This document shows, piece by piece, positions 1-64,000 of a stretch of 64,000 bases of DNA. The DNA lies in contig NZ_CP109067.1 in NCBI RefSeq assembly GCF_035917335.1, positions 188,501 through 252,500 on the forward strand, read 5' to 3'. Source of the DNA: Micromonospora sp. NBC_01813 (lineage in GTDB: Bacteria; Actinomycetota; Actinomycetes; Mycobacteriales; Micromonosporaceae). The translations under genes and the position numbers were made by a program. A model generated the notes under the pieces. It was not told the DNA's origin. It did not search any database and saw only the letters and a program-made list of their open reading frames with translations. Positions within the stretch are counted from its first letter, which is position 1. Every line of letters starts with the position of its first letter.

Positions 1-111
1 CAGGCGGGCCGCGTCGCCGGCGGAACCAACAGCCGAGACCAGCTGGTCCCATGCCTGGTCGGTGATTCGTTGCGGCTTCCTGCGGCGCTCCAACAAGTTG
101 GTCGCGAACAT
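1..111 (-). CDS. Conserved hypothetical protein, N-terminal 37 residues only (runs off the window)
   Basis: The reading frame opens with an ATG at 109-111 and stays open to the window edge, giving an N-terminus MFATNLLERRRKPQRITDQA followed by an Ala/Gly-rich helical stretch. A strong GGAGGAGG ribosome site lies about 9 nt upstream on the same strand (complement of 120-128), which fixes the start. The protein begins with an Arg/Lys patch and then looks amphipathic. I do not recognise the family. It is divergent from the STAS gene across a 517-bp gap. Function cannot be given from 37 residues. Confidence 0.6.
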   Translation of the reverse strand, partial: MFATNLLERRRKPQRITDQAWDQLVSAVGSAGDAARL

Positions 112-628
112 GCTGCTGCTACCTCCTCCGGCGCCGCGACCGCCAGGGAAGACAGGTCGGGCGGGTGCGACGCGTTGCGATGCGTTGCTCTGAGGTGCCC
201 AGCCGGCGACCGCCCCAAACGTCGCGCGTCGGCCGGCTGTCGGCTGCTGAGGTCCGGCCGGGACGCGGCGGCCGGTGGGGGACGCCCGGGACGCAGGGGC
301 GCGTCGCGCTCCCGGGGGTTGGCGCGGGCGGACAGCCTGTGTTCTGTCGCACCGGGCGGCTAGTGTTGGGACGACAGCCAGTCATGCTCCCCTGGCTGGT
401 GCGCTCGGTTACAGCGGCACGTGCGGGATGGCAGGTCGCTTCCGGTATCCGGTGCGTAGCTCGACGCGATGGGGGCTATTATGCGGGATGTCTGATTGTG
501 AGTGATGTCTTAGCCGTCGGGCGCAGATCTGGCCAGTTGAACGCTGGCGGGGACGCGCACAGAGGAATACCCTCGGTCGCGGCCCGCGTACTGACGAGAC
601 GCCCTGATGGGCGAGTGGAGGTGCCCGC
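112..628. other. Intergenic region between divergent genes
   Basis: This 517-bp stretch separates the divergent starts at 111 and 629. The only clear elements are the two ribosome sites at its ends: the GGAGGAGG of the minus gene near 120-128 and GGAGG at 617-621 for the STAS gene. A TATTAT box at 477-482 could be a -10 element for the plus strand, but no convincing -35 precedes it. Open frames here lack sensible starts and codon bias, so I call no gene. Confidence 0.5.
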
Positions 629-988
629 GTGAGCCTTTCGATAGTCACATCGACGCTGCCCGGTGCGGTGGTGGAGATCTCGCCGCAAGGTGAGATCGAC
701 GTTGATACCGCCCACGAGGTGCGTGAGGCGATCCAGGCGGTGCTGACCAAGGGTCAGCCGACCCGGATCCAACTGAACATGCGGCTGGTGACCTTCATCG
801 ACTCGGTGGGCATCAGTGCGATGGTGGCCGGTTTCCAGGCGGCGGAGGTGAGTGGCATCAAGCTCGTCGTCACGCAGCCGAGCCGTTTCGTGCACCGTCA
901 GCTGTGGGTGACCGGATTGCTGGGGCTGTTCGGTGCGCCGGAGCCGTACGTCGGCGATGGTGCCGAGCGTGAGGTCCCGCAGCGCTGA
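629..988 (+). CDS. STAS-domain anti-sigma factor antagonist
   Basis: A 119-residue single-domain STAS protein of the SpoIIAA/RsbV type. Such proteins bind an anti-sigma kinase and are switched off by phosphorylation of a conserved serine. The signature FIDSVGIS is at residues 57-63, with Ser59 as the expected phosphosite. The preceding EIDVDTAHEVREAI helix and the hydrophobic strand ending in TFID fit the fold. The GTG start at 629 has GGAGG at 617-621, 7 nt upstream. The next gene is a Ser/Thr kinase starting 76 bp downstream, so a partner-switch relation is possible but not shown. No anti-sigma kinase of the RsbW type is in the window. Confidence 0.88.
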   Translation: MSLSIVTSTLPGAVVEISPQGEIDVDTAHEVREAIQAVLTKGQPTRIQLNMRLVTFIDSVGISAMVAGFQAAEVSGIKLVVTQPSRFVHRQLWVTGLLGLFGAPEPYVGDGAEREVPQR

Positions 989-1064
989 GCCGGGTGTTAG
1001 CGCCGCGTTAATACTTTTCGGTGAGGCTTGTCGCGAAACTGATCTTGCTGGAAAATGTTCCCTC

Positions 1065-1949
1065 GTGACATGGTTACGGGTGGGTACCACCATCTCGTTG
1101 CGCTATGTCCTACTTCGCCCGATCGGTCGAGGTGGCGTGTCCGTCGTCTACCAGGCGATCGACGTAGCGACCGCGCGACCGTGCGCGGTCAAGCTGCTCG
1201 CCCCGGCCGCCGCCGGTGACACCCGGGCCCGAGACGGGATCCGTCGCGAGGCGCTGATCGCCCAGCGGCTGCGTCATCCGAGTGTGCCGCGGGTCTTCGA
1301 CGTCGGCGAGTTGCCACTCGCCGACGGCTACACGTCCTCGTACGTGGTGATGGAGCTGTTGATCGGCCAGCTCCTCACCGCCCGGCTGGCCGATGGACCG
1401 TTGCCGTGGCGGGAAGCGGTACGCACCGCCGCCACCGCAGCGGACGTTCTGGCTGTCGCCCACCGTCGTGGCGTCGTCCATCGAGACCTCACCACCAGCA
1501 ACGTGATGTTGACCAGCGGTGGTGCCAAGGTCATCGACTTCGGGCTGGCCACGGTGACCGACAACTCCGCCGCCGACTCCCGTCGCCCGCCGGTCCGCTG
1601 GGCAACCGGCACCCACCGGTACGAGTTGCCAGCTCATCCGCTTGGCGGCGCCGGTCGACCCGGGGACGACGTCTACGCACTCGGGGTGCTGCTCTACACG
1701 ATGGTGACCGGGCGGTCGCCGTACCCCAGCGCCAGTCCGGGGTCACCGGCGACGGGCCTGCGGTTCAGTGCGTTGGCACCTACTCCGGTGCTGGTCGTCG
1801 CCGGGCTGCCGCGATTCGTCGCGGATCTCTGCCGCGCGTGCATGAGCAAACAACCGGGGGACAGGCCGACCAGCAGTGAGGCCGCGTTCGCCCTCTGGGA
1901 GCTCGTCGACCGTCCGAGCGGCTACCCGGTCACGGCCGCCGCAGGCTGA
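1065..1949 (+). CDS. Soluble Hanks-type serine/threonine protein kinase
   Basis: A 294-residue kinase consisting of little more than the catalytic domain. The glycine loop GRGGVSVVYQ is at residues 21-30, Lys43 is in CAVKLL, the catalytic loop HRDLTTSNVM starts at 139, DFG is at 158-160, and a GTHRYELPAHP segment follows as activation loop/APE equivalent. The second glycine-loop position reads GRGGV rather than GxGxxG, which is still compatible with activity. No transmembrane or PASTA domain follows, so it should be cytoplasmic. The GTG at 1065 starts exactly at the kinase fold; longer in-frame starts would add low-complexity residues overlapping the STAS gene. The ribosome site is weak. Partner unknown; the STAS neighbour is a candidate substrate. 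Confidence 0.85.
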   Translation: MTWLRVGTTISLRYVLLRPIGRGGVSVVYQAIDVATARPCAVKLLAPAAAGDTRARDGIRREALIAQRLRHPSVPRVFDVGELPLADGYTSSYVVMELLIGQLLTARLADGPLPWREAVRTAATAADVLAVAHRRGVVHRDLTTSNVMLTSGGAKVIDFGLATVTDNSAADSRRPPVRWATGTHRYELPAHPLGGAGRPGDDVYALGVLLYTMVTGRSPYPSASPGSPATGLRFSALAPTPVLVVAGLPRFVADLCRACMSKQPGDRPTSSEAAFALWELVDRPSGYPVTAAAG

Positions 1950-1960
1950 CCGGGACCGAC

Positions 1961-2002
1961 GATGCCTCTTCCCCGACCGGCCCGCGTCGAGGAAGAGGCA
2001 TC
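1961..2002. terminator. Bidirectional terminator hairpin
   Basis: A perfect 12-bp stem, GATGCCTCTTCC at 1961-1972 pairing with 1991-2002, closes an 18-nt loop. It sits between the convergent kinase and GH81 genes and can serve both. Confidence 0.75.
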
Positions 2003-2021
2003 ATCCGTCGTCGGTTTCGGA

Positions 2022-4982
2022 TCAGCCGAGCTGGAACGGCACCCGGACCGTCGACTGCCCGGCCGCTGCCGTGGCCGCGTCCACCCGAACGGTCGTCGGG
2101 GCGTTGCCGATCGCGTTCCACAGCTCCAGCCGGACACAGCCGTTGCTCATCGCCCGGAACTCACCGGAGGAGGAGCGTAGGCCGGCGGTCTCCCGGTACG
2201 ACTCGGTGCCCGACACCGGGTCGGTGGCGAAGTAGTGGTACGTCTGCGACCGGCTGTAGGTGCCGGTGCCGGTGAAGTCGTACGACACCCGTGCCTGGAC
2301 GCCGGCACCGACCGCGGTGCCCGCGTCCACCTGCAGGCTGAACGTGGTGGCCGTCGACCGGTAGGACCCGGTCAACCCGCAGGCCCGGAAGGTGACCGGG
2401 TTGTGCGGCGTACCGTCGTAGTTGGCCCCGCCCGCGGACGGCAACGTCACGGTCGTCGCGGCCGAACCGGCGGTGTTGCTCAGCACACCGTTGGATCGCA
2501 GGTGGAACAGATCCGAGGTCGCCGGTGGGTTGGTCGGACCCGGGGTCGGCGGTGGTGTGCCGGTGGGGGAGACGCTCGGCGACGGCGTCGGGCTGGTGAT
2601 CGGACCACCGCCGGCGTTGCCACCACTCCAGGTGTACGCCCCGGTGGTGGCCGTCCGTCCGGCCGGCACCGTCAGCCGGGTCCCGTCCGAGAAGGTGACC
2701 GTCACCGGCGCCGCGGTGATGTTGGCCGCGACGTAGGTGCGGGCTCCGTTGCGGTTGAACACCGAGTACAGCGGGGTGTCCGCCGTGACTCCGGTGTCGA
2801 CCCTGCCGAGTGCGGCCAGGTTCCGGACCCAGTGGAAGGTGTGTGCCCGGCTCTCGCCCTCCTCGACGGGATAGTTCGGGTTGGCCCGCAGGTTGGCCAG
2901 GGCGGCGTCGCCGTCGCCGAGCGCCTGGAACGACCAGAGGATGTCCTGCCAGACGGTCGGCGGGCCGCCGTTGTTGGTGACCAGCGCGTTCCAGTTGGTG
3001 GCGACGTACTCTGGCCGGTAGCCGAGGTACAGCGAGCCGCCGGTGATCGGCAGCATGTTGATGCCCTGGATCATCTCCGGGTCGGCGCTGAACCAGGTGG
3101 CGTACGCGCCGCCGTCACCCCAGACCATGCCCACCGAGCGGTGTCCGAACGCGGCCGGGAAGTTGGTGTCGGACGAGTCGAACCAGTACTCCTGGATGGC
3201 GGCCGACTGGGTGGTGTAGATGAACAGCCCGGCGTCGCGGATCGCGGTGTTGCCGGTCGCCAGCCCCCACTGGATCAGCGCGTTGGCGAAGTTCATCCCC
3301 TCCGACGACGACTCCTGGTTGTTGCCGGCGAAGAAGGCCCCGTGTCCGGCTGCCCAGTCGTGCCCGGCGTAGATGTCGAAGTCCCGCAGGAACGGGAACA
3401 TCGCGTCGTTGCGGTCCCAGCTGTTCGCGTCGCGGATGAGCAGGTTGACCATGCCCCCGTACTGGCTGGTCGAAGCCCACGTCGGGTCGAACTTGGCCAG
3501 GGTGGCGGCGGCGGCGATGTAGTAGCCGTAGTGGAAGTGGTGGTCGTTGAGGTCGGTGTCGGAGCCGTACGAGGCCGGGTAGCCGACCAGCGTGCCCCAT
3601 GCCTGGTCGTAGAAGAAGACCCGTTCGGCCTTGCCGGGGCTGGCGGTGAACCAGTCGGTGAGCCGGGTGCGGATCGCGGCCAGCAGGTGGTCACGCTGCG
3701 CGGTGCGACCGAGCTGGTCGGCGATCTCGGCCAGCCGGGCGGCCCGGCCCAGCGCCTTGCCGGTCCAGTAGGTGTCGTTGTTGAACCCGGCGAACGGGTC
3801 ACCCGCCGCCGCCTGGTCCAGCTGGGCGGTGAGGGTGGCGAGGTCGGCGCCGGTGCTGGTGGCGACGGCCGGGACCTCCGGCAGTACGCCGTGGAAGCGC
3901 ATCGCGGTGCGGAACGACGTCGCGCCGACCAGGTTGCGCATCGGGCCACGGGCCGACACGTAGGTCTCGGCGATCGGGCTGCCGCCGTCGAGGTGCTTCC
4001 ACTGGTGGGGGTAGAGGGAGATCACCGTGCCGGTGGCGGAGCCCTCGCGGGCCGTGGTGGTGAAGCCGTAGGTGGCGTTGACCGTGCTGCTGGACTGCTG
4101 GTAGCCCCAGCTCACCCGGGTGCCGGTGACGTGCGAGTGGGCGTACTGGCCGTAGCTGTCCATCAGCGCGGTCCGCCGGGCCGCGCTGGTGCCGGCACCG
4201 GTGGGCAGCAGTCCGACGGAGAGGTAGCCGCGGCCGGCGAGGTTGGAGGTGATCGTGGTCCCGGCGACCGTCCAGGTCGCGCCACTCGGCGCGTACGCGA
4301 CGTAGTCGTGGCCGCGCATCGAGAAGCCGATCCGGTTGCCGCTGTGGTGCCAGACGGTCGGCGTACCGGGGAAGCTCAACACCGCGTCGCCGCCGGTGAC
4401 CTGGGCGTAGACGAACGGCAGGCCGTGGCCGATGGTGGTCCGCAGCGTGCGGGCGCCGTCGGACCAGTACGGCGTGACCGTCCAGTCGCTCCAGCCGTCG
4501 ACCTTGACGTCCGGTGAGTTCAGTCCGGCGACGCCGAGGGTGAACTCCCGGGTGTACGGGTAGTGGTACTCGCCGACGCCGGTCGACGTGCCGGAGATGG
4601 CCGCCTCGGTGGTGTACGAGACCCCGAGCCCGCCCGAGGTCGGTTGGAAGGACATCGGGTGGGCGTGCAGCGGGTCGGAGTACGCGCAGTTGTAGCGCTT
4701 GAACAGCAGCGACGACCACCAGTCGTTGGTCGGCACCGCGCCGGTCGGGGCGTTGCCCGTGACGTACTGCCGGGGGTTGGCGGAGATGTTGCCGCAGGCG
4801 GTGGGGGCGGCGGCGCCGGCCGGGCGGGTGGTGGTGTAGCTGCCGGCGCCGACGGTGGCGGCGTCGGCCGTACGCAGCATGCCGAAGATCAGTCCGCTGG
4901 CGAGGAGCGCCGTCGCGGTGGTGGCTGCCACGATCCGGCGCGGCGTCCGGCCTGGACGCCCGCCACGGATCGACAGGTTCAT
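2022..4982 (-). CDS. Secreted endo-beta-1,3-glucanase, GH81 family, with C-terminal carbohydrate-binding module
   Basis: A 986-residue exported enzyme predicted to cleave beta-1,3-glucans such as fungal or yeast wall glucan or callose. The N-terminus has a long signal peptide with an Arg pair and a hydrophobic run ending in AADA. The GH81 catalytic part (roughly residues 45-740) starts with TNDWWSSLLFKRYN, contains DLNDHHFHYGYY, and carries the Glu-rich NNQESSSEGMN segment, where GH81 catalytic acids are known to lie. A Thr/Pro-rich linker (about 830-865) leads to a last domain beginning FHLRSNGVLS, probably a CBM56-like glucan-binding module. The ATG at 4982 has GGAGG just upstream. LacI-type operators lie 190-265 bp upstream, suggesting repression until a sugar inducer appears. 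Confidence 0.92.
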   Translation of the reverse strand: MNLSIRGGRPGRTPRRIVAATTATALLASGLIFGMLRTADAATVGAGSYTTTRPAGAAAPTACGNISANPRQYVTGNAPTGAVPTNDWWSSLLFKRYNCAYSDPLHAHPMSFQPTSGGLGVSYTTEAAISGTSTGVGEYHYPYTREFTLGVAGLNSPDVKVDGWSDWTVTPYWSDGARTLRTTIGHGLPFVYAQVTGGDAVLSFPGTPTVWHHSGNRIGFSMRGHDYVAYAPSGATWTVAGTTITSNLAGRGYLSVGLLPTGAGTSAARRTALMDSYGQYAHSHVTGTRVSWGYQQSSSTVNATYGFTTTAREGSATGTVISLYPHQWKHLDGGSPIAETYVSARGPMRNLVGATSFRTAMRFHGVLPEVPAVATSTGADLATLTAQLDQAAAGDPFAGFNNDTYWTGKALGRAARLAEIADQLGRTAQRDHLLAAIRTRLTDWFTASPGKAERVFFYDQAWGTLVGYPASYGSDTDLNDHHFHYGYYIAAAATLAKFDPTWASTSQYGGMVNLLIRDANSWDRNDAMFPFLRDFDIYAGHDWAAGHGAFFAGNNQESSSEGMNFANALIQWGLATGNTAIRDAGLFIYTTQSAAIQEYWFDSSDTNFPAAFGHRSVGMVWGDGGAYATWFSADPEMIQGINMLPITGGSLYLGYRPEYVATNWNALVTNNGGPPTVWQDILWSFQALGDGDAALANLRANPNYPVEEGESRAHTFHWVRNLAALGRVDTGVTADTPLYSVFNRNGARTYVAANITAAPVTVTFSDGTRLTVPAGRTATTGAYTWSGGNAGGGPITSPTPSPSVSPTGTPPPTPGPTNPPATSDLFHLRSNGVLSNTAGSAATTVTLPSAGGANYDGTPHNPVTFRACGLTGSYRSTATTFSLQVDAGTAVGAGVQARVSYDFTGTGTYSRSQTYHYFATDPVSGTESYRETAGLRSSSGEFRAMSNGCVRLELWNAIGNAPTTVRVDAATAAAGQSTVRVPFQLG

Positions 4983-5133
4983 GGTGCCTCCGGTTCGGTC
5001 GGGCGTGCTACATGATCGCGAAAGGTTTCACGCCCATTAATGAGCTATTGCCAGGAGGTCACCAGAGATGCGGGCGTCTGTCAATATCCTGACCCGAACT
5101 TTTGTGGATCCGGTAGGTGTGGGTGGTCCTCGG

Positions 5134-5161
5134 TTGACAGCTGTGCTGAGCTTGCTATATA
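5134..5161. promoter_or_regulatory. Putative promoter: TTGACA-16-TATATA, orientation uncertain
   Basis: On the plus strand TTGACA (5134-5139) and TATATA (5156-5161) are 16 nt apart, a near-consensus vegetative promoter. No plus-strand gene follows. TATATA is self-complementary, so it may instead be the -10 box of the GH81 gene on the minus strand. In that reading the operator at 5169-5180 covers the -20 to -35 region, which suits a repressor. Confidence 0.4.
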
Positions 5162-5168
5162 TCTCTGT

Positions 5169-5180
5169 GAGAGCGCTCTC
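5169..5180. promoter_or_regulatory. LacI-family operator palindrome 1 (GAGAGCGCTCTC)
   Basis: A perfect 12-bp palindrome with the central CG typical of LacI-family sugar regulators. It resembles the known CebR box of actinomycetes (GGGAGCGCTCCC) with A/T outer pairs. It lies upstream of the GH81 gene. Confidence 0.6.
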
Positions 5181-5234
5181 TCGGGTCCTGGGGCGGCTAC
5201 CACCCGTAGTAAGGCGGGTGTGACCGAGAGCTGA

Positions 5235-5246
5235 AAGAGCGCTCTC
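5235..5246. promoter_or_regulatory. LacI-family operator palindrome 2 (AAGAGCGCTCTC)
   Basis: A second copy of the palindrome, with a perfect AGAGCGCTCT core, 66 bp centre-to-centre from the first. Paired sites at this distance would allow cooperative or looped repression of the GH81 gene. Confidence 0.55.
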
Positions 5247-5417
5247 AGGGATCCACCCGCGCCCGGGCATTGGGTGGCATCCGCCGGCCGCTGGTCAATC
5301 AGCGACCAGTGAATCCGTCATGTCCAAATGAGCTGGCTGAATGCGTTGCCAGCTATTCGCCGGGCGGGCGGCTCGACGTCGGAATGAGTCGGCCCCATCG
5401 CCCGGGCCCGGATGTGC

Positions 5418-5452
5418 GACGGCGGCGGCCACCAGAGGTGGCCGCCGCCGTC
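5418..5452 (-). terminator. Terminator of the peptidase-like gene
   Basis: A 16-bp perfect GC stem (GACGGCGGCGGCCACC with its complement) around a 3-nt loop starts about 30 bp beyond the stop of the minus-strand gene at 5481. Confidence 0.75.
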
Positions 5453-5480
5453 ACCGGGGAGGATCGGTAGGTCGGGTGGA

Positions 5481-6638
5481 TCAGTAGACCGACAGGTGTA
5501 CGTGGTTGGTGTGGTCGCTGGACGGGTCGCCACCGGCCCCGCTGTACGCCTTCCAGCCGCTGCTCGGCAACCAGATCCGCTTGAACCAGATCACGTAGAG
5601 CACGCCGAGCCGGTCGGCGTTGTTGATGTAGTAGTTCGCCAGGTTGTCGCCGTAGGTCTTGTCCCCGCCGGTGGCGACTCCGCCGAAGGTGTTGGGCTGG
5701 GCGGCGAAGTCGCAGGCCCGGCCCTTGGGGTGCTCACCGGAGCCGCCGTTGCGGAAGCAGGACACGTAGCGGGTGAAACCAGCTGCTTTGGCCTGGTTGA
5801 GCGCGTGCAGTGTGCGTGGCGTGATGCAGCCCGACGTGGTCGGGTCACTGATGCTGCAGGACTCGGCCGGCCAGGAACCGTTCGCGTTGCGCGGTGCCGG
5901 GGTCGCCGACGCGCTGCTGGACCCGGAGCCGGACGAGCCGGACCCGGCGGAACTGGCGCCGGACGAGCCGGACGACGATCCGCTGGAGCTGGCCGCGGCG
6001 GCCCGTTCGGCCTCCTCGCGTTCCTGCTCCTCCGCGGCGACCGCCACGGCGAGCGCCCGTTCCGCCTGCTTCTTGCGCTGGTCCATGATGGTGACCTGTT
6101 TGCTCTGCTCGCGGATCTCATTCTCGATCGCGGCTTTCGACCGGGTCGCCTGGTCGCGGGTCTCGTACAACCCACGGAGCTGCTTCTGCTCGTTGGAGGT
6201 CACCGCACTCAGCGCCGCCGCCCGGTCGATGAAGCCCTCCGAGCTGCTGTTGAGCAGCGCGGATACCGGACCGAGCCGGCCGTTGCGGTACGCGCGGTCG
6301 ATGATGTGGCCGACGTTGCCGTTGCGGACCTCCAGCTCGGCCTCCACCTCGGTGAGCTGGTCGGTGAGCTGCTTCTGCCGCTTGCCGGAGTGCTCGAGCG
6401 CGGCCTTGGCGTCGATCCAGCCCTTGGAGGCCGCGTCGAGCTCCTTGCGCAGACTGGGGGTGCCACCCTCGTCGTCGGCGCTGCCGGGTGCGCGGGCCGG
6501 CACGGCGCTGGCTGGCGCCGCGGAGCCGATCGGGGCGCCGGTGACGGCGATCAGGATCGCGGCCAATGGTGCTAACAGGGCGAATCGGGTTTTTCGCGCC
6601 GACTGAGGTCGGGCGTTTCTGTGGAGCGTCAACTTCAC
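5481..6638 (-). CDS. Secreted coiled-coil protein with C-terminal ARB_07466-like/M15-type domain
   Basis: A 385-residue exported protein. A signal peptide (hydrophobic run near residues 20-45) is followed by a long coiled coil (about 60-215, KQLTDQLTEVEAELEV and similar), a Ser/Gly-rich linker (about 215-250) and a C-terminal domain. That domain has HPKGRACDFAA and ends DHTNHVHLSVY, the His/Asp-His pattern of VanY/M15-like zinc peptidases. This domain layout is common in actinobacterial wall proteins; hydrolysis of peptidoglycan is inferred, not proven. The GTG at 6638 has GGAAGGAA at 6645-6652. A c-di-AMP riboswitch directly precedes it, matching the known control of wall hydrolases such as RpfA in this phylum. 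Confidence 0.85.
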   Translation of the reverse strand: MKLTLHRNARPQSARKTRFALLAPLAAILIAVTGAPIGSAAPASAVPARAPGSADDEGGTPSLRKELDAASKGWIDAKAALEHSGKRQKQLTDQLTEVEAELEVRNGNVGHIIDRAYRNGRLGPVSALLNSSSEGFIDRAAALSAVTSNEQKQLRGLYETRDQATRSKAAIENEIREQSKQVTIMDQRKKQAERALAVAVAAEEQEREEAERAAAASSSGSSSGSSGASSAGSGSSGSGSSSASATPAPRNANGSWPAESCSISDPTTSGCITPRTLHALNQAKAAGFTRYVSCFRNGGSGEHPKGRACDFAAQPNTFGGVATGGDKTYGDNLANYYINNADRLGVLYVIWFKRIWLPSSGWKAYSGAGGDPSSDHTNHVHLSVY

Positions 6639-6649
6639 CGTGCAGGTTC

Positions 6650-6830
6650 CTTCCGTCAGCCGCCGACCGGGTTAGCTGACGGGTTCGGGACGGAAGATCC
6701 CTACCGCTGACGCGGATGCACCCCAGGTACGTGGTTCCCCGGCTCGCCTGTACGGGCGATTAGGCGACGGTCCCCGCAGGCGCCGGAGGGGCGCCGCCCG
6801 AACGGAGACCGGGGCCGAGACTACCGGCTG
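6650..6830 (-). ncRNA. ydaO-yuaA type c-di-AMP riboswitch
   Basis: Read on the minus strand, the leader contains the conserved blocks of this class: CGAGCCGGGGAACCACGTACC, GGGGTGCAT, CAGCGGTAGGGATCTTCCG, GAACCCGTCAGCTAACCC, then a closing GGCGGCTGACGGAAGG stem. The 3-prime stem contains the ribosome site of the downstream GTG at 6638. In actinobacteria these elements turn genes off at high c-di-AMP and typically sit before cell-wall hydrolase genes, as here. Exact ends are approximate. A TTGACA box on the minus strand (complement of 6867-6872) upstream is a possible promoter element. Confidence 0.93.
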
Positions 6831-6944
6831 TAGGGACTCCCGTCGCGAGATCGACCGCCATCATTTGTCAAGAAAAATCGGAAATATGGCCACATCGTAG
6901 CTGTTTGTGTCGCGGGAAGGTCACGAAACTTAAGCATCTGCTAA

Positions 6945-7865
6945 TCACCAGTCCGCTGGTCCACAGGGGTCGGCTGGCGACAGCGGCTCGACCTGTAGCG
7001 TGGCGTGTTCTATCCCGAACTCTTCGTGCAGGATCTGGCGGGCGTCACGCAACGCAACGCCGACCTCCACCGACGGGTCGACGGTGAGATGCGCCGACGC
7101 GACCTCCATGCCGGGCGTCAGCGTCCACACGTGCAGGTCGTGCACGTCGCAGACCCCCGCAACGGTCGCCAGCCGGCTCCTGACCCGAGGCACGTCCAGG
7201 TGCTCTGGCGCGACCTGGATCAGAACCCGCAGCGCCGTGCGCGCGAGTCGCCAGGTGCGCGGCAGGATGAACACGCCGACGCCGACGGCGACCAGCGGGT
7301 CGGCGTACCACCAGTCGGTCGTGGCGATGACGACGCCAGCCACGATCACGCCGACCGACCCCAACAGGTCGGCGAGCACCTCCAGGTAGGCGCCCCGGAC
7401 GTTGATGCTCTCCTGGGCGCCGGCACGTAACAGTCCAAAGGCCACGATGTTGGCGATCAGTCCGGCCGCCGCCACCACCAGCATCGGTCCGGCCGCCACC
7501 GGCTCCGGCGCGCCGAACCGGCGTACCGCCTCGATCAGTACGTAGAGCGCGACGCCGGCGAGCAGGACCGCGTTGGCCAGCGCGGCGAGCACCTCCAGCC
7601 GGTAGAGGCCGAAGGTGCGCTGGGGGTCACCGCTGTGGCGTCGGGTCGCGGCGATCGCGGCCAGAGCCATACCGATCCCGAGTACGTCGGTGAACATGTG
7701 CCCGGCGTCGGAGAGCAGCGCCAGCGATCCGGTGAGCAGGGCGGCCACCGCTTCGACGACCATGAACGTCGCCAGTAGCGCGAAGGCGGCCCACAACCGT
7801 CCGTAGTGTCGCTGCCCGGCGGCGCCCGCGCCGTGATCATGTCCCGTGCCCACACCCGCCACCAT
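6945..7865 (-). CDS. Cation diffusion facilitator (CzcD/ZitB-type zinc exporter)
   Basis: A 306-residue membrane antiporter expected to export Zn2+ or a related divalent metal in exchange for protons. It has six predicted membrane helices after a His-containing N-terminus (GHDHGAG). The helix-2 metal motif HMFTD is at His56/Asp60. The helix-5 motif reads EVLAD (Glu160/Asp164) where HxxxD is usual in zinc exporters, which may shift metal choice. A cytoplasmic ferredoxin-like domain with CDVHDLHVWTL follows. The start codon at 7865 lies 35 bp from a dyad at 7900-7915 that could bind a metal-responsive repressor. No regulator gene is adjacent. Confidence 0.93.
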   Translation of the reverse strand: MVAGVGTGHDHGAGAAGQRHYGRLWAAFALLATFMVVEAVAALLTGSLALLSDAGHMFTDVLGIGMALAAIAATRRHSGDPQRTFGLYRLEVLAALANAVLLAGVALYVLIEAVRRFGAPEPVAAGPMLVVAAAGLIANIVAFGLLRAGAQESINVRGAYLEVLADLLGSVGVIVAGVVIATTDWWYADPLVAVGVGVFILPRTWRLARTALRVLIQVAPEHLDVPRVRSRLATVAGVCDVHDLHVWTLTPGMEVASAHLTVDPSVEVGVALRDARQILHEEFGIEHATLQVEPLSPADPCGPADW

Positions 7866-7899
7866 CCGTCGCCTGGCATCGTCAGACCAGACTAATGCT

Positions 7900-7915
7900 C
7901 ACATGGCAATATGTG
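7900..7915. promoter_or_regulatory. Dyad CACAT-N6-ATGTG before the metal exporter
   Basis: A perfect 5+5 inverted repeat with a 6-nt spacer, overlapping a plausible minus-strand promoter (TTGCAC and CATTAG about 18 nt apart). The size and AT-rich character fit ArsR/SmtB-type metal sensors. It may equally serve another regulator. Confidence 0.4.
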
Positions 7916-7988
7916 CAATCAATCGGCGGTGCCTGATCCGCCGGCGGCGCGCGGTCGGTCGGCGGCGCGCGATGAAGAAGCGGTGCGA

Positions 7989-10109
7989 TCAGTCGGTCAC
8001 GTCGATCGTCACCAGCCGCTGGGTCGCCCGGGACAGCGCGACGTAGAGCGTCCGGACACCGGCTTCGGACTCGGTGCGGATCTCGTCCCCGGCCACGAGC
8101 ACCACCCCGTCGTACTCCATGCCCTTCGCCTGCAGGCTCGACACCACCTGCAGTCGAGGATCCGCCAGATCGGTGAGCCAGCCGGCGACATCGTCGCGGC
8201 GGGCCACCGCGGCGATCACCCCGACCGTCCCCTCCACTTCGGCGAGGAGGCCGCCGACCGCCTGGCGGACCGCCGCCGGCAGCGTCGAGGCGGCCACCCG
8301 CTCCCGTCGCGGCGTCACGCCGGTGGAGCGCACCGCGGTGGGCAGCAGGGCGTCCGGGGCGATCTCCCGGATCACCCCGGCCGCCAACTCGAAGATCTCG
8401 GCCGGATTGCGGTAGTTCGTAGTGAGCTGGAACTCCTGCCGGGGTCGCCGTCCCAACGCACGGTCGCGGGCCTGGGCGAGCTCGGCCGGATCGCCCGTCC
8501 ACGCCGTCTGCGCCGGGTCGCCGACCACCGTCCACGAGGCGAGCCGACCGCGTCGGCCGATCATCCGCCACTGCATCGGCGACACGTCCTGCGCCTCGTC
8601 GACCACCACGTGGGCGTACTCGCGGTAGTCGGCGGGCCGCTCCCGGGCCGCCGCCCTGGCGGCACGCTCACGGTCGGCGAACGTCGTCACCTCGCGTACC
8701 CCGCCGGCGAGCCGGTACGGGTCGCTCGGCCGACGGCGCGGCTGCGGCGGCCGGCCGAGGAGTTCGTCCAACTCGTCCAGCAGCGCCACGTCGGCGATCG
8801 TCGGCCCCTGCTCGGCCAGGTCACGGAAGGATTCGACCAACGTGGTGACCTCCGCCGGGTCGAGGATGCCCCGGGCGTAGCGGCGCAACCGCTGGGGCTG
8901 GGCCAGCCAGGCGAGCACGTGCCGGGGCAGCAACCGCGGCCACCAGGCGCGCAGGAAGTCCCGAAAGTCGTCCCGATCCGACAACTCGTCCTCGAACTCG
9001 GCCTGGCCTGGCAGCCGCGACGCCGTGACCAACTGCCGGGCCTGGGCCCACAACGCGTCGAAGAGACCGTCGATGCCGGCCCGCCGGACCTCGTTGCGGC
9101 GGGCGCCCTTCGGTAGCGCCCGGGCCCGGATGCCGTCCAGCTCCGCACCCCGTAGCCGGAGCAACTGCCCCCGGTAGAGCAGTCGAAGCTCGGTCGGTCC
9201 GTCCGGTACCGCGTCGCGGACCGCCCGGTCGAGCACCCGCCGCATCCGCAGGGAGCCCTTCACGACCGCCGCCGCCGCCGGATCGGTCCGGGTCGCCGAC
9301 GCGGACGGGATCAGCGAACCCAACGACCGCAGCGTCGCACTCTCCTCGCCGAGCGCGGGCAGCACCGCGGCGATGTACTCGACGAAGACCGTGGTCGGTC
9401 CGACCACCAGGATGCCGCCGCCAGCGAAGCGGCTGCGGTCGGCGTAGAGCAGGTACGCCGCCCGGTGCAGGGCCACGGCGGTCTTGCCGGTACCCGGCCC
9501 GCCGGAGACCACCGTGACCCCCGACGCCGGGGACCTGATCGCCTGGTCCTGCTCCTGCTGGATCGTGGCCACGATGTCGCGCATACCGCGTCCCTTGGCC
9601 CGAGCCAGGGTGGCCAGCAGCGCGCCGTCGCCGACCACCCGCATGCCGGCCGGCGCCCGGCCAGGATCGAGCAGATCGTCGGAGACCCCGGTCACCCGTT
9701 CGCCCCGGGACTGGATGGTGCGCCGCCGCACCACGCCCCGGGGCTGGGTGGGCGTCGCCTGGTAGAACGCCGCGGCGGCCGGCGCCCGCCAGTCGATCAG
9801 CAACGGCTCGGCCTGCTCGCCACGGACCCCGAGCCGGCCCACGTGCAGCACCGAACCGTCGCGCAGGTCCAGCCGGCCGAAGACCAGGCCCTCGTACTCG
9901 GCGTCCAGCCGGTGCCGTCGACGCGCAGCATGGAACACCATTGCGTCGCGCTCCACCAGGGCACCCACGTTGCCTACTCGGGCCAGCCGGTATCCGTCAC
10001 GCTCATTGCGCACCGCATCCTGACGCAACTGTGCCAGCCGGGTGTACACCCGGTCGACGTGCCGTTGCTCGACGGCGATCTCCTGTTCCAGCGTGGTGGC
10101 GTCGGTCAA
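7989..10109 (-). CDS. helR: HelD-family RNA polymerase recycling motor, HelR type
   Basis: A 706-residue UvrD-like superfamily 1 ATPase. HelR/HelD proteins strip stalled RNA polymerase from DNA, and HelR is known to displace rifamycins from it. Seen here: an N-terminal coiled coil (about 1-65), EPLLIDWRAP (101-110, the conserved motif after it), Walker A SGGPGTGKT (202-210), a long insertion typical of HelD (about 270-470), VVVDEAQDVSPMQWRM as Walker B, TTNYRNPAEI, and a C-terminal TLYVALSRATQRL. The start is TTG at 10109 with GGAG about 9 nt upstream; no ATG or GTG fits better. Assignment to HelR rather than another HelD class rests on length and phylum. Confidence 0.88.
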   Translation of the reverse strand: MTDATTLEQEIAVEQRHVDRVYTRLAQLRQDAVRNERDGYRLARVGNVGALVERDAMVFHAARRRHRLDAEYEGLVFGRLDLRDGSVLHVGRLGVRGEQAEPLLIDWRAPAAAAFYQATPTQPRGVVRRRTIQSRGERVTGVSDDLLDPGRAPAGMRVVGDGALLATLARAKGRGMRDIVATIQQEQDQAIRSPASGVTVVSGGPGTGKTAVALHRAAYLLYADRSRFAGGGILVVGPTTVFVEYIAAVLPALGEESATLRSLGSLIPSASATRTDPAAAAVVKGSLRMRRVLDRAVRDAVPDGPTELRLLYRGQLLRLRGAELDGIRARALPKGARRNEVRRAGIDGLFDALWAQARQLVTASRLPGQAEFEDELSDRDDFRDFLRAWWPRLLPRHVLAWLAQPQRLRRYARGILDPAEVTTLVESFRDLAEQGPTIADVALLDELDELLGRPPQPRRRPSDPYRLAGGVREVTTFADRERAARAAARERPADYREYAHVVVDEAQDVSPMQWRMIGRRGRLASWTVVGDPAQTAWTGDPAELAQARDRALGRRPRQEFQLTTNYRNPAEIFELAAGVIREIAPDALLPTAVRSTGVTPRRERVAASTLPAAVRQAVGGLLAEVEGTVGVIAAVARRDDVAGWLTDLADPRLQVVSSLQAKGMEYDGVVLVAGDEIRTESEAGVRTLYVALSRATQRLVTIDVTD

Positions 10110-10320
10110 CGCAGCAGCTCCTGGGCGAGGGCGGGTCGGCCGGTAGTTGGCCGGACCCGCCGGGTGGCACGGTCACGACGCCGGGTCCTGGTGTCAGCGG
10201 AGCGTGTCCCGTCCCTGACGCCCGGTTGGCCCGGCAGCCTTACGACGTTACCGTCCGGGTGCCAACCCGGTGCCGGCTCCCGGCTTCCAATTCCGGGGTG
10301 GACCGCAATACGGTGCAGAG

Positions 10321-11379
10321 GTGACCCGGCAGTGGATGATCTACGGTGCCACTGGCTACACCGGCTCGCTGGTCGCTCGGCGAGCCGTCGCCCGCGGGCA
10401 GCGGCCGGTGCTGGCCGGCCGCGACGCGGCGGCGGTCGCCGCCCTGGCCAGCGAACTCAACCTGACCTGGACGGTGCTGGACCTGGCCGAGCGCAGTGCG
10501 TTGCGGGCCGCCCTGCACGACGTCACGGTGGTGGCGCACTGCGCGGGGCCGTTTCGCCGCACCGCCGCGCCGATGCTGGACGCCTGCCTGGAGACCGGCA
10601 CGCACTATCTGGACATCACCGGTGAGATTCCGGTCCTGGCCGACGTTCTCGACCGGGACCGGTCCGCCGTCGAGGCCAATGTGGCGTTGGTCACCGGCGT
10701 CGGTTTCGACGTGGTCCCGACCGACTGCCTCGCCGGCATGCTCGCCGCGGCGCTGCCCGGCGCGACCACCCTCGAACTGGCGATCCTGGCCGGTGGTGGG
10801 GTGAGCGCGGGAACCGCGACGACGGCGTTGACCTCGGCCGGCGGTGGCGTGCGGCGGGTCGGCGGCGAGCTGCGGCCCGCGCCGGTCGGGCGACCACGTC
10901 GGCTGGTGCCCTTCCCGTCCGGCCGACGCCAGACGGTGGCGGTGCCGTGGGGTGACCTGGTCACCGCCCACCGGTCGACCGGCATCGGCGACATCACCGT
11001 CTATCTCGCCGTGCCGGGACGCCCGGCGGTGGTCGGCGCCGCCGCCGCGCTGCTGCGGGTCGCCGCGCTGCGCCGGCTCGCCACCTGGGCGGTGCGCCGG
11101 GGCGCACCCGGCCCGTCGGCGCAGACCCGGGCGGCGACCGGGTGCGAGGTCTGGGCAGAGGTACGCGACGACGCCGGCGACCGGCGTACCGCCGCACTGC
11201 GTGGACCGAACGTCTACGACCTCACCGCGGACGCCGTCGTCCATGCCGTCGACCGAGTGCTCGACGGGGTCGGTGACGGCCCCGACCAGGTCACGCCCGG
11301 TGCGCACACCCCGGCCACGGCGTTCGGCCACGGGTTCGTGCGGACGCTCGACGGAGTCACCGTCACCGGGCCGTCGTAG
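10321..11379 (+). CDS. Saccharopine dehydrogenase-like NAD(P)-binding protein (trans-acting enoyl reductase family)
   Basis: A 352-residue Rossmann-fold protein. The nucleotide-binding loop YGATGYTGSLVARR is at residues 8-21, followed by VLAGRD. HCAGPF and GTHYLDITGE are conserved in the saccharopine-dehydrogenase-like/trans-acting enoyl reductase family, as in Rv2953 and Rv2449c. Its substrate is unknown here. The start is a GTG at 10321 preceded 6 nt upstream by TACGGT (10309-10314), the pattern of a leaderless transcript. The gene ends 17 bp inside the convergent hydrolase gene. Confidence 0.8.
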   Translation: MTRQWMIYGATGYTGSLVARRAVARGQRPVLAGRDAAAVAALASELNLTWTVLDLAERSALRAALHDVTVVAHCAGPFRRTAAPMLDACLETGTHYLDITGEIPVLADVLDRDRSAVEANVALVTGVGFDVVPTDCLAGMLAAALPGATTLELAILAGGGVSAGTATTALTSAGGGVRRVGGELRPAPVGRPRRLVPFPSGRRQTVAVPWGDLVTAHRSTGIGDITVYLAVPGRPAVVGAAAALLRVAALRRLATWAVRRGAPGPSAQTRAATGCEVWAEVRDDAGDRRTAALRGPNVYDLTADAVVHAVDRVLDGVGDGPDQVTPGAHTPATAFGHGFVRTLDGVTVTGPS

Positions 11380-12301
11380 CGGCGACGGCGTCGGGTTCGG
11401 CGTCGGCGACCTGGTCGAGGACCATGCCGACGGCGCAGGTCACCGCTTCGGGACGCTCCATCATCAGCATGTGCCCCGCCCCGGGGCAGACGGTCAGGTC
11501 GGTGCCGGGCAGTGCCTCCGCTATGGACTCGGCGCAGGCTGGCGGGGTCAGCCGGTCGCGGTCTCCGACCAGAACGGCCGCCGGGAGTTCGCCGAGACCG
11601 GCCAGGGTGGCGATCCGGCGTTGCGTGCCGATCGAGGACCGGTAGCCGCCGATCGCGCGCAGCGTGGCCCGACCGACCGCCCGGGTGGCCAGGTCCAGGT
11701 CCACCGGGTCGTAGCGGTCGCCGAACAGCAGCCAGCGCAGTGTCGGCCGCAGCGGATGCAGAAGGTTCTGGTGTGGCCGCCAGGTGCCGCACCGGGCGAG
11801 CATCCCGGCCCCCGCCACCTCACAGAGCCGGACCAGCCGGGCGACCGGCGGGGCGAGCCCGTACGCGGTGTGGGTGTGCCCCTCGGCGGTGGTGGCGACG
11901 AAGACCAGACCGGCGACCTGGTCGGCGAAGCGGTGCGGATGCCGGTGCGCGTACTCCATGATCGTCATGCCGCCCATCGAGTGCCCGGCCAGCACCACCG
12001 GCCCGCGCGGCGCGACCTGGCGCAGCACCTCACCCAGATCGTCGCCGAGCTGGCCCAGGGTCATCGTGGCCAGCCCGGTGGAGGTGGAACGGCCGTGACC
12101 GCGGGCGTCGTAGCTCACCACCCGGACCGGCGAGGTGGTCCGTCGCATCAACTCCTGGACCTGCCGGTGCCAGGTGTGGTGGTCGAGAGTCCATCCGTGC
12201 AGCAGGACGAGCGTCAGCGGCGCGTCCAACGGACCGACCGACTCCCCGTGCAACACCGCGCCGTCCGCCAGCGCGACCGAGAACTCCTGCCGCATGCGCA
12301 C
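11363..12301 (-). CDS. Alpha/beta-fold hydrolase
   Basis: A 312-residue serine hydrolase of unknown substrate. The oxyanion region LLHGWTLDHHTW begins near residue 33, the nucleophile elbow GHSMGG has Ser108, the acid is in VGDRDRLTPP (about 250) and the histidine in PGAGHMLMME (about 280). No signal peptide is seen. Start: GTG at 12301 with GGAGG 9 nt upstream; an ATG two codons later is the alternative. It is divergent from the carbonic anhydrase gene across 142 bp and convergent, with a 17-bp overlap, with the preceding gene. Confidence 0.85.
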   Translation of the reverse strand: MRMRQEFSVALADGAVLHGESVGPLDAPLTLVLLHGWTLDHHTWHRQVQELMRRTTSPVRVVSYDARGHGRSTSTGLATMTLGQLGDDLGEVLRQVAPRGPVVLAGHSMGGMTIMEYAHRHPHRFADQVAGLVFVATTAEGHTHTAYGLAPPVARLVRLCEVAGAGMLARCGTWRPHQNLLHPLRPTLRWLLFGDRYDPVDLDLATRAVGRATLRAIGGYRSSIGTQRRIATLAGLGELPAAVLVGDRDRLTPPACAESIAEALPGTDLTVCPGAGHMLMMERPEAVTCAVGMVLDQVADAEPDAVAATTAR

Positions 12302-12443
12302 CTCTGGTCACCTCCGTCGAGTCGACTGGTCGTGTCCGCGTCGCATCGAGCGGCGTACCCAGCTGGGCCTGCCGCCGAACCGTGACGGTGAGAAGATTCG
12401 CAACATCCTTCCCGACCGGCCGGTAGCAAGCCAGGCTGCAACC

Positions 12444-13103
12444 ATGTCGTCACCGTCGTTCCCGATGCCGGATTCCCGCGCCCCGCGACCGACCGGGCCG
12501 CCGCCGCCCGATCACCCCGGCCCGGCCGAGGCACTGGCCGAACTGCTGGCCGGCAACCGTCGATTCGTCACCGGGCAGCCCCGGCACGGGCACGACGTGT
12601 CCGCCGCCGCGGCCAGCGCCGCCCTGGGTGAGCAGCATCCGATCGCCTTCGTACTCGGCTGTATCGACTCCAGGGTCCCGCTGGAGGCCATCTTCGACCA
12701 GACCTTCGGGTCGATCTGCGTCGGCCGGTCCGGCGCACAGGTGTTGGATCAGGCGATCCTCGGGTCGATCGAGTTCGCGGTCGCCGCGCTGGGGGTGCCG
12801 CTGGTCGTCGTGCTCGGGCACGAGCGGTGTGGCGCGGTGGCGTCGACGATCGCCGCCGAGCGTTCCGGCACTCGTCCGACGGGCAGCGTGGGGTACCTGG
12901 TGGAGCAGATCGCTCCCGCCGTGGCGGAGGTCGGCGTCGACCATCCGCAGGCGCAGCCTCTCGCGGTCCGGGCCCACGTACGCCGGACCGTGCACCGGCT
13001 GCGGCAGGTCGAAGCGTTGGCGGCGGCGCTGGCGCAGGGCCGGATCGACGTCACCGGCGGGGTCTACGACCTCGGAAACGGTCAGGTGGAACTGCTCACC
13101 TGA
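12444..13103 (+). CDS. Beta-class carbonic anhydrase
   Basis: A 219-residue enzyme for reversible hydration of CO2 to bicarbonate. Zinc ligands and the Asp/Arg dyad are visible: Cys73-Asp75-Arg77 in GCIDSR, and His126 with Cys129 in GHERCG. AGNRRFVTGQ near residue 36 and the VYDLGNGQVELL C-terminus are typical. The first 30 residues are Pro-rich and poorly conserved, so the ATG at 12444 is the upstream limit. It is monocistronic: a strong terminator starts 38 bp after the stop. Confidence 0.93.
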   Translation: MSSPSFPMPDSRAPRPTGPPPPDHPGPAEALAELLAGNRRFVTGQPRHGHDVSAAAASAALGEQHPIAFVLGCIDSRVPLEAIFDQTFGSICVGRSGAQVLDQAILGSIEFAVAALGVPLVVVLGHERCGAVASTIAAERSGTRPTGSVGYLVEQIAPAVAEVGVDHPQAQPLAVRAHVRRTVHRLRQVEALAAALAQGRIDVTGGVYDLGNGQVELLT

Positions 13104-13141
13104 AACCGTCGCGGACGGCTGACGCGACCCCAGGGACAGCA

Positions 13142-13174
13142 ACGGCCCCACCGGTGGTCGACCGGTGGGGCCGT
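13142..13174. terminator. Bidirectional terminator hairpin
   Basis: A 14-bp perfect stem (ACGGCCCCACCGGT and its complement) with a 5-nt loop lies between the convergent carbonic anhydrase and 13216-13545 genes. Confidence 0.85.
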
Positions 13175-13215
13175 GCAGGTGTCGCGGTGGCTCCGGTGGT
13201 GGCTGCGGGCTCGGA

Positions 13216-13545
13216 TCAGGCCTCGAAGATCCCGGCCTCGACGAGCCGCTTCTCGGTCAGCTCCCAGCCGTGCTCCGGGTAGGCACCGGCCAGCGCGTTG
13301 ATCTCGGCGCGGATCTTCGTGGCGTGCCCGGCACCGGCCAGCACGCGGATCTCCTCCACGAAGGCGTCCGAGTCGGTCCGCAGGTGAGCGGTCTTGCCGT
13401 TGGTCAGGTTCCGGACGTACGCGTGCTTGCCGCCGTTGAGCGGGATCAGGTACTTGAACTCGCCGAGGACGCTCAGGGCACCACCCTGACCGGCCTGGCC
13501 GGCGCGGACTGACGCGCGCGCGGTCTTGGAGGTGTTGCTCGCCAC
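13216..13545 (-). CDS. Conserved hypothetical protein, 109 residues
   Basis: A small soluble protein with no signal peptide or membrane helix. After a Ser/Thr/Ala-rich N-terminus it reads LGEFKYLIPLNGGKHAYVRN, which suggests a beta-hairpin, then a helical half that includes VEEIRVLAGAGHATKIRAEI and ends in VEAGIFEA. I do not recognise a named family; close relatives appear to be actinobacterial. The GTG at 13545 is set by AAGGGAG about 7 nt upstream; the frame stays open further but without a ribosome site. It stands alone between a terminator and a divergent promoter region. Confidence 0.72.
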   Translation of the reverse strand: MASNTSKTARASVRAGQAGQGGALSVLGEFKYLIPLNGGKHAYVRNLTNGKTAHLRTDSDAFVEEIRVLAGAGHATKIRAEINALAGAYPEHGWELTEKRLVEAGIFEA

Positions 13546-13864
13546 GGGGGGACTCCCTTGCAGGACGTACGGAAACGGACAGGTATGACCGGGTGTGGAA
13601 GGTCTCGACAGAGGCCAGGAACATTCTACCGGACGGCCGACCGGGAGCCGGTGAGCGACCCGGTCGGTCAGCAGGCACAACGACCTGCCGGTGCCGGGCA
13701 TTCCGGTGGGCGACGACCCGATCGGCGCGGTGCCCCGACAATCGCCGGCGACGAAATTCCCGATTCGCTGGCGCACCACCCGTCACAACAGTCATCATTA
13801 GTCACACCCACCCGGGTGATCGAGGTCGTAGGGGAAGACGCACCTCGCTCTCCGGGAGGTCACC
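13546..13864. other. Divergent intergenic region
   Basis: About 319 bp between the divergent genes starting at 13545 and 13865. It holds their ribosome sites (GGGAGGT near 13855 for the plus gene) and an AT-richer patch at 13785-13805 likely to contain a promoter. I see no coding bias or named element. Confidence 0.45.
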
Positions 13865-14356
13865 GTGCCAACGCGTGGCGTCGTATACGTCCACTCGACC
13901 CCGCTCGCCGTGTGCCCACACGTCGAGTGGGCCATATCGCGCGTGCTCGTCGCGCCGGTCAACCTGCACTGGACGGCTCAGCCGCTCGATCCGAACGGCC
14001 GCCGAGCCGAGTGTGGCTGGACCGGACGCCCCGGCACCGGCGCCGAGCTGGCTGCTGCCCTACGGCAGTGGCCCATGATCCGTTTCGAGGTCACCGAGGA
14101 AGCCAGTCCCGGTGCCGACGGGGAGCGGTTCATGCACGTACCCGGGCGCGGGTTGTTCCGCGCCACGATCGGCGCGGCCGGCGACATCCAGCTCGGCGAG
14201 GACCGGATCCGGGCCATCATCGCGGCGGCACCGGCCCCGGAGGCGATCGCACACGCCCTCGACAAGGCCATGGGTACGGCCTGGGACACCGAACTCGAGC
14301 CGTACCGGCACGCGGGTGAGGGCGCGCCGGTGACGCTGCTCACCCGGGTCGGGTAG
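13865..14356 (+). CDS. DUF3145 family protein
   Basis: A 163-residue protein with the hallmark DUF3145 N-terminus TRGVVYVHSTPLAVCPHVEWA, followed by WTAQPLDPNGRRAECGWTG and WDTELEPYRHAGEG near the end. The family is confined to actinobacteria and its function is unknown. The GTG start at 13865 has GGGAGGT about 6 nt upstream. No membrane segment is seen. It sits 63 bp before a GH3 lipoprotein gene that has its own promoter-like box. Confidence 0.92.
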   Translation: MPTRGVVYVHSTPLAVCPHVEWAISRVLVAPVNLHWTAQPLDPNGRRAECGWTGRPGTGAELAAALRQWPMIRFEVTEEASPGADGERFMHVPGRGLFRATIGAAGDIQLGEDRIRAIIAAAPAPEAIAHALDKAMGTAWDTELEPYRHAGEGAPVTLLTRVG

Positions 14357-14419
14357 TCCGTCGGGTGACCCTGGGTGCGGCACGCCCGCAGGTTGCCGCC
14401 ACCGCCGTAGCCTGATGTG

Positions 14420-16162
14420 ATGGCCGGTGTGCTCCCCTCACCCCGCGTAACGATTGCTGCTTTCCTGCTTGCCGTCCTCGGTGTCACGAGCGGCTGCGCC
14501 GGAGCTGGATCGGCGTCCCCGAACGCCACCCCCAGCAGCTCAGACGGGCCGACGCCCGACCCGACGGCCACCACGGGGCCGGCGACACCCGCCGCCCGCC
14601 TGGCCGCCACCCTCAGTGATGAAGACCTGGTCGGGCAGGTGCTGATGCCGTACGCCTACGGCGGGTCGGCGACCGATGTCTCGGCCGGATCGGCCGCCGG
14701 CAACCAGCAGCTCGCCGGGGTGGACAGCCCCGCCGAGATGATCGAGCGGTACCGGCTCGGTGGACTGATCCTGGTCGGTTTCTCCGCCGACGACCCCACC
14801 GGCAGCAACCAGCCCACCACGAACGTCGACGACACCGCCCAGGTCCATGCGCTGACCACCGGGCTGCAGCAGGCCGCCGCCGGCCTGCCCGCGGCGACGC
14901 TGCCCGCCGGTGCCGGTGACCTGCCGTTGCTGATCGGCACCGACCAGGAGTTCGGCATCGTCACCCGGATCGACCAGGGCGTCACGATCCTGCCCAGCGC
15001 GATGGCCGCCGGAGCGGCCGGTCGGCCGGACCTCACCGAGGCGGCCTGGCGGGCGGCGGGAACCGAGCTCGCCGCACTCGGCGTCAACGTCGACTTCGCC
15101 CCCGTCGCCGACGTACTCGGGGTGAACAGCACCGTCATCGGCTCCCGCTCCTACGGCGCGGACCCCGCACTCACCGCCCAGCAGGTCGGCGCCGCCGTAC
15201 GTGGACTGCAGGGCGCCGGCGTGGCCGCCACCGTCAAACACTTCCCCGGCCACGGGCACACCGCCGTCGACTCACACGGCGATCTGCCGGTGCTGGAGCA
15301 GGACCGCGCCGCGCTCGACACCGCCGACCTGCCGCCGTTCGAGGCCGGCATCGACGCCGGTGCCGGCCTGGTGATGTCCGGCCACCTGGACGTGACCTCG
15401 GTCGACCCCGGCGTGGCGGCGACCTTCTCCCGCAAGGTGCTCACCGACCTGCTTCGCGGCGAACTCGGCTTCGACGGTGTCGTGGTCACCGACGGGATGA
15501 ACATGGCACCGGCACAGGTGATGCCGCCGGGTGCGGCGGCCGTCGCGGCGGTCAACGCCGGCAACGACCTGATCCTGATGCCGCCGAACGTGACCGCCGC
15601 GTACGACGGACTGCTCGGCGCGCTGCGTGACGGATCGCTGCCGCGTGAGCGGCTGGTCCAGGCGGTCACCCGGGTACTGACCCTCAAGCAACGCCTCGCC
15701 GGGGTGGCCACGCCGCCGATGTCGGTGCTCGGTGCCGCCGGCCACTACGCCGCCGCGCGGGAGTTGGCGGCCGCCGCCATCACCCAGGTACGCGGAGCGT
15801 GCACCGCGGTCGGGCAACCCGTCACCGTCACCGCCTCGGCCGGCCGTGACCGTACCCGGACTCTGCTGATCGAGGCGCTGCGGGAAGGCGGGGTCGAGGT
15901 CGTCGACCGTGGCGGGACCACCGTGCACCTGGTCGGTTACGGCGACGCCGCGTCCGACCTGAGCGCGGACGCGGCGGTCACCGTCGCGATGGACACCCCG
16001 CACCTGTTGGCACAGTCCCGTTCACCGGTGCTGCTGGCGACGTACTCGTCGAGTGCGGCGTCGATGTCCGCGCTGGCGGACGTGCTGCGCGGCGAGACGA
16101 AGGCACCGGGCCGGTTGCCGGTGCCGGTGGGTGACCTGCCACCGACATCCTGCGGGCAGTGA
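14420..16162 (+). CDS. GH3 family beta-N-acetylglucosaminidase-like lipoprotein
   Basis: About 580 residues, anchored outside the membrane by a lipobox (LGVTSGC, Cys26 from this start). The GH3 domain shows LIGTDQEFG, the KHFPGHGHTAVDSH signature of NagZ-type enzymes, in which the His/Asp dyad supplies the general acid, and VVVTDGMNM with the nucleophile Asp. The last 170 residues form an extra domain. The expected role is release of N-acetylglucosamine or related units from wall fragments. ATG 14420 follows TAGCCT (14408-14413) by 6 nt, suggesting a leaderless mRNA; the overlapping GTG at 14417 is the alternative. Confidence 0.88.
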   Translation: MAGVLPSPRVTIAAFLLAVLGVTSGCAGAGSASPNATPSSSDGPTPDPTATTGPATPAARLAATLSDEDLVGQVLMPYAYGGSATDVSAGSAAGNQQLAGVDSPAEMIERYRLGGLILVGFSADDPTGSNQPTTNVDDTAQVHALTTGLQQAAAGLPAATLPAGAGDLPLLIGTDQEFGIVTRIDQGVTILPSAMAAGAAGRPDLTEAAWRAAGTELAALGVNVDFAPVADVLGVNSTVIGSRSYGADPALTAQQVGAAVRGLQGAGVAATVKHFPGHGHTAVDSHGDLPVLEQDRAALDTADLPPFEAGIDAGAGLVMSGHLDVTSVDPGVAATFSRKVLTDLLRGELGFDGVVVTDGMNMAPAQVMPPGAAAVAAVNAGNDLILMPPNVTAAYDGLLGALRDGSLPRERLVQAVTRVLTLKQRLAGVATPPMSVLGAAGHYAAARELAAAAITQVRGACTAVGQPVTVTASAGRDRTRTLLIEALREGGVEVVDRGGTTVHLVGYGDAASDLSADAAVTVAMDTPHLLAQSRSPVLLATYSSSAASMSALADVLRGETKAPGRLPVPVGDLPPTSCGQ

Positions 16163-16173
16163 ACTGATCCGAC

Positions 16174-16206
16174 GACGCCCCGGCCCATGAGCTGGGCCGG
16201 GGCGTC
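16174..16206. terminator. Bidirectional terminator hairpin
   Basis: A 14-bp stem (GACGCCCCGGCCCA and its complement) with a 5-nt loop between the convergent GH3 gene and fab operon. Confidence 0.85.
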
Positions 16207-16241
16207 TGTCCGTCGGTTCGGGCCGGGGGACCGGTCGGGTC

Positions 16242-17468
16242 TCAGACCCGGGTGAAGACGAGCGCCACGTTGTGCCCGCCGAACCCGAACGAGTTGTTCA
16301 GCGCAGCCGGGACGTCCATCGGCCGGGCCTTGTGCGCGGCCACGTCGAGGTCGAGCCGGTCGTCGGGGTCGTCCAGGTTGATCGTCGGCGGCACGACGCT
16401 TTCACAGATCGTCAGGATCGTGATGATCGACTCCAACGCGCCGGCCGCGCCGAGCAGGTGCCCGGACATCGACTTGGTGGCGGTGAGGACCGGGTGGTCG
16501 CCGACCGCGCGCCGCAGCGCGATCAGTTCGGCGAGGTCACCGGCCGGTGTCGAGGTGGCGTGTGCGTTGACGTGCACGATGTCGCGACCGGTGACACCGG
16601 CGTCGGCCAGGGCCAGCCCGATCGCCCGGGCGGCACCGAGCCCTTCGGGGTGCGGCTGCACCATGTCGTACCCGTCGGAGGTGAGGCCGGCCCCGGCGAG
16701 GCGGGCGTAGACCCGCGCGCCGCGCGCCGCCGCGTGCTCGGCCCGCTCCAACACGACGATGCCGGCGCCTTCACCGAGCACGAATCCGTCGCGGCCCTTG
16801 TCCCAGGGCCGTGACGCCCGCTCCGGGTCGTCGTTGCGGGTCGACATCGCCCGCATCGCGGCGAAGCCGGCGATCGGCAGGCCGTGTACGACGGCCTCGG
16901 TGCCACCGGCCACCACCACGTCGGCGCGACCGGCACGGATCATGTCGAGTCCGTGCGCGATCGCCTCGGCGCCGGTGGCACATGCGCTGGCCACCGAGTG
17001 CACGCCGGCCTGCGCGCCGAGCTCCAGCCCGACCCAGGCCGCCGGGCCGTTGGGCATCAGCATCGGTACGGTGTGCGGCGAGACGCGCCGGGGCCCATCG
17101 GCTTCCAGGATGTCGTCCTGGGCCAGCAGGGTGAGCGCGCCGCCGATACCGGAACCGACGCTGACGCCGAGACGTTCCCGGTCGACGCCGGCGTCGCCCA
17201 GCCCAGCGTCAGCCCATGCCTCCCCGGCGGCGATCAGCGCGATCGCCTCGGATCGGTCGAGTCGGCGCAGTTTGACCCGGTCGAGCCGCTCGGCGGGGTC
17301 GACCGCCAGCTCGGCGGCGATCCGGACCGGCAGTTGCGCGGCCCAGTCGTGGGTGAGCGGCCGAGCCCCGGACTTGCCGTTGAGCATGGCATCCCAGGTA
17401 GACGCGACATCCCCGCCGAGCGGGGTCGTCGCGCCGAGCCCGGTGACGACGACGTCGACCATCGTCAC
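16242..17468 (-). CDS. fabF: 3-oxoacyl-ACP synthase II (FabF/KAS II)
   Basis: A 408-residue elongating condensing enzyme of type II fatty acid synthesis. It joins malonyl-ACP to a growing acyl-ACP. The Cys-His-His triad is visible: Cys163 in ASACATG, His in NAHATSTPAGD and His in KSMSGHLLGAAG. The GFGGHN C-terminal loop is present. It is the last gene of the fab operon; its GTG overlaps the acpP stop by 4 bp, so translation is coupled. A strong terminator follows. Confidence 0.97.
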   Translation of the reverse strand: MTMVDVVVTGLGATTPLGGDVASTWDAMLNGKSGARPLTHDWAAQLPVRIAAELAVDPAERLDRVKLRRLDRSEAIALIAAGEAWADAGLGDAGVDRERLGVSVGSGIGGALTLLAQDDILEADGPRRVSPHTVPMLMPNGPAAWVGLELGAQAGVHSVASACATGAEAIAHGLDMIRAGRADVVVAGGTEAVVHGLPIAGFAAMRAMSTRNDDPERASRPWDKGRDGFVLGEGAGIVVLERAEHAAARGARVYARLAGAGLTSDGYDMVQPHPEGLGAARAIGLALADAGVTGRDIVHVNAHATSTPAGDLAELIALRRAVGDHPVLTATKSMSGHLLGAAGALESIITILTICESVVPPTINLDDPDDRLDLDVAAHKARPMDVPAALNNSFGFGGHNVALVFTRV

Positions 17469-17704
17469 GCCTGCGCTTCGATGTAAGCGACGGCGTCACC
17501 CACGGTCTTGAGGTTCTGTACCTCGTTGTCCGGGATCTTCACGCCGAACTTCTCCTCGGCGGCCACCACGACCTCGACCATGGAGAGCGAGTCGACGTCC
17601 AGGTCGTCGGTGAACGACTTATCGCCGGCAACGTCGTCCGGGCTGACCCCGGCGACCTCTTCGAGGATTTCGGCGAGGCCGGCGGTGATCTCGTCACGGG
17701 TCAT
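17465..17704 (-). CDS. acpP: Acyl carrier protein
   Basis: A 79-residue acidic carrier protein. The phosphopantetheine site DSL is at residues 38-40 with Ser39, inside DLDVDSLSMVEV. It carries acyl chains between FabD, FabH and FabF. The start is ATG 17704 with GAGAGGAAAG about 11 nt upstream. It lies between fabH and fabF in the order usual for actinomycetes. Confidence 0.97.
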   Translation of the reverse strand: MTRDEITAGLAEILEEVAGVSPDDVAGDKSFTDDLDVDSLSMVEVVVAAEEKFGVKIPDNEVQNLKTVGDAVAYIEAQA

Positions 17705-17822
17705 GGTTTTCTGCTTTCCTCTCGATGGATGGGGCTGGTGATGCCTGCTCGACTGGCGAGCAGTGCTGCTCCGCACCGGGGTGCGGACGAACTGGCAGGT
17801 CCGCGCGGGGCGCGGACGGTAC

Positions 17823-18767
17823 TCATGGGCAGCGGATGACCTGCCCGGCGTAGGTGAGGCCGCCACCGAAGCCGAACAACAACACCGGCGCACCCGACGG
17901 GATCTCCCGGCGCTCGACCAGCTTCGACAGGGCCAACGGCACGCTCGCCGCCGACGTGTTGCCGGACTCGACGATGTCCTTGGCGACGATGGCGTTCGGC
18001 ATGCCGAGCCGTTTCGCGATGCCGTCGATGATCCGGGCGTTCGCCTGGTGCGGGACGAAGGCGGCGATGTCCCCCGGGTCGACACCGGCGCGTTCGCAGG
18101 CCTGCAGCGCGAGTGGGGCGAGCGCGGTGGTCGCCCAGCGGAACACCGACTGACCTTCCTGCTCGATGTAGGGTCGCCAACCTTCGATGCGGACCGCGTC
18201 GCCGCGTTCCGGGGCGGAACCCCAGACCACCGGGCCGATGCCACTCGGCTCGTTGTCACCGGTCGCGCTGACCACGGCGGCACCGGCACCGTCACCGAAG
18301 ATGATGCAGGTGGAGCGGTCGGTCCAGTTGGTGACGTCGGACAGCTTCTCCGCGCCGATGACGATGGCGTTGCGCGCGGCTCCGGCCCGAACCGCGTGAT
18401 CGACGGTGCCGAGCGCGTAGCTGAAGCCCGAGCAGGCGGTGTTGATGTCGTAGGCGCCGGGGGCGACGATACCGAGCCGCGCGGCCACCCGACAGGCCAC
18501 GTTGGGGCTGCGGTCGATGGCGGTGCAGGTGGCCACGACCACCAGGTCGATGTCGTCGGCGGTGAGTCCGGCGTTGGCCAGTGCCTTCTCCGCCGCCGCG
18601 GCAGCCATGTCGGAGACGGTCTCCGTGTCGGCGATGCGCCGGGTGACGATACCGACCCGGTCGCGGATCCAGGCGTCGTTGGTGTCGACGAGCTCGGCCA
18701 GCTCGTCGTTGGTCACAACTCGGGATGGCTGGTAGTGCCCGAGAGCGACGATCCGTGATCCGGTCAT
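17823..18767 (-). CDS. fabH: 3-oxoacyl-ACP synthase III (FabH/KAS III)
   Basis: A 314-residue initiating condensing enzyme that primes fatty acid synthesis from an acyl-CoA starter. In actinomycetes this is often a branched-chain starter. Catalytic Cys112 is in NTACSGFSYA, the His in FVPHQANARI and the Asn in ESGNTSAAS. It lies 31 bp downstream of fabD and 118 bp upstream of acpP, all on one strand. Confidence 0.96.
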   Translation of the reverse strand: MTGSRIVALGHYQPSRVVTNDELAELVDTNDAWIRDRVGIVTRRIADTETVSDMAAAAAEKALANAGLTADDIDLVVVATCTAIDRSPNVACRVAARLGIVAPGAYDINTACSGFSYALGTVDHAVRAGAARNAIVIGAEKLSDVTNWTDRSTCIIFGDGAGAAVVSATGDNEPSGIGPVVWGSAPERGDAVRIEGWRPYIEQEGQSVFRWATTALAPLALQACERAGVDPGDIAAFVPHQANARIIDGIAKRLGMPNAIVAKDIVESGNTSAASVPLALSKLVERREIPSGAPVLLFGFGGGLTYAGQVIRCP

Positions 18768-18798
18768 CGGTGTGCTGCCTTCCCGTCGCGGTGCGTGT

Positions 18799-20004
18799 TC
18801 ACAGTGGGGTACCGCTGATCCGGGCCAAGGGCTGGCCGGGTGCGACCGGGTCGTCGTGGTGGGCGAGCCACTCGGTGAGTACGCCGTTGTCGTGCGCGGC
18901 GACCTCGACCGGACCCTGCCTGGTCGAGACGTGTCCGATGAGCTGTCCGGCGCTCAGCGGGTCGCCTTCGGCGAGGCCGGCTGCCGGCTCGAAGGTGCCG
19001 GCGCTGGCCGAGACGACCACCCGGAACGGCATGGTGGGCTCGTGGCGGGGGGCCATGCCGTGTCGGGCGATCAGCTTCCGCGCGGCAGGCAGATCGTCCG
19101 GCGTCTTCAGTGTGACGATCTCCGGCCCGTCGCTGCCCTTGAACTCTCGCTTGATCAGCCCGGCCAGGGTGCCGGCGGGCGGCAATTCCAGCACGCCGGT
19201 GACCCCGAGATCGGCCAGGGTCCGCATGCACAGGTCCCACCGGACCGGGGCGGTGACCTGCCGGACGAGTCGTTGGAGCAGCTCACGGCCGTGGCTGACC
19301 GCAGCGCCATCCAGGTTGGACAGCAGGATTCGGTTCGGGTCGGCCGGGGTGATACCGGCGGCGACCGCGGCGAGGGCCTGTTCGGCGGGCGCCATGTACG
19401 GGGTGTGGAAGGCGCCAGCGACCTGGAGGACCGCGACCCGGGCCCCGGCGGGCGGCTGCGCGGCGAACTTCTCGAGCTGGCCGGCGGCACCGGCGACCAC
19501 GATCTGGCCCGCGCCGTTGTGGTTGGCGGCGTGCAGACCGTGGCTGTCGATGGCGGCGAGGACCTCGAGGCGGTCGCCACCGAGGACCGCCGCCATCCCG
19601 GTGGCCTCCAGTGCACAGGCTGCTGCCATCTCCCTGCCGCGGACCGCGGCCAGGGTGATCGCGGATTCGGCCGGCAGGGCCCCGGCCAACGACGCCGCGG
19701 CCAACTCGCCGACGCTGTGGCCGGCTACGACGGCGACGTCGTACAGCCCGCCCGGGCGGTGGCCGGCGGGTGATCCGCCCGGCAGGTGCTCGGCGGCGAG
19801 CAGCGCGGCGGCGACGAGCAGGGGTTGCGTCCGGGCGGTGTCCTTGATCTCGTCGGCACCGGCGGTCGTGCCGAGGTGCACCAGATCGACGCCGGCGAGC
19901 GCGGACCACCATCGCAGGCGGGCCGGGGCGCCGGGCAGGTCGAGCCACGGGGTGAGGAAGCCAGGCTTCTGAGAACCCTGGCCGGGGGAAAGTACGGCGA
20001 GCAC
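18799..20004 (-). CDS. fabD: Malonyl-CoA:ACP transacylase (FabD) with an extra C-terminal lipoyl/biotinyl-like domain
   Basis: A 401-residue protein that transfers malonyl from CoA to ACP. FabD proteins are usually near 310 residues. The transacylase part has SPGQGSQ at 6-12, the nucleophile Ser97 in GHSVGE and His200 in AFHTPYM. Residues about 323-401 add a beta-barrel hammerhead: VVVSASAGTFEPA, then GHVSTRQGPVEVAAHDNG, then DPVAPGQPLARI. This is the two-halved pattern of lipoyl/biotinyl domains, but the modifiable Lys of the hairpin turn is replaced by the STRQ tetrad. GTG 20004 has GGGAGAG 8 nt upstream. First gene of the fab operon. Confidence 0.94.
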   Translation of the reverse strand: MLAVLSPGQGSQKPGFLTPWLDLPGAPARLRWWSALAGVDLVHLGTTAGADEIKDTARTQPLLVAAALLAAEHLPGGSPAGHRPGGLYDVAVVAGHSVGELAAASLAGALPAESAITLAAVRGREMAAACALEATGMAAVLGGDRLEVLAAIDSHGLHAANHNGAGQIVVAGAAGQLEKFAAQPPAGARVAVLQVAGAFHTPYMAPAEQALAAVAAGITPADPNRILLSNLDGAAVSHGRELLQRLVRQVTAPVRWDLCMRTLADLGVTGVLELPPAGTLAGLIKREFKGSDGPEIVTLKTPDDLPAARKLIARHGMAPRHEPTMPFRVVVSASAGTFEPAAGLAEGDPLSAGQLIGHVSTRQGPVEVAAHDNGVLTEWLAHHDDPVAPGQPLARISGTPL

Positions 20005-20094
20005 GGCTATGACTCTCCCTGATACCCATGGGTCACTTGGGTGTGCTGAGGTACCAATCCGCACTACCGCAGTTGGAGGGATCCTACAAATATC

Positions 20095-20129
20095 AGCGAA
20101 CATCGCTAGCTTTTTGTCTGGATTGTCAA
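20095..20129 (-). promoter_or_regulatory. Probable fab operon promoter and regulator site
   Basis: In the 136-bp gap between fasR and fabD there is TTGACA on the minus strand (complement of 20124-20129), about 15-18 nt from TAGCGA/CGATGT. A dyad AGCGA-ACA-TCGCT (20095-20107) covers the presumed -10. TTGTC is repeated directly at 9-bp spacing (plus strand, 20115-20128). These are candidates for binding by FasR, encoded next door. Confidence 0.45.
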
Positions 20130-20140
20130 TGAGTGTGAGT

Positions 20141-21424
20141 TCAGCCGGGCCGGGAGCGTACCGGCGGCGGTGGGTCGAGCCGGCCGATCGCCAACGCCAT
20201 CTGCAATGCGTACGCGTCGCGGGCGACGAACGGCGACAGCCCGGTGACCTCACCGATGCGGCGCAACCGATAACGCACCGTGTTCGGGTGGACGAACAGC
20301 GACCGAGCGGCGGCCTCCAGCACCGCACCGGCGGCGAAGAACGCGTCCAAGGTCTCGAGCAACTCGCCCCCGGAGCGCACCAGCGCGGCGTACACGTCGC
20401 GGCGCAGCCGGCGCCGCGCCTCCGGATCGCCGGCCAGGGCCCGCTCCGGCAGCAGATCGGCCGCCGCCACCGGCCGCGGCGCCGCCGGCCAGGCCGGGGC
20501 CGCCCGGTAACCGGCCAGCGCCGCCCGCGCCGATTCGGTCGCCTCGTCGAGACTCGCCACCATCGGTCCGACCACCACCGGACCCTCGCCGAAGGCGTCC
20601 AGCAGCTTCCCGGTCGCCGCCACCGAGTCCGGTGCACCGCCGAGCACCACCACCAGCCGGTCGTTGTGCACCCCGCCGATGGTCTCCACTCCGATCCGCC
20701 GGGCCGCGCGGTAGACGATCTGCAGCACCGCGGTGACCTCGCCACCGGGGGACCGGCCGACCACGACCGACACCGGCGAGGCGTCCGTCCAGCCCAACGC
20801 GGCGGCCCGGCTGGCCAGCACGTCCGACGAGTCACCCCGGAGCAACGCGTCCACCAGCAGCGCCTGCAGTCGGGCGTCCCACGCTCCGCGGGACTCCGCC
20901 GCCCGCGCGTACACCCGGGCGGCGGCGAACGCGATCTCCCGGGAGAACAACAGCACCGCCTCGCGGAGCAACGACTCCTCGCCGGCCGCCGCCAGATGCG
21001 GCACCTGTGCCTCGACCACGTCGATCGTGACCTTGATGAGGGCCACCGTGTGCTGCAGGCTGATCGACCGGGCCAGCGCGCGTGGCGCCGTCGCGAACAC
21101 CTCGTCGGAGACCGCCTGCGGACTGTCGGAGGCCCCGCCGCCACCGCGTAGCCACTCGACCAGCGAGCCCACCCCGGCCTGCGCGATCAACATCACCCAG
21201 GCCCGCTGGTCAGCGGGCAGGCCACGGAACCACGGCAATGTCTCGTCCATCTGGGCGACACTCGCGGTGGCGAGCGCTCCGGCCGAACGCTCGATCCGGC
21301 GTACCGTCGCTGCCAGTCGGGGCTCATCGGTCGTCGCGTGCTCGCTCGGGGCGCCGGTGTCGTCCGGTGTGTCCGGCGCGACCGGCGCGGCCGCGTCGGC
21401 CCTGTCGTTGCGCTGGGTCGCCAC
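20141..21424 (-). CDS. fasR: PucR-family transcriptional activator of fatty acid synthesis (FasR-like)
   Basis: A 427-residue regulator. The C-terminus carries the PucR-type helix-turn-helix LFVHPNTVRYRLRRIGEVTG (about residues 378-397); the middle is a GGDEF-like/CdaR domain. In Streptomyces coelicolor the homologous FasR sits directly upstream of fabD and activates the fab operon, and Rv2242 occupies the same place in M. tuberculosis. The same arrangement is seen here, so control of fabD-fabH-acpP-fabF is a well-supported inference. Ala/Asp-rich N-terminal 40 residues are probably disordered. Confidence 0.9.
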   Translation of the reverse strand: MATQRNDRADAAAPVAPDTPDDTGAPSEHATTDEPRLAATVRRIERSAGALATASVAQMDETLPWFRGLPADQRAWVMLIAQAGVGSLVEWLRGGGGASDSPQAVSDEVFATAPRALARSISLQHTVALIKVTIDVVEAQVPHLAAAGEESLLREAVLLFSREIAFAAARVYARAAESRGAWDARLQALLVDALLRGDSSDVLASRAAALGWTDASPVSVVVGRSPGGEVTAVLQIVYRAARRIGVETIGGVHNDRLVVVLGGAPDSVAATGKLLDAFGEGPVVVGPMVASLDEATESARAALAGYRAAPAWPAAPRPVAAADLLPERALAGDPEARRRLRRDVYAALVRSGGELLETLDAFFAAGAVLEAAARSLFVHPNTVRYRLRRIGEVTGLSPFVARDAYALQMALAIGRLDPPPPVRSRPG

Positions 21425-21482
21425 GCCGCCAGCCTGTCATGGCCGGCGGGCGGTGCGGCGGCAACCGTGCCACCATGTGCTG

Positions 21483-22175
21483 GTGATCGCCCGCCCGCCG
21501 ATGACAATCCCGACCCTGGCCATGATCGGCCTGGCCCTGCTGACGGCTCTTCTGGTGATCGAACCCGGGACGATCGCCCGGTTCGACGCGCCGCTCAGTG
21601 CCGGGCTGCGTGGGTTCGCGACCGACCGGCCGGGACTGGTGACGGTCCTGCGGATAGTCACCGACCTCGCGGCGACCATTCCGTTCATCGCGGCCGGGCT
21701 GGCCGCGAGCGTCTTGTTCGCGGCGCGACGGGACCGCCCCCGGGCGTTGTTCTGCATCGCGGTCACCGTCGTCGTGCCGGTCGGTTGGGCCCTCGGCCAG
21801 TGGCTGCTGCACCGGCCCCGTCCGCTCGACGGGTTCGTCACCGTCACGGCCAACGGCTTCCCCAGCGGCCACACGTCGAACGCGGCGGCCGCCGCGTTGG
21901 CGGTCGTCCTGCTGGTCTGGCCGGGCGTCGGCCGCACCGGCCGGCTGCTGCTCTGCCTGCTCGCGGCCACCGGGGTCGGTGTCATCGCCGCGAGCAGACT
22001 GGTGCTGCTCGTGCACTGGCCGGTCGACGTGATCGGCGGCTGCCTGCTGGCGGTGGTCGTCGTGTCCCTGGCCGCCCGGTGGGTGCCACAACAACCAGGG
22101 GGGCTGGCGCTTTCCGACTCCGGACCTGGCAAGGTGTCGTCCCGGGACGGCTCGTGCGAGGTGAGGAGATCGTGA
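21483..22175 (+). CDS. PAP2-family membrane phosphatase
   Basis: About 230 residues with five or six membrane helices. The acid-phosphatase motifs are HRPRP (first motif, Lys not obvious), FPSGHTSN and SRLVLLVHWPVDVIGG. Likely substrates are lipid phosphates such as undecaprenyl diphosphate or phosphatidate. The start is uncertain: GTG 21477, GTG 21483 or ATG 21501, none with a good ribosome site. The last 30 residues (after 22085) have poorer codon bias than the rest, so the true 3-prime end may have been altered. Confidence 0.82.
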   Translation: MIARPPMTIPTLAMIGLALLTALLVIEPGTIARFDAPLSAGLRGFATDRPGLVTVLRIVTDLAATIPFIAAGLAASVLFAARRDRPRALFCIAVTVVVPVGWALGQWLLHRPRPLDGFVTVTANGFPSGHTSNAAAAALAVVLLVWPGVGRTGRLLLCLLAATGVGVIAASRLVLLVHWPVDVIGGCLLAVVVVSLAARWVPQQPGGLALSDSGPGKVSSRDGSCEVRRS

Positions 22176-22449
22176 TGGCGTACGTGGGAGCTGGTCACAG
22201 CAGCGGTGCCGAGCACGACCAGCAAGGGGAACGCGACCGCGATCAGACGCCGCCGGGTCGACCGCCAGCCGGCCAGGGCGAGGATCGGGCCGAACCGGTC
22301 GACCCGCGCCCGGCACCGACCTGTCGGGCCTACCAGCAAGGGTGGGCCGGCGCGCACCGGCACCTCGGTGTCCGACCTCGCCAGCGGGCCAACCGCCGGG
22401 AACGCCCGCCGCATCGCTGGTGCTGACCGTCAGGCGGACCGCGGCTGGT
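22176..22449. other. Unassigned stretch, possible gene remnant
   Basis: This 274-bp gap has no gene I can support. On the minus strand a frame beginning with ATG at 22414 has good third-position GC and encodes an Arg-rich segment followed by a membrane-helix-like run LIAVAFPLLVVLGTAA (near 22200-22250), then runs into the convergent PAP2 gene without a stop. It may be the remains of a small membrane protein. Confidence 0.3.
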
Positions 22450-23094
22450 TCAGCGGGTACGGCGGCGGACCAGCAGGGCGATCGCCGCGATGCCCAGGGT
22501 GATGCCGACCACTACGGCACCGTTGAGCAGCATCGCCTGGCGTAGTTCGGTGAACATCTTGCCGAGGTCCTCGCCGGGGTTGAGGGAATCCTCCGGGATC
22601 ACCCGTTCGCCGCCGCCGATGCCGCCGCTGATGCTGTCGGGTCGCGCGGGCAGTGGCGCACCGGCCGCCCGCAGGGTCTCGGACATGGTCAACCGGCCGA
22701 AGAACCAGGCATCGGTCGACTTGCTGCCGTCGGGCTGCTCGGCGGGCCGGAACGCCCGTGGGCCGCCCTTGGCCAGCGGGTAGAGCTTGTAGTGGCGAGT
22801 CGGCTCATCGTCGACCAGCACCACGACCAGATACTGGGGGCCGAGCTCTTCGGCCGTTGGTGAGCCGGTCTGCCCCGGGCCGGTGAGCCAGCTGACCTGG
22901 CCGAGGACCGCGCTGAACAGTTCGCCGCTGTCGGCGTGCACCACCAGCGGTTCGGTCAGGTCGTCACCTTCGATGGTCACGGTCGTTGGAGCCGGTGGAG
23001 CGGCGTGCACAGGGGCAGCCGCCAGCCCGACGACGCCCATTGCCAGGCACAGCACAGCGGCCGCGACGAGACGTCTGGCGGATCGCTGTCTCAT
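22450..23094 (-). CDS. Secreted, C-terminally membrane-anchored protein of unknown function
   Basis: A 214-residue protein with an N-terminal signal peptide (RRLVAAAVLCLAMGVVGLAAAPVHAA), a roughly 140-residue extracytoplasmic domain and one C-terminal helix followed by RRRTR, giving type I topology. The domain contains TIEGDDLTEPLVVHADSGELF and AFRPAEQPDGSKSTDAWFFGR. I know similar actinobacterial proteins only as hypothetical. ATG 23094 has GAGGGAG 6 nt upstream. It is divergent from the CopC-domain gene, which has the same surface-anchored layout, so the two may share a role. Confidence 0.75.
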   Translation of the reverse strand: MRQRSARRLVAAAVLCLAMGVVGLAAAPVHAAPPAPTTVTIEGDDLTEPLVVHADSGELFSAVLGQVSWLTGPGQTGSPTAEELGPQYLVVVLVDDEPTRHYKLYPLAKGGPRAFRPAEQPDGSKSTDAWFFGRLTMSETLRAAGAPLPARPDSISGGIGGGERVIPEDSLNPGEDLGKMFTELRQAMLLNGAVVVGITLGIAAIALLVRRRTR

Positions 23095-23349
23095 GGTCAA
23101 CTCCCTCGCCCCGCGGAGGTCTCGTCCTTGTCGGTGTGCTCAGTACCCGATGGCGCTCCGACGCAATCCGCCGACGGGTAGGTTCGACAGGGCCCTCACT
23201 GGAGAGACTCCGCACGACCCTGGACGGTTGCATCCGCCGGCCGGAAATTTCGGGAACCATCGCGGACCGGTGGCCGACCAACTAGGGAGGTCGACCGGTT
23301 ACGGTCCAACGCGTATCTGGCGGCCGATCGTAACCGGCTATGGCAACAG

Positions 23350-23946
23350 ATGGGGGACAGGGTGGGACGGGCACCGGCGGTATTGCTGGCAGTGTTCATC
23401 GGGATGCTGACTGTGCTGATCGGAGGGTCGCCGGCATACGCGCACAACGTATTGACCGGGAGCAACCCGACTGATGGCGCCGAACTCGCAGAAGCTCCCG
23501 AAACGGTTCGGCTCACCTTTCTGGCCAAGCTGAACCCGGAGCAGACCGGGCTGACCGTGGCCGGACCCGACGGTCAGCCGGCGTTCACCGGCACCCCGGT
23601 CGTCGACGGCACCGCGGTCAGCGTCGCCTTCCAGGCCGGACCGGCAGGCGAGTACACAGTGGACTACGACGTGTTGTCGGCGGACGGGCACCGGGTGAAA
23701 GGTGCGCTGGCGTTCACGCTGACGGTCGGTGTCGAGCCGACCGAGGAGCCGACGCCGAGCGCGCAGCCCAGCCCGTCGGCGATCTCACCGACGCCGCAGG
23801 AGGCAACCTCGGCACCATCACCGGCGTCGCCGGAAGCGACCGCAAGTCAGGAGACGACACCGTGGTGGCCCTGGCTGCTCGGTGGTGTCGTCCTGCTGGC
23901 CGCCGCCGGGGCGGGAGCCTTCTTCGTCCGGCGGCGCAGCAGTTGA
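23350..23946 (+). CDS. CopC-domain copper-binding protein, membrane-anchored
   Basis: A 198-residue surface protein. Signal peptide cleavage after AYA would leave His as the new N-terminus (AHNVLTGSNPTDGAEL), the usual copper-ligand position of CopC. The domain ends with SADGHRVKGALAFTL, holding the second conserved His. A Pro/Ser/Thr linker and a C-terminal helix with RRRSS anchor it. Copper binding is inferred from the family. No CopD is adjacent. Its stop directly abuts the convergent gltX stop with no gap. Confidence 0.9.
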   Translation: MGDRVGRAPAVLLAVFIGMLTVLIGGSPAYAHNVLTGSNPTDGAELAEAPETVRLTFLAKLNPEQTGLTVAGPDGQPAFTGTPVVDGTAVSVAFQAGPAGEYTVDYDVLSADGHRVKGALAFTLTVGVEPTEEPTPSAQPSPSAISPTPQEATSAPSPASPEATASQETTPWWPWLLGGVVLLAAAGAGAFFVRRRSS

Positions 23947-25344
23947 TCAGCCAGTGACCTCGGTGCGGGCCGCGCGGAGCCGGCGCAGCGTACGGTCCGC
24001 ACCGAGGACCTCCAGCGACTCGAACAGCGGCAGACCGACCGAGCGGCCGGTGACGGCGACCCGTACGGGTGCCTGGGCCTTGCCGAGTTTGAGTCCACGC
24101 GCGGTGCCGACCTGCTCCAGCGCTGCCTTCAATGGGTCAGCGGACCACTCGGGCAGCGCCTCGAAGGCGGCGATCGTGGCGTCCAGCAACTCCGCGGATC
24201 CCTCCTTCATCGCCTTGGTCCACGCCGCGCCGTCGATGGCTGGCATGTCGAGGAAGAGGAAGTCCACGTTCGCGACGATCTCGCTCAGCACCGCGATCCG
24301 GGTCTGGGCCAGGGGTGCCACCGCGGCGAACGTGGTCGGGTCGTAGTCGACCGGACGCCACGGCGGTGTCCCGGTCAGCCACGGCTGGCAGGCGGCGATG
24401 AAATCCTCGACCGGCAATGCCCGGATGTACTCGCCGTTGAAGGCGCGTAGCTTCTTCTCGTCGAAGAACGCCGGCGACGGATTCACCGCGTCCAGCCGGA
24501 ACTCCTGCTCGATCACCGACCATGGCACGATCTCCCGGTCGTTGCTGGGTGCCCAACCGAGCAGCATCAGGTAGTTGCACATGGCTGCGGAGAGGTAGCC
24601 CTCGTCGCGGTAGGCCTCCAGTGCCACCTTGTCGCGCCGCTTCGACAGCTTCTGGCGCTTCTCGTTGACCACCACCGGAACATGCGCCCAGATCGGCGGC
24701 TTGACCCCGAGCGCATCCCAGAGAAGCTGCTGCTTCGGGGTGTTCGGCAGGTGCTCCTCGGCGCGGATGACGTGGGTGATGCCCTGCGAGATGTCATCGA
24801 CGACGTTGGCGAGCAGGAACACCGGGGAGCCGTCGCCACGGGCGATGACGAAGTCCTCGATGAGCTGGTTGTCGAACGTGGGCTCGCCTCGGACCAGGTC
24901 GACCACGGTCGTACTGCCGGTGTCGGGGGTGCGAAAACGCAGCGCGCGACCCGGGCCGGCCTCGAGACCCCGGTCGCGGCAGAACCCGTCGTAACCCCGG
25001 TGCTCGCTGCCGGTGCGGGCCTGGACGTCGGCGCGGGCGCAGTCGCAGTAGTACGCCCGGCCGCCCTGGTGTAGCCGCTCGGCGGCGGCCCGGTGCTCGC
25101 CGGCGTTGGCCGACTGGAAGTACGGGCCCTCGTAGGAACCCCGGTGGATGCCGATCCAGTCCAGCGCGGTGAGGATCCCGTCGATCCACTCCGGGCGGTT
25201 GCGCGCGGCGTCGGTGTCCTCGACCCGCAACACGAACACGCCGCCGTGCTGTTTGGCGTAGATCCAGTTCTGCAGCGCGGAACGAGCGCCGCCGACGTGG
25301 AACATGCCGGTGGGGGAGGGGGCGAAGCGTACGCGTACCGTCAC
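23947..25344 (-). CDS. gltX: Glutamate--tRNA ligase
   Basis: A 465-residue class I synthetase that charges tRNA with glutamate. The HIGH-type motif is [19 protein letters not shown] (9-27), the KMSKS-type loop is QKLSKRRDK (about 240), and a zinc-type CDC...C cluster lies in [10 protein letters not shown] to GFCRDR. The synthetase part looks complete. The N-terminus is unlike the form I associate with the main Streptomyces gltX, so a second copy elsewhere is possible. The GTG start is 7 nt after TAGGCT on the minus strand (complement of 25352-25357), suggesting a leaderless mRNA. Confidence 0.95.
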
Positions 25345-25494
25345 GACCTCCAGCCTACGGCCGCTGGATCACGCCTCGGCGGTCAGGTCCCGTCCCCGAC
25401 GCCGGGTCCGTCGCGCCGACCGAGGCCACCAACGCCTGGTCGAATCGTGAAGACTGCACCTTTTGGTATACATCTGATCTACGCTGCGCCTGTC

Positions 25495-25977
25495 ATGAAG
25501 GACCGGCAGAGGCAGGCGACACAGATGATCCTCATCGAGCGCAGTGGGCGGGTGGAGGCCCCGATCGACACCGTCTGGCAGGTGGTCGGGCAGGCCGAAC
25601 TGCTCGCCGACTGGCTCGCGGGCGTCCGGCAGGCCGAAGTCATCGCCGGTGACGTCCGACGGATGCGGGTGCACACCGCCGACGGCGCGGCGGCCGACGC
25701 CGAGATCATCGACTTTGAACCGCCCAAGCTCATCGCCTGGCGGGAACGGGCCGCCGGCCCCGGCGTCCGGGCCGAAGCGCGCACCGAGGTCCAGGTCGAG
25801 CTCACCCCTGAGGGTGACGGCACCGCCGTGCGGCTGACCATCGTACGGTGGCCGGCCGGCCAGGTCAGTGCCACCTTGCTGCGCCTGGGCAAGCATCGGA
25901 TCGGAGCCGATCTGGAAACCTCGCTGGGCCGGCTGTCCGAACTCGCCGCCGCCCGGCACGCGGCGGAGATCTGCTGA
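25495..25977 (+). CDS. SRPBCC (START-like) family protein
   Basis: A 160-residue single-domain protein of the polyketide cyclase/AHSA1-like fold. It opens with SGRVEAPIDTVWQVVGQAELLADWL, continues with VRRMRVHTADG and PPKLIAWRE, and ends with a long C-terminal helix. Such proteins bind hydrophobic ligands; no ligand can be named. Start: ATG 25495, lying shortly after a TATACAT box (25467-25473), or ATG 25525 with an AGGCAGG site. It is divergent from gltX and ends before a shared terminator with aceE. Confidence 0.75.
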   Translation: MKDRQRQATQMILIERSGRVEAPIDTVWQVVGQAELLADWLAGVRQAEVIAGDVRRMRVHTADGAAADAEIIDFEPPKLIAWRERAAGPGVRAEARTEVQVELTPEGDGTAVRLTIVRWPAGQVSATLLRLGKHRIGADLETSLGRLSELAAARHAAEIC

Positions 25978-25996
25978 GCCACCGCCGGACTGGCGA

Positions 25997-26038
25997 CCGC
26001 GACGGGCCCCGGCGGAGTTACGCCGGGGCCCGTCGCGG
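25997..26038. terminator. Bidirectional terminator hairpin
   Basis: An 18-bp perfect stem (25997-26014 with 26021-26038) and a GAGTTA loop lie between the convergent SRPBCC and aceE genes. Confidence 0.9.
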
Positions 26039-26052
26039 CCGTCGACCGTAGG

Positions 26053-28815
<2,763 letters not shown>

Positions 28816-28921
28816 AGGCGTTTCCCTCAGTTGTGTGTGGGATAGGTCTCTCCGACCATCCTGCCCCCTGGGGGGTGGTTGCGTCACGCGTGGTCGCCAT
28901 AGAGGCGATCTGAGACACAGC

Positions 28922-28933
28922 TACCGCACGGTA
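28922..28933. promoter_or_regulatory. Palindrome TACCG-CA-CGGTA upstream of aceE
   Basis: A perfect 5+5 dyad 107 bp upstream of the aceE start and just past the stop of the 28946-29350 gene. It could be an operator for aceE or part of a terminator; the evidence is only its symmetry. Confidence 0.3.
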
Positions 28934-28945
28934 ACTTCGCGGCGG

Positions 28946-29350
28946 TCAGCCGGCGAGGAAGGAGAAGCGAACCTTCCGGTCGGAGTTGTCGCCGTTGGGG
29001 TCGACCAGGCAGATCGACTGCCAGGTGCCGAGGGCGAGCCGGCCGGCCAGCACCGGCAGGGTGGCGTACGGGGCGACGAACGCCGGCAGCACGTGATCGC
29101 GGCCGTGCCCCGGCGACCCGTGTCGGTGCTGCCAGCGGTCGTCGGTCGGCAACACCGCGTCCAGCGCGGTGAGCAGGTCGTCGTCGGATCCGGCACCGGT
29201 CTCGATGATCGCGACACCGGCGGTCGCGTGCGGCACGAACACGTGCAGCAGGCCGTCCCCGCGCCCGGCGACGAAGCGTCCCGCCTCGGCGGTGATGTCC
29301 CGGACGACCGGCCGGGAGCCCGTGCGAATCGAAATCAGCTCGGAGTCCAT
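28946..29350 (-). CDS. YjbQ/UPF0047 family protein
   Basis: A 134-residue protein of the YjbQ family. Conserved parts: GDGLLHVFVPHATAGVAIIE, the acidic GAGSDDDLLTAL, HGRDHVLPAFV and LALGTWQSICLVD. The conserved His/Asp/Glu residues are metal ligands in relatives. Members have been reported with weak thiamine-phosphate synthase activity, but the physiological role is unsettled. It lies upstream of aceE, a thiamine-diphosphate enzyme, on the same strand with a 130-bp gap. Confidence 0.9.
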   Translation of the reverse strand: MDSELISIRTGSRPVVRDITAEAGRFVAGRGDGLLHVFVPHATAGVAIIETGAGSDDDLLTALDAVLPTDDRWQHRHGSPGHGRDHVLPAFVAPYATLPVLAGRLALGTWQSICLVDPNGDNSDRKVRFSFLAG

Positions 29351-29377
29351 GCCGGTCAGTCTGCCAGGAGAGTCGAT

Positions 29378-30175
29378 TCAGACCGCGATGTCCCGCTGGG
29401 TGAATCGCCAGGTGCCGGCCGCGACCAGGGCGGCCGCGAAACCCACCAGCAGCAGTACGCCGCCCACCTGCACCCCGTTGACCAGCGGATCACCGGCGAG
29501 ATACCAGCGGAACGGGGAGAGGTTGCGGGTCCACGCCAGCGCCTCCACCTGCGGCAGGACGGCGTTGGCCAGGTAGCCGAGCACGGCGACCACCGCACCA
29601 ACGCCGAGCGCCGTCGCCCGGCTGCCGGTGGCGGCACCCACCCCGTACGCCAGGGCGGCGAACGCGACGCCGAACAGCACCAGGTGCAGACTCATCGCGG
29701 CCAGTTGGCCGACCCCGACGGCGGTGAACTCGGCCGGGCCGCGGATCGCGACCAGCGCCAGCCAGAGCAGCGCGCCGGTCAGCGCCAGCCAGACCGCCAC
29801 GGCGGCGAACCGCTGCAGCGCGGCCTTTGCCCGACCGACCGGGTGGGCCAGCAGCAGGTCCAGCGAGCCGGCCTCCTCGTCACCGGCGATCGACCGCGCC
29901 CCGGCGGTGATCCCGAAGACCGCCACCAGCAGCGGGATCAGCAGGCCGAAGACGGCGCTGCCGAGGTAGCCGGCCGGGGTGGTGACGTCGTTGAAGTTGA
30001 ACGCCTCCATCATCCCTTCCGGGTAGGCGGCCATCGCCTCCATCATCTCCGGCGACTGCATCGTCGGCCAGAACGAGGCGTACATGGCGCCGACCGCAGT
30101 GATCGCCAACGCCCAGGTCAGCATCGACCGGCTGGTGTCGCGTAGCGCCTTGGTGAACGGGTCAGACAGCAGCAT
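29378..30175 (-). CDS. ABC transporter permease
   Basis: A 265-residue membrane protein with about six helices of the ABC-2 exporter type (SAVFGLLIPLLVAVFGITAGARSIAGDEEAGSLDLLLAHPVGR is the typical linker region). Substrate unknown; drug or peptide efflux is usual for such pairs. The ATG at 30175 lies 14 bp inside the ATPase gene and has GGAGG 6 nt upstream, so translation is coupled to the ATPase. Confidence 0.9.
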   Translation of the reverse strand: MLLSDPFTKALRDTSRSMLTWALAITAVGAMYASFWPTMQSPEMMEAMAAYPEGMMEAFNFNDVTTPAGYLGSAVFGLLIPLLVAVFGITAGARSIAGDEEAGSLDLLLAHPVGRAKAALQRFAAVAVWLALTGALLWLALVAIRGPAEFTAVGVGQLAAMSLHLVLFGVAFAALAYGVGAATGSRATALGVGAVVAVLGYLANAVLPQVEALAWTRNLSPFRWYLAGDPLVNGVQVGGVLLLVGFAAALVAAGTWRFTQRDIAV

Positions 30176-31073
30176 CGCCGGCCTCCTCACGACGGTAGAA
30201 GGTGAAGAACAGTTCCTCCAGGTCGGGCTCCTCCGACAGCATGCTGATCACCGTGTGCCGGCTGGCCGCCTTGATCAGTGCGTCGGCCCGGCCGTCGAGC
30301 CGGCAGCGCAGTCGTGAACCGCTCAGCACCACGTCGCTGATGCCCGGCACCGCTTCGAACTCGCCGGCCGGGACCGGGGCGTCGAAGACGAACTCGACCT
30401 GGCGTACCGCCCGTTCCCGCAGGTCCTCGACCCGCTCGACGGTGACCAACCGGCCGTCGCGGATGATGCCCACCCGGTCGGCGGTGTGCTGCACCTCGCT
30501 CATCACGTGCGAGGACATGAAGACGGTCTGCCCGGCGGCCTTCGCCTCGCGGACCATGGCGACGAACTCCTGCTGCAGGAACGGGTCCAACCCACTGGTC
30601 GGTTCGTCGAGGATGAGCAGTTCGGGGGAGTGCATGAACGCCTGCACCACACCGACCTTCTGCCGGTTGCCCTTGGACAGCCCCTTGATGCGCCGGCCGA
30701 GGTCCAGGTCGAGCCGCTCGGCCAACTCGGTGATCCTGGCCTTGGGCACCCCGCCCCGCAGGTTGCCCAGATACGTCAGCAGTTCGCGGCCGGTCTGCCG
30801 GCCGTCGACGATGAAGTCGCCGGCCAGGTAACCGATCCGACGGCGTAGGGCCACCCCGTCGGCGCGGGGGTCGAGCCCCAGCACGCGGACGCTGCCGCTG
30901 GTGGGGCGGATCAGATCCAGCAGCAGCCGGATCGTGGTGGACTTGCCGGCTCCGTTGGGGCCGAGGAAGCCGTACACCTCGGCGGTTTCGACCTGCAGGT
31001 CCAGGCCGGTCAGGCCGCGGTTGCGGCCGTAGGTCTTGACGAGTTGCTCGGTACGGATGGCCGGGTCAGCCAT
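30162..31073 (-). CDS. ABC transporter ATP-binding protein
   Basis: A 303-residue DrrA/CcmA-like ATPase. Walker A GPNGAGKST is at 38-46, the signature is LSKGNRQK, Walker B is LLILDEPTSGLD and the switch His is in MSSHVMSEV. The C-terminal 80 residues form the accessory domain of this class. It works with the permease encoded just downstream and lies 19 bp after the MarR/GbsR-type regulator, forming a three-gene operon. Confidence 0.93.
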   Translation of the reverse strand: MADPAIRTEQLVKTYGRNRGLTGLDLQVETAEVYGFLGPNGAGKSTTIRLLLDLIRPTSGSVRVLGLDPRADGVALRRRIGYLAGDFIVDGRQTGRELLTYLGNLRGGVPKARITELAERLDLDLGRRIKGLSKGNRQKVGVVQAFMHSPELLILDEPTSGLDPFLQQEFVAMVREAKAAGQTVFMSSHVMSEVQHTADRVGIIRDGRLVTVERVEDLRERAVRQVEFVFDAPVPAGEFEAVPGISDVVLSGSRLRCRLDGRADALIKAASRHTVISMLSEEPDLEELFFTFYRREEAGDAAV

Positions 31074-31092
31074 CGGACCTCGCCTCCTTCAG

Positions 31093-31563
31093 CTACCTCT
31101 GGGGGTTGCGACGCTCCGCTTCGAAGCGTTCGACGATCAACGGCATTTCGCGCTCGATGAACGCGTAGAAGTCACGCAGGTAGACGAGCCGTTCGCTGGT
31201 GCGTGCCTGCGGACCACCGGCCAACTCCACGCCCCGGTCCAGGAGCTCACGGAAGATCCGGAACTTGTTGGTGATGTCGGGCTTGGTGAGGCCGGCCGGA
31301 TCGATCTGGTATGCCGCTCCCCGTCGGCCCGGCACCGGCACCCGCAGGATCAGGCCGCCCTGTTCGAGTAGTCGCATGTTGGTGCTCACCGAGCCTTTGG
31401 ACAGGTCGAGGGCGGCGGCAATGTCGCTGCCGGTCTGACTCGGTGGGTCGCAGATCAGCAGCCAGCCGAGGATCTTGCCGGCGGCGGGTGGCAGGCCCAT
31501 CCCGCTGAGCACGACGCCGGCTTCCTCCGCGTAGCCGCGCTCGACCGGGTGGTCGACCATCAT
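31093..31563 (-). CDS. MarR/GbsR-type transcriptional regulator
   Basis: About 157 residues. A winged helix is visible: AAGKILGWLLICDPPSQTGSDIAAALDLSKGSVSTNMRLLEQGGLILRV. The length and GLPPAAGK start fit the GbsR-like branch of MarR regulators that control adjacent exporters. ATG 31563 has AAAGGTG a few nt upstream. It is the first gene of the regulator-ATPase-permease operon and overlooks a palindrome at 31575-31590 within its own promoter, so self-repression of the operon is likely. Confidence 0.88.
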   Translation of the reverse strand: MMVDHPVERGYAEEAGVVLSGMGLPPAAGKILGWLLICDPPSQTGSDIAAALDLSKGSVSTNMRLLEQGGLILRVPVPGRRGAAYQIDPAGLTKPDITNKFRIFRELLDRGVELAGGPQARTSERLVYLRDFYAFIEREMPLIVERFEAERRNPQR

Positions 31564-31574
31564 GATCACCTTTG

Positions 31575-31590
31575 TTCTGTACGTTTAGAA
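31575..31590. promoter_or_regulatory. Operator-like palindrome TTCT-N2-ACGT-N2-AGAA
   Basis: A 16-bp imperfect dyad starting 12 bp before the regulator ATG. Its position across the transcription start region makes it a candidate binding site for the regulator encoded at 31093-31563. Confidence 0.5.
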
Positions 31591-31729
31591 CTTACTGAAC
31601 TCAGGCTACTCCCTCGACGCAACCGCCGTGCCATCTGGGTCGCGTGGCGGCGCGGCTGCCAAGGCATCTGGTCGCGCCGGCGGCGCGGCTGCCCTGCCGT
31701 TTATCCGACTGCCGCGTAGCATCGCGACC

Positions 31730-31825
31730 ATGACCTCCCCGGCCACCTGCGGTGCTGCCGCCTGCCCCGACCCGGCCCTGCGGCCCGCCAGCCGCCCGGT
31801 GGCCGTACCAGGCGAGGGTCGGTAA
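31730..31825 (+). CDS. Putative 31-residue leaderless leader ORF
   Basis: An ATG at 31730 follows TAGCAT (31717-31722) by 7 nt, the leaderless arrangement seen at several other genes in this window. The frame encodes a 31-residue Ala/Pro/Arg-rich peptide with two Cys and ends in TAA at 31823-31825. That stop shares its last A with the ATG of the dehydrogenase E1 gene, so ribosomes could restart there. There is no Shine-Dalgarno match for the E1 start itself. Translation of this ORF is inferred from its placement only. Confidence 0.45.
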   Translation: MTSPATCGAAACPDPALRPASRPVAVPGEGR

Positions 31826-34236
31826 TGCTGTCCGACGTGACCACCCCGCAGGACCTCGACGAACGATTCCGCACCGCGGTCGCCGCGATGGACGAACCGG
31901 CCGACCGGCGGGCACCCGAACAGCCGGTACGCGACGGCACCGTCCTCACCGGGCAGACAGCGCTCGCGCTGTTCGACGCCCAACTCACCAGCCGCCACCT
32001 CGACCTGGCCAAACGCTGGCTCCGCAGCTTCGGCGAAGGCTTCCACACCATCGGATCCTCCGGGCACGAAGGAAACGCCGCGCTCGCCGCCGCCGTCCGG
32101 ATCACCGACCCGGCGCTGCTGCACTACCGGTCCGGCGGCTTCTACTGCGCCCGGCTCAACCAGGCCGGTCTGTCGGCCGGCCACGCCCCCGGAGTCGACG
32201 ACTCGGGCGTCGACGACTCCGGCGCCGACCTCACCGGGTCCGGATCCGACGCGCTGACCGACGCCGCCCGCGACGTACTACGCGGCGCGGTGGCCTCGGC
32301 GGCCGATCCGATCACCGGCGGCCGCGCCATGGTCTTCGGCAACCCCGCGATCAACGTCGTACCCACCTCCGGCGTGGTCGGCGCACACCTGCCCCGAGCG
32401 GTCGGGCTGGCCCTGGGCATCGACCGGATGCGCCGGATCGTCCCGGCGATCCGGCAACGCCAACCGGGACTCACCCGGTCCGCGTCGGCCAGCCGCCCGT
32501 ACCTCGAACCCCGGCTACCGTGGCCGGACGACGCCATCGTCGTCTGCACCTTCGGCGACGGGGCGATCAACCACGCCGCCGCCACCGCCGCACTGAACAC
32601 CGCCGGGTGGGCCGACCACACCGGCCTCAAGGTGCCGGCGCTGTTCGTCTGCGAGGACAACGGCCTCGGGATCAGCGTGCCGTCACCGGACGGCTGGGTC
32701 GCCGCCGCGCTGCGTACCCGGCCAGGGCTGCGCTACCTGACCGCCGACGGCTGCGACCTCGCCGAGACGTACGACGTCGCCGCCGAGGCCGCCGCCTGGG
32801 TCCGCGAACACCGCCGGCCGGCAGTGCTGCACCTGTCCACCGTACGGCTGATGGGACACGCCGGCGCCGATGTCGAAACGGCTTACCGCACCGCCGAGGA
32901 AATCGACCGGGACGTCGCCCGCGACCCCCTGGTCGGCACCGCCCGGCTGCTGATCGCCGCCGGACTGGCCAACCCCGACGAGATCATTTCGCGGTACGAC
33001 GAGATCGGCTGGCAGGTACGCAAGGTCGCCGAGGAAGTCATCGGCGAGCCGAAACTCGACTCCGCCGCCCAGGTCGTGGCGACCACCGCCCCCCGGCGCC
33101 CGATCCGGGTCGCCCGAGTCGTCACCGACACCGGCGCCCGCGCCGCCGGTGCGGCGGCCACCACCCGCGCCACCACCCTCGGCACCCGGCTGCCCGAGGA
33201 ACGCGGCCCGATGACGCTCGCCCAGACGATCAACGCGGCCCTCGCCGACGCGATGCTGACGTACCCGGCGATGACGGTGTTCGGCGCGGACGTCGCGGCC
33301 AAAGGCGGCCTGTACGGCGTCACCGCCGGGCTGCGGGACCGGTACGGGACCAACCGGGTCTTCGACACCACCGTCGACGGCACATCCATCCTCGGCCTCG
33401 CCCTCGGCGCCGGGCTGGCCGGCCAACTGCCGGTCGTCGAGGTGCAGCACCTCACCTACCTGCACAGCGCCGAAGATCAGCTACGCGGCGAGGCGGCGGC
33501 ACTGCAGTTCCTCTCCAAGGGCGGCTACCGCAACCCGATGGTGCTGCGGGTTCCCGGCCTGGCCCATCAGGAGAGCCTCGGCGGCCACAGCCAGAACGAC
33601 AACTCCCTCGCGGTGCTCCGCGACATCCCCGGCCTGGTGCTGGCCGTACCGGCCCGCGCCGAGGACGCCGCCGGGCTGCTGCGCTCCTGCCTGGCCAGCG
33701 CCGCGGTCGACGGCAGCGTCTGCGTCTTCGTCGAGCCGATCGCCGGCTACGAGACCCGGGACCTGCACACCCCCGACGACGGGCAGTGGCTCGCCCCGTA
33801 CGCGCCGCCCGGCGAGTGGGGCACCGGGCACATACCCGTCGGGCGGGCCCGCAGCTACCCGATCGGCAGCGCCGAGGACCTGACCGTGATCACCTTCGGC
33901 AACGGCGTACGGATGTCGCTGCGGGTCGCTGCGCGCCTGGCCACCGAGGGGATCGGCTGTCGGGTCCTCGACCTGCGGTGGCTCGCGCCGCTACCGGTCG
34001 CCGACATCATCCGGGAGGCGACCGCGACCGGCCGGGTGCTCATCGTCGACGAGACCCGACGCTCCGGCGGGGTCGGCGAAGGAGTGCTGGCGGCCCTGGT
34101 CGAAGCCGGCTACGTGGGCGCCGTCGCCCGGATCGCCGCGCTGGACTCCTATATCCCGCTGGGGCCGGCCGCATATCAGGTGCTGGTCGACGAGGATGCC
34201 ATTACCCAGGGTGCCCGAGCGCTGCTGGCGCGGTAA
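31825..34236 (+). CDS. 2-oxoacid dehydrogenase E1, fused alpha and beta subunits
   Basis: An 803-residue thiamine-diphosphate enzyme that combines the E1-alpha part (TPP motif GDGAINHAAATAALNTAGW near residue 243, ending in CEDN) with the E1-beta/transketolase C-terminal part (from ERGPMTLAQTINAALADAM near 453). Related proteins decarboxylate branched-chain or other 2-oxoacids, but no E2 or E3 neighbour reveals the substrate. A short tandem repeat VDDSGVDDSGAD (about residues 122-133) is inserted in the alpha part. The ATG overlaps the stop of a small upstream ORF by one base. Confidence 0.87.
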   Translation: MLSDVTTPQDLDERFRTAVAAMDEPADRRAPEQPVRDGTVLTGQTALALFDAQLTSRHLDLAKRWLRSFGEGFHTIGSSGHEGNAALAAAVRITDPALLHYRSGGFYCARLNQAGLSAGHAPGVDDSGVDDSGADLTGSGSDALTDAARDVLRGAVASAADPITGGRAMVFGNPAINVVPTSGVVGAHLPRAVGLALGIDRMRRIVPAIRQRQPGLTRSASASRPYLEPRLPWPDDAIVVCTFGDGAINHAAATAALNTAGWADHTGLKVPALFVCEDNGLGISVPSPDGWVAAALRTRPGLRYLTADGCDLAETYDVAAEAAAWVREHRRPAVLHLSTVRLMGHAGADVETAYRTAEEIDRDVARDPLVGTARLLIAAGLANPDEIISRYDEIGWQVRKVAEEVIGEPKLDSAAQVVATTAPRRPIRVARVVTDTGARAAGAAATTRATTLGTRLPEERGPMTLAQTINAALADAMLTYPAMTVFGADVAAKGGLYGVTAGLRDRYGTNRVFDTTVDGTSILGLALGAGLAGQLPVVEVQHLTYLHSAEDQLRGEAAALQFLSKGGYRNPMVLRVPGLAHQESLGGHSQNDNSLAVLRDIPGLVLAVPARAEDAAGLLRSCLASAAVDGSVCVFVEPIAGYETRDLHTPDDGQWLAPYAPPGEWGTGHIPVGRARSYPIGSAEDLTVITFGNGVRMSLRVAARLATEGIGCRVLDLRWLAPLPVADIIREATATGRVLIVDETRRSGGVGEGVLAALVEAGYVGAVARIAALDSYIPLGPAAYQVLVDEDAITQGARALLAR

Positions 34237-34345
34237 ATTCCGGTGAACTCGGTGCGCCACTTGCGCCGGCCGGCACAACTGTGTGAACTACCCGCTATCG
34301 GTGTCTGTTGGATGCCGGCAGCTCAAGACGAGGAGGCAAGCAACA

Positions 34346-34783
34346 GTGAGCGCGACCGCTGGTCAGGCCGCCGACGGCGTACGGAGCCTGGCGGACCGGT
34401 TCGGCATCGAGCCGGGCATGGTGGTCATGGAGATCGGCTACGACGACGACGTCGACCAGGATCTCCGCGACGCCCTAGCCGACCGCTGCGGCGAGTTGGC
34501 CGACGAAGACACCGACGAGGTCGTCGACGCGGTGCTGCTGTGGTACCGCGAAGGTGACGGCGACCTGTTCGAGTTGCTCGTCGACTCACTTGGTCCGCTG
34601 GCAGACAACGGCGTGGTGTGGCTGCTGACGCCCAAGGCCGGGCGCGAGGGCCACGTCGAGCCGAGCGACATCAGCGAGGCCGCCCCCAGCGCCGGACTGC
34701 AGCAGACGTCGACGATCAACGCTGGCAAGGACTGGAGCGCCGCCCGGCTGGTACTACGCCGTGGGGCCAAGGGCAAGAAGTGA
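34346..34783 (+). CDS. DUF3052 family protein
   Basis: A 145-residue protein with the DUF3052 core LADRFGIEPGMVVMEIGYDDDVDQDLRDALADR, the GLQQTSTINAGKDWSAARLV segment and a basic tail. It corresponds to Rv2239c, next to ahpE and aceE in M. tuberculosis. Its function is unknown; the fold may be SAM-methyltransferase-like, but the binding motif is not clear. GTG 34346 has AGGAGG at 34331-34336, 9 nt upstream. The ahpE gene follows after 14 bp. Confidence 0.92.
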   Translation: MSATAGQAADGVRSLADRFGIEPGMVVMEIGYDDDVDQDLRDALADRCGELADEDTDEVVDAVLLWYREGDGDLFELLVDSLGPLADNGVVWLLTPKAGREGHVEPSDISEAAPSAGLQQTSTINAGKDWSAARLVLRRGAKGKK

Positions 34784-34797
34784 GCGGAGGAGCGGAT

Positions 34798-35262
34798 ATG
34801 CCCGTCGAGGTCGGCACGCAGGCGCCGGAGTTCACCCTCAAGGACCAGAACAACCAGGAGGTCCGGCTGGCCGACTTCCGTGGCAAGCAGGCGGTGCTGC
34901 TGATCTTCTATCCGCTCGCGTTCACCGGCACCTGCCAGGGCGAGCTGCAGGAGGTCCGGGACAACCTCGAGGTGTACGTGAACGACGACGTCCAGACGTT
35001 GACCGTCAGCGTCGACTCGGTCTACAGCCACAAGATCTGGGCCGAGCAGGAAGGCTTCCAGTTCCCGTTGCTGGCCGACTTCTGGCCGCACGGTGCTGTC
35101 GCCCAGGCGTACGGCGTGTTCAACGAGACCGCCGGGATCGCCAACCGGGGCACCTTCGTCATCGACAAGGCCGGCGTGGTCCGGTTCGCCGAGATGAACG
35201 GGCCGGGTCAGGCCCGCGACCAGGCGGCCTGGCGCAAGGCACTGGCCGAGCTGGCTGACTGA
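34798..35262 (+). CDS. ahpE: Peroxiredoxin AhpE
   Basis: A 154-residue thiol peroxidase that reduces peroxides and peroxynitrite. The peroxidatic Cys46 is in YPLAFTGTCQGEL, which has the Thr and Arg-region context of the AhpE/1-Cys group. No obvious resolving Cys is seen; in this family electrons come from external thiols. ATG 34798 is preceded by GGAGGAG. It shares an operon with the DUF3052 gene and is followed by a hairpin terminator. Confidence 0.95.
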   Translation: MPVEVGTQAPEFTLKDQNNQEVRLADFRGKQAVLLIFYPLAFTGTCQGELQEVRDNLEVYVNDDVQTLTVSVDSVYSHKIWAEQEGFQFPLLADFWPHGAVAQAYGVFNETAGIANRGTFVIDKAGVVRFAEMNGPGQARDQAAWRKALAELAD

Positions 35263-35276
35263 ATCGTGCCCGACCA

Positions 35277-35308
35277 GCGGGAGCCCGCCACCGTCCGGCG
35301 GGCCCCGC
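35277..35308 (+). terminator. Terminator after ahpE
   Basis: GCGGG-A-GCCCGCC pairs with GGCGGGC-CCCGC around a 7-nt loop with a single bulge, 15 bp past the stop. Confidence 0.65.
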
Positions 35309-35411
35309 AGGTCGGTGGTCACGCTTCCCGGACCCTGGGAACGCCGTCGCACCGGCCCGACGGCAGCAGGGTAAACTGGCCGCCGCCGGGCCGGCCAGGT
35401 TCGTCATGCCC

Positions 35412-35483
35412 GGGCGCGTAGCTCAGTGGGAGAGCACTCGCCTTACAAGCGAGGGGTCGCAGGTTCGAAACCTGCCGCGCCCA
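35412..35483 (+). tRNA. tRNA-Val (anticodon TAC)
   Basis: A complete 72-nt cloverleaf: acceptor GGGCGCG/CGCGCCC, D arm GCTC-AGTGGGA-GAGC, anticodon stem CTCGC/GCGAG with loop CTTACAA (anticodon TAC, reading GTA), T arm GCAGG-TTCGAAA-CCTGC, discriminator A. CCA is not encoded. It marks the left edge of the accessory block. Confidence 0.97.
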
Positions 35484-35502
35484 CACTCTGACCAGCATGC
35501 AA

Positions 35503-35530
35503 ACAGGGCACCGGATGTCCGGTGCCCTGT
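35503..35530 (+). terminator. Terminator after tRNA-Val
   Basis: ACAGGGCACCGGA pairs perfectly with its complement across a very short TG centre, 20 nt past the tRNA end. Confidence 0.75.
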
Positions 35531-35621
35531 GTCGTCTCACTTCCTCGCCCGCGACGACGGTCGCCAGTGGATGCCCGTGCTCCTAGGTCGTCGAAGGGGA
35601 TCGGCCTGCTCAAGCTGGCAA

Positions 35622-35635
35622 CTGGCTTGAGCCAG
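35622..35635. promoter_or_regulatory. Operator palindrome copy 1 (CTGGCT-TG-AGCCAG)
   Basis: A perfect 6+6 inverted repeat preceded by A, the same 15 bases as the copy at 35667-35680. It lies 97 bp before the GntR start. Confidence 0.65.
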
Positions 35636-35666
35636 GCTGTGGCGCATAGCGAACGGTCGCCAGCTA

Positions 35667-35680
35667 CTGGCTTGAGCCAG
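35667..35680. promoter_or_regulatory. Operator palindrome copy 2 (CTGGCT-TG-AGCCAG)
   Basis: Second identical copy, 45 bp (about four helical turns) from the first and 52 bp before the GntR ATG. Twin sites on the same helical face suggest cooperative binding by the GntR-UTRA or XRE-UTRA protein encoded downstream. Confidence 0.65.
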
Positions 35681-35731
35681 TCGCGGGTAACGTGGAGCGT
35701 GCTGTTGACCCCCAGGGACAGGCGGGCAGAC

Positions 35732-36514
35732 ATGGACGAGCCGACCAGCACAGACAAGCGACCACCCAGCCGTCGGATAGCGGATGACCTACGCCTGAGC
35801 ATCCAGGCGGGGGAGTTGGCACCCGGAGACAAGCTGTCATCCGAGCGGGACCTTGCCGCCCGGTACGGCACGGCACGCAACACCGCCAGGGAAGCGATCA
35901 GCATCCTGCAAGGGGAGGGCCTGGTCGTCGCGCAGCACGGGCGAGGCGTCTACGTCCGCCCCAACCGGCCGCTGATGCGCCTCGGAGCCAACCGCTACTC
36001 CCGACAGCTGCGCAACGAAACGGGACTCTCGCCGTTCCGCATCGAGGTCACGAAACAGGGCCGCGTACCCCGGACCGAATGCCGGTCGGTCACCCGCGAC
36101 ACCCCACCGCCGGACGTCGCCGAACGCCTCGGCGTCGACGAGAACACCGCCACCGTCATCCGGCGGGAGAACTGGTACTTCGCCGATGACGAGCCGGTCC
36201 AGGTCGGCGTGACGTACATCCCCGTCGACGTCGCCGACGGGTCGCCGCTGGCGACTGAGCGGACCCTCGGCGAGGGCAGCATCTACGCGAGGTTCGAAGA
36301 ACTCGGCCACCAGGTCACCCGTATCCGGGAAGAGATCTCGGCCCGGATGCCGTACCACGACGAGTCGACGGGGTTGGGGATGCCGCCCGGCGTCCCGGTC
36401 ATCGAGGTGCTGCACACCAGCTTCGACGAGCAGCACAAGCCGTTCGAGGTCACCAGGTTCGTGATGCGCGGTGACCTGAACGGGCTGGACTACGACATGC
36501 CCGTAGAGGACTGA
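35732..36514 (+). CDS. GntR-family (HutC/UTRA type) transcriptional regulator
   Basis: A 260-residue regulator. A GntR winged helix occupies about residues 10-80 (RIADDLRLSIQAGELAPGDKLSSERDLAARYGTARNTAREAISILQGEGLV) and a UTRA ligand domain about 85-258, with GANRYSRQLRNETGLSPF, VIRRENWYFADDEPVQVGVTYIP, PPGVPVIEVLHTSFDEQ and FEVTRFVMRGD. It probably represses its own operon until a small ligand binds UTRA. Start ATG 35732. The EamA transporter gene follows after 12 bp and then a second UTRA protein. Twin palindromes in the promoter are the likely target. Confidence 0.92.
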   Translation: MDEPTSTDKRPPSRRIADDLRLSIQAGELAPGDKLSSERDLAARYGTARNTAREAISILQGEGLVVAQHGRGVYVRPNRPLMRLGANRYSRQLRNETGLSPFRIEVTKQGRVPRTECRSVTRDTPPPDVAERLGVDENTATVIRRENWYFADDEPVQVGVTYIPVDVADGSPLATERTLGEGSIYARFEELGHQVTRIREEISARMPYHDESTGLGMPPGVPVIEVLHTSFDEQHKPFEVTRFVMRGDLNGLDYDMPVED

Positions 36515-36526
36515 CGGGGCTACCTG

Positions 36527-37453
36527 ATGAGTCGGGGCAGTCTCGTACGGCTGGTGATGCTCGCGTTGCTGTGGGGGTCAGGATTCCTCTGGATCAAGCT
36601 GGCGCTACGCGGCTTCACTCCGGTGCAGATCGTTCTTGTCCGCCTGGCCCTCGGTGCGCTGGTGCTCATCCCCATCGCCCTGCACCGGGGGCTGCGGTTT
36701 CCGGCCGACCGGACGACGTGGGGGCATCTGTTCGTCGCGGCGCTGGTCGCCAATGCGATCCCGTACACCCTGTTCGGGATCGGGGAGCAGACCGTTGACT
36801 CCGGTGTCGCCGGGGTCCTCAACGCCACCACGCCGCTGTGGACAGCGCTGATCGCCTTCGTGGTCGGGACTGACCGCACGGCAACGTGGTCGCGGGGAGC
36901 CGGATTGACCCTCGGCTTCGTCGGCGCGATGGTCATCTTCACGCCGTGGAAGTCGGCCAGCGAGGTCGCCAGTTGGGGAGGGCTGGCCATCCTGGCCGCA
37001 TCTGCCAGCTACGGAATCTCCTACGTCTACATGGGCAAGTTCCTCACCAACCGGGGAATCCCGCCGATCATGCTGTCCGCCGCACAGCTCACTGCAGGAA
37101 CAATCCTGATGATCCTGGCCCTGCCCCTCGGCGGACTGACCGCCCCTGACCTTCGCTTCGACGCGGTGATCAGCCTGCTGATCCTGGGTGTCCTCGGCAC
37201 CGGGGTCGCCTACGTGCTCAACTACCGGCTCATCACCGACGACGGCCCTACCCTGGCATCCACGGTCACGTACCTGCTGCCGGTCGTCGCGGTGGGACTC
37301 GGTTTCCTGGTCGTCAACGAGCAGGTGACAGCATCCATGGTCCTCGGCATGCTCCTCGTCCTGGCGGGCGTCGCGCTGGTACAGCGCCGACCTCAACGGA
37401 GCAAGGTCTCTGATCTCCTGCCACTCGGAAGGAACCGGAATGGTCGTCGTTGA
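36527..37453 (+). CDS. EamA/DMT-superfamily membrane transporter
   Basis: A 308-residue protein with ten predicted membrane helices made of two EamA repeats (LLWGSGFLWIKLALRGFTPVQIVLVR opens the first; a second starts near residue 150). Relatives export amino acids, purines or other metabolites. It lies between two regulators that share UTRA ligand domains, so the regulators and the transporter may recognise the same compound. The C-terminal tail RNRNGRR overlaps the next gene by 14 bp. Confidence 0.9.
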   Translation: MSRGSLVRLVMLALLWGSGFLWIKLALRGFTPVQIVLVRLALGALVLIPIALHRGLRFPADRTTWGHLFVAALVANAIPYTLFGIGEQTVDSGVAGVLNATTPLWTALIAFVVGTDRTATWSRGAGLTLGFVGAMVIFTPWKSASEVASWGGLAILAASASYGISYVYMGKFLTNRGIPPIMLSAAQLTAGTILMILALPLGGLTAPDLRFDAVISLLILGVLGTGVAYVLNYRLITDDGPTLASTVTYLLPVVAVGLGFLVVNEQVTASMVLGMLLVLAGVALVQRRPQRSKVSDLLPLGRNRNGRR

Positions 37454-38387
37454 CCCGGACTTCGTCCGACTGATGCGCAGACTTCGACAGGAACACGGGA
37501 TGTCGTTCCGGGATCTGGCAAAGAAGGCGTACTTCTCACGTTCGTACCTGTGTGAGGTGGAGAACGGCAAGAAACCGCCCAGCCTGCACCTCGCCAAGGC
37601 GCTGGACGTCTGCCTCAACGCCGAAGGTCAGCTCACGCGACTCGTGACCGCCGGTCCCGATGACCAGGAACGTGAATTCCCGTTCCGATCCGCAGCCTCT
37701 GGGGACTGCCCGGACCGCGACGTCGAAGCGTGGCTAACGCGCTCGACGTGGCCAGCTCAGCTGGGCGGATCAACGCCCGTCAGCGCATCCCAATGGGCGC
37801 AAGTCGCGACGATGCTCTACGACGTCTTCGTCCGTAGCCGGCCACCGCTCCTGCGCCTCGGACCAGACCGGTACGCCAACCCTTCCCAACGGGAACGGAA
37901 CCTGACACCGTTCGCTGCCGAGGCAACCATGCAGGGACGCACACCACGTGTCGAATGCCGCGCCGTATCCCGACAGCAAGCGCCGAGCGACGTAGCCGCC
38001 CTGCTCTCCCTGGACCTGGGGGACACCGTCGTTCTCCGAGAGAACCGGTACCTTGTTGACGGCCAACCCGTCCAACTCGGGCATACCTACCTGCCAACGA
38101 GTGTAGTCGGAACATCCACCCTCGCGACCGAACTGAACTTGGGGCCAGGCGGGACGTTCGCTGCCCTCGAAAGACTCGGATACCGGACCGCACGGATCAG
38201 AGAACAGGTCACCACGCGATTCCCGACCCGCGACGAGGCAGAGGCGCTGAAACTCCCGCCCGGTGTACCCGTCATCGTGCTGCTGCACGCCTCCTACGAC
38301 AACGACGGTTTCCCGTTCGAAGCGACCCGCTACATCCTGCGGTCCGACGCGATGGCAGTTCAGTACGTGGCGCAGGTCGCTGCCTGA
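37440..38387 (+). CDS. XRE helix-turn-helix protein fused to a UTRA ligand-binding domain
   Basis: A 315-residue regulator of unusual make-up. Residues about 8-62 are an XRE-type helix-turn-helix (VRLMRRLRQEHGMSFRDLAKKAYFSRSYLCEVENGKKPPS). A linker of some 55 residues follows, and residues about 120-312 form a UTRA domain clearly related to the neighbouring GntR protein: LLRLGPDRYAN, GRTPRVECRAVSR, VVLRENRYLVDGQPVQLGHTYLP, LPPGVPVIVLLHASYDNDGFPFEATRYILRSD. UTRA is normally attached to a GntR winged helix, which is absent. ATG 37440 overlaps the EamA gene by 14 bp, so expression is coupled. Codon use is less GC-biased than in backbone genes. Confidence 0.88.
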   Translation: MVVVDPDFVRLMRRLRQEHGMSFRDLAKKAYFSRSYLCEVENGKKPPSLHLAKALDVCLNAEGQLTRLVTAGPDDQEREFPFRSAASGDCPDRDVEAWLTRSTWPAQLGGSTPVSASQWAQVATMLYDVFVRSRPPLLRLGPDRYANPSQRERNLTPFAAEATMQGRTPRVECRAVSRQQAPSDVAALLSLDLGDTVVLRENRYLVDGQPVQLGHTYLPTSVVGTSTLATELNLGPGGTFAALERLGYRTARIREQVTTRFPTRDEAEALKLPPGVPVIVLLHASYDNDGFPFEATRYILRSDAMAVQYVAQVAA

Positions 38388-38510
38388 CCGCCAGCTCATC
38401 CGCGCCATCGGCCGGCATACCGGCGTGTCCGCCCGTCGAGGGCCAGCCCGTCCGGCCCTGCGGGGCCAGATCCGACTTGCGGCCTTGACGCCCAACTGCA
38501 TGATTGCCGG

Positions 38511-38837
38511 ATGAGCCTGAGTGACGCCGACCTCCTGTTGGTGGCTGCCCGCCTGGTGATGACCGTCTGCGGCCTCCTTCTGGTGGTTCTCGGTGTCCAC
38601 ACCGTGGTGACGCGTCGGTCGCCCCTGTCCCGGCTTCGCTTCGTTCGACCGACGAGTAGCCAGCTGTCCCAACCTGTGCGCAACGGTGGGTGCCAAGCGT
38701 TGATCGGCGCGAGTCTGCTCATCCAGCAAGTCCCGTTCCTGGTCCCTGTGCCGCATGGGTTCGGAACCGCCCTGTTCGCGGTGGCGCTGCTCGTCGTCTT
38801 CGCCGCGTTGGGATGGTTCGTCGTGGTCCGGCGATAG
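38511..38837 (+). CDS. Small membrane protein of unknown function
   Basis: A 108-residue protein with three hydrophobic segments (LLLVAARLVMTVCGLLLVVLGV, a middle IGASLLIQQVPFLVPV and ALFAVALLVVFAALGWFVVV) and a basic loop. No family recognised. ATG 38511 has no clear ribosome site; CATGAT 6 nt upstream could be a -10 box of a leaderless mRNA. It lies in the accessory block. Confidence 0.55.
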   Translation: MSLSDADLLLVAARLVMTVCGLLLVVLGVHTVVTRRSPLSRLRFVRPTSSQLSQPVRNGGCQALIGASLLIQQVPFLVPVPHGFGTALFAVALLVVFAALGWFVVVRR

Positions 38838-39038
38838 TCAACGAGGATCATGACGGCGGCTCGGTTGAGCCCGGCAGGCAGCGCGTCCGCGACGCGGATC
38901 TCGACGCCGCGCAGCGCGGCGTGTGCCCCGGCCTCGCGGGACACCATCCAGGTGTCCTGAGCCTGCTGCCCCTGCGGCCGGCCCTCCCTGCGGGTCTCCG
39001 TCGCTGCCTGACGGGACACCGGTCCGTCAGAGACGGGC
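38838..39038. other. Unassigned stretch, possible coding remnant on the minus strand
   Basis: No plus-strand gene is supported. On the minus strand a frame with ATG near 39040 reads MPVSDGPVSRQAATETRREG and later ALRGVEIRVADALPAGLNRA with good third-position GC, but it continues into the antisense of the 38511-38837 gene without a stop. It may be a truncated gene left by rearrangement. Confidence 0.3.
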
Positions 39039-39431
39039 ATGGGACTTTTCCGGAGGGCGCCTCGGTCGCCGTTTCCCGACGACATGCTGCGGTGGCTGGA
39101 TGTCGTCGGCCGGTCCTGGCTGGATCCTCAGCGCGGCGGCATCGACGACTGGAGCCGATTCGGGCAACTCTACGACTACGCGACTCGTGACCGCGAAGGC
39201 TTCCTCGCCGAACTGCAGGCGCTCGTGGCGGGAGCTCGAGGCGGCTTCGCGACGCTTGGTGCCGCACGCGTGGTGTGGGAGCTGTACGACGGTGACGCCC
39301 TTCGTATCCCCTCGGCCTGGTCGCTGATCGACGCGGGGATCGAGTTCAAGCGCTCGCGTGGTCTGCCGGCCATCATGCTGACGGGCTACGAGTCGCAGCG
39401 TCTCGCCCAGATCCGAAGCGACGGCGGCTGA
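39039..39431 (+). CDS. Hypothetical protein, 130 residues
   Basis: A soluble protein with no signal or membrane segment. Notable parts are FPDDMLRWLDVVGRSWLDPQ, WSRFGQLYDYATRDREGFLAEL and FATLGAARVVWELYDGD; it looks helical. I do not recognise the family. ATG 39039 is taken as the start, though the ribosome site is poor. It sits 62 bp before another orphan gene in the accessory block. Confidence 0.55.
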   Translation: MGLFRRAPRSPFPDDMLRWLDVVGRSWLDPQRGGIDDWSRFGQLYDYATRDREGFLAELQALVAGARGGFATLGAARVVWELYDGDALRIPSAWSLIDAGIEFKRSRGLPAIMLTGYESQRLAQIRSDGG

Positions 39432-39493
39432 ATCCGCCCAGCATCCGTTTCTGCAACGACTGTCAATGTGTCTATCGGTTTAGGAGCCCCGCT

Positions 39494-39904
39494 GTGGAAA
39501 GCTTGCTGTGTATTGCGCTTGTCGTTGGTCCGATCGCCATCCTTGTCTGGCAGTTTGTCGAGACGCGGGCTGCGGTGGCGACAACGAGGGTCGAGACAGC
39601 GTACGGTCCTGCGCAGGCCGCGCAGATCGTCCATGATGCGTTCACCGGTCCGCGTGCCGTGCTGTGGACCACGGCGAACGGACCGGGCATGATCAACATG
39701 CGTCGGCGCGGAATCCGTGGCGGCATCACCATGTCGATCGACATCGAGCCCCGCCCGGGTGGCGGTTGCAACGTGGATATGTGGGCGTCACACACCGTTG
39801 TCTACCTTGGTGCATTGGCCAACTTCGCCGGCGTCGTCAACCGGCGCAAGAAGGCCATCGCACGCCACCTCACGATGGAGGTCGATGCTCCGCAATCCGC
39901 ATAG
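39494..39904 (+). CDS. Hypothetical membrane-anchored protein, 136 residues
   Basis: An N-terminal helix (LLCIALVVGPIAILVWQFV) would anchor a roughly 110-residue domain with TRVETAYGPAQAAQIVHDAF, TMSIDIEPRPGGGCNVDMW and a C-terminal VVNRRKKAIARHL. The beta-rich middle resembles small stress or SRPBCC-like folds, but I cannot assign it. GTG 39494 starts right at the membrane helix. Confidence 0.55.
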   Translation: MESLLCIALVVGPIAILVWQFVETRAAVATTRVETAYGPAQAAQIVHDAFTGPRAVLWTTANGPGMINMRRRGIRGGITMSIDIEPRPGGGCNVDMWASHTVVYLGALANFAGVVNRRKKAIARHLTMEVDAPQSA

Positions 39905-39995
39905 CGTCACCCTGCCTTCCCGGTGGCCTCGGTCGAGCCCGGGTCCGGAGAAAAGCAGTATCGCCCGGTCGCGGCGGCTCAATAGCATCGCGGCC

Positions 39996-40913
39996 GTGGA
40001 CGACAGACGTTGGCGCGACCCGGAGTGGCTGGCCCAGGTGCGGGACTGGATCGACGGCCGGCTTGACGAGCTCGGGGTGCAGCGGAACGGTCCGGCCGTA
40101 CAGCCGCATGTCTATCCATGGTCGACGGTGCTGCGCGTCCCGACGGACCGGGGCGATGTCTGGTTCAAGGCCAACACCGATTCGCTGCGGCACGAGGCCG
40201 GCGTCGTGCAGCGGATCGCCGCCCGCCGGCCCGACGTGGTGCCGCCGCTGCTGGCGGCCGATACGGCCGCCGGTTGGCTGCTGATGGCGGACGCGGGGGA
40301 GACGCTGCGGGTGGTGACGCAGCGCGAGCATAGCCTGGACCGCTGGCGGGACGTCCTGCCGCTGTACGCCGGAGTGCAGCTCGACCTGGCCGGCGACGTC
40401 GACGACCTGCTCGCGCTGGGGTTGCCCGACCGGCGGCTCGCCACCTTGCCGGACGCGTACGCACGGATTGTCGACGAGGTCGGCGCGGAGCAGCGCTTCC
40501 GCGACGCGGTGCCGATGGTGGCCGAGTTGTGTGCCGAGCTTGCGGAGTACGGACTGCCGGAGTTGCTGCAGCACGACGACCTGCACGACGCGCAGGTCTT
40601 CGTCCGCGACGGCCGCCACCTGGTGTTGGACTGGGGCGACGCCTGCGTGTCGCATCCGTTTTTCACCCTGTCGGTCACTCTCGAAGGTGGACTGGCGTGG
40701 GGGCTGGACGACGTCTTGGACTCCGTCGACACCGCGCCGTTCCGGGACGCGTACCTGGCGCCGTATGCCGAACGGTTCACCGGCGACCTGGTGGCCGCTA
40801 CCCGGGTGGCGCTGCGGCTGGGCTGGGTCTGCCGGGCGGTCAACGGGCAGGTGCCCGGCTACGACAAGCAGACCCTGACCCGGCTGCGGATGTTCCTCGA
40901 CGGCCGGCCGTAG
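39996..40913 (+). CDS. Aminoglycoside phosphotransferase (APH)-family protein
   Basis: A 305-residue kinase-like enzyme. The APH catalytic loop LLQHDDLHDAQVFV is near residues 191-204 and the metal motif VLDWGDAC near 210. WSTVLRVPTDRGDVWFKAN contains the ATP-binding Lys. Substrate unknown; such orphan APH proteins act on small molecules and need not give antibiotic resistance. GTG 39996 follows TAGCAT (39983-39988) by 7 nt, indicating a leaderless mRNA and excluding the longer upstream frame. Confidence 0.85.
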   Translation: MDDRRWRDPEWLAQVRDWIDGRLDELGVQRNGPAVQPHVYPWSTVLRVPTDRGDVWFKANTDSLRHEAGVVQRIAARRPDVVPPLLAADTAAGWLLMADAGETLRVVTQREHSLDRWRDVLPLYAGVQLDLAGDVDDLLALGLPDRRLATLPDAYARIVDEVGAEQRFRDAVPMVAELCAELAEYGLPELLQHDDLHDAQVFVRDGRHLVLDWGDACVSHPFFTLSVTLEGGLAWGLDDVLDSVDTAPFRDAYLAPYAERFTGDLVAATRVALRLGWVCRAVNGQVPGYDKQTLTRLRMFLDGRP

Positions 40914-41064
40914 TCCGCGGCGACTGGTCCGCGAAGGCAGGGCCGGGGATGGGAGTACGGACGGCCAGCACATGGTGACTGGTCGGCGACTCGATCGATC
41001 CGCTCGCCAGGTCACTCACGGCGTAGTCTGCTCGGGCGGATCTCGTCACACAGAGGAGTGTCGT

Positions 41065-42450
41065 ATGAGCGAGGAGAACTGGCTGGCTGCGCGCCTTATC
41101 CCGACGTCGGGGATCAATGGTGCTGAGGAGCAGGAGCGACGTGCGACGTCAGCCTTCCTCGCTGTGTTGAGTTCGGTCCGCGAGTTCGGCAGAGCGTTGA
41201 CCCAGCCGTTCGGTGCGCCGGTTGGTCCGGTGCAGACCTTCATCGAGGTCCCCTTCAAGCTGGGTGACCAGAAGTTCTTTCCGGACGGCTTGATCCGAGT
41301 GGCCCGTGGCCAGCGGCAATGGACCGCGTTGGTCGAGGTGAAGACCGGAGACGGTGAGCTGCGGGCCGAACAGCTCGAGCGCTATCTGGATATCGCCAGG
41401 GACAATGGATTCGACGCACTCATCACGATATCGAACCAGATCCCGCCGGTCCCGGGGCAGCATCCGACACCCGTTGACAAGCGGAAACTCAAAAAGGTCG
41501 CACTCCATCACGTTCCGTGGTCGGAGGTGCTGACTGTGGCGGTGATGCAGAAGGAGTACCGAGGTGTCGCCGACCCGGATCAGTCGTGGATCCTGGGAGA
41601 GCTGATCCGGTATCTGGAACACCCGCGGTCGGGGGCGCTCGAATTCAGCGACATGGGGCCCAGTTGGGTCCCGCTGCGCGACGCGGTCGGTGCTGGGACG
41701 CTGCGCGCCGGTGACGCGGTCGCCACCGACATCGCCGGCAAGTTCGACGCGCTGGTCCGGTTCGCCGGGTTGAAGCTGGGCCGACAACTGGGTACGGAGA
41801 TCATGCCGGCGTTGAGTCGGCGGGAACTGGCCGAGCCGGCGACGCGGACTCAGGCGCTGGTGAGTCAGGTCGCGACGACGGGTGCGCTCACCGCTGGACT
41901 TCGGATTCCAGGGGCAGTCGGTGTGCTTTTCGTGACCGCCGATCTGCGGGCCGGCAAGATAACCTGTCACGTCGATGTGGAAGCGCCGCGTCGAGGTCAG
42001 CCGAGGACCCGGGTCAACTGGCTGGTGCGGCAACTCAAGGACGCGCCGGAGACCACCCGCCTGGAGGCGTTCGCGGCGTACGCGCGGGGTGACGGTAGCG
42101 CCGAGTTGCTGAAAGCGGTGCGGGAGAACCCCGCGCTGCTGGTCGCCGACCACGGTCGGGAGATTAAGTCGTTCCGGGTCGCTTCCGTCTCGACGGCGGG
42201 CACGAAGCGTGGGGTTGGTCGCGGGTCGTTCATCGATTCGCTTCTCAACGCGATCGACTCCTTCTACGAGCAGGTGATCCAGAACCTGAAGGCGTGGACC
42301 CCGGCGCCGCCGAAGATGCGCTCGGTCGAGGACGCGGTCGAGGTCGAGCCGGTCGCACCCGCCCTGGTCTCGACCGCGATTTCCTCCCAGGACGGACCAC
42401 GGATCGGCGCCGACGCGGTCCTGGTCTCCGTGGCGGCGGGAAAGACCTGA
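41065..42450 (+). CDS. PD-(D/E)XK nuclease-fold protein of unknown function
   Basis: A 461-residue protein. Residues about 56-120 carry a restriction-endonuclease-like core: FFPDGLIRV with Asp74, then TALVEVKTG with Glu91 and Lys93, followed by a helix ELRAEQLERYLDIARDNGFDALITISN. The later parts (about 150-400) contain SWILGELIRYLEHPRSGALEF, typical of the actinobacterial relatives I know, and a domain of unknown fold. The relatives I know of are annotated as hypothetical or stress-response proteins. ATG 41065 has GAGGAG about 8 nt upstream. It is a single gene in the accessory block, so it could be a defence or repair factor; no methylase is nearby. Confidence 0.78.
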   Translation: MSEENWLAARLIPTSGINGAEEQERRATSAFLAVLSSVREFGRALTQPFGAPVGPVQTFIEVPFKLGDQKFFPDGLIRVARGQRQWTALVEVKTGDGELRAEQLERYLDIARDNGFDALITISNQIPPVPGQHPTPVDKRKLKKVALHHVPWSEVLTVAVMQKEYRGVADPDQSWILGELIRYLEHPRSGALEFSDMGPSWVPLRDAVGAGTLRAGDAVATDIAGKFDALVRFAGLKLGRQLGTEIMPALSRRELAEPATRTQALVSQVATTGALTAGLRIPGAVGVLFVTADLRAGKITCHVDVEAPRRGQPRTRVNWLVRQLKDAPETTRLEAFAAYARGDGSAELLKAVRENPALLVADHGREIKSFRVASVSTAGTKRGVGRGSFIDSLLNAIDSFYEQVIQNLKAWTPAPPKMRSVEDAVEVEPVAPALVSTAISSQDGPRIGADAVLVSVAAGKT

Positions 42451-42472
42451 GAACCGCGTCGGCCCGGATGAT

Positions 42473-43597
42473 TCACCGCGTGCTGCCCGGCGCTGGTCCG
42501 TCGGCCGGCCTGGTCCGGCCGGCCAGCCACAGCCGGTGGGCGAACAGGGCGGCGTATCCGGCGAGGACCGCGCCGAGCAGGGCGAGCGCGCCGCCGCCGG
42601 CACCGGTGCGGGCCGCGTCGAGCAGTACGCCGAGCATCGCCGCGCCGACGATCAGCGAGACGTGGTTGGAGGCCCAGAAGACCACCGGGGTCATCCGTCG
42701 CGGGTCGAGTTCGCGCATGTCGCCCCGGCGTAGCCGCAGCACCAGCCAGGCGGAGATCGGCGCGGTCGCCATCATCGCTGCCCAAACCAGCCAGGGCACC
42801 CAGCCGAGCAGGGCGAAACCGGTCAGTGCGGCGTACGCGACCGGCTGGGCGGCCACGATGGCGCGTACCGCCCGCTCGTAGCCGATGATGACCGGGATGG
42901 TGCGCTTGCCGACCTGCTCGTCGGAGCGGCGGTCGCCGAGGTTCATCACCATCATCCGTACGGTCTGCAGCAGCGCGGTCGGGGCGAGGATCGCCAGCAG
43001 CAGGATCGGTACGGTGCCGGCCTGCAGCAGCACGGCGACCACCGGCCACAGTCCGTTGAGGATCGCGGCGACGGTCACCTCACCCAGCCCGCGGTAGTTG
43101 AAGCTGCCGGGAGGCGCGGTGTAGAACCAGGCCAGCACGACGGCGGCGGTGGCGGCCAGTCGGGCCGGCCAGTCCGGCATCGCGACGATCATCAGTTGCG
43201 CCACGCCGGCCAGCAGGAACGCGGTGCCCAGCGCCACGACCGGCGGCACCAGTCCGTCGACGAGTGCCCGACTGCCGCCGGTCCACGGGGTGAAGTAGAC
43301 GTTGGCCCGGTCCGCCGCCAGGTCGAAGTACTCGTTGCAGTAGTGCGTCATCAGGTGGACCGTCCAGGCGAACAGTTGCGCCAGGACGTACCAGCCGATG
43401 AGCAGCGGGTAGCCCTGGTGCACCGAGACCGCCACCGCCAGCCCGACCGGCAGCAGGTTGTAGAGCAGGAACCGCAGCCGGGCCAGCCGGATGAACCCGC
43501 CCCAGTCGATCCGGCCGGCCGGGTCGGGGTGGTCGATCGTCGGCGTGGTCCTCGGTGCGATCGTCGGTGTGGTCATCGGTCGGCTCGTGACAGCCAT
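42473..43597 (-). CDS. UbiA-family prenyltransferase
   Basis: A 374-residue membrane enzyme with about nine helices. The two Asp-rich motifs that bind prenyl diphosphate are NEYFDLAADR (about residue 88) and NLGDRRSDEQ (about 217). The layout resembles MenA/UbiA enzymes of quinone synthesis, but no menaquinone genes are adjacent, so the acceptor is open. ATG 43597 has GGAAGGG about 8 nt upstream. It is convergent with the PD-(D/E)XK gene across 22 bp. Confidence 0.9.
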   Translation of the reverse strand: MAVTSRPMTTPTIAPRTTPTIDHPDPAGRIDWGGFIRLARLRFLLYNLLPVGLAVAVSVHQGYPLLIGWYVLAQLFAWTVHLMTHYCNEYFDLAADRANVYFTPWTGGSRALVDGLVPPVVALGTAFLLAGVAQLMIVAMPDWPARLAATAAVVLAWFYTAPPGSFNYRGLGEVTVAAILNGLWPVVAVLLQAGTVPILLLAILAPTALLQTVRMMVMNLGDRRSDEQVGKRTIPVIIGYERAVRAIVAAQPVAYAALTGFALLGWVPWLVWAAMMATAPISAWLVLRLRRGDMRELDPRRMTPVVFWASNHVSLIVGAAMLGVLLDAARTGAGGGALALLGAVLAGYAALFAHRLWLAGRTRPADGPAPGSTR

Positions 43598-43711
43598 CGC
43601 CCAGCCCTTCCCTCCGTAGCCGGCTCGTCACTCCGATCCTGATCGCAAAGTGTTACAGCTCCGGACGGATCACCGCCGATACTGGTAAATGTCCCAGAGT
43701 CGTGGGATCGA

Positions 43712-44404
43712 TCAGGGGACGAGGTGGATCCGGACGCGCCGGGCGGTGACCGCAGCATCCTCCAGTACGGCGAACCGGGGCTCGGGGCACTCCAGCAGGT
43801 GCGGATGCCGCAGCGGCAGCAGCAGCGCCAGCCGCCGGTCGGCGAGCACCGAGTCGACCATCAGCCGGTCCCCGCCACAGACCAGCGCGTGGATCGGCTC
43901 CTTAGCACCAACGGCCTCCGGGGAGCCGGGAACGTAGGGCAGCAACACCCGGGCGACGATGTCGGCCGCCTTGCCGGTAGCCGCCGTCGCCTGGTTGTCG
44001 CGCCGCCGGGCGTACCGCTGCTGTGACTGCCCGCCGGCGGCGGTGCGGCCCTGGATGTAGTTGCGGTCGACCTTGGAGGTCACGACGGCGGTGCCATCGA
44101 CGACGCCGACCGCCACCGCGCCCTTGCGGACCAGCAGCAGGCCGATGCGCGGCGGCGAGCCGAGCGCGGTGAGCAGCCCGTCGACGTCGTTCACCCCGAC
44201 CAGCCCGGGCGGCGGGTGCAGGGTGGCGGTGTCACCGTTGCTCGCCCCGGTCAGCGTCAGAGCGTTCTCGGTGGCACCGTCGTGGCGGCCGTAGAAGCCG
44301 TCCAGCCAGCCCCGGATCCGCTCCGGCGAGATCTCCACCCAGCGGCCGCCGCCAGCGGCCGGTCGCGCCTGCGCCGCCCGCGACGGTGGCCGCCGCCCCG
44401 GCAC
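43712..44404 (-). CDS. acVLRF1 family peptidyl-tRNA hydrolase (Vms1-like release factor)
   Basis: A 230-residue protein of the actinobacterial VLRF1 family. It is expected to release stalled nascent chains from tRNA on split ribosomes. The eRF1-like catalytic loop with glutamine is visible as GGQSQQRYARRRDNQ (124-138), and the N-terminal GGGRWVEISPERIRGWLDGF is the family signature. GTG 44404 lies 3 nt after the stop of the preceding membrane protein, so it is the last gene of a tightly coupled operon. Confidence 0.88.
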   Translation of the reverse strand: MPGRRPPSRAAQARPAAGGGRWVEISPERIRGWLDGFYGRHDGATENALTLTGASNGDTATLHPPPGLVGVNDVDGLLTALGSPPRIGLLLVRKGAVAVGVVDGTAVVTSKVDRNYIQGRTAAGGQSQQRYARRRDNQATAATGKAADIVARVLLPYVPGSPEAVGAKEPIHALVCGGDRLMVDSVLADRRLALLLPLRHPHLLECPEPRFAVLEDAAVTARRVRIHLVP

Positions 44405-44407
44405 CGC

Positions 44408-45358
44408 TCAGCCGCCCGTCACGGCGGGGGAGCGGGCCAGCTTGTTGCCACGCTCGCTCAACGCCTCCAGGCGTGCGATGAGCTGGTTGACGTCGGCCTC
44501 GTCGGTCCCGTCGACGGCGACGATGTCGGGAAGCAACTCGGTGTAGTCCATGGTGAGCCGACGGTACCGCTGGATGAAGTTGCGCCGCTCGCCGGCCGCC
44601 CGGTTGCCACGCGCCAGGGCCCGTTCGACCTGCGCGTACTCCCGGTCCAGGTCGATGAGCTGCTGGGCGAGCACGGCGGCGGCGGCCGACAGCCGACTGC
44701 GGCTGTCCGCCAACTCCTGACGGTCGGCCCGCCGCCGGGTCGCGGCCCGGCCGGCCCGCCAGGCGAACAGCCAGATGCTCGCCGCGCCGACCCCGACCGC
44801 GAGCACGGCGGCGGCGGCGATCAACAGCCGCGGCAGCGACGGACTGATCGTGCGGGCCCCGTCCGGGATGGTGCCCGCCCGCACCAGCAGGTCGTAGTTG
44901 ACGACGATCACCTTGAGCGCCTCGACCGGGTCGTCCGGGAACTGGTCGGCACCCCGGGCGATGATCGTCTCGGCGACGGCGGCGCGGCCGAAGTTGGTGT
45001 CGTCGCGGTCGGGCAACCAGGCGCAGCCGTACGTGTCGTAGCCGTCGCCGTCGACCTCCCGGCTCAACGCCAGCGCCAGGGTGCCGTCCGCCGCGCGTCG
45101 GGTCGCCCGGCAACCTTCCCGCAGGTCGGCGTCGGGCTCCAGGAAGACCGTCACCAGCCGCCGGTTGCCGATCACCTGCTCCGCCGCCGGTTCGTCGATC
45201 TCGACACCGGGGGCGGCGTGCACCGACGAGACCCGTACGTCGCGGGCGATCGCCCCGTCGAGGACGCCGCCGGTCCACAGCGCCCAGCCGGCCAGCACCA
45301 GACAGGCCAGCGTGGCCAGGCCGAACGGCGTACCGGTGAACCGCAGCAGCCGGCTCAT
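44408..45358 (-). CDS. Two-helix membrane protein of unknown function
   Basis: A 316-residue protein. Helix 1 (LATLACLVLAGWALWTGG) is followed by an extracytoplasmic domain of about 140 residues with two Cys (REGCRATRR and YGCAWLPD), helix 2 (LLIAAAAVLAVGVGAASIWLFAW), then a helical cytoplasmic tail (RRRADRQELADSRSRLSAAAAVLAQQLIDLDREY, probable coiled coil). No family recognised. Its ATG overlaps the upstream stop by 4 bp. Its layout parallels that of the 45355-46731 product. Confidence 0.78.
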   Translation of the reverse strand: MSRLLRFTGTPFGLATLACLVLAGWALWTGGVLDGAIARDVRVSSVHAAPGVEIDEPAAEQVIGNRRLVTVFLEPDADLREGCRATRRAADGTLALALSREVDGDGYDTYGCAWLPDRDDTNFGRAAVAETIIARGADQFPDDPVEALKVIVVNYDLLVRAGTIPDGARTISPSLPRLLIAAAAVLAVGVGAASIWLFAWRAGRAATRRRADRQELADSRSRLSAAAAVLAQQLIDLDREYAQVERALARGNRAAGERRNFIQRYRRLTMDYTELLPDIVAVDGTDEADVNQLIARLEALSERGNKLARSPAVTGG

Positions 45359-46731
45359 GCCGCGATCCTGCTGCGTAGGTAGACGTCCGGGCGGTAGCCG
45401 TCGATGCCCACCAGTCGGGCGGTGGCGTCCAACTCGTCCTCCGCGTCGTTGAGCAGCGTGTGTACGTGCCGGTCCGGCAATTCCTCGTGCAGCGCGGCAC
45501 GGGCCGCCTGCAGTTTGCCGATCCCCCGGGTCAGCGGCGCGTTGGCGGGACCGCCGGCCAGCGCGGACAGCTCCACCGCGAGCGCGGTCAGTCCGGCGAT
45601 ACGGGCCGGGACGGTGCTGTGCCCCAGCGTGTTGCGCCGCTGTCCGGCCGGGTTGGCGCCGCGTAGCACCGAGCGCACCGACAGGGCGAGGAAGAGCACC
45701 ACGCAGCCGGCGAACAGCCAGGGCAGGGCTGGCAGTGCCACCCGTAGCGGGTCGAACGGCTGGTAGGGCAGCGGGCGGTCGAACAGTCCGGCGTACCGCA
45801 CGTCGGTGACCCGGTTGAGGTACGCGCCCAGCACGTTCCCCTGCGGGTAGTCGTATTCGCTGAGTCGGTCGCTGAACTGGCCGTAGAAGCTGGCGGCGGC
45901 GACCTCGGCGAATTCGTCGGCGGCCGGCCCGTGGTACTCGACCCAGTTGCCGTACTGCAGCACGATCGGCTCGCCGGGGAAGATCGCGGCCAGCGCCGGC
46001 CCGTAGTTGGGCACCGGTTCGCCGTACGGCTGCTGTGGCAGGGCGACGACCCGCACCGTACGGTCCGGGAAGGCGTTCGCCGCGGCCTGTCGCGGCACGT
46101 CGGTCAGGGTCGCGCCGTCGGCGACGTGCCGTCCGGTGGTACGCAGGTCACCGGCGACCGCGTCGAGTTCCGCCGGGGTCGGGTCGCGCCAGCTGAAGTC
46201 CTCGACCTCCGGTGGCTTCTCCTGGTCGGTGAGCGTCGCGATCAGGACCACCAGCAGGCCGGTGACGTCACCGGTGGCGAACTGGCCGCGCCAGCTCTCC
46301 AGATCGGTCGACACCGCCTGGTAGAAGCCGCCGCTGACATTGGTACCGATCACCCGGATGGTGGCGTTCTCGACGTCGTTGACCCGGTCGCGCTCCTCCT
46401 CGTCGAGCCCCGGCGGGGCGACCAGGATGCGTACGTCGGCGTCGCCGATGATCGCCGACACCCGTGCGTCGTCCCAGTCGGCGATCGCACCGGGCAGGCG
46501 TACCACCGGATCGGCCGCGACCAGCGCGGTCATCTCCTCGACCGACGGTACGGTGGCGTCGCCCAGCTCTCCGGCGGAGCCCTCGGTGATGGTCTGGCCG
46601 GACGGCGACTGGCCGTAGCTGACGTCGACGCTCTGCCGCTGCGCCAGCAGGAAGATCATCAGGATGGCGACGGCCAGCGTCAGCGCGCTCCACCGCAGCG
46701 TCTCGTGGATCCCGGTGGGCAGGCGGCTCAT
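45355..46731 (-). CDS. Membrane protein with large extracytoplasmic domain, unknown function
   Basis: A 458-residue protein. Helix 1 (WSALTLAVAILMIFLLA) precedes about 300 extracytoplasmic residues that include VRILVAPPGLDEEERDRVNDVENATIRVIGTN, possibly a TPM-like fold, then helix 2 (ALPALPWLFAGCVVLFLALSV) and a helical cytoplasmic tail. ATG 46731 overlaps the upstream stop by 4 bp, and its own stop overlaps the next ATG by 4 bp. I do not recognise a named family. Confidence 0.8.
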   Translation of the reverse strand: MSRLPTGIHETLRWSALTLAVAILMIFLLAQRQSVDVSYGQSPSGQTITEGSAGELGDATVPSVEEMTALVAADPVVRLPGAIADWDDARVSAIIGDADVRILVAPPGLDEEERDRVNDVENATIRVIGTNVSGGFYQAVSTDLESWRGQFATGDVTGLLVVLIATLTDQEKPPEVEDFSWRDPTPAELDAVAGDLRTTGRHVADGATLTDVPRQAAANAFPDRTVRVVALPQQPYGEPVPNYGPALAAIFPGEPIVLQYGNWVEYHGPAADEFAEVAAASFYGQFSDRLSEYDYPQGNVLGAYLNRVTDVRYAGLFDRPLPYQPFDPLRVALPALPWLFAGCVVLFLALSVRSVLRGANPAGQRRNTLGHSTVPARIAGLTALAVELSALAGGPANAPLTRGIGKLQAARAALHEELPDRHVHTLLNDAEDELDATARLVGIDGYRPDVYLRSRIAA

Positions 46732-47051
46732 GAGCGCTCCGGCGATTCGGTGCTGGCCTGCCACAACTGGTCGGCGCGGCGGGCGTAGTCGGTCGCCGAC
46801 CGGGCAGCGGCCCGGCCGCCCCGGTCGGCGGCGAGCGCCTGCGCCCGGGTGAGCAGCTGTTCCGCCTCGGCGACCGGCCGGGGCGCGGCGTTGCGGCTGA
46901 CCGACGCGGCGTCGATCGCGGCCCGCGCCGTCGACCAGGACAGCCGCCGGCCGTGGTCGTCGGCCCGACGTCGGGGCAGCACCGCTGCGGCGAATCCGGC
47001 GACCAGCAGTACGGCACCCCCGCCCAGCCACACCAGCCAGGACCATCCCAT
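46728..47051 (-). CDS. Small single-helix membrane protein, unknown function
   Basis: A 107-residue protein: an N-terminal helix (WSWLVWLGGGAVLLVAGFAAAVL), an Arg-rich stop-transfer segment and a cytoplasmic helical domain with PVAEAEQLLTRAQALAADRGGRAAARSATDYARRADQLW. ATG 47051 has GGGGGTGG about 8 nt upstream; the frame is open further but without a site. It is the first gene of the four-gene operon that ends in acVLRF1. Confidence 0.75.
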   Translation of the reverse strand: MGWSWLVWLGGGAVLLVAGFAAAVLPRRRADDHGRRLSWSTARAAIDAASVSRNAAPRPVAEAEQLLTRAQALAADRGGRAAARSATDYARRADQLWQASTESPERS

Positions 47052-47255
47052 GGCCGACCACCCCCAAGATCGAAACGCCGTGACCTGCCGCCGATTCTGC
47101 ATGATCGCCGCCACCTCGCCGGCCGGCCCGAGCGCCGCCGAGGCCGGCCCCGACGCGCTGCCCGAGCACGCCGCCAACCCGCTGTGAGCAGGGTCACCGG
47201 CGATCGCCCGGCGTCGGCTACCGGCAGAAACACCGCAGGACTACCCTTACTGCCC

Positions 47256-48224
47256 GTGATCGACATCAATCAGGAACTCAGCGACACAATGGACGCATAC
47301 CGCACCTGCGAGTTCGCCACCCTGACCCGCGACGGTACGCCGATCGCCTGGCCGACCGCCGCGCTGCGCCGCCCCGACGGCACCCTGCTGGTCACCACCT
47401 CGCTGGCGTTCGCCCAGAAGGCACTCAACGTCCGGCGGGATCCCCGGGTGGCGTTGCTCTTCTCCGACCGCACCGCGAGCGGGCTGCCCGACGATGCGCC
47501 GGCGATCCTGGTGCAGGGCCGGGCGGACTGCCCGCAGGAGATCGTCACCAGCCCGGCCGGGGCCGAGGAGTACTGGGCGATGCTGTTCGCCCGCCAGCCG
47601 CACAGCCGCAAGTACCTGGTGCCGCCGGCCCGCTGGCTGATGGGCTGGTACTACACCCGGCTGTTGATCACCATCACACCGCAGCACGTGTCGACGGCCG
47701 CAGCCGCCCCGGCCGGCACGGGCGCGGCCGAGGCCAGCGCGGCCGGCACCGCCGATTCCGGGGCTGCGGCCGAATCAGGGGCCGACGCCGGGCCGCTACT
47801 GGGCACCGGGATCTTCGACCGGTTCCCGTCGGCCGTGCTGGCCGCCCGCGACGACGCCGGCGTCCCGGTGCTGACCCGGGTGCGGCCCACCGCCGCCGAC
47901 GGCGGCTGGGCGCTGCCCGCAACGGACGGCCCCCGGATCGTGCCCGGCCCGGCCAGCCTGCTGGTCCACCGGCACGACGACCGGCTCGACGGGCTGCGCA
48001 ACGTCGGGCTGCGCGGCGAACTGACCGAGACCGCCGACGGCTGGCTGCTGCGTCCGCAGCGGCTCGTCGACCCGGGCGCGACGGGCAGCGTACGCGAGGC
48101 GGTGAACACGCTGCGTGGTGCGCGTCGACGCACCGCCAGCTACCTCGACCGGCGTGGACTCACCGCACCGCCGGTGCGGTGGCGCGAGTTCCAGCGGGTC
48201 GCCGACTCGGTCCCGGTACCCTGA
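47256..48224 (+). CDS. Pyridoxamine 5-phosphate oxidase-like (FMN split-barrel) protein
   Basis: A 322-residue protein whose first 140 residues form a flavin/F420-binding split barrel (CEFATLTRDGTPIAWPTAALRRPDGTLLVTTSLAFAQKALNVRRDPRVALLFSD). An Ala/Gly-rich linker (about 150-185) leads to a second half with VPVLTRVRPTAADGG and LLVHRHDDRLDGLRN, which looks like a second degenerate barrel. Cofactor and substrate unknown. GTG 47256 follows TACCCT (47242-47247) by 8 nt, a leaderless pattern. The ABC exporter genes follow after 4 bp, so they are probably co-transcribed. Confidence 0.82.
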   Translation: MIDINQELSDTMDAYRTCEFATLTRDGTPIAWPTAALRRPDGTLLVTTSLAFAQKALNVRRDPRVALLFSDRTASGLPDDAPAILVQGRADCPQEIVTSPAGAEEYWAMLFARQPHSRKYLVPPARWLMGWYYTRLLITITPQHVSTAAAAPAGTGAAEASAAGTADSGAAAESGADAGPLLGTGIFDRFPSAVLAARDDAGVPVLTRVRPTAADGGWALPATDGPRIVPGPASLLVHRHDDRLDGLRNVGLRGELTETADGWLLRPQRLVDPGATGSVREAVNTLRGARRRTASYLDRRGLTAPPVRWREFQRVADSVPVP

Positions 48225-48228
48225 CCAG

Positions 48229-50022
48229 GTGCCGCCGCCGATCCCACACCCCGATCCGGGGGCGGCGGACACCCGGGGACCGATGCGGTACCTGTGGTGG
48301 CTGGTCCGCAGCCAGCCGTGGCGGGTACTGCGCGGCAGCCTGCTCAGCACCCTGTGGATGACCGGTCTGGCCGGGCGGCCGTACCTGGTGGCCCGGGCGA
48401 TCGACGACGGACTGCGCCCCGGCCGCTGGGACGTTCTCCTGTGGTGGGTCGCGGCGATCGTGGTCGCCGGGGTGGCGATCTCAGTGGTCGGCGTACTGCG
48501 GCACCGCACGATGACCTTCGTCCGGGAGGACGCCACCGCCCGGTCGGCGGCGGTGCTGCTGCGCCAACTGGCCCGGATCGGCGCGGTGCTGCCGCGCCGG
48601 CTCGCCGCCGGTGAGGTGGCCACCGTCGGCGGCACCGACATCAGCCACACCTCCCACGTGCTGACGCTGACCGGGCCGGGCGTCGGCGCGATCATCGCGT
48701 ACGGCGTGGTCGCGGTCCTGCTCTGGATGGTCTCGCCGGCGCTGGCCGCCTGCATCCTGATCGGGGTGCCGGTGATCGCGCTGCTGCTCGGCCCGATGGT
48801 CCGCCGGCTGGACCGGGCCGAACAGACCTACCGCCGGGAGCAGGGGCAGCTGACCGCCCGGGCCGGCGACATCGTCGCCGGACTGCGGGTGCTGGCCGGG
48901 GTCGGCGGGCGGGCGCTGTTCGCCCGCCGCTACGTCGACCACTCCCAGCGGCTGCGCACCCACGGCTACCGGGTCGCCGCCGTGAACAGCTGGCTGGAGG
49001 CGCTCACCGTCACCGCACCCGGCCTGTTCCTCGCCGCCGTGGTCTGGCTCTCCGCCCGGATGGCCGTCGGCGGCGAGATCAGCATCGGTGAACTGGTCGC
49101 CGTCTACGGGTACGTGGCGGCGCTGACCGTACCCGTCTGGTTCCTGCAGGAAGGCAGCTATCAGCTGATCCGTGGCCGGGTGGCGGCCCGCCGGATCGTC
49201 GAACTGCTGCGGCTGACCCCGGACCCGTTCACCGACGACCCGGCCGAGGGTCGCGCCGGGCCGCCAGGCCCGGCCGATCTGTCCGACCCGGACAGTGGAC
49301 TGACCGTGCCGGCCGGGCGGATGGTCGGCGTGGCGGCCGACGACCCGACGACGGCGGTGGCGCTCGCCGACCGGCTGGGCCGGTACCGCCGGTCCGAGGT
49401 GACCTGGGGCGGCGTGCCGCTGAGCGCCGTCCGGCTCGACGAGGTACGGGCCCGGATCCTGGTCGCCGACCACGACGCGTACCTGTTCGCCGGCACCCTG
49501 CGGGAGATCCTCCAGGCACCGGCGTCGGGTCAGGCACCCGCACCTGCCTCGGCGGCCGCCGCCGAGCAGCGGATTCGGGCCGCGGTCGGGGTCGCCTCGG
49601 CCGACGACGTGGTGACCGCGCTGCCCGACGGGCTGGCCACCCCGATCGGCAGCCGGGCCCGGACCCTGTCCGGCGGCCAGCGGCAGCGGGTCCGGCTGGC
49701 CCGGGCGCTGCTGGCGGAGCCGGAGGTGCTGATCCTGATCGATCCGACGTCCGCCGTCGACGCACACACCGAGGCCCGGATCGCCGCCCGGGTGCACGCG
49801 GCCCGGGCCGGGCGGACGACCGTACTGATCAGCACCTCCCCGCTGCTGCTCGCCGCCGCCGACACCGTCGCCCACCTGCACGGCGGGCAGGTCGTCAGCG
49901 TCGGGACGCACGCCGCGCTGCTCGCCGACGACCCCGGCTACCGGGCGTTGGTGGCCCGGGGCGACGGCGACCTGGCCGACGACGCGCTCCCGTCCGGCGC
50001 GCCGTCGCGGGCACCCCGATGA
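48229..50022 (+). CDS. ABC exporter half-transporter with inactive ATP-binding motifs
   Basis: A 597-residue protein with six membrane helices in its first 320 residues and a nucleotide-binding domain. The Walker A region (about 365-380) reads GVAADDPTTAVALADR, with no GxxGxGKS/T. Walker B (about 500-508) reads VLILIDPTSAVD with Pro in place of the catalytic Glu, and the switch His is replaced (LISTSP). The signature LSGGQRQR (480-487) is intact. It can therefore supply only the signature half of an ATP site. Its stop overlaps the next ABC gene by 4 bp (ATGA), and that protein has the complementary defects. Confidence 0.9.
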   Translation: MPPPIPHPDPGAADTRGPMRYLWWLVRSQPWRVLRGSLLSTLWMTGLAGRPYLVARAIDDGLRPGRWDVLLWWVAAIVVAGVAISVVGVLRHRTMTFVREDATARSAAVLLRQLARIGAVLPRRLAAGEVATVGGTDISHTSHVLTLTGPGVGAIIAYGVVAVLLWMVSPALAACILIGVPVIALLLGPMVRRLDRAEQTYRREQGQLTARAGDIVAGLRVLAGVGGRALFARRYVDHSQRLRTHGYRVAAVNSWLEALTVTAPGLFLAAVVWLSARMAVGGEISIGELVAVYGYVAALTVPVWFLQEGSYQLIRGRVAARRIVELLRLTPDPFTDDPAEGRAGPPGPADLSDPDSGLTVPAGRMVGVAADDPTTAVALADRLGRYRRSEVTWGGVPLSAVRLDEVRARILVADHDAYLFAGTLREILQAPASGQAPAPASAAAAEQRIRAAVGVASADDVVTALPDGLATPIGSRARTLSGGQRQRVRLARALLAEPEVLILIDPTSAVDAHTEARIAARVHAARAGRTTVLISTSPLLLAAADTVAHLHGGQVVSVGTHAALLADDPGYRALVARGDGDLADDALPSGAPSRAPR

Positions 50023-51800
50023 CGGTCGCCCCGCCGCTCGCCGGGCCGGTCGACGGGCCGGACGGACCCACCGCCGGGCTGCCGGTGGCCGACCCGGGTA
50101 CGGTGCGTCGCGACGCCGGCGCACTGCTGCGCCGGGAACCCTGGGTGGTCGCCGGGGTGCTGGCGTTGCACGTCGGTGCCGCGCTGGCCGGGCTGGCCGG
50201 GCCGTGGCTGCTCGGCCGGATCGTCGACGCGGTCACCGTCGGCACCACGACGGCCACGGTGGACACCCTGGCGGCGGCGCTGGTCGGCTTCGTCCTGGTG
50301 CAGGGGCTACTCACCCGGTACGCCCGCTACGTCGGGCTGCGGTTCGGCGAACGGGCGGTCGCCCGGCTACGCGAGGACTTCGTGCACCGGGCCCTGCGCC
50401 TGCCGGTGTCGGTCGTCGAACGGGCCGGCACCGGAGACCTGGCCACCCGCAGCTCGACCGACGTCGCCACGGTCGGCACCATGATCCGCGACGTGGTGCC
50501 GACGGTGGTCATCTCCGCCGCGCAACTGGTCCTGCTCCTCGGCGCGGTGTTCCTGCTGCACCCGCTGCTCGGCCTGGCCGGGCTGGTCGGCCTGCCGTCG
50601 ATCGTCGCGGTGACCCGCTGGTACCTGCGTCGGGCCCGCCGCGCCTACCTGGCCGAGGGTGCGGCGCTGGCGGCGCTGACCGACACGTTGACCACCACCG
50701 CCGAGGGCACCCGCACCGTGGAAGCGCTGCGGCTGGGCGACGAACGGATCCGGGCCGGCACCGGCCGGATCGCCCGACTGTGGGCGACCCGGCGGGCCAC
50801 CCTGGCGTTGCGGTCGGTGTACTTCCCGGTCGCCGAGGCCAGCGTCGCGTTGCCGATCGCCGTCGCGCTGGCAGCCGGGGCGGTGCTGCTGCACCGGGAC
50901 CTGGTCACCCTCGGCACGGTCGTCGCCGCCACGCTCTACCTGCAGCAGGCCGTCGACCCGTTGGACGCGATCCTGCAGTGGATCGAGCAGGCCCAGCGCG
51001 GCCTCGCGTCGTACGCCCGGGTCCTCGGGGTCGGGCAGGTGCCGCCGGAGCCACGCGGCCGGGCCACCGCGCCGGCCGGCCGCGACGTGCAGGTGTCGGG
51101 TGTCACCTTCGCCTACGGCACCGGCGTCGACGTGTTGCGCGGCATCGACCTGACCGTCGCCGCCGGTCAGCGGCTGGCGATCGTCGGGCCGTCCGGGGCC
51201 GGCAAGTCCACCCTGGCCCGGTTGATCGCCGGCATCGACCGCCCCCGCGACGGCACGGTACGCCTCGGCGGCTGCCCGGTCACCGACCTCGACCCGGCGC
51301 AGCGGCGCCGCCGGATCGCCCTGGTCACCCAGGAACACCACGTCTTCATCGGGTCGCTGCGCGACAACCTGGTGTTCGCCGTCCCCGATGCCACCGACGA
51401 CGAGTTGCGCGCCGCGTTGGCCACCGTCGGCGCCGACTGGTACGCCCGACTGCCCGACGGACTCGACACGGCGCTCGGCGACGGCGCGCTCGACCTGCCG
51501 GTGGCCCACGCCCAACAGGTGGCGCTGGCCCGGCTGGTGCTCGCCGACCCGGACGTGCTGATCCTCGACGAGGCGACGGCCGCGCTCGACCCGACCACCG
51601 CCCGCCGCGCCGAGCAGGCGCTGGCCGCCGTGCTGGCCGGGCGGACCGTCATCGCCATCGCGCACCGGCTCAACTCGGCGCACGACGCCGACCGGGTCGC
51701 GGTCCTCGACCGGGGTGAGATCACCGAGCTGGGCAGCCACGACGAACTGATCGCCGCCGACGGCGCGTACGCCGCGCTGTGGCGCTCATGGCACGGCTGA
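50019..51800 (+). CDS. ABC exporter half-transporter with intact Walker motifs
   Basis: A 593-residue partner of the preceding protein, with six helices and an ATPase domain. Walker A GPSGAGKST (about 390-398), Walker B VLILDEATAALD (about 513-524) and the switch His in AIAHRL are intact. The signature is degraded to LDLPVAHAQQ (about 491-500). Paired with its neighbour, one composite site would have all functional parts and the other none. Substrate unknown. Translation is coupled through ATGA. Confidence 0.92.
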   Translation: MTVAPPLAGPVDGPDGPTAGLPVADPGTVRRDAGALLRREPWVVAGVLALHVGAALAGLAGPWLLGRIVDAVTVGTTTATVDTLAAALVGFVLVQGLLTRYARYVGLRFGERAVARLREDFVHRALRLPVSVVERAGTGDLATRSSTDVATVGTMIRDVVPTVVISAAQLVLLLGAVFLLHPLLGLAGLVGLPSIVAVTRWYLRRARRAYLAEGAALAALTDTLTTTAEGTRTVEALRLGDERIRAGTGRIARLWATRRATLALRSVYFPVAEASVALPIAVALAAGAVLLHRDLVTLGTVVAATLYLQQAVDPLDAILQWIEQAQRGLASYARVLGVGQVPPEPRGRATAPAGRDVQVSGVTFAYGTGVDVLRGIDLTVAAGQRLAIVGPSGAGKSTLARLIAGIDRPRDGTVRLGGCPVTDLDPAQRRRRIALVTQEHHVFIGSLRDNLVFAVPDATDDELRAALATVGADWYARLPDGLDTALGDGALDLPVAHAQQVALARLVLADPDVLILDEATAALDPTTARRAEQALAAVLAGRTVIAIAHRLNSAHDADRVAVLDRGEITELGSHDELIAADGAYAALWRSWHG

Positions 51801-51886
51801 GACCGGCGCACCCGTACCATCGGCGGTCGACGACGCGACGCCGACGAATCGCCGCGACATCGCCGAAGACCGTGAGGAGACGACCC

Positions 51887-54800
51887 GTGCTGGTGGTGCA
51901 GGGCCTGCTCGGCCCCGGCGGCCGGCTCGCCATCTGGGCCGAGGACTCGACCCTGCCGGCCGCACCGCCGCGCCGGCCGGGTCGCCGGCCCCGGCGACAA
52001 CCCCACCCGTACGCGGCCGGGCACGACACCCTGGGTGGTGCGCTGGCCGCGGTCCTCGGTGTGGACGCGGCCAAGGCGGTGACCGGCACCGCCCAGCTGC
52101 GGCTGCCCACTGTCGCCGGCGCGCCGACGGAATCGCCGGAGCTGGTCCGCACCCAGACGGACGAGGCCCAACCCGACCTGACCCGCCTCGACCAGACCCA
52201 GACCGACGAGCCGCCGTCGCGGCCAGCCCGGCCGGCGCGGGCCGGCACCCTCGCCGAGTGGCTGGTGCCCACGTTGGAGTTCGAAGCCGACGAGGCGCTG
52301 GTGGCGCTCTGCGTACTGCACGATGTCGTCGCCGGGTCCGGGTCCGCCGCCGAGCTGCCCGACGAGCTGGTCGTCTCCGCCACCGTGCGACACCTGGCAC
52401 TGCTCGCCGGCTTCGCCGCCGACCTGGTGGCCCGGGGGCGGGCGCTGCCCACGGCGCGTACCGCCGGGGCGGCGGCGGGTACGGCGACCGCGCACTGGCT
52501 GCCGCTGCTCACCGGCGCGGACCAGCGGTGGGCCCGGTCGCTCGCGCTGGCCACCCCGCCGGCGGCGCTGGCCGCCGGACTGCCCGGTGACGGACATCAA
52601 CTGGTCGCCGAGGCGTTGGACGCACTGACCGACGCCGCCGCCCGGGCCGCGCTGGCCGGCGTCCGGCTCGGCACCGGCCGGGCCAGGTCCGGCCCGGTCG
52701 CCGCCCGCGACGCCTGGCTGGCGGCGCTGACCGGCCCCCGGCGTGACTTCACCGCCGCGCCGAAGGCGCTGGCGACCCTGGTCGCCGAGCTCGACCACTG
52801 GCAGCGCGACGCCGCCGGCGGACCGGTCCGGGCCTGCTTCCGGCTGCGCGAACCAGCCGAGCCACTGGAGCCAGCCGAGCCAGTTGATCCAGCCGAGCCA
52901 GCGGACGCGGCGGCATCGGCGGCATCGGCCGAGCGTTGGCGGCTGGAGTTCTCGCTGCAGGCCACCGCCGAGCCGAGCCTGGTGGTCGACGCCGCGACGA
53001 TCTGGCGGGGTGGCACCGACGTGCGGCCCCTCACCCGGTACGCCGCCGACCCGCAGGAGACGTACCTGGCCGAACTCGGCCGGGCCAGCCGGCTGTGGCC
53101 GGCGATCGACGACGCGCTGCGTACCGCCACCCCCGCCGGGGTCGACCTGGACGTCGAGGCGGCCCACCGGTTCCTGCGCGACGGTGCCCCGGCGCTGCAC
53201 GCCGCCGGCTTCGGGGTGCTGCTGCCGTCGTGGTGGCAGCGCCCCACCGCCCGGCTCGGCGCCCGGCTGCGCGCGGTCAGCCGCACCGCGCCGGGAACCG
53301 TCGCCGTCGACCGCGACTTCGGCAAGGCCGCGCTGGTCGACTACCGGTGGGAGGTGGCCGTCGGCGACCAGCCGTTGACCGAACAGGAGCTGCGGTCCCT
53401 CGCCCTGGCCAAGACACCACTGGTCCGGCTGCGCGGCCAGTGGGTGGAGGTCGACGCCAAGCGCCTCGCCGCCGGGTTGACGCTGTTGCGTGCCGGCGGT
53501 GAACTCACCGTGGTCGACCTGTTGCGGGTCGCCCTCGGCGACGACGACACCGCGCTGCCGCTGCCGGTGCTGGGCGTCGACGCCGACGGCCCGCTCGGTG
53601 ACCTGCTCAGCGGTGAGGTGGAGCGCCGACTCACCCCGGTGGCGGAACCGGCCGGTTTCCGGGGGCGGCTGCGTCCGTACCAGCAGCGGGGGTTGGCCTG
53701 GCTGCGGTTCCTGCACTCGCTCGGCCTCGGCGGGGTGCTCGCCGACGACATGGGGCTCGGCAAGACCGTACAGCTGCTGGCGTTGCTGGCCGCCGACGAA
53801 CCCGGCACCGGCCCGACGCTGCTGGTCTGTCCGATGTCGCTGGTCGGCAACTGGCACCGGGAGGCGGCGAAGTTCGTGCCGGATCTGCCGGTGCACGTGC
53901 ACCACGGCGCGGACCGGCCCCGCGGCCCGGCGTTCGTCGAGGCGGTGACTGGCGCCCGGCTGGTCGTCACCACCTACGCGGTGGCCACCCGGGACGCCGC
54001 CGAACTGGCCGAGATCGGCTGGCACCGGATCATGGTCGACGAGGCGCAGGCGATCAAGAACGCGGCGACCCGGCAGGCCACCGCGATCCGGTCGCTGCCC
54101 GCCCGACACCGGGTGGCGGTCACCGGTACGCCGGTGGAGAACCGCCTCGCCGACCTGTGGTCCATCATGGAGTTCGCCAACCCGGGGCTGCTCGGCGGCG
54201 CGGCCAGCTTCCGCCGCCGCTACGCCGAACCGGTGGAACGCCACGGCGACGCCGACGCCGCGCAGCGGCTGCGCCGGATCACCGGCCCGTTCGTGCTGCG
54301 CCGACTCAAGACCGACACCTCGATCATCTCCGACCTGCCGGCGAAGCTGGAAATGGAGGTGCTGTGCAACCTCACCGCCGAGCAGGCATCGCTCTACCAG
54401 GCGGTGGTCGACGACATGATGGGCCGGATCGAATCCAGCGACGGCATCGAACGGCAGGGCCTGGTGCTGGCGACCATGACGAAGCTGAAGCAGATCTGCA
54501 ACCATCCGGCCCAGTTCCTGCGCGACGGCTCGCACCTGCCCGGCCGCTCCGGCAAACTGGCCCGGCTGACCGAGATCCTCGACGAGATCCTCGCGGCGGG
54601 GGAGAAGGCCTTGCTGTTCACCCAGTACGCCCACTTCGGCGCGATGCTGCGCGGGCACCTGTCGGCGTACACCGGTCGGGAGGTGCTGTTCCTGCACGGC
54701 GGTCTGGGCAAGGCGCAGCGGGACGCGATGGTGGCCCGGTTCCAGGACGGCGACCACCCTGGCGGACCGCCGATCTTCATCCTGTCGCTCAAGGCCGGCG

Positions 54801-55096
54801 GCACCGGACTGACCCTGACCGCCGCCAACCACGTGGTGCATGTGGACCGGTGGTGGAACCCGGCGGTGGAGGACCAGGCCACCGACCGGGCGTTCCGGAT
54901 CGGCCAGCGGCGGGCGGTGCAGGTCCGCAAGTTCGTCTGCGCGGGAACGGTGGAGGAGAAGATCTCGGCGATGGTGGCGGACAAGCGTGGCCTCGCCGCG
55001 AAGATCGTCGGCAGTGGCGAGCAGTGGCTGACCGAGCTGTCCACCGCGCAGCTGCGGGAGTTGCTCACCCTCGAAGCCGGGTCGGTCGTCGAATGA
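51887..55096 (+). CDS. SNF2-family DEAD/DEAH-box ATPase
   Basis: A 1069-residue Swi2/Snf2-type motor. The N-terminal 560 residues contain the SNF2-associated bacterial domain (LRSLALAKTPLVRLRGQWVEVD). The motor has motif I DDMGLGKT (about 621), DEAQAIKN (about 718), VTGTPVENRLADLWSIM, and C-terminal motifs SLKAGGTGLTLTAANHV and QATDRAFRIGQRR. It should move on or remodel DNA-protein complexes. A low-complexity EPAEP repeat (about 323-345) and a QTDE repeat are inserted in the N-terminal half. GTG 51887 has GAGGAGA 6 nt upstream. Coupled to a SWIM protein. Confidence 0.93.
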   Translation: MLVVQGLLGPGGRLAIWAEDSTLPAAPPRRPGRRPRRQPHPYAAGHDTLGGALAAVLGVDAAKAVTGTAQLRLPTVAGAPTESPELVRTQTDEAQPDLTRLDQTQTDEPPSRPARPARAGTLAEWLVPTLEFEADEALVALCVLHDVVAGSGSAAELPDELVVSATVRHLALLAGFAADLVARGRALPTARTAGAAAGTATAHWLPLLTGADQRWARSLALATPPAALAAGLPGDGHQLVAEALDALTDAAARAALAGVRLGTGRARSGPVAARDAWLAALTGPRRDFTAAPKALATLVAELDHWQRDAAGGPVRACFRLREPAEPLEPAEPVDPAEPADAAASAASAERWRLEFSLQATAEPSLVVDAATIWRGGTDVRPLTRYAADPQETYLAELGRASRLWPAIDDALRTATPAGVDLDVEAAHRFLRDGAPALHAAGFGVLLPSWWQRPTARLGARLRAVSRTAPGTVAVDRDFGKAALVDYRWEVAVGDQPLTEQELRSLALAKTPLVRLRGQWVEVDAKRLAAGLTLLRAGGELTVVDLLRVALGDDDTALPLPVLGVDADGPLGDLLSGEVERRLTPVAEPAGFRGRLRPYQQRGLAWLRFLHSLGLGGVLADDMGLGKTVQLLALLAADEPGTGPTLLVCPMSLVGNWHREAAKFVPDLPVHVHHGADRPRGPAFVEAVTGARLVVTTYAVATRDAAELAEIGWHRIMVDEAQAIKNAATRQATAIRSLPARHRVAVTGTPVENRLADLWSIMEFANPGLLGGAASFRRRYAEPVERHGDADAAQRLRRITGPFVLRRLKTDTSIISDLPAKLEMEVLCNLTAEQASLYQAVVDDMMGRIESSDGIERQGLVLATMTKLKQICNHPAQFLRDGSHLPGRSGKLARLTEILDEILAAGEKALLFTQYAHFGAMLRGHLSAYTGREVLFLHGGLGKAQRDAMVARFQDGDHPGGPPIFILSLKAGGTGLTLTAANHVVHVDRWWNPAVEDQATDRAFRIGQRRAVQVRKFVCAGTVEEKISAMVADKRGLAAKIVGSGEQWLTELSTAQLRELLTLEAGSVVE

Positions 55097-56037
55097 GCCA
55101 GTTCGCCGACTACGGCCGGCCGCGTCGGGTCGACGGCGGTCTGCGGGCACGCAGCACCCGGGGCGCGATCGGCCAGTCCTGGTGGTCGCGGCGCTTCGTC
55201 GACGTGCTGGAGTCGTTCGCGTTGGGCACCCGGCTGAGCCGGGGCCGCTCGTACGCCCGGGCCGGTCAGGTGCTCGACCTGGTGGTGACCCCGGGTGCGG
55301 TGACCGCCCAGGTGCAGGGTTCCCAGGCCCGGCCGTACCGGGTGCGGATCGGTCTGACGCCGTTTCGGGAACCGGTGTGGCGGCGTATCGAGCAGACCCT
55401 GGCCGGTCAGGCGCTCTACAGTGCCCGGCTGCTCGCCGGTGACCTGCCGCCGGAGCTGGAGGAGGTGTTCGCCGCCGCCGGATCGCCACTGTTCCCGGCC
55501 GGCATCGACGAGTTGGCGATGCGCTGCAGCTGCCCGGATGCGGCGGTGCCGTGCAAGCACCTGGCCGCCACCTGCTACCTGCTCGCCGAGGAGTTCGACA
55601 CCGACCCGTTCCAGATCCTGCACTGGCGGGGGCGGGACCGGCACACGCTGCTGGACCACCTGCGGCGGGCCAGGTCAACGGCGGCGGCGGAGCCCGGCAC
55701 CGAGGCAGCTGCCAGCGCCAGTGCCAGTGCCGCAGTGGCGGCGGACACCGAGGCCGGTGCCGCGATCGTGCAGGCTGCCGCGCCGGTCACCGGCTCACCG
55801 GCCGGAACCGCCCGGACCTTGACCGATCTGCCCGAGCCGGTCGCTCCGGCCGATGCCGGCTTCTGGCGTACGCCGGTGCCGTTGCCGGATCGGGAGCCGG
55901 TCCTGCCGGCCGGTGCCGACCTGCTGCTGCGCCAACTCGGCGCACCGTCGCCGGCGATCGGCGGACCCGGCCTGGTGGCGCTGCTCGACCGGGCGTACCA
56001 GCGGTTCGCCGGTCGCCCCGACGCTGCCGATCCGTGA
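55093..56037 (+). CDS. SWIM zinc-finger protein
   Basis: A 314-residue protein. The SWIM motif MRCSCPDAAVPCKHLAATCYLL uses Cys145, Cys147, Cys154 and His156. The N-terminal RGAIGQSWWSRRFVDVLESF and the C-terminal Ala-rich half are typical of bacterial SWIM proteins that accompany SNF2 ATPases. It probably binds DNA or the SNF2 partner. ATG 55093 overlaps the SNF2 stop (ATGA), so the two are made in fixed ratio. Confidence 0.9.
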   Translation: MSQFADYGRPRRVDGGLRARSTRGAIGQSWWSRRFVDVLESFALGTRLSRGRSYARAGQVLDLVVTPGAVTAQVQGSQARPYRVRIGLTPFREPVWRRIEQTLAGQALYSARLLAGDLPPELEEVFAAAGSPLFPAGIDELAMRCSCPDAAVPCKHLAATCYLLAEEFDTDPFQILHWRGRDRHTLLDHLRRARSTAAAEPGTEAAASASASAAVAADTEAGAAIVQAAAPVTGSPAGTARTLTDLPEPVAPADAGFWRTPVPLPDREPVLPAGADLLLRQLGAPSPAIGGPGLVALLDRAYQRFAGRPDAADP

Positions 56038-56038
56038 G

Positions 56039-56290
56039 TTACCAGCGGCGGGCGCGCAACGCCAGTACCCCAGCGGCGCTGAGCGCGACGGTGCAGATGA
56101 CGGCGGCGATCCAGCCACCGAAGAACGCGAGCAGCGGCACCACCGCCCAGAGCAGCACACTCACGATGATGGCGGCCCGGTTGCGCCGGTTGGCCGCCGG
56201 ATCGCCCAGCCGGGCGACGAAATCCGGATCGGTCGTCCGCAGATGGCGGGCGATCTGATCGAACCGGCGCTGATCCTCCCTGCTGAGCAT
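56039..56290 (-). CDS. DUF3040 family membrane protein
   Basis: An 83-residue actinobacterial protein starting LSREDQRRFDQIARHLRTTDPDF, the DUF3040 signature, with two membrane helices (IIVSVLLWAVVPLLAFFGGW and ICTVALSAAGVLAL). Function unknown. It is convergent with the SWIM gene, one base apart. Confidence 0.9.
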   Translation of the reverse strand: MLSREDQRRFDQIARHLRTTDPDFVARLGDPAANRRNRAAIIVSVLLWAVVPLLAFFGGWIAAVICTVALSAAGVLALRARRW

Positions 56291-56598
56291 GGCGTGCCTT
56301 CCTTCCGAGCGTCCCCAGCGGCTATCGGCGCATTACCCAATCGGCTGCGGCTCACGCCGCCCGGGTCGTTCGCCGGACGCCTGAAGCGGCAAACCGGGCA
56401 GCGGTGGTGGGGCGGGTGACGGCTCGTCGACAGGGCGTCCAGCGGGCGCGTCGGCCCTGGTACGCCGACATGGGTGAGCGCCGGCGGTGGGCAGGTTCAC
56501 CCACTTCGCCGGCGCTCACCCAGCTGTGTCCATGGCGTTCGGAACAAGTAGTGACGTACCGGCGTCACCCGGCGCGCGTACGGGTCACCGCGTACGGG
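56291..56598. other. Intergenic region, mostly without genes
   Basis: About 308 bp between two minus-strand genes. It holds the DUF3040 promoter area and, nearest the prim-pol gene, the nested hairpin at 56471-56522. I see no further gene or motif. Confidence 0.45.
56471..56522 (-). terminator. Nested hairpin terminator of the prim-pol-like gene
   Basis: A perfect 16-bp stem (TGGGTGAGCGCCGGCG and its complement) encloses a second 5-bp hairpin GTGGG/CCCAC. It begins 77 bp past the stop of the minus-strand gene at 56599. Confidence 0.7.
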
Positions 56599-57447
56599 TC
56601 ACAGGGCCCGGCGCAGGGTGGAGACCTGCCGGGGGACGCTCACCGGGCCGCCCGGCACGACGATCGGGACGCGCGGCGGCGCGGCGGGGGCGGCCGGAAC
56701 GCCGGTGCCCGGCGTCGGGCCGGCCGGGGCCGTGCGCGGCCGGGGCAGCCGGGGTGCCGGGGCGGCGGCCTCCCGGGCGTCGAGGATGAGCCGCTGTACG
56801 GCGTACGAGTGTGGCAGCTGCCAGCGAATCTGCTCCGGGCTGACCGCCCAGCGGACCGGCCCTTCGGGCAGCACCGTCGGCGGGGCGGGGATCCAGGATC
56901 CGCGTCCGTGCTGGAGCACGTCGAGCGAGTCGGCCAGCTCGGGTCGCAGCGCGTCGCCCGGGCGTACCAGGAACATCCACCGCCCGGTGGGGGTGACCGC
57001 GACCGGACCGCGGAGCTGGCCCGCGCCGGGCGCCGCCGCCGCGCCGCGCAGCCGCAGGGTGCACAGCGCCCGCAGGCCGAGGCGGGCCGGCACCTCGAGT
57101 ACGTCGAAGGCGTACCCGGTGGCCAGCAGGACCGCGTGTGGTTGCCGGCGCCACCAGAGCTGGACCTGTTCGAGTCGGTCGCTCGCGTCGCGTTCCCAGT
57201 CCTGCAGCGCCGGGTGGCAGCTGATGGTGGGGCAGCCGGGCCGGTCGCACCGGAACCGGTCCTGGAGCAGGTACGCCCCAGGTGTCACCGGCCAACTGTG
57301 TTCGGCGTAGCGCAGCGCACCACGGCGTAGCCGCAGGCGCAGCAGAGGTGGCAGCGCGCCGTGGCGTGGCCGCAGGCGTTCCGAGGGCGGTTGCGCGCCG
57401 CGGCGCAGCCGCAGGCGGCCTAGTGGCGGTTGGGCCGTCCACCGCAT
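56599..57447 (-). CDS. Bifunctional DNA primase/polymerase-like (prim-pol) domain protein
   Basis: A 282-residue protein. After an Arg-rich repeat N-terminus, the segment SWPVTPGAYLLQDRFRCDRPGCPTISCHPALQDW and WWRRQPHAVLLATGYAFDVLEVPARLGLRAL is the actinobacterial prim-pol-like domain, with Cys pairs that may bind zinc. The catalytic Asp residues of true primases are not obvious, so it may be non-catalytic. The last 60 residues are Pro/Ala-rich. ATG 57447 has GAGGGG 9 nt upstream. It is divergent from an XRE regulator, an association I know from other actinomycetes. Confidence 0.78.
   Translation of the reverse strand: MRWTAQPPLGRLRLRRGAQPPSERLRPRHGALPPLLRLRLRRGALRYAEHSWPVTPGAYLLQDRFRCDRPGCPTISCHPALQDWERDASDRLEQVQLWWRRQPHAVLLATGYAFDVLEVPARLGLRALCTLRLRGAAAAPGAGQLRGPVAVTPTGRWMFLVRPGDALRPELADSLDVLQHGRGSWIPAPPTVLPEGPVRWAVSPEQIRWQLPHSYAVQRLILDAREAAAPAPRLPRPRTAPAGPTPGTGVPAAPAAPPRVPIVVPGGPVSVPRQVSTLRRAL
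57313..57429 (-). repeat. Three tandem 39-bp repeats inside the prim-pol-like gene
   Basis: Codons 7-45 of the gene consist of three 13-residue units: PPLGRLRLRRGAQ, PPSERLRPRHGAL and PPLLRLRLRRGAL. The units differ by a few substitutions at DNA level. Confidence 0.8.
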
Positions 57448-57575
57448 GATCGAAGTTCCCCTCAAAGTTCGTGATCTCGTCGATCGGATGTGCGGGATGC
57501 GTACAGCCACGATCGGCGTGCGCCGGGGGCTTCCGCCCCCCGCGACACGCCGGAAATTTTCGGCTGTCAACCCTT

Positions 57576-57586
57576 TGCAACTTGCA
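57576..57586. promoter_or_regulatory. Palindrome TGCAA-C-TTGCA between divergent promoters
   Basis: A perfect 5+5 dyad in the 287-bp gap between the prim-pol-like gene and the XRE gene, 149 bp before the latter. A second dyad, CCG-G-AAATTT-T-CGG (57550-57563), lies 12 bp away. Either may bind the XRE protein. Confidence 0.4.
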
Positions 57587-57734
57587 TCGAAAACTACGAG
57601 CATCTGTGATGGACCTAACGCACTGGCTGTGCGATGAGTACAGCCGGTGGTCCTGGCGTTCGGGGGGATGCCGCTTTGACCAGCACGAATGCCGGCACCG
57701 GGGGCGCCAGGCACCGCGAAGGGGGAACACGAGC

Positions 57735-58967
57735 GTGGATGAGTTACCGATCGGCCGACGGGTCGCCTACTGGCGCGGACGCCGAAAAATGTCGCAGCAG
57801 GTTTTCGCCGACCGGCTCGGAAAATCCAAGAGCTGGGTGGACAAGGTCGAACGGGGGGTGCGGCGACTCGACAAGTTCTCGGTGATCCACGAGATCGCCG
57901 ACGTCCTGCGGATCGACGTCCAGTTACTGCTCGGTAAGGATCCGGAGCGCCGGCCGGAGAGCATCACCTGCATCGACCAGGTGGAGGTCGAGGAGATCCG
58001 GGCCGCGCTGGAACGCTACGACTCGATCAGCACGTTCTTCCAGCCGATCGGAAACCCGCCGCAGCTCGCCGAGATGCACAAGGCCACCAACCACGCCTGG
58101 CTGACCTTCCAACACGCCAAGTACGGGGTACTGGCCCGGGCGCTGCCCCGGCTGCTGCGCGAGGCGCAGGCCGCCGACACCCACTACTCGACCGGCGACG
58201 AGGCCCCGCAGGCCGCCAGCCTGCTCGGCCAGCTCTACCAGATCGCCTCGTCGACGCTGCGCAAGCTCGGCGAGAGCGACCTCGCCTGGCTGGCCGCCGA
58301 CCGGTCGATCGCGGTGTCGCACCGCGCCGGAAACCCGCTGCTGACCGGGGTCGCGACCTGCCGGGTCGGCAACGCGCTGCTCGCCCTCGGCCGGTCCCGC
58401 GCCGCCCTGGAAGTGAACGTGAACATCGCCAACCGGCTGGCGCCGGCCGACGACCAGAGCAGCACCCCACAGCAGCTGTCGGTGTACGGGCTGCTGCTGC
58501 TGCAGGGCGCGATGGCCGCCGCCCGGATCGGCGACAGCGCCACCGTACGGGACCTGATCAACGGCGCGGAGGACGCGGCGCGGGCCATCGGCGAGGACCG
58601 CAACCACTACTGGACCTGTTTCGGTCCGACCAACGTCCAGCTGCACCGCGCCGCCGCGGCGGTCGAGCTGGGCGACGGCCGGGCAGCGGTGGAGGTCCAC
58701 CGGGTGATCATGGAAGAACCGGGTTTCAACGCGCTGCTGCCGGAGCGGCGGGCCCACCACCTGCTCGACATCGCCCGGGGCTACGTCCAGCTCGGCGAAC
58801 TGGACAAGGCCACCGAGATGCTGCTGGAAGGCGACCGGCTGGCACCGGCGGAGATCCGCTGCCGGCCGATCGCCCACGAGGTCATGTCCGACGTGCTGCG
58901 CCGGACCCGGGGCACCCCCTCGGCGCCGGTCGCCGAACTCGCCGAACACATGGGCGTGGGCGTGTGA
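57735..58967 (+). CDS. XRE-family regulator with TPR-like C-terminal domain
   Basis: A 410-residue protein. The helix-turn-helix (GRRVAYWRGRRKMSQQVFADRLGKSKSWVDKVERGVRRL) occupies about residues 6-62; the remaining 330 residues are helical, tetratricopeptide-like repeats (ASSTLRKLGESDLAWLAADRSIAVSHRAG, HLLDIARGYVQLGELDKATEML). Such proteins sense a small signal or partner. GTG 57735 has AAGGGGG about 10 nt upstream. The flavoprotein gene follows after 31 bp. Confidence 0.9.
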   Translation: MDELPIGRRVAYWRGRRKMSQQVFADRLGKSKSWVDKVERGVRRLDKFSVIHEIADVLRIDVQLLLGKDPERRPESITCIDQVEVEEIRAALERYDSISTFFQPIGNPPQLAEMHKATNHAWLTFQHAKYGVLARALPRLLREAQAADTHYSTGDEAPQAASLLGQLYQIASSTLRKLGESDLAWLAADRSIAVSHRAGNPLLTGVATCRVGNALLALGRSRAALEVNVNIANRLAPADDQSSTPQQLSVYGLLLLQGAMAAARIGDSATVRDLINGAEDAARAIGEDRNHYWTCFGPTNVQLHRAAAAVELGDGRAAVEVHRVIMEEPGFNALLPERRAHHLLDIARGYVQLGELDKATEMLLEGDRLAPAEIRCRPIAHEVMSDVLRRTRGTPSAPVAELAEHMGVGV

Positions 58968-58998
58968 CCAGCCGACGGGACGACGCGGAGGTGGCGGT

Positions 58999-59553
58999 GT
59001 GACCCCGGCCGGTGCCCGGATTCTCTACGTGATCGCCTGCGGCAGCCCGGCCTCCCGACGCGTCGGGAGGCTGGTCACGCTCGCCCAGCAACGGCACTGG
59101 TCGGTCTGCGTGGTCGTCACGCCGGACGGACGGAAGTTCGTCGACGTACCAGGGCTGGCCGCGCAGACCGGCCACCCGGTGCGGGCCGACTACAAGAACC
59201 CCGGCGACCCGGACGTGCTGCCCCCCGCCGACGCGATGATCGTCGCCCCGGCCACCGCCAACACGATCAACAAGTGGGCGGCCGGCATCACCGACACCCT
59301 CGCCCTCGGCCTGGTCGTCGAAGCGCAGGGCAAAGGCCTGCCGATCGTCACCCTGCCGTTCACCAACACCGCGCTCGCCGGGCATCCGGCCTTCCGGGAG
59401 AGCGTCGCCCGGCTGCGCGGCTGGGGCGTACGGGTGCTGTTCGGCGACGACGTCCTGGCACTGCAACCACCCGGCGGCGGCGAGCAGATCATCGACCAGA
59501 TCCCCTGGCACCTCACCCTCGACGCACTCGACGAGGAGACCGCCGTCGGCTGA
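58999..59553 (+). CDS. Flavoprotein (DFP/CoaC-like fold)
   Basis: A 184-residue single-domain protein of the flavin decarboxylase superfamily. It opens with ARILYVIACGSPASRRVGRL and has ADAMIVAPATANTINKWAAGI, the FMN-binding PATANTxxK loop seen in CoaC and EpiD. The catalytic His of CoaC is not evident, so the reaction is unknown. GTG 58999 has GGAGG 7 nt upstream. It is in an operon with the XRE regulator. Confidence 0.88.
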   Translation: MTPAGARILYVIACGSPASRRVGRLVTLAQQRHWSVCVVVTPDGRKFVDVPGLAAQTGHPVRADYKNPGDPDVLPPADAMIVAPATANTINKWAAGITDTLALGLVVEAQGKGLPIVTLPFTNTALAGHPAFRESVARLRGWGVRVLFGDDVLALQPPGGGEQIIDQIPWHLTLDALDEETAVG

Positions 59554-59596
59554 ACCTCGCAAAGGCGTGGCGGGCGGGTGGGTAAGCTGGGCCGCC

Positions 59597-60547
59597 GTGG
59601 ACACAACTGCATCATCACCGGTACGGGTAGCCGACGTGATCGCCGCCGTCGAGCGTCGCTACCCGCCCGCGTGGGCCGAGCAGTGGGACCGGGTCGGGCT
59701 GATCCTGGGCGAGCCGGACGCGCCCGTACGCCGGGTGTGGTGCGTGGTCGACGTCGTACCCGAGACGGCGACCGAGGCGGTCGACGCCGGCGCCGACCTG
59801 ATCATCGCGCACCATCCGTTGCTGATGCGCGGGGTCTCCTCACTTGCCCCGACCACGTACAAGGGGCGGATCGTCCACCAGTTGATCCGGGCCGGCGTCG
59901 CGCTGTACGCGGCACACACCAACGCCGACGTGGCCAACCCGGGCGTCTCCGACGCGCTCGCCGCCCGGCTCGGGCTCACCGACCTGCGCCCCCTGGTGCC
60001 GGCCCTGCCCGGCACCCCGGCGGCCGCGGTCGCCGGCCAGGGTTCCGGCCGGATCGGCACCTTGGCGCAGCCACTGACCCTCGCCGAGTTGACCCGGCAC
60101 GTCGCCGGAGTACTGCCCGCCACCACCTGGGGGGTGCGGGCCGCCGGTGACCCCAAACGCACCATCACCACCGTGGCGGTCTGCGGCGGTGCCGGCGACT
60201 CGTTCCTCGACGCCGCCACCGTCGCCGGGGTCGACGCCTACCTCACGTCCGACCTGCGCCACCACCCGGTCAGCGAGCAGGCGGCCGGCTCCGGCCCGGC
60301 GCTGATCGACGCCGCCCACTGGGCCACCGAACGGCCCTGGCTCGACGACCTCGCCGGGTTCCTCACCACCGAACTGGCGGTGGAGGCCACCGCCTCGGAC
60401 CTCGATACTGATCCCTGGACGCTGCACGTACCGTCCACCGGCCGCCCGATCGTGCCCGCGCACGCCGCCGCCACCCACCCCGCGTCCACCGCAGCACCCA
60501 CTGCGCCGACGCACGCCGCACCCACCCATGAGGAGCACCGCCCGTGA
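59597..60547 (+). CDS. Nif3-like dinuclear metal center protein
   Basis: A 316-residue Nif3/YqfO-type protein. The metal ligands appear in DLIIAHHPLL, in YAAHTNADV and, in the last third, in SDLRHHPVSEQ and AAHWATERPW. It corresponds to Rv2230c. Function is unsettled; GTP cyclohydrolase-type activity has been proposed for the family. The last 40 residues are Ala/Thr/His-rich. GTG 59597 follows TAAGCT (59583-59588) by 8 nt, a leaderless pattern. Its stop overlaps the next start (GTGA). Confidence 0.93.
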   Translation: MDTTASSPVRVADVIAAVERRYPPAWAEQWDRVGLILGEPDAPVRRVWCVVDVVPETATEAVDAGADLIIAHHPLLMRGVSSLAPTTYKGRIVHQLIRAGVALYAAHTNADVANPGVSDALAARLGLTDLRPLVPALPGTPAAAVAGQGSGRIGTLAQPLTLAELTRHVAGVLPATTWGVRAAGDPKRTITTVAVCGGAGDSFLDAATVAGVDAYLTSDLRHHPVSEQAAGSGPALIDAAHWATERPWLDDLAGFLTTELAVEATASDLDTDPWTLHVPSTGRPIVPAHAAATHPASTAAPTAPTHAAPTHEEHRP

Positions 60548-61284
60548 AGGCAGACCCGCAGGCCCAGCGACGCCTGCTCGACCTGCAGGCGATCGACACC
60601 ACGCTCGCCCAACTCGCCCACCGCCGGCGCACCCTGCCCGAGCACGCCCAACTGGACACGCTGGCCCGGGAGTTGTCGGCGCTGGAGGACGAGCGGGTCC
60701 GCGCCCAGGTCGCCGTCGACGACCTGGACCGGGACATCGCCCGGCTGGAACGCGACGTCGAGCAGGTCCGGGCCCGCAAGGACAAGGACCAGGCCCGGCT
60801 CACCGCCGGCACCGGCCCGGCCCGCGAGCTGGAGGCGCTGCAGCACGAGATGACGTCGTTGACCCGCCGGCAGACCGACCTGGAAGACGCCGAGCTGGAG
60901 CTGATGGAGCAGCGGGAAACCGCCCAGGGCACCCTGGATGAGGTGACCGGCCGGATCGAGAGCACCCGGGCGCGCCGCGTCGAGGTCGAAGCGGCCAGGG
61001 AGAAGACGCTGGCCGAGATCGCCAGCGAGGAGAAGTTCAAGTCGTCGGCCCGTACGCCGCTCGCCAACGACCTGCCCGCCGACCTGATCGCCCTCTACGA
61101 CAAGGTCCGGGAGAACTCCGGCGGGCTGGCGGCCGCCCTGCTGCGCGGCGGCCGCTGTGGCGGCTGCCGCATCGACTTCTCCGCCACCGAACGCAACCGG
61201 ATCAAGGCCGCCGACCCGGCCGAGGTGCTCCGCTGCGAGGAGTGCCGCCGGATCATGGTGCGCACCGCCGAGTCGGGCCTGTGA
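60544..61284 (+). CDS. Coiled-coil protein with C-terminal C4 zinc ribbon
   Basis: A 246-residue protein. Residues 1-170 are a long antiparallel coiled coil (RLLDLQAIDTTLAQLAHRRRTL, then LERDVEQVRARKDKDQARL). The zinc ribbon is GRCGGCRIDFSATERNRIKA followed by LRCEECRRIMV (CxxC-CxxC). It corresponds to Rv2229c; relatives are thought to act in RNA or ribosome-related processes, but no activity is known to me. GTG start and stop both overlap neighbours by 4 bp. Confidence 0.93.
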   Translation: MKADPQAQRRLLDLQAIDTTLAQLAHRRRTLPEHAQLDTLARELSALEDERVRAQVAVDDLDRDIARLERDVEQVRARKDKDQARLTAGTGPARELEALQHEMTSLTRRQTDLEDAELELMEQRETAQGTLDEVTGRIESTRARRVEVEAAREKTLAEIASEEKFKSSARTPLANDLPADLIALYDKVRENSGGLAAALLRGGRCGGCRIDFSATERNRIKAADPAEVLRCEECRRIMVRTAESGL

Positions 61285-62486
61285 CCGCCGCGAAGAAGGT
61301 CATCGTCGAAGCCGACGGCGGCGCCCGGGGCAACCCCGGTCCGGCCGGGTACGGGGCGGTGGTGCTCGACGCCGGCACCGGGGCGGTGCTCGCCGAGCGA
61401 GGTGAGCCGATCGGTGTCGCCACCAACAACGTCGCCGAGTACCAGGGCCTGATCGCCGGGCTGCGCGCCGCCAGCGAGATCGGCGCCACCGCCGTCGACG
61501 TACGGATGGATTCGAAGCTGGTCGTCGAGCAGATGACCGGCCGCTGGCAGATCAAGAACCCGGGGCTGCGGCCGCTCGCCGCGCAGGCCGCCAAGCTGGT
61601 CCGCGAGTTCGACACGGTCAGCTTCGGCTGGATTCCCCGGGAGAAGAACAAACGCGCCGACGCGCTGGCCAACCAGGCGATGGACCGGGCGGCCGGCAAA
61701 CCGGCCAAGAGCGCTGCGGCGACCCGGGCCGTCGCCCCGGTTTCGCCGGCCGCTGGCCCGGTCTCGTCAGCGCCAGCCGCTGTTTCGTCCATGTTCGACA
61801 CCGGCGCGGTCGGTGCCGCCCCGGCTGCCTCCTGGGAGCCGCCGACCACCGCCACCGCGACCCGGCTGATCCTGGTCCGCCACGGCGAGACCGGGATGAA
61901 CAAGCAGAGCCGCTACTCCGGCCGGGGCGACGTGCCGATGTCCGAGCAGGGTGCGGAGCAGGCCGCTGCCGCCGCCGCCCGGATCGCGGTCATCGGGGCC
62001 ACCGTCGACGTGATCGTCTGCTCGCCGTTGGCGCGCTGCGTCGCCACCGCGCAGGCGATCGCCGCGCAGGTCGGCGACCCGCCGGTCCGCCCCGACGGCG
62101 ACCTGATCGAGTGCGACTTCGGCGAGTGGGAGGGGCGTACCTTCGCCGAGGTGCGGGAGCGTTGGCCGGCCGAGTTGACCGCGTGGCTCGCCTCGACCGA
62201 GCTGGCCCCGCCGGGCGGGGAGTCGTTCACCCAGGTGGCGGGGCGGGTCCGGCGCTCGGTGCGGGGACTGCTCACCGCGTACCGGGGGAAGACGGTGGTG
62301 GTGGTCTCGCACGTCTCCCCGCTGAAGATCATGCTGCGGGACGCGTTGGGCGCCGGGGACGCGCTGCTGCACCGGCTCTACCTGGACCCGACCGGCATCT
62401 CGGTGATCGACACCTGGCCGGACGGCGGGGTAGCGGTGCGCACCGTCAACGACACCGCCCACCTCGCCGGCATCGCCACCCCCTGA
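61281..62486 (+). CDS. Bifunctional RNase HI / histidine acid phosphatase
   Basis: A 401-residue fusion like Rv2228c. Residues 5-140 are RNase HI, which cuts RNA in RNA-DNA hybrids: Asp12 in EADGGARGN, Glu in NNVAEYQG, Asp in VRMDSKLV and Asp in NKRADALAN. An Ala/Pro/Ser linker (about 150-190) leads to a phosphoglycerate-mutase-type phosphatase with LVRHGETGMN (about 195-204) and VVSHVSPLK; the Rv2228c C-terminal half is linked to alpha-ribazole phosphate hydrolysis. GTG 61281 overlaps the preceding stop. Confidence 0.95.
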   Translation: MTAAKKVIVEADGGARGNPGPAGYGAVVLDAGTGAVLAERGEPIGVATNNVAEYQGLIAGLRAASEIGATAVDVRMDSKLVVEQMTGRWQIKNPGLRPLAAQAAKLVREFDTVSFGWIPREKNKRADALANQAMDRAAGKPAKSAAATRAVAPVSPAAGPVSSAPAAVSSMFDTGAVGAAPAASWEPPTTATATRLILVRHGETGMNKQSRYSGRGDVPMSEQGAEQAAAAAARIAVIGATVDVIVCSPLARCVATAQAIAAQVGDPPVRPDGDLIECDFGEWEGRTFAEVRERWPAELTAWLASTELAPPGGESFTQVAGRVRRSVRGLLTAYRGKTVVVVSHVSPLKIMLRDALGAGDALLHRLYLDPTGISVIDTWPDGGVAVRTVNDTAHLAGIATP

Positions 62487-62509
62487 CCCCTCCTACGCCC
62501 CCTCTATCC

Positions 62510-62575
62510 GCGACGATCTTGCACTTATCGAGAGCTTTCGTCCAGATTGTCCCTCGATAAGTGCAAGATCGTCGC
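62510..62575. repeat. Perfect 23-bp inverted repeat with 20-nt loop
   Basis: The left arm (62510-62532) starts GCGACGATCTTGCACTTA and is exactly complementary to 62553-62575. It lies 23 bp after the RNase H gene and 24 bp before the TSUP gene, both on the plus strand. It may act as a terminator, but the arm length, AT content and lack of a T-run suggest a mobile palindromic element of the REP/MITE kind. Confidence 0.85.
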
Positions 62576-62599
62576 GATCTTGGCGCTAGGCTCCGACGG

Positions 62600-63361
62600 G
62601 TGGACATCCCCGAGCTGGCCCTGCTCGTCGGGGCAGGGCTGGCGGCGGGCACCGTCAACGCCGCCGCCGGCGGCGGATCGCTGATCACCTTCCCGGCCCT
62701 GATCGCCATCGGACTGCCGCCGGTCACCGCGAACGTCACGAACGCGATCGCCGTCTGTCCCGGCTACGTGGCGAGCACCGTCGGCAGCCGCGACGACCTG
62801 CCGAGACAGCGCCGAATCTGGCGCCTCGTGCCGACCGCCGTCGCCGGAGCGATCCTCGGCTGCGTCCTGCTGCTGATCACCCCGCCCCGGGCCTTCGAAC
62901 TGATCGTGCCGTTCCTGGTGATCAGCGCGGCGGCCGTGCTCGGCTTCCAGAACCAGTTGCGGCGCCTCGTCGGCGAACCCCGCGACCTGCCACCGAGTCG
63001 CGAACAATGGTCGCTGCAGGCGATGACCTTCTTCTGCTCGGCGTACGGCGGATACTTCGGCGCGGCGCTCGGCGTGATGCTCGTCGCCGGCCTGGCCCTG
63101 GTCCTCGACGAAGCCCTCAACGGAGTCGTCGCGCTGAAGAACCTGCTCTCGGCGGCGGTCGGGGTGACCACCGTCGCCGTCTTCGCCATCTTCGGACCGG
63201 TCAACTGGGCCGCCGCGGCCGTCGTCGCCCCGGCCACCATCGTCGGCGGGTACGTCGGCGCCCGGGTGGTCCGCCGACTCCCGCCGACCGTACTGCGCTT
63301 CGGGATCGTCATCTTCGGCATCGGCATCGGCGTACTGCTGCTGGTCCGCGCCCTGCGCTGA
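62600..63361 (+). CDS. TSUP-family (TauE/SafE-like) anion permease
   Basis: A 253-residue membrane protein with about eight helices in two repeats (GAGLAAGTVNAAAGGGSLITFPALIAIGLPPVTANVTNAIA is the first signature). Relatives export sulfite or organosulfonates. GTG 62600 follows TAGGCT (62587-62592) by 7 nt, suggesting a leaderless mRNA that starts just past the inverted repeat; longer frames would begin inside the repeat arm. Confidence 0.9.
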   Translation: MDIPELALLVGAGLAAGTVNAAAGGGSLITFPALIAIGLPPVTANVTNAIAVCPGYVASTVGSRDDLPRQRRIWRLVPTAVAGAILGCVLLLITPPRAFELIVPFLVISAAAVLGFQNQLRRLVGEPRDLPPSREQWSLQAMTFFCSAYGGYFGAALGVMLVAGLALVLDEALNGVVALKNLLSAAVGVTTVAVFAIFGPVNWAAAAVVAPATIVGGYVGARVVRRLPPTVLRFGIVIFGIGIGVLLLVRALR

Positions 63362-63434
63362 ACCCGTCGAGTTATCGGTGGCGATGCTCGAATCATGGGC
63401 GAAGATGCAGACACGACGGAGGAGATGGGCGTGG

Positions 63435-63911
63435 ATGAGTGACATCGTCGGATGCCTGGGGTGCGACCTGACCGCTGGGCGCAGACCGCTGCCAGGTGGA
63501 CGGATCCAGCAAACTCGGCACTGGGTGGTCGAGCACTGCGTCGGCCCCTTCGGCGTCGGCACGTTGATTGTCAAGCCGACGCGGCACGTGGTGCACCTCG
63601 CCGAGCTGACCGGCGAGGAGAGTGCGGAGATGGGGCCGCTGCTGCAGCTGACGGCGTCGGCGGTGACAGCGCTGACCAGCCCCGAGCAGGTCTACGTCTG
63701 CCTGTGGTCGCACGCCGGCGGCGTGCCGGGGCACATCCACTTCGTGGTGCAGCCGGTCCGCCGCGACGACTCGGCCGGGCATGACCAGTTCGGGCCGGCG
63801 CTGCAGGTGGCAATGCTGCGGACCGCAGACCTGCCCGACGCGGACGCGGTGGTGGCGTTCAGCGACCGGATGCGTGAGCACCTCGCCGGCACGATCGGAG
63901 TGGGTGAGTGA
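63435..63911 (+). CDS. HIT (histidine triad) family protein
   Basis: A 158-residue nucleotide hydrolase or transferase-like protein. The histidine motif is GVPGHIHFVVQPV near residue 97, an H-x-H-x-x form that lacks the third His of the canonical HxHxH. CLGCDLTAG at the N-terminus has a Cys pair, and VGTLIVKPTRHVVHLAELT is typical of HIT folds. ATG 63435 has GGAGGAG about 10 nt upstream. Confidence 0.85.
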   Translation: MSDIVGCLGCDLTAGRRPLPGGRIQQTRHWVVEHCVGPFGVGTLIVKPTRHVVHLAELTGEESAEMGPLLQLTASAVTALTSPEQVYVCLWSHAGGVPGHIHFVVQPVRRDDSAGHDQFGPALQVAMLRTADLPDADAVVAFSDRMREHLAGTIGVGE

Positions 63912-63913
63912 CC

Positions 63914-64000
63914 ATGGCGGCACGCACGCTGGTGTATCTGGTCCGGCATGGCGAGCAGAGCAGTGACGAGACCGGGCCCGACCCTGGCCTGTCGGAGCTG
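63914..64000 (+). CDS. Histidine phosphatase family protein, N-terminal part
   Basis: The first 29 residues, open to the window edge, contain LVYLVRHGEQSSDE with the RHG phospho-acceptor motif of the phosphoglycerate-mutase/phosphatase family. A GTG at 63908 overlapping the HIT stop is an alternative start. Probably co-transcribed with the HIT gene. Confidence 0.82.
   Translation, partial: MAARTLVYLVRHGEQSSDETGPDPGLSEL

What the first reader, a model, noticed from the sequence alone, without database searches (positions are those of the whole stretch)
35732..38387. Operon with two UTRA sensors on different DNA-binding heads flanking an EamA transporter
The GntR protein (35732-36514) and the XRE protein (37440-38387) share a clearly homologous UTRA domain (matching LRLG..RY, GR.PR.ECR, REN.Y..D..PVQ.G.TY.P, PPGVPVI..LH.S). 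In the second protein the GntR winged helix is replaced by an XRE helix-turn-helix. UTRA is known as the ligand domain of HutC-type GntR regulators; an XRE-UTRA protein is outside the usual architectures I know. The gene overlap (14 bp) with the transporter ties all three together. Inference: a domain-swapped duplicate gives two regulators that read the same ligand but different operators, with the transporter moving that ligand.
Basis: partly seen in the sequence, partly recalled or inferred. Interest (0 to 1): 0.75.

Follow-up and report, generated by a model that had tools for sequence, protein, structure and literature searches.

The report
Head-swapped regulator pair on integrative-element remnant
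A soil actinobacterium carries, beside a tRNA gene, a three-gene operon left by a mobile element, in which a duplicated repressor swapped its DNA-binding head for an unrelated one; the swap is real and rare, but what the second protein binds is still unknown.

Summary
35732-36514 is a GntR-UTRA (HutC-type) regulator, 36527-37453 an EamA transporter, and 37440-38387 an XRE helix-turn-helix fused to UTRA (UTRA E=9e-25, HTH_31 E=5e-11). No winged helix was found in the linker. The XRE-UTRA proteins form one clade inside the clade of EamA-linked GntR-UTRA, so the head swap followed a duplication; homology starts in the wing strand. It is rare: 11 of 354 genomes of the family, each time directly behind a GntR-UTRA and an EamA gene; none seen outside the family in order, class and phylum samples.

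In three relatives it lies between tRNA-derived repeats of 44-95 bp, in two of them with replication and FtsK-like genes. The window copy looks like a remnant 3' of tRNA-Val.

"Same ligand, different operators" is only partly supported. The palindromes go with GntR also where XRE-UTRA is absent, and no separate XRE operator was found. In this genus the XRE-UTRA pocket has changed at four positions that GntR-UTRA keeps (nearly) invariant. Within the genus its HTH is under strong purifying selection. It is probably a DNA-binding partner regulator of the element's circuit.

The parts
35412..35484 (+). tRNA-Val (TAC); its 3' half recurs as an attachment-site-like repeat in relatives
   Evidence: ARAGORN; repeats
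35622..35635 (.). distal operator-like palindrome CTGGCTTGAGCCAG
   Evidence: conserved upstream of GntR in relatives
35667..35680 (.). proximal operator-like palindrome, 45 bp from the first
35688..35693 (+). TAACGT, a -10-like hexamer 7 bp past the proximal palindrome (by eye; the sigma-70 scan found no promoter)
   Evidence: sequence; one search found none
35732..36514 (+). GntR/HutC-type regulator: winged helix (res 13-75) + UTRA (res 109-248)
36527..37453 (+). EamA (DMT) transporter, 308 aa
   Evidence: nearest NCBIfam models YedA and 2A78, both below cut-off
37440..37453 (+). 14-bp overlap of transporter and XRE-UTRA genes
37440..38387 (+). XRE-UTRA regulator, 315 aa
37461..37640 (+). 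XRE helix-turn-helix head (res 8-67)
   Evidence: HTH_31; dN/dS 0.04-0.21 against four genus mates
37653..37784 (+). spacer predicted disordered (res 72-115), weakly constrained
37785..37835 (+). predicted helix res 116-132 (low confidence from 127 on); homology to GntR-UTRA begins at res 127 (37818), aligned with the wing strand
37932..38354 (+). UTRA domain of the XRE-UTRA protein (res 165-305)
   Evidence: structural matches PhnF and DasR effector domains

Best explanation
The trio is a regulatory module of an actinomycete integrative element, left in the window as a remnant 3' of tRNA-Val. The GntR-UTRA protein is a self-repressor: dimers on two palindromes 45 bp apart hold down GntR-EamA-XRE, and in complete elements also the divergent transfer genes, until an unknown small ligand releases them (inferred by analogy with KorSA, DasR and NagR). 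Behind the transporter lies a duplicate of that repressor whose winged helix was replaced by an XRE head, joined in the wing strand, so that the whole UTRA and the linker next to it were kept and a spacer of about 45 predicted-disordered residues was added. It is probably made from the same message. It still binds DNA (its HTH is strongly constrained within the genus; the target is not known) and uses UTRA as its dimerising domain. In this genus its pocket no longer matches that of its partner, so it probably follows the derepressed state rather than reading the same ligand in the same way. Shown: architecture, duplication, linkage, palindromes, selection, element context in relatives. Inferred: co-transcription, repression, dimerisation, ligand release and any role of XRE-UTRA.
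For: Domains. Fold. Join. Tree. Linkage: XRE-UTRA in 11 of 354 family genomes, with EamA and a GntR-UTRA gene directly upstream in 11 of 11 (in one, G169, the GntR head is gone). Palindromes; in the own genome the exact palindrome occurs only at this locus. Selection (NG86, window against four genus mates): dN/dS GntR 0.09-0.14, EamA 0.13-0.19, XRE-UTRA 0.28-0.33, its HTH 0.04-0.21. Pocket. Element. UTRA is the dimerisation domain and the mode is called strictly conserved in GntR/HutC (PMC4918961, passages read); KorSA and its homologue SCO3932, GntR/HutC proteins of such elements, bind their own promoters (PMC8584621, passages read).
Against: No DNA-binding or ligand data for any member were found. 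Two of 11 XRE-UTRA genes are broken (G114 cut short, G169 in-frame TAG), so the gene is dispensable there. Its dN/dS is 2.4-3.3 times that of its partner, and between genera the HTH is looser (0.30-0.37 for window against L043, L044, L046, with saturated dS; 0.14 for L043 against L044). The window has no integrase, replication or transfer gene similar to those of the relatives and no exact second copy of 12 bp or more of the tRNA 3' region downstream as far as 46000. In two relatives (G079, G114) the trio lies just outside the repeat-bounded insert. In 7 of 11 trio loci no replication or transfer gene was found nearby.
Confidence: 0.6

Rival explanations
1. One reading: both proteins read the same ligand and control different operators, and EamA moves that ligand.
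For: Common ancestry of the UTRA domains. At the two positions where NagR has phosphate-binding arginines, both window proteins have N and Y. Deeper-branching pairs agree at 14 and 13 of 15 pocket positions.
Against: The window pair agrees at 8 of 15, about as much as the rest of the domain (67 of 139); changes R103 to A159, S183 to G238, I184 to T239, Y185 to F240. No second operator found. The model adds about 45 disordered residues between head and UTRA, which sits badly with the short-leash allostery proposed for DasR (PMC4918961, passages).
Confidence: 0.2
2. Mixed-dimer antirepressor: XRE-UTRA pairs with GntR-UTRA through UTRA, giving dimers with one winged helix that cannot hold the palindrome, hence positive feedback once the operon is on.
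For: UTRA dimerisation mode called strictly conserved (PMC4918961, passages); 11 of 11 linkage to a GntR-UTRA and EamA gene; XRE gene third in the block, overlapping the transporter; UTRA genes without a DNA-binding head exist, one beside a GntR-UTRA gene on plasmid pFRL1.
Against: Does not explain the strong within-genus constraint on the XRE HTH. Interfaces were not modelled: no complex prediction was available. No interaction data.
Confidence: 0.3
3. XRE-UTRA is a decaying passenger without function.
For: Broken in 2 of 11 genomes; dN/dS 2.4-3.3 times that of its partner.
Against: HTH dN/dS 0.04-0.21 and whole-protein 0.28-0.33 in four within-genus comparisons with the window; present in 6 of 7 genus members, one of the six truncated; gene overlap with the transporter kept in the intact trio loci.
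Confidence: 0.08
4. An ordinary chromosomal metabolite-efflux operon that only happens to sit beside a tRNA gene.
For: No replication or transfer gene was found near 7 of 11 trio loci, the window included; of five GntR-EamA pairs without XRE-UTRA whose 20-kb flanks were fetched none has the transfer gene and one (G297) a weak replication hit.
Against: Trio inside tRNA-derived repeats in G084, G104, G078 and G060; four different tRNA genes involved (Val, Arg, Ser, Ala); genus mate G093, which has no trio, has a downstream flank (window 39021-39884, 74% identical) about 175 bp from tRNA-Val.
Confidence: 0.12

Closest known systems
HutC subfamily of GntR regulators (NagR, DasR, PhnF)
   Same: UTRA sequence and fold; GntR-UTRA is a full member by domains, with operator-like palindromes at its own promoter
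   Different: XRE-UTRA has no winged helix; N and Y stand where NagR has phosphate-binding Arg133 and Arg135
KorSA of pSAM2 and its homologue SCO3932 (PMC8584621, passages read)
   Same: GntR-UTRA regulator of an actinomycete integrative element; KorSA and SCO3932 bind their own promoters
   Different: Here in one block with an EamA transporter and an XRE-UTRA gene; the SCO3932 motif quoted in the paper is not this palindrome. KorSA's sequence was not compared directly
XRE (HTH_31-like) regulators of about 370-480 aa in the same genomes (L005, L007, L183 and others)
   Same: Head homologous, hhalign E 5e-26 over 79 aa
   Different: Different C-terminal part (looks TPR-like by eye; not tested); an 'AQWAQ' stretch near the join is a weak match only (E 0.048, probability 1.1%)
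Actinomycete integrative and conjugative elements (PMC3218068, passages read)
   Same: tRNA 3'-end repeats, integrase, replication protein, FtsK-like gene, GntR or XRE regulators; seen around the trio in relative G084 and, without an integrase found, in G104
   Different: Window copy has only the regulatory module; the passages read mention GntR and XRE regulators as separate proteins, not XRE fused to UTRA

Membership tests
GntR/HutC regulator (P0001) | GntR winged helix plus UTRA | tested here: met
   GntR E 7.4e-19 and UTRA E 1.8e-28, both above the gathering score
GntR/HutC regulator (P0001) | palindromic operator at own promoter | tested here: inconclusive
   conserved palindromes; binding not testable here
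GntR/HutC regulator (P0002) | GntR winged helix | tested here: not met
   no GntR hit in Pfam; none in profile comparison or model; none of the frames with XRE and UTRA gave a GntR hit
GntR/HutC regulator (P0002) | UTRA domain | tested here: met
   E 9.2e-25; Foldseek best hits PhnF and DasR effector domains
XRE family (P0002) | Cro/C1-type HTH | tested here: met
   HTH_31 43.3 bits and HTH_3 29.6 bits, both above cut-off
Actinomycete integrative element (window copy) | integrase, replication and FtsK-like transfer genes | tested here: not met
   no tblastn hit in the window at 1e-6 with five element proteins
Actinomycete integrative element (G084) | tRNA-derived repeats, tyrosine integrase, replication protein, FtsK-like gene around the trio | tested here: met
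   44-bp repeat 17.2 kb apart; Phage_integrase 28.4 bits against a cut-off of 27.1, DnaB + DUF3987. FtsK-like call made on the G104 protein (phrog_1358, E 3.5e-25), to which the G084 protein is 34% identical; Pfam gives neither of the two a hit
Drug/metabolite exporter YedA (P0003) | NCBIfam equivalog cut-off | tested here: not met
   91.9 bits against 270; EamA membership is met
KorSA-type kor repressor | represses element transfer or replication genes | not testable with these tools
   nearest palindrome 21 bp (L046) and 32 bp (L043) from the start of a divergent small ORF that lies ahead of the transfer gene

The most novel reading that the evidence does not exclude
A natural mixed-head regulator: GntR-UTRA and XRE-UTRA pair through their common UTRA domain into a dimer with one winged helix and one Cro/C1-type helix-turn-helix. 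It would read a composite site and switch the element, with the EamA exporter setting the level of a small-molecule signal that the element senses itself.
Probability: 0.12. Interest if true: 0.85.

Novelty: new variant of a known kind. Interest (0 to 1): 0.52.

Why it matters
[quoted passage not shown] XRE-UTRA is a natural case: same UTRA, other head, about 45 more residues, sitting beside a normal paralogue. It allows a direct test of whether UTRA signalling works with any head. It also points to a regulatory module of actinomycete integrative elements that includes a transporter, and so to a possible small-molecule cue for element control.

Tried and rejected
Relict winged helix in the linker: I first read residues 90-125 as a decayed GntR winged helix; rejected by the profile comparison (homology starts at 127), by the model (disordered) and by weak constraint (spacer dN/dS 0.35-0.62 against four genus mates). 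A piece of the XRE donor protein around the QWAQ stretch remains possible but is not significant.

Second operator for XRE-UTRA: none found by repeat search or by reading the upstream regions of relatives (whose window row came out empty through a naming error; corrected). The promoter scan found nothing.

XRE-UTRA elsewhere: none of 151 plasmid records and 7 phage records with hits covers 80% of the query; the viral-contig scan found no relative. In the order (298 genomes), class (394) and phylum (296) samples only the own genome matched from the start of the model. These samples overlap, only the best 5-7 candidates per genome were scored, and E cut-offs were 1e-30 or 1e-25, so rare or divergent fusions could be missed. 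The first scan of genome contigs gave nothing; the second gave two Plantactinospora copies and a Nocardia GntR-UTRA.

Nonomuraea hit H1 is an ordinary GntR-UTRA by its N-terminus. Literature: searches for UTRA with XRE, with domain architecture(s) or with EamA gave no paper but a Staphylococcus survey seen as a listing only; the palindrome letters gave none; the HutC + EamA listing (10 of 31 papers shown) was not followed.

Rows dropped: the tree leaves out UTRA stretches under 140 aa (so the truncated G114 copy) and identical rows. Alignment A1 holds 10 of the 11 XRE-UTRA proteins (G169, with a stop, left out). dN/dS used 8 loci. The pocket table leaves out the truncated L042 and G169 for XRE. 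The 10 comparison loci without XRE-UTRA include 8 with EamA beside GntR and 2 (L055, L056) without. The output was cut; the point that needed it was redone.

Full report
What is there. Three genes run in one direction behind tRNA-Val: GntR-UTRA (35732-36514), EamA (36527-37453) and XRE-UTRA (37440-38387), the last two overlapping by 14 bp. Pfam confirms GntR + UTRA, EamA, and HTH_31/HTH_3 + UTRA, all above cut-off. An AlphaFold2 model of XRE-UTRA from a 10-row alignment (mean pLDDT 73.5, pTM 0.55) shows a helical head (6-70), a low-confidence spacer (72-115), one helix (116-132, low confidence from 127 to 140) and an alpha/beta domain (157-301) whose best PDB matches are the effector domains of PhnF and DasR.

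How the fusion arose. In a tree of 98 UTRA domains the ten XRE-UTRA rows are one clade (99/91), inside a clade of EamA-linked GntR-UTRA and close relatives (100/98). The 11 GntR partners of XRE-UTRA also group together (97/77, below the tool's star). The nearest rows to XRE-UTRA are two headless UTRA genes of another genus (94/62, weak). Profile comparison places the start of homology at residue 127 of P0002 and 71 of P0001, the last strand of the wing. The interdomain linker, which forms the ligand-induced strand in DasR and NagR (PMC4918961 and PMC4333415, passages read), was therefore kept. The head is homologous to the heads of XRE regulators of the same genomes (E 5e-26 over 79 aa).

How common it is. 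A profile search of the 354 held genomes of the family finds XRE-UTRA in 11, from five genera; 33 genomes have any hit at 1e-45. In the own genus it is in 6 of 7, truncated in one of the six. Two carriers are named: Plantactinospora mayteni and P. endophytica. In 11 of 11 an EamA gene and a GntR-UTRA gene lie directly upstream; in G169 the GntR head is missing and XRE-UTRA has an in-frame TAG. No frame in the loci then fetched gave both an XRE and a GntR hit.

Operators. CTGGCTTGAGCCAG-like palindromes (up to two mismatches outside the central two bases) stand within 131 bp upstream of GntR in 20 of 21 loci, two or more in 19 of 21, with a pair 44-46 bp apart in 17 of those 19; the exception with none is L045 (G169), whose GntR head is lost. 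Ten of the 21 loci lack XRE-UTRA (8 with EamA, 2 without), so the palindrome goes with GntR. In the whole own genome the exact palindrome occurs only at these two sites; three further places have one mismatch. A TAACGT hexamer lies 7 bp past the proximal site (by eye); the promoter scan found none.

Selection and pocket. Between the window and four genus mates dN/dS is 0.09-0.14 for GntR, 0.13-0.19 for EamA and 0.28-0.33 for XRE-UTRA; within the latter the HTH has 0.04-0.21, the spacer 0.35-0.62 and UTRA 0.25-0.34. Against more distant loci the HTH is looser (0.30-0.37 for window against L043, L044, L046, dS 1.0-1.8 and so saturated; 0.14 for L043 against L044). Within the genus the head is thus kept as if for DNA binding, while the rest is looser. 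At 15 positions that contact sugar phosphate in NagR (PMC4333415; mapped by hand through the alignment), the 18 GntR-UTRA rows are nearly invariant (at the four changed positions below, one row has L for I). XRE-UTRA agrees with its own partner at 14 and 13 of 15 in L046 and L047, 12 and 11 in Plantactinospora, and 8 or 9 in five members of this genus; the changes in the window are R103 to A159, S183 to G238, I184 to T239 and Y185 to F240, besides conservative ones. N and Y replace the two phosphate-binding arginines in both window proteins, so the ligand is probably not a sugar phosphate bound as in NagR (inference).

Element context. In G084 the trio lies inside a 44-bp tRNA-Ala repeat, 17.2 kb apart, together with a tyrosine integrase, a DnaB/DUF3987 replication protein and a homologue of the FtsK-like gene; in G104 (P. 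endophytica) inside a 66-bp tRNA-Ser repeat, 16.5 kb apart, with replication and FtsK-like genes (no integrase found by similarity to that of G084); in G078 (P. mayteni) inside a 95-bp tRNA-Ser repeat, 6.8 kb apart, without any of these. The FtsK-like name rests on PHROGs (E 3.5e-25); Pfam gives no hit. In G060 a 42-bp copy of the tRNA-Val 3' half (95%) closes a segment of about 3.9 kb holding the trio, and in G034 the trio sits at tRNA-Arg with a 16-bp repeat (weak). In G093, which has no trio, a downstream flank (window 39021-39884, 74% identical) begins about 175 bp from tRNA-Val; other downstream pieces of the window (from about 39945) map elsewhere in genus mates, so the region is a mosaic. 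In G079 and G114 an insert lies between tRNA-Val and the trio, so there the trio is outside the repeats. Replication and transfer genes were found near 4 of 11 trio loci (G104, G084, G169, G079). For the 10 loci without XRE-UTRA, 20-kb flanks were fetched for 7: G255 (no EamA beside its GntR) has the transfer gene and G297 a weak replication hit. In L043 and L046 the nearest palindrome lies 32 and 21 bp from the start of a divergent small ORF ahead of the transfer gene. The GntR-UTRA protein also matches a family of phage-borne proteins over its whole length (phrog_10724, E 5.9e-62). The window copy is therefore best read as a remnant.

How it most likely works. Autorepression by GntR-UTRA is a strong inference from palindrome position and family behaviour (KorSA and SCO3932: PMC8584621, passages). 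XRE-UTRA, probably made from the same message, is most likely a DNA-binding partner regulator; whether it acts as a homodimer or pairs with GntR-UTRA cannot be decided here.

Noticed in passing
L139:5363-6367 (UTRA at its 3' end) and L140:5967-6509: UTRA genes without an XRE or GntR head in two genomes of another genus (G075, G055); no XRE, GntR or EamA hit and no palindrome within the 12-kb loci. They group weakly with XRE-UTRA.
   Followed up: partly
L064:2468-3025: On Streptomyces plasmid pFRL1 a UTRA gene without a detected head follows a GntR-UTRA gene, with an XRE regulator gene further downstream.
   Followed up: no
window 35412-35484 and relatives L040, L042, L229: tRNA-Val is an integration hotspot in this genus: inserts bounded by a copy of its 3' half lie between it and the trio in G079 and G114, and G034 has a further copy of the 3' half 12.6 kb from its tRNA-Val.
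   Followed up: partly
L045:6382-9274: In G169 both regulators are damaged (GntR head missing, in-frame TAG in the XRE head region) while the transporter frame stays open.
   Followed up: partly
L043:5502-5753 and L046:5997-6245: Small divergent ORFs of 83 and 82 aa abut the operator region of two elements; no NCBIfam model above cut-off.
   Followed up: partly
window 40972-42450: 492-aa open reading frame without any Pfam match at E up to 1.
   Followed up: no
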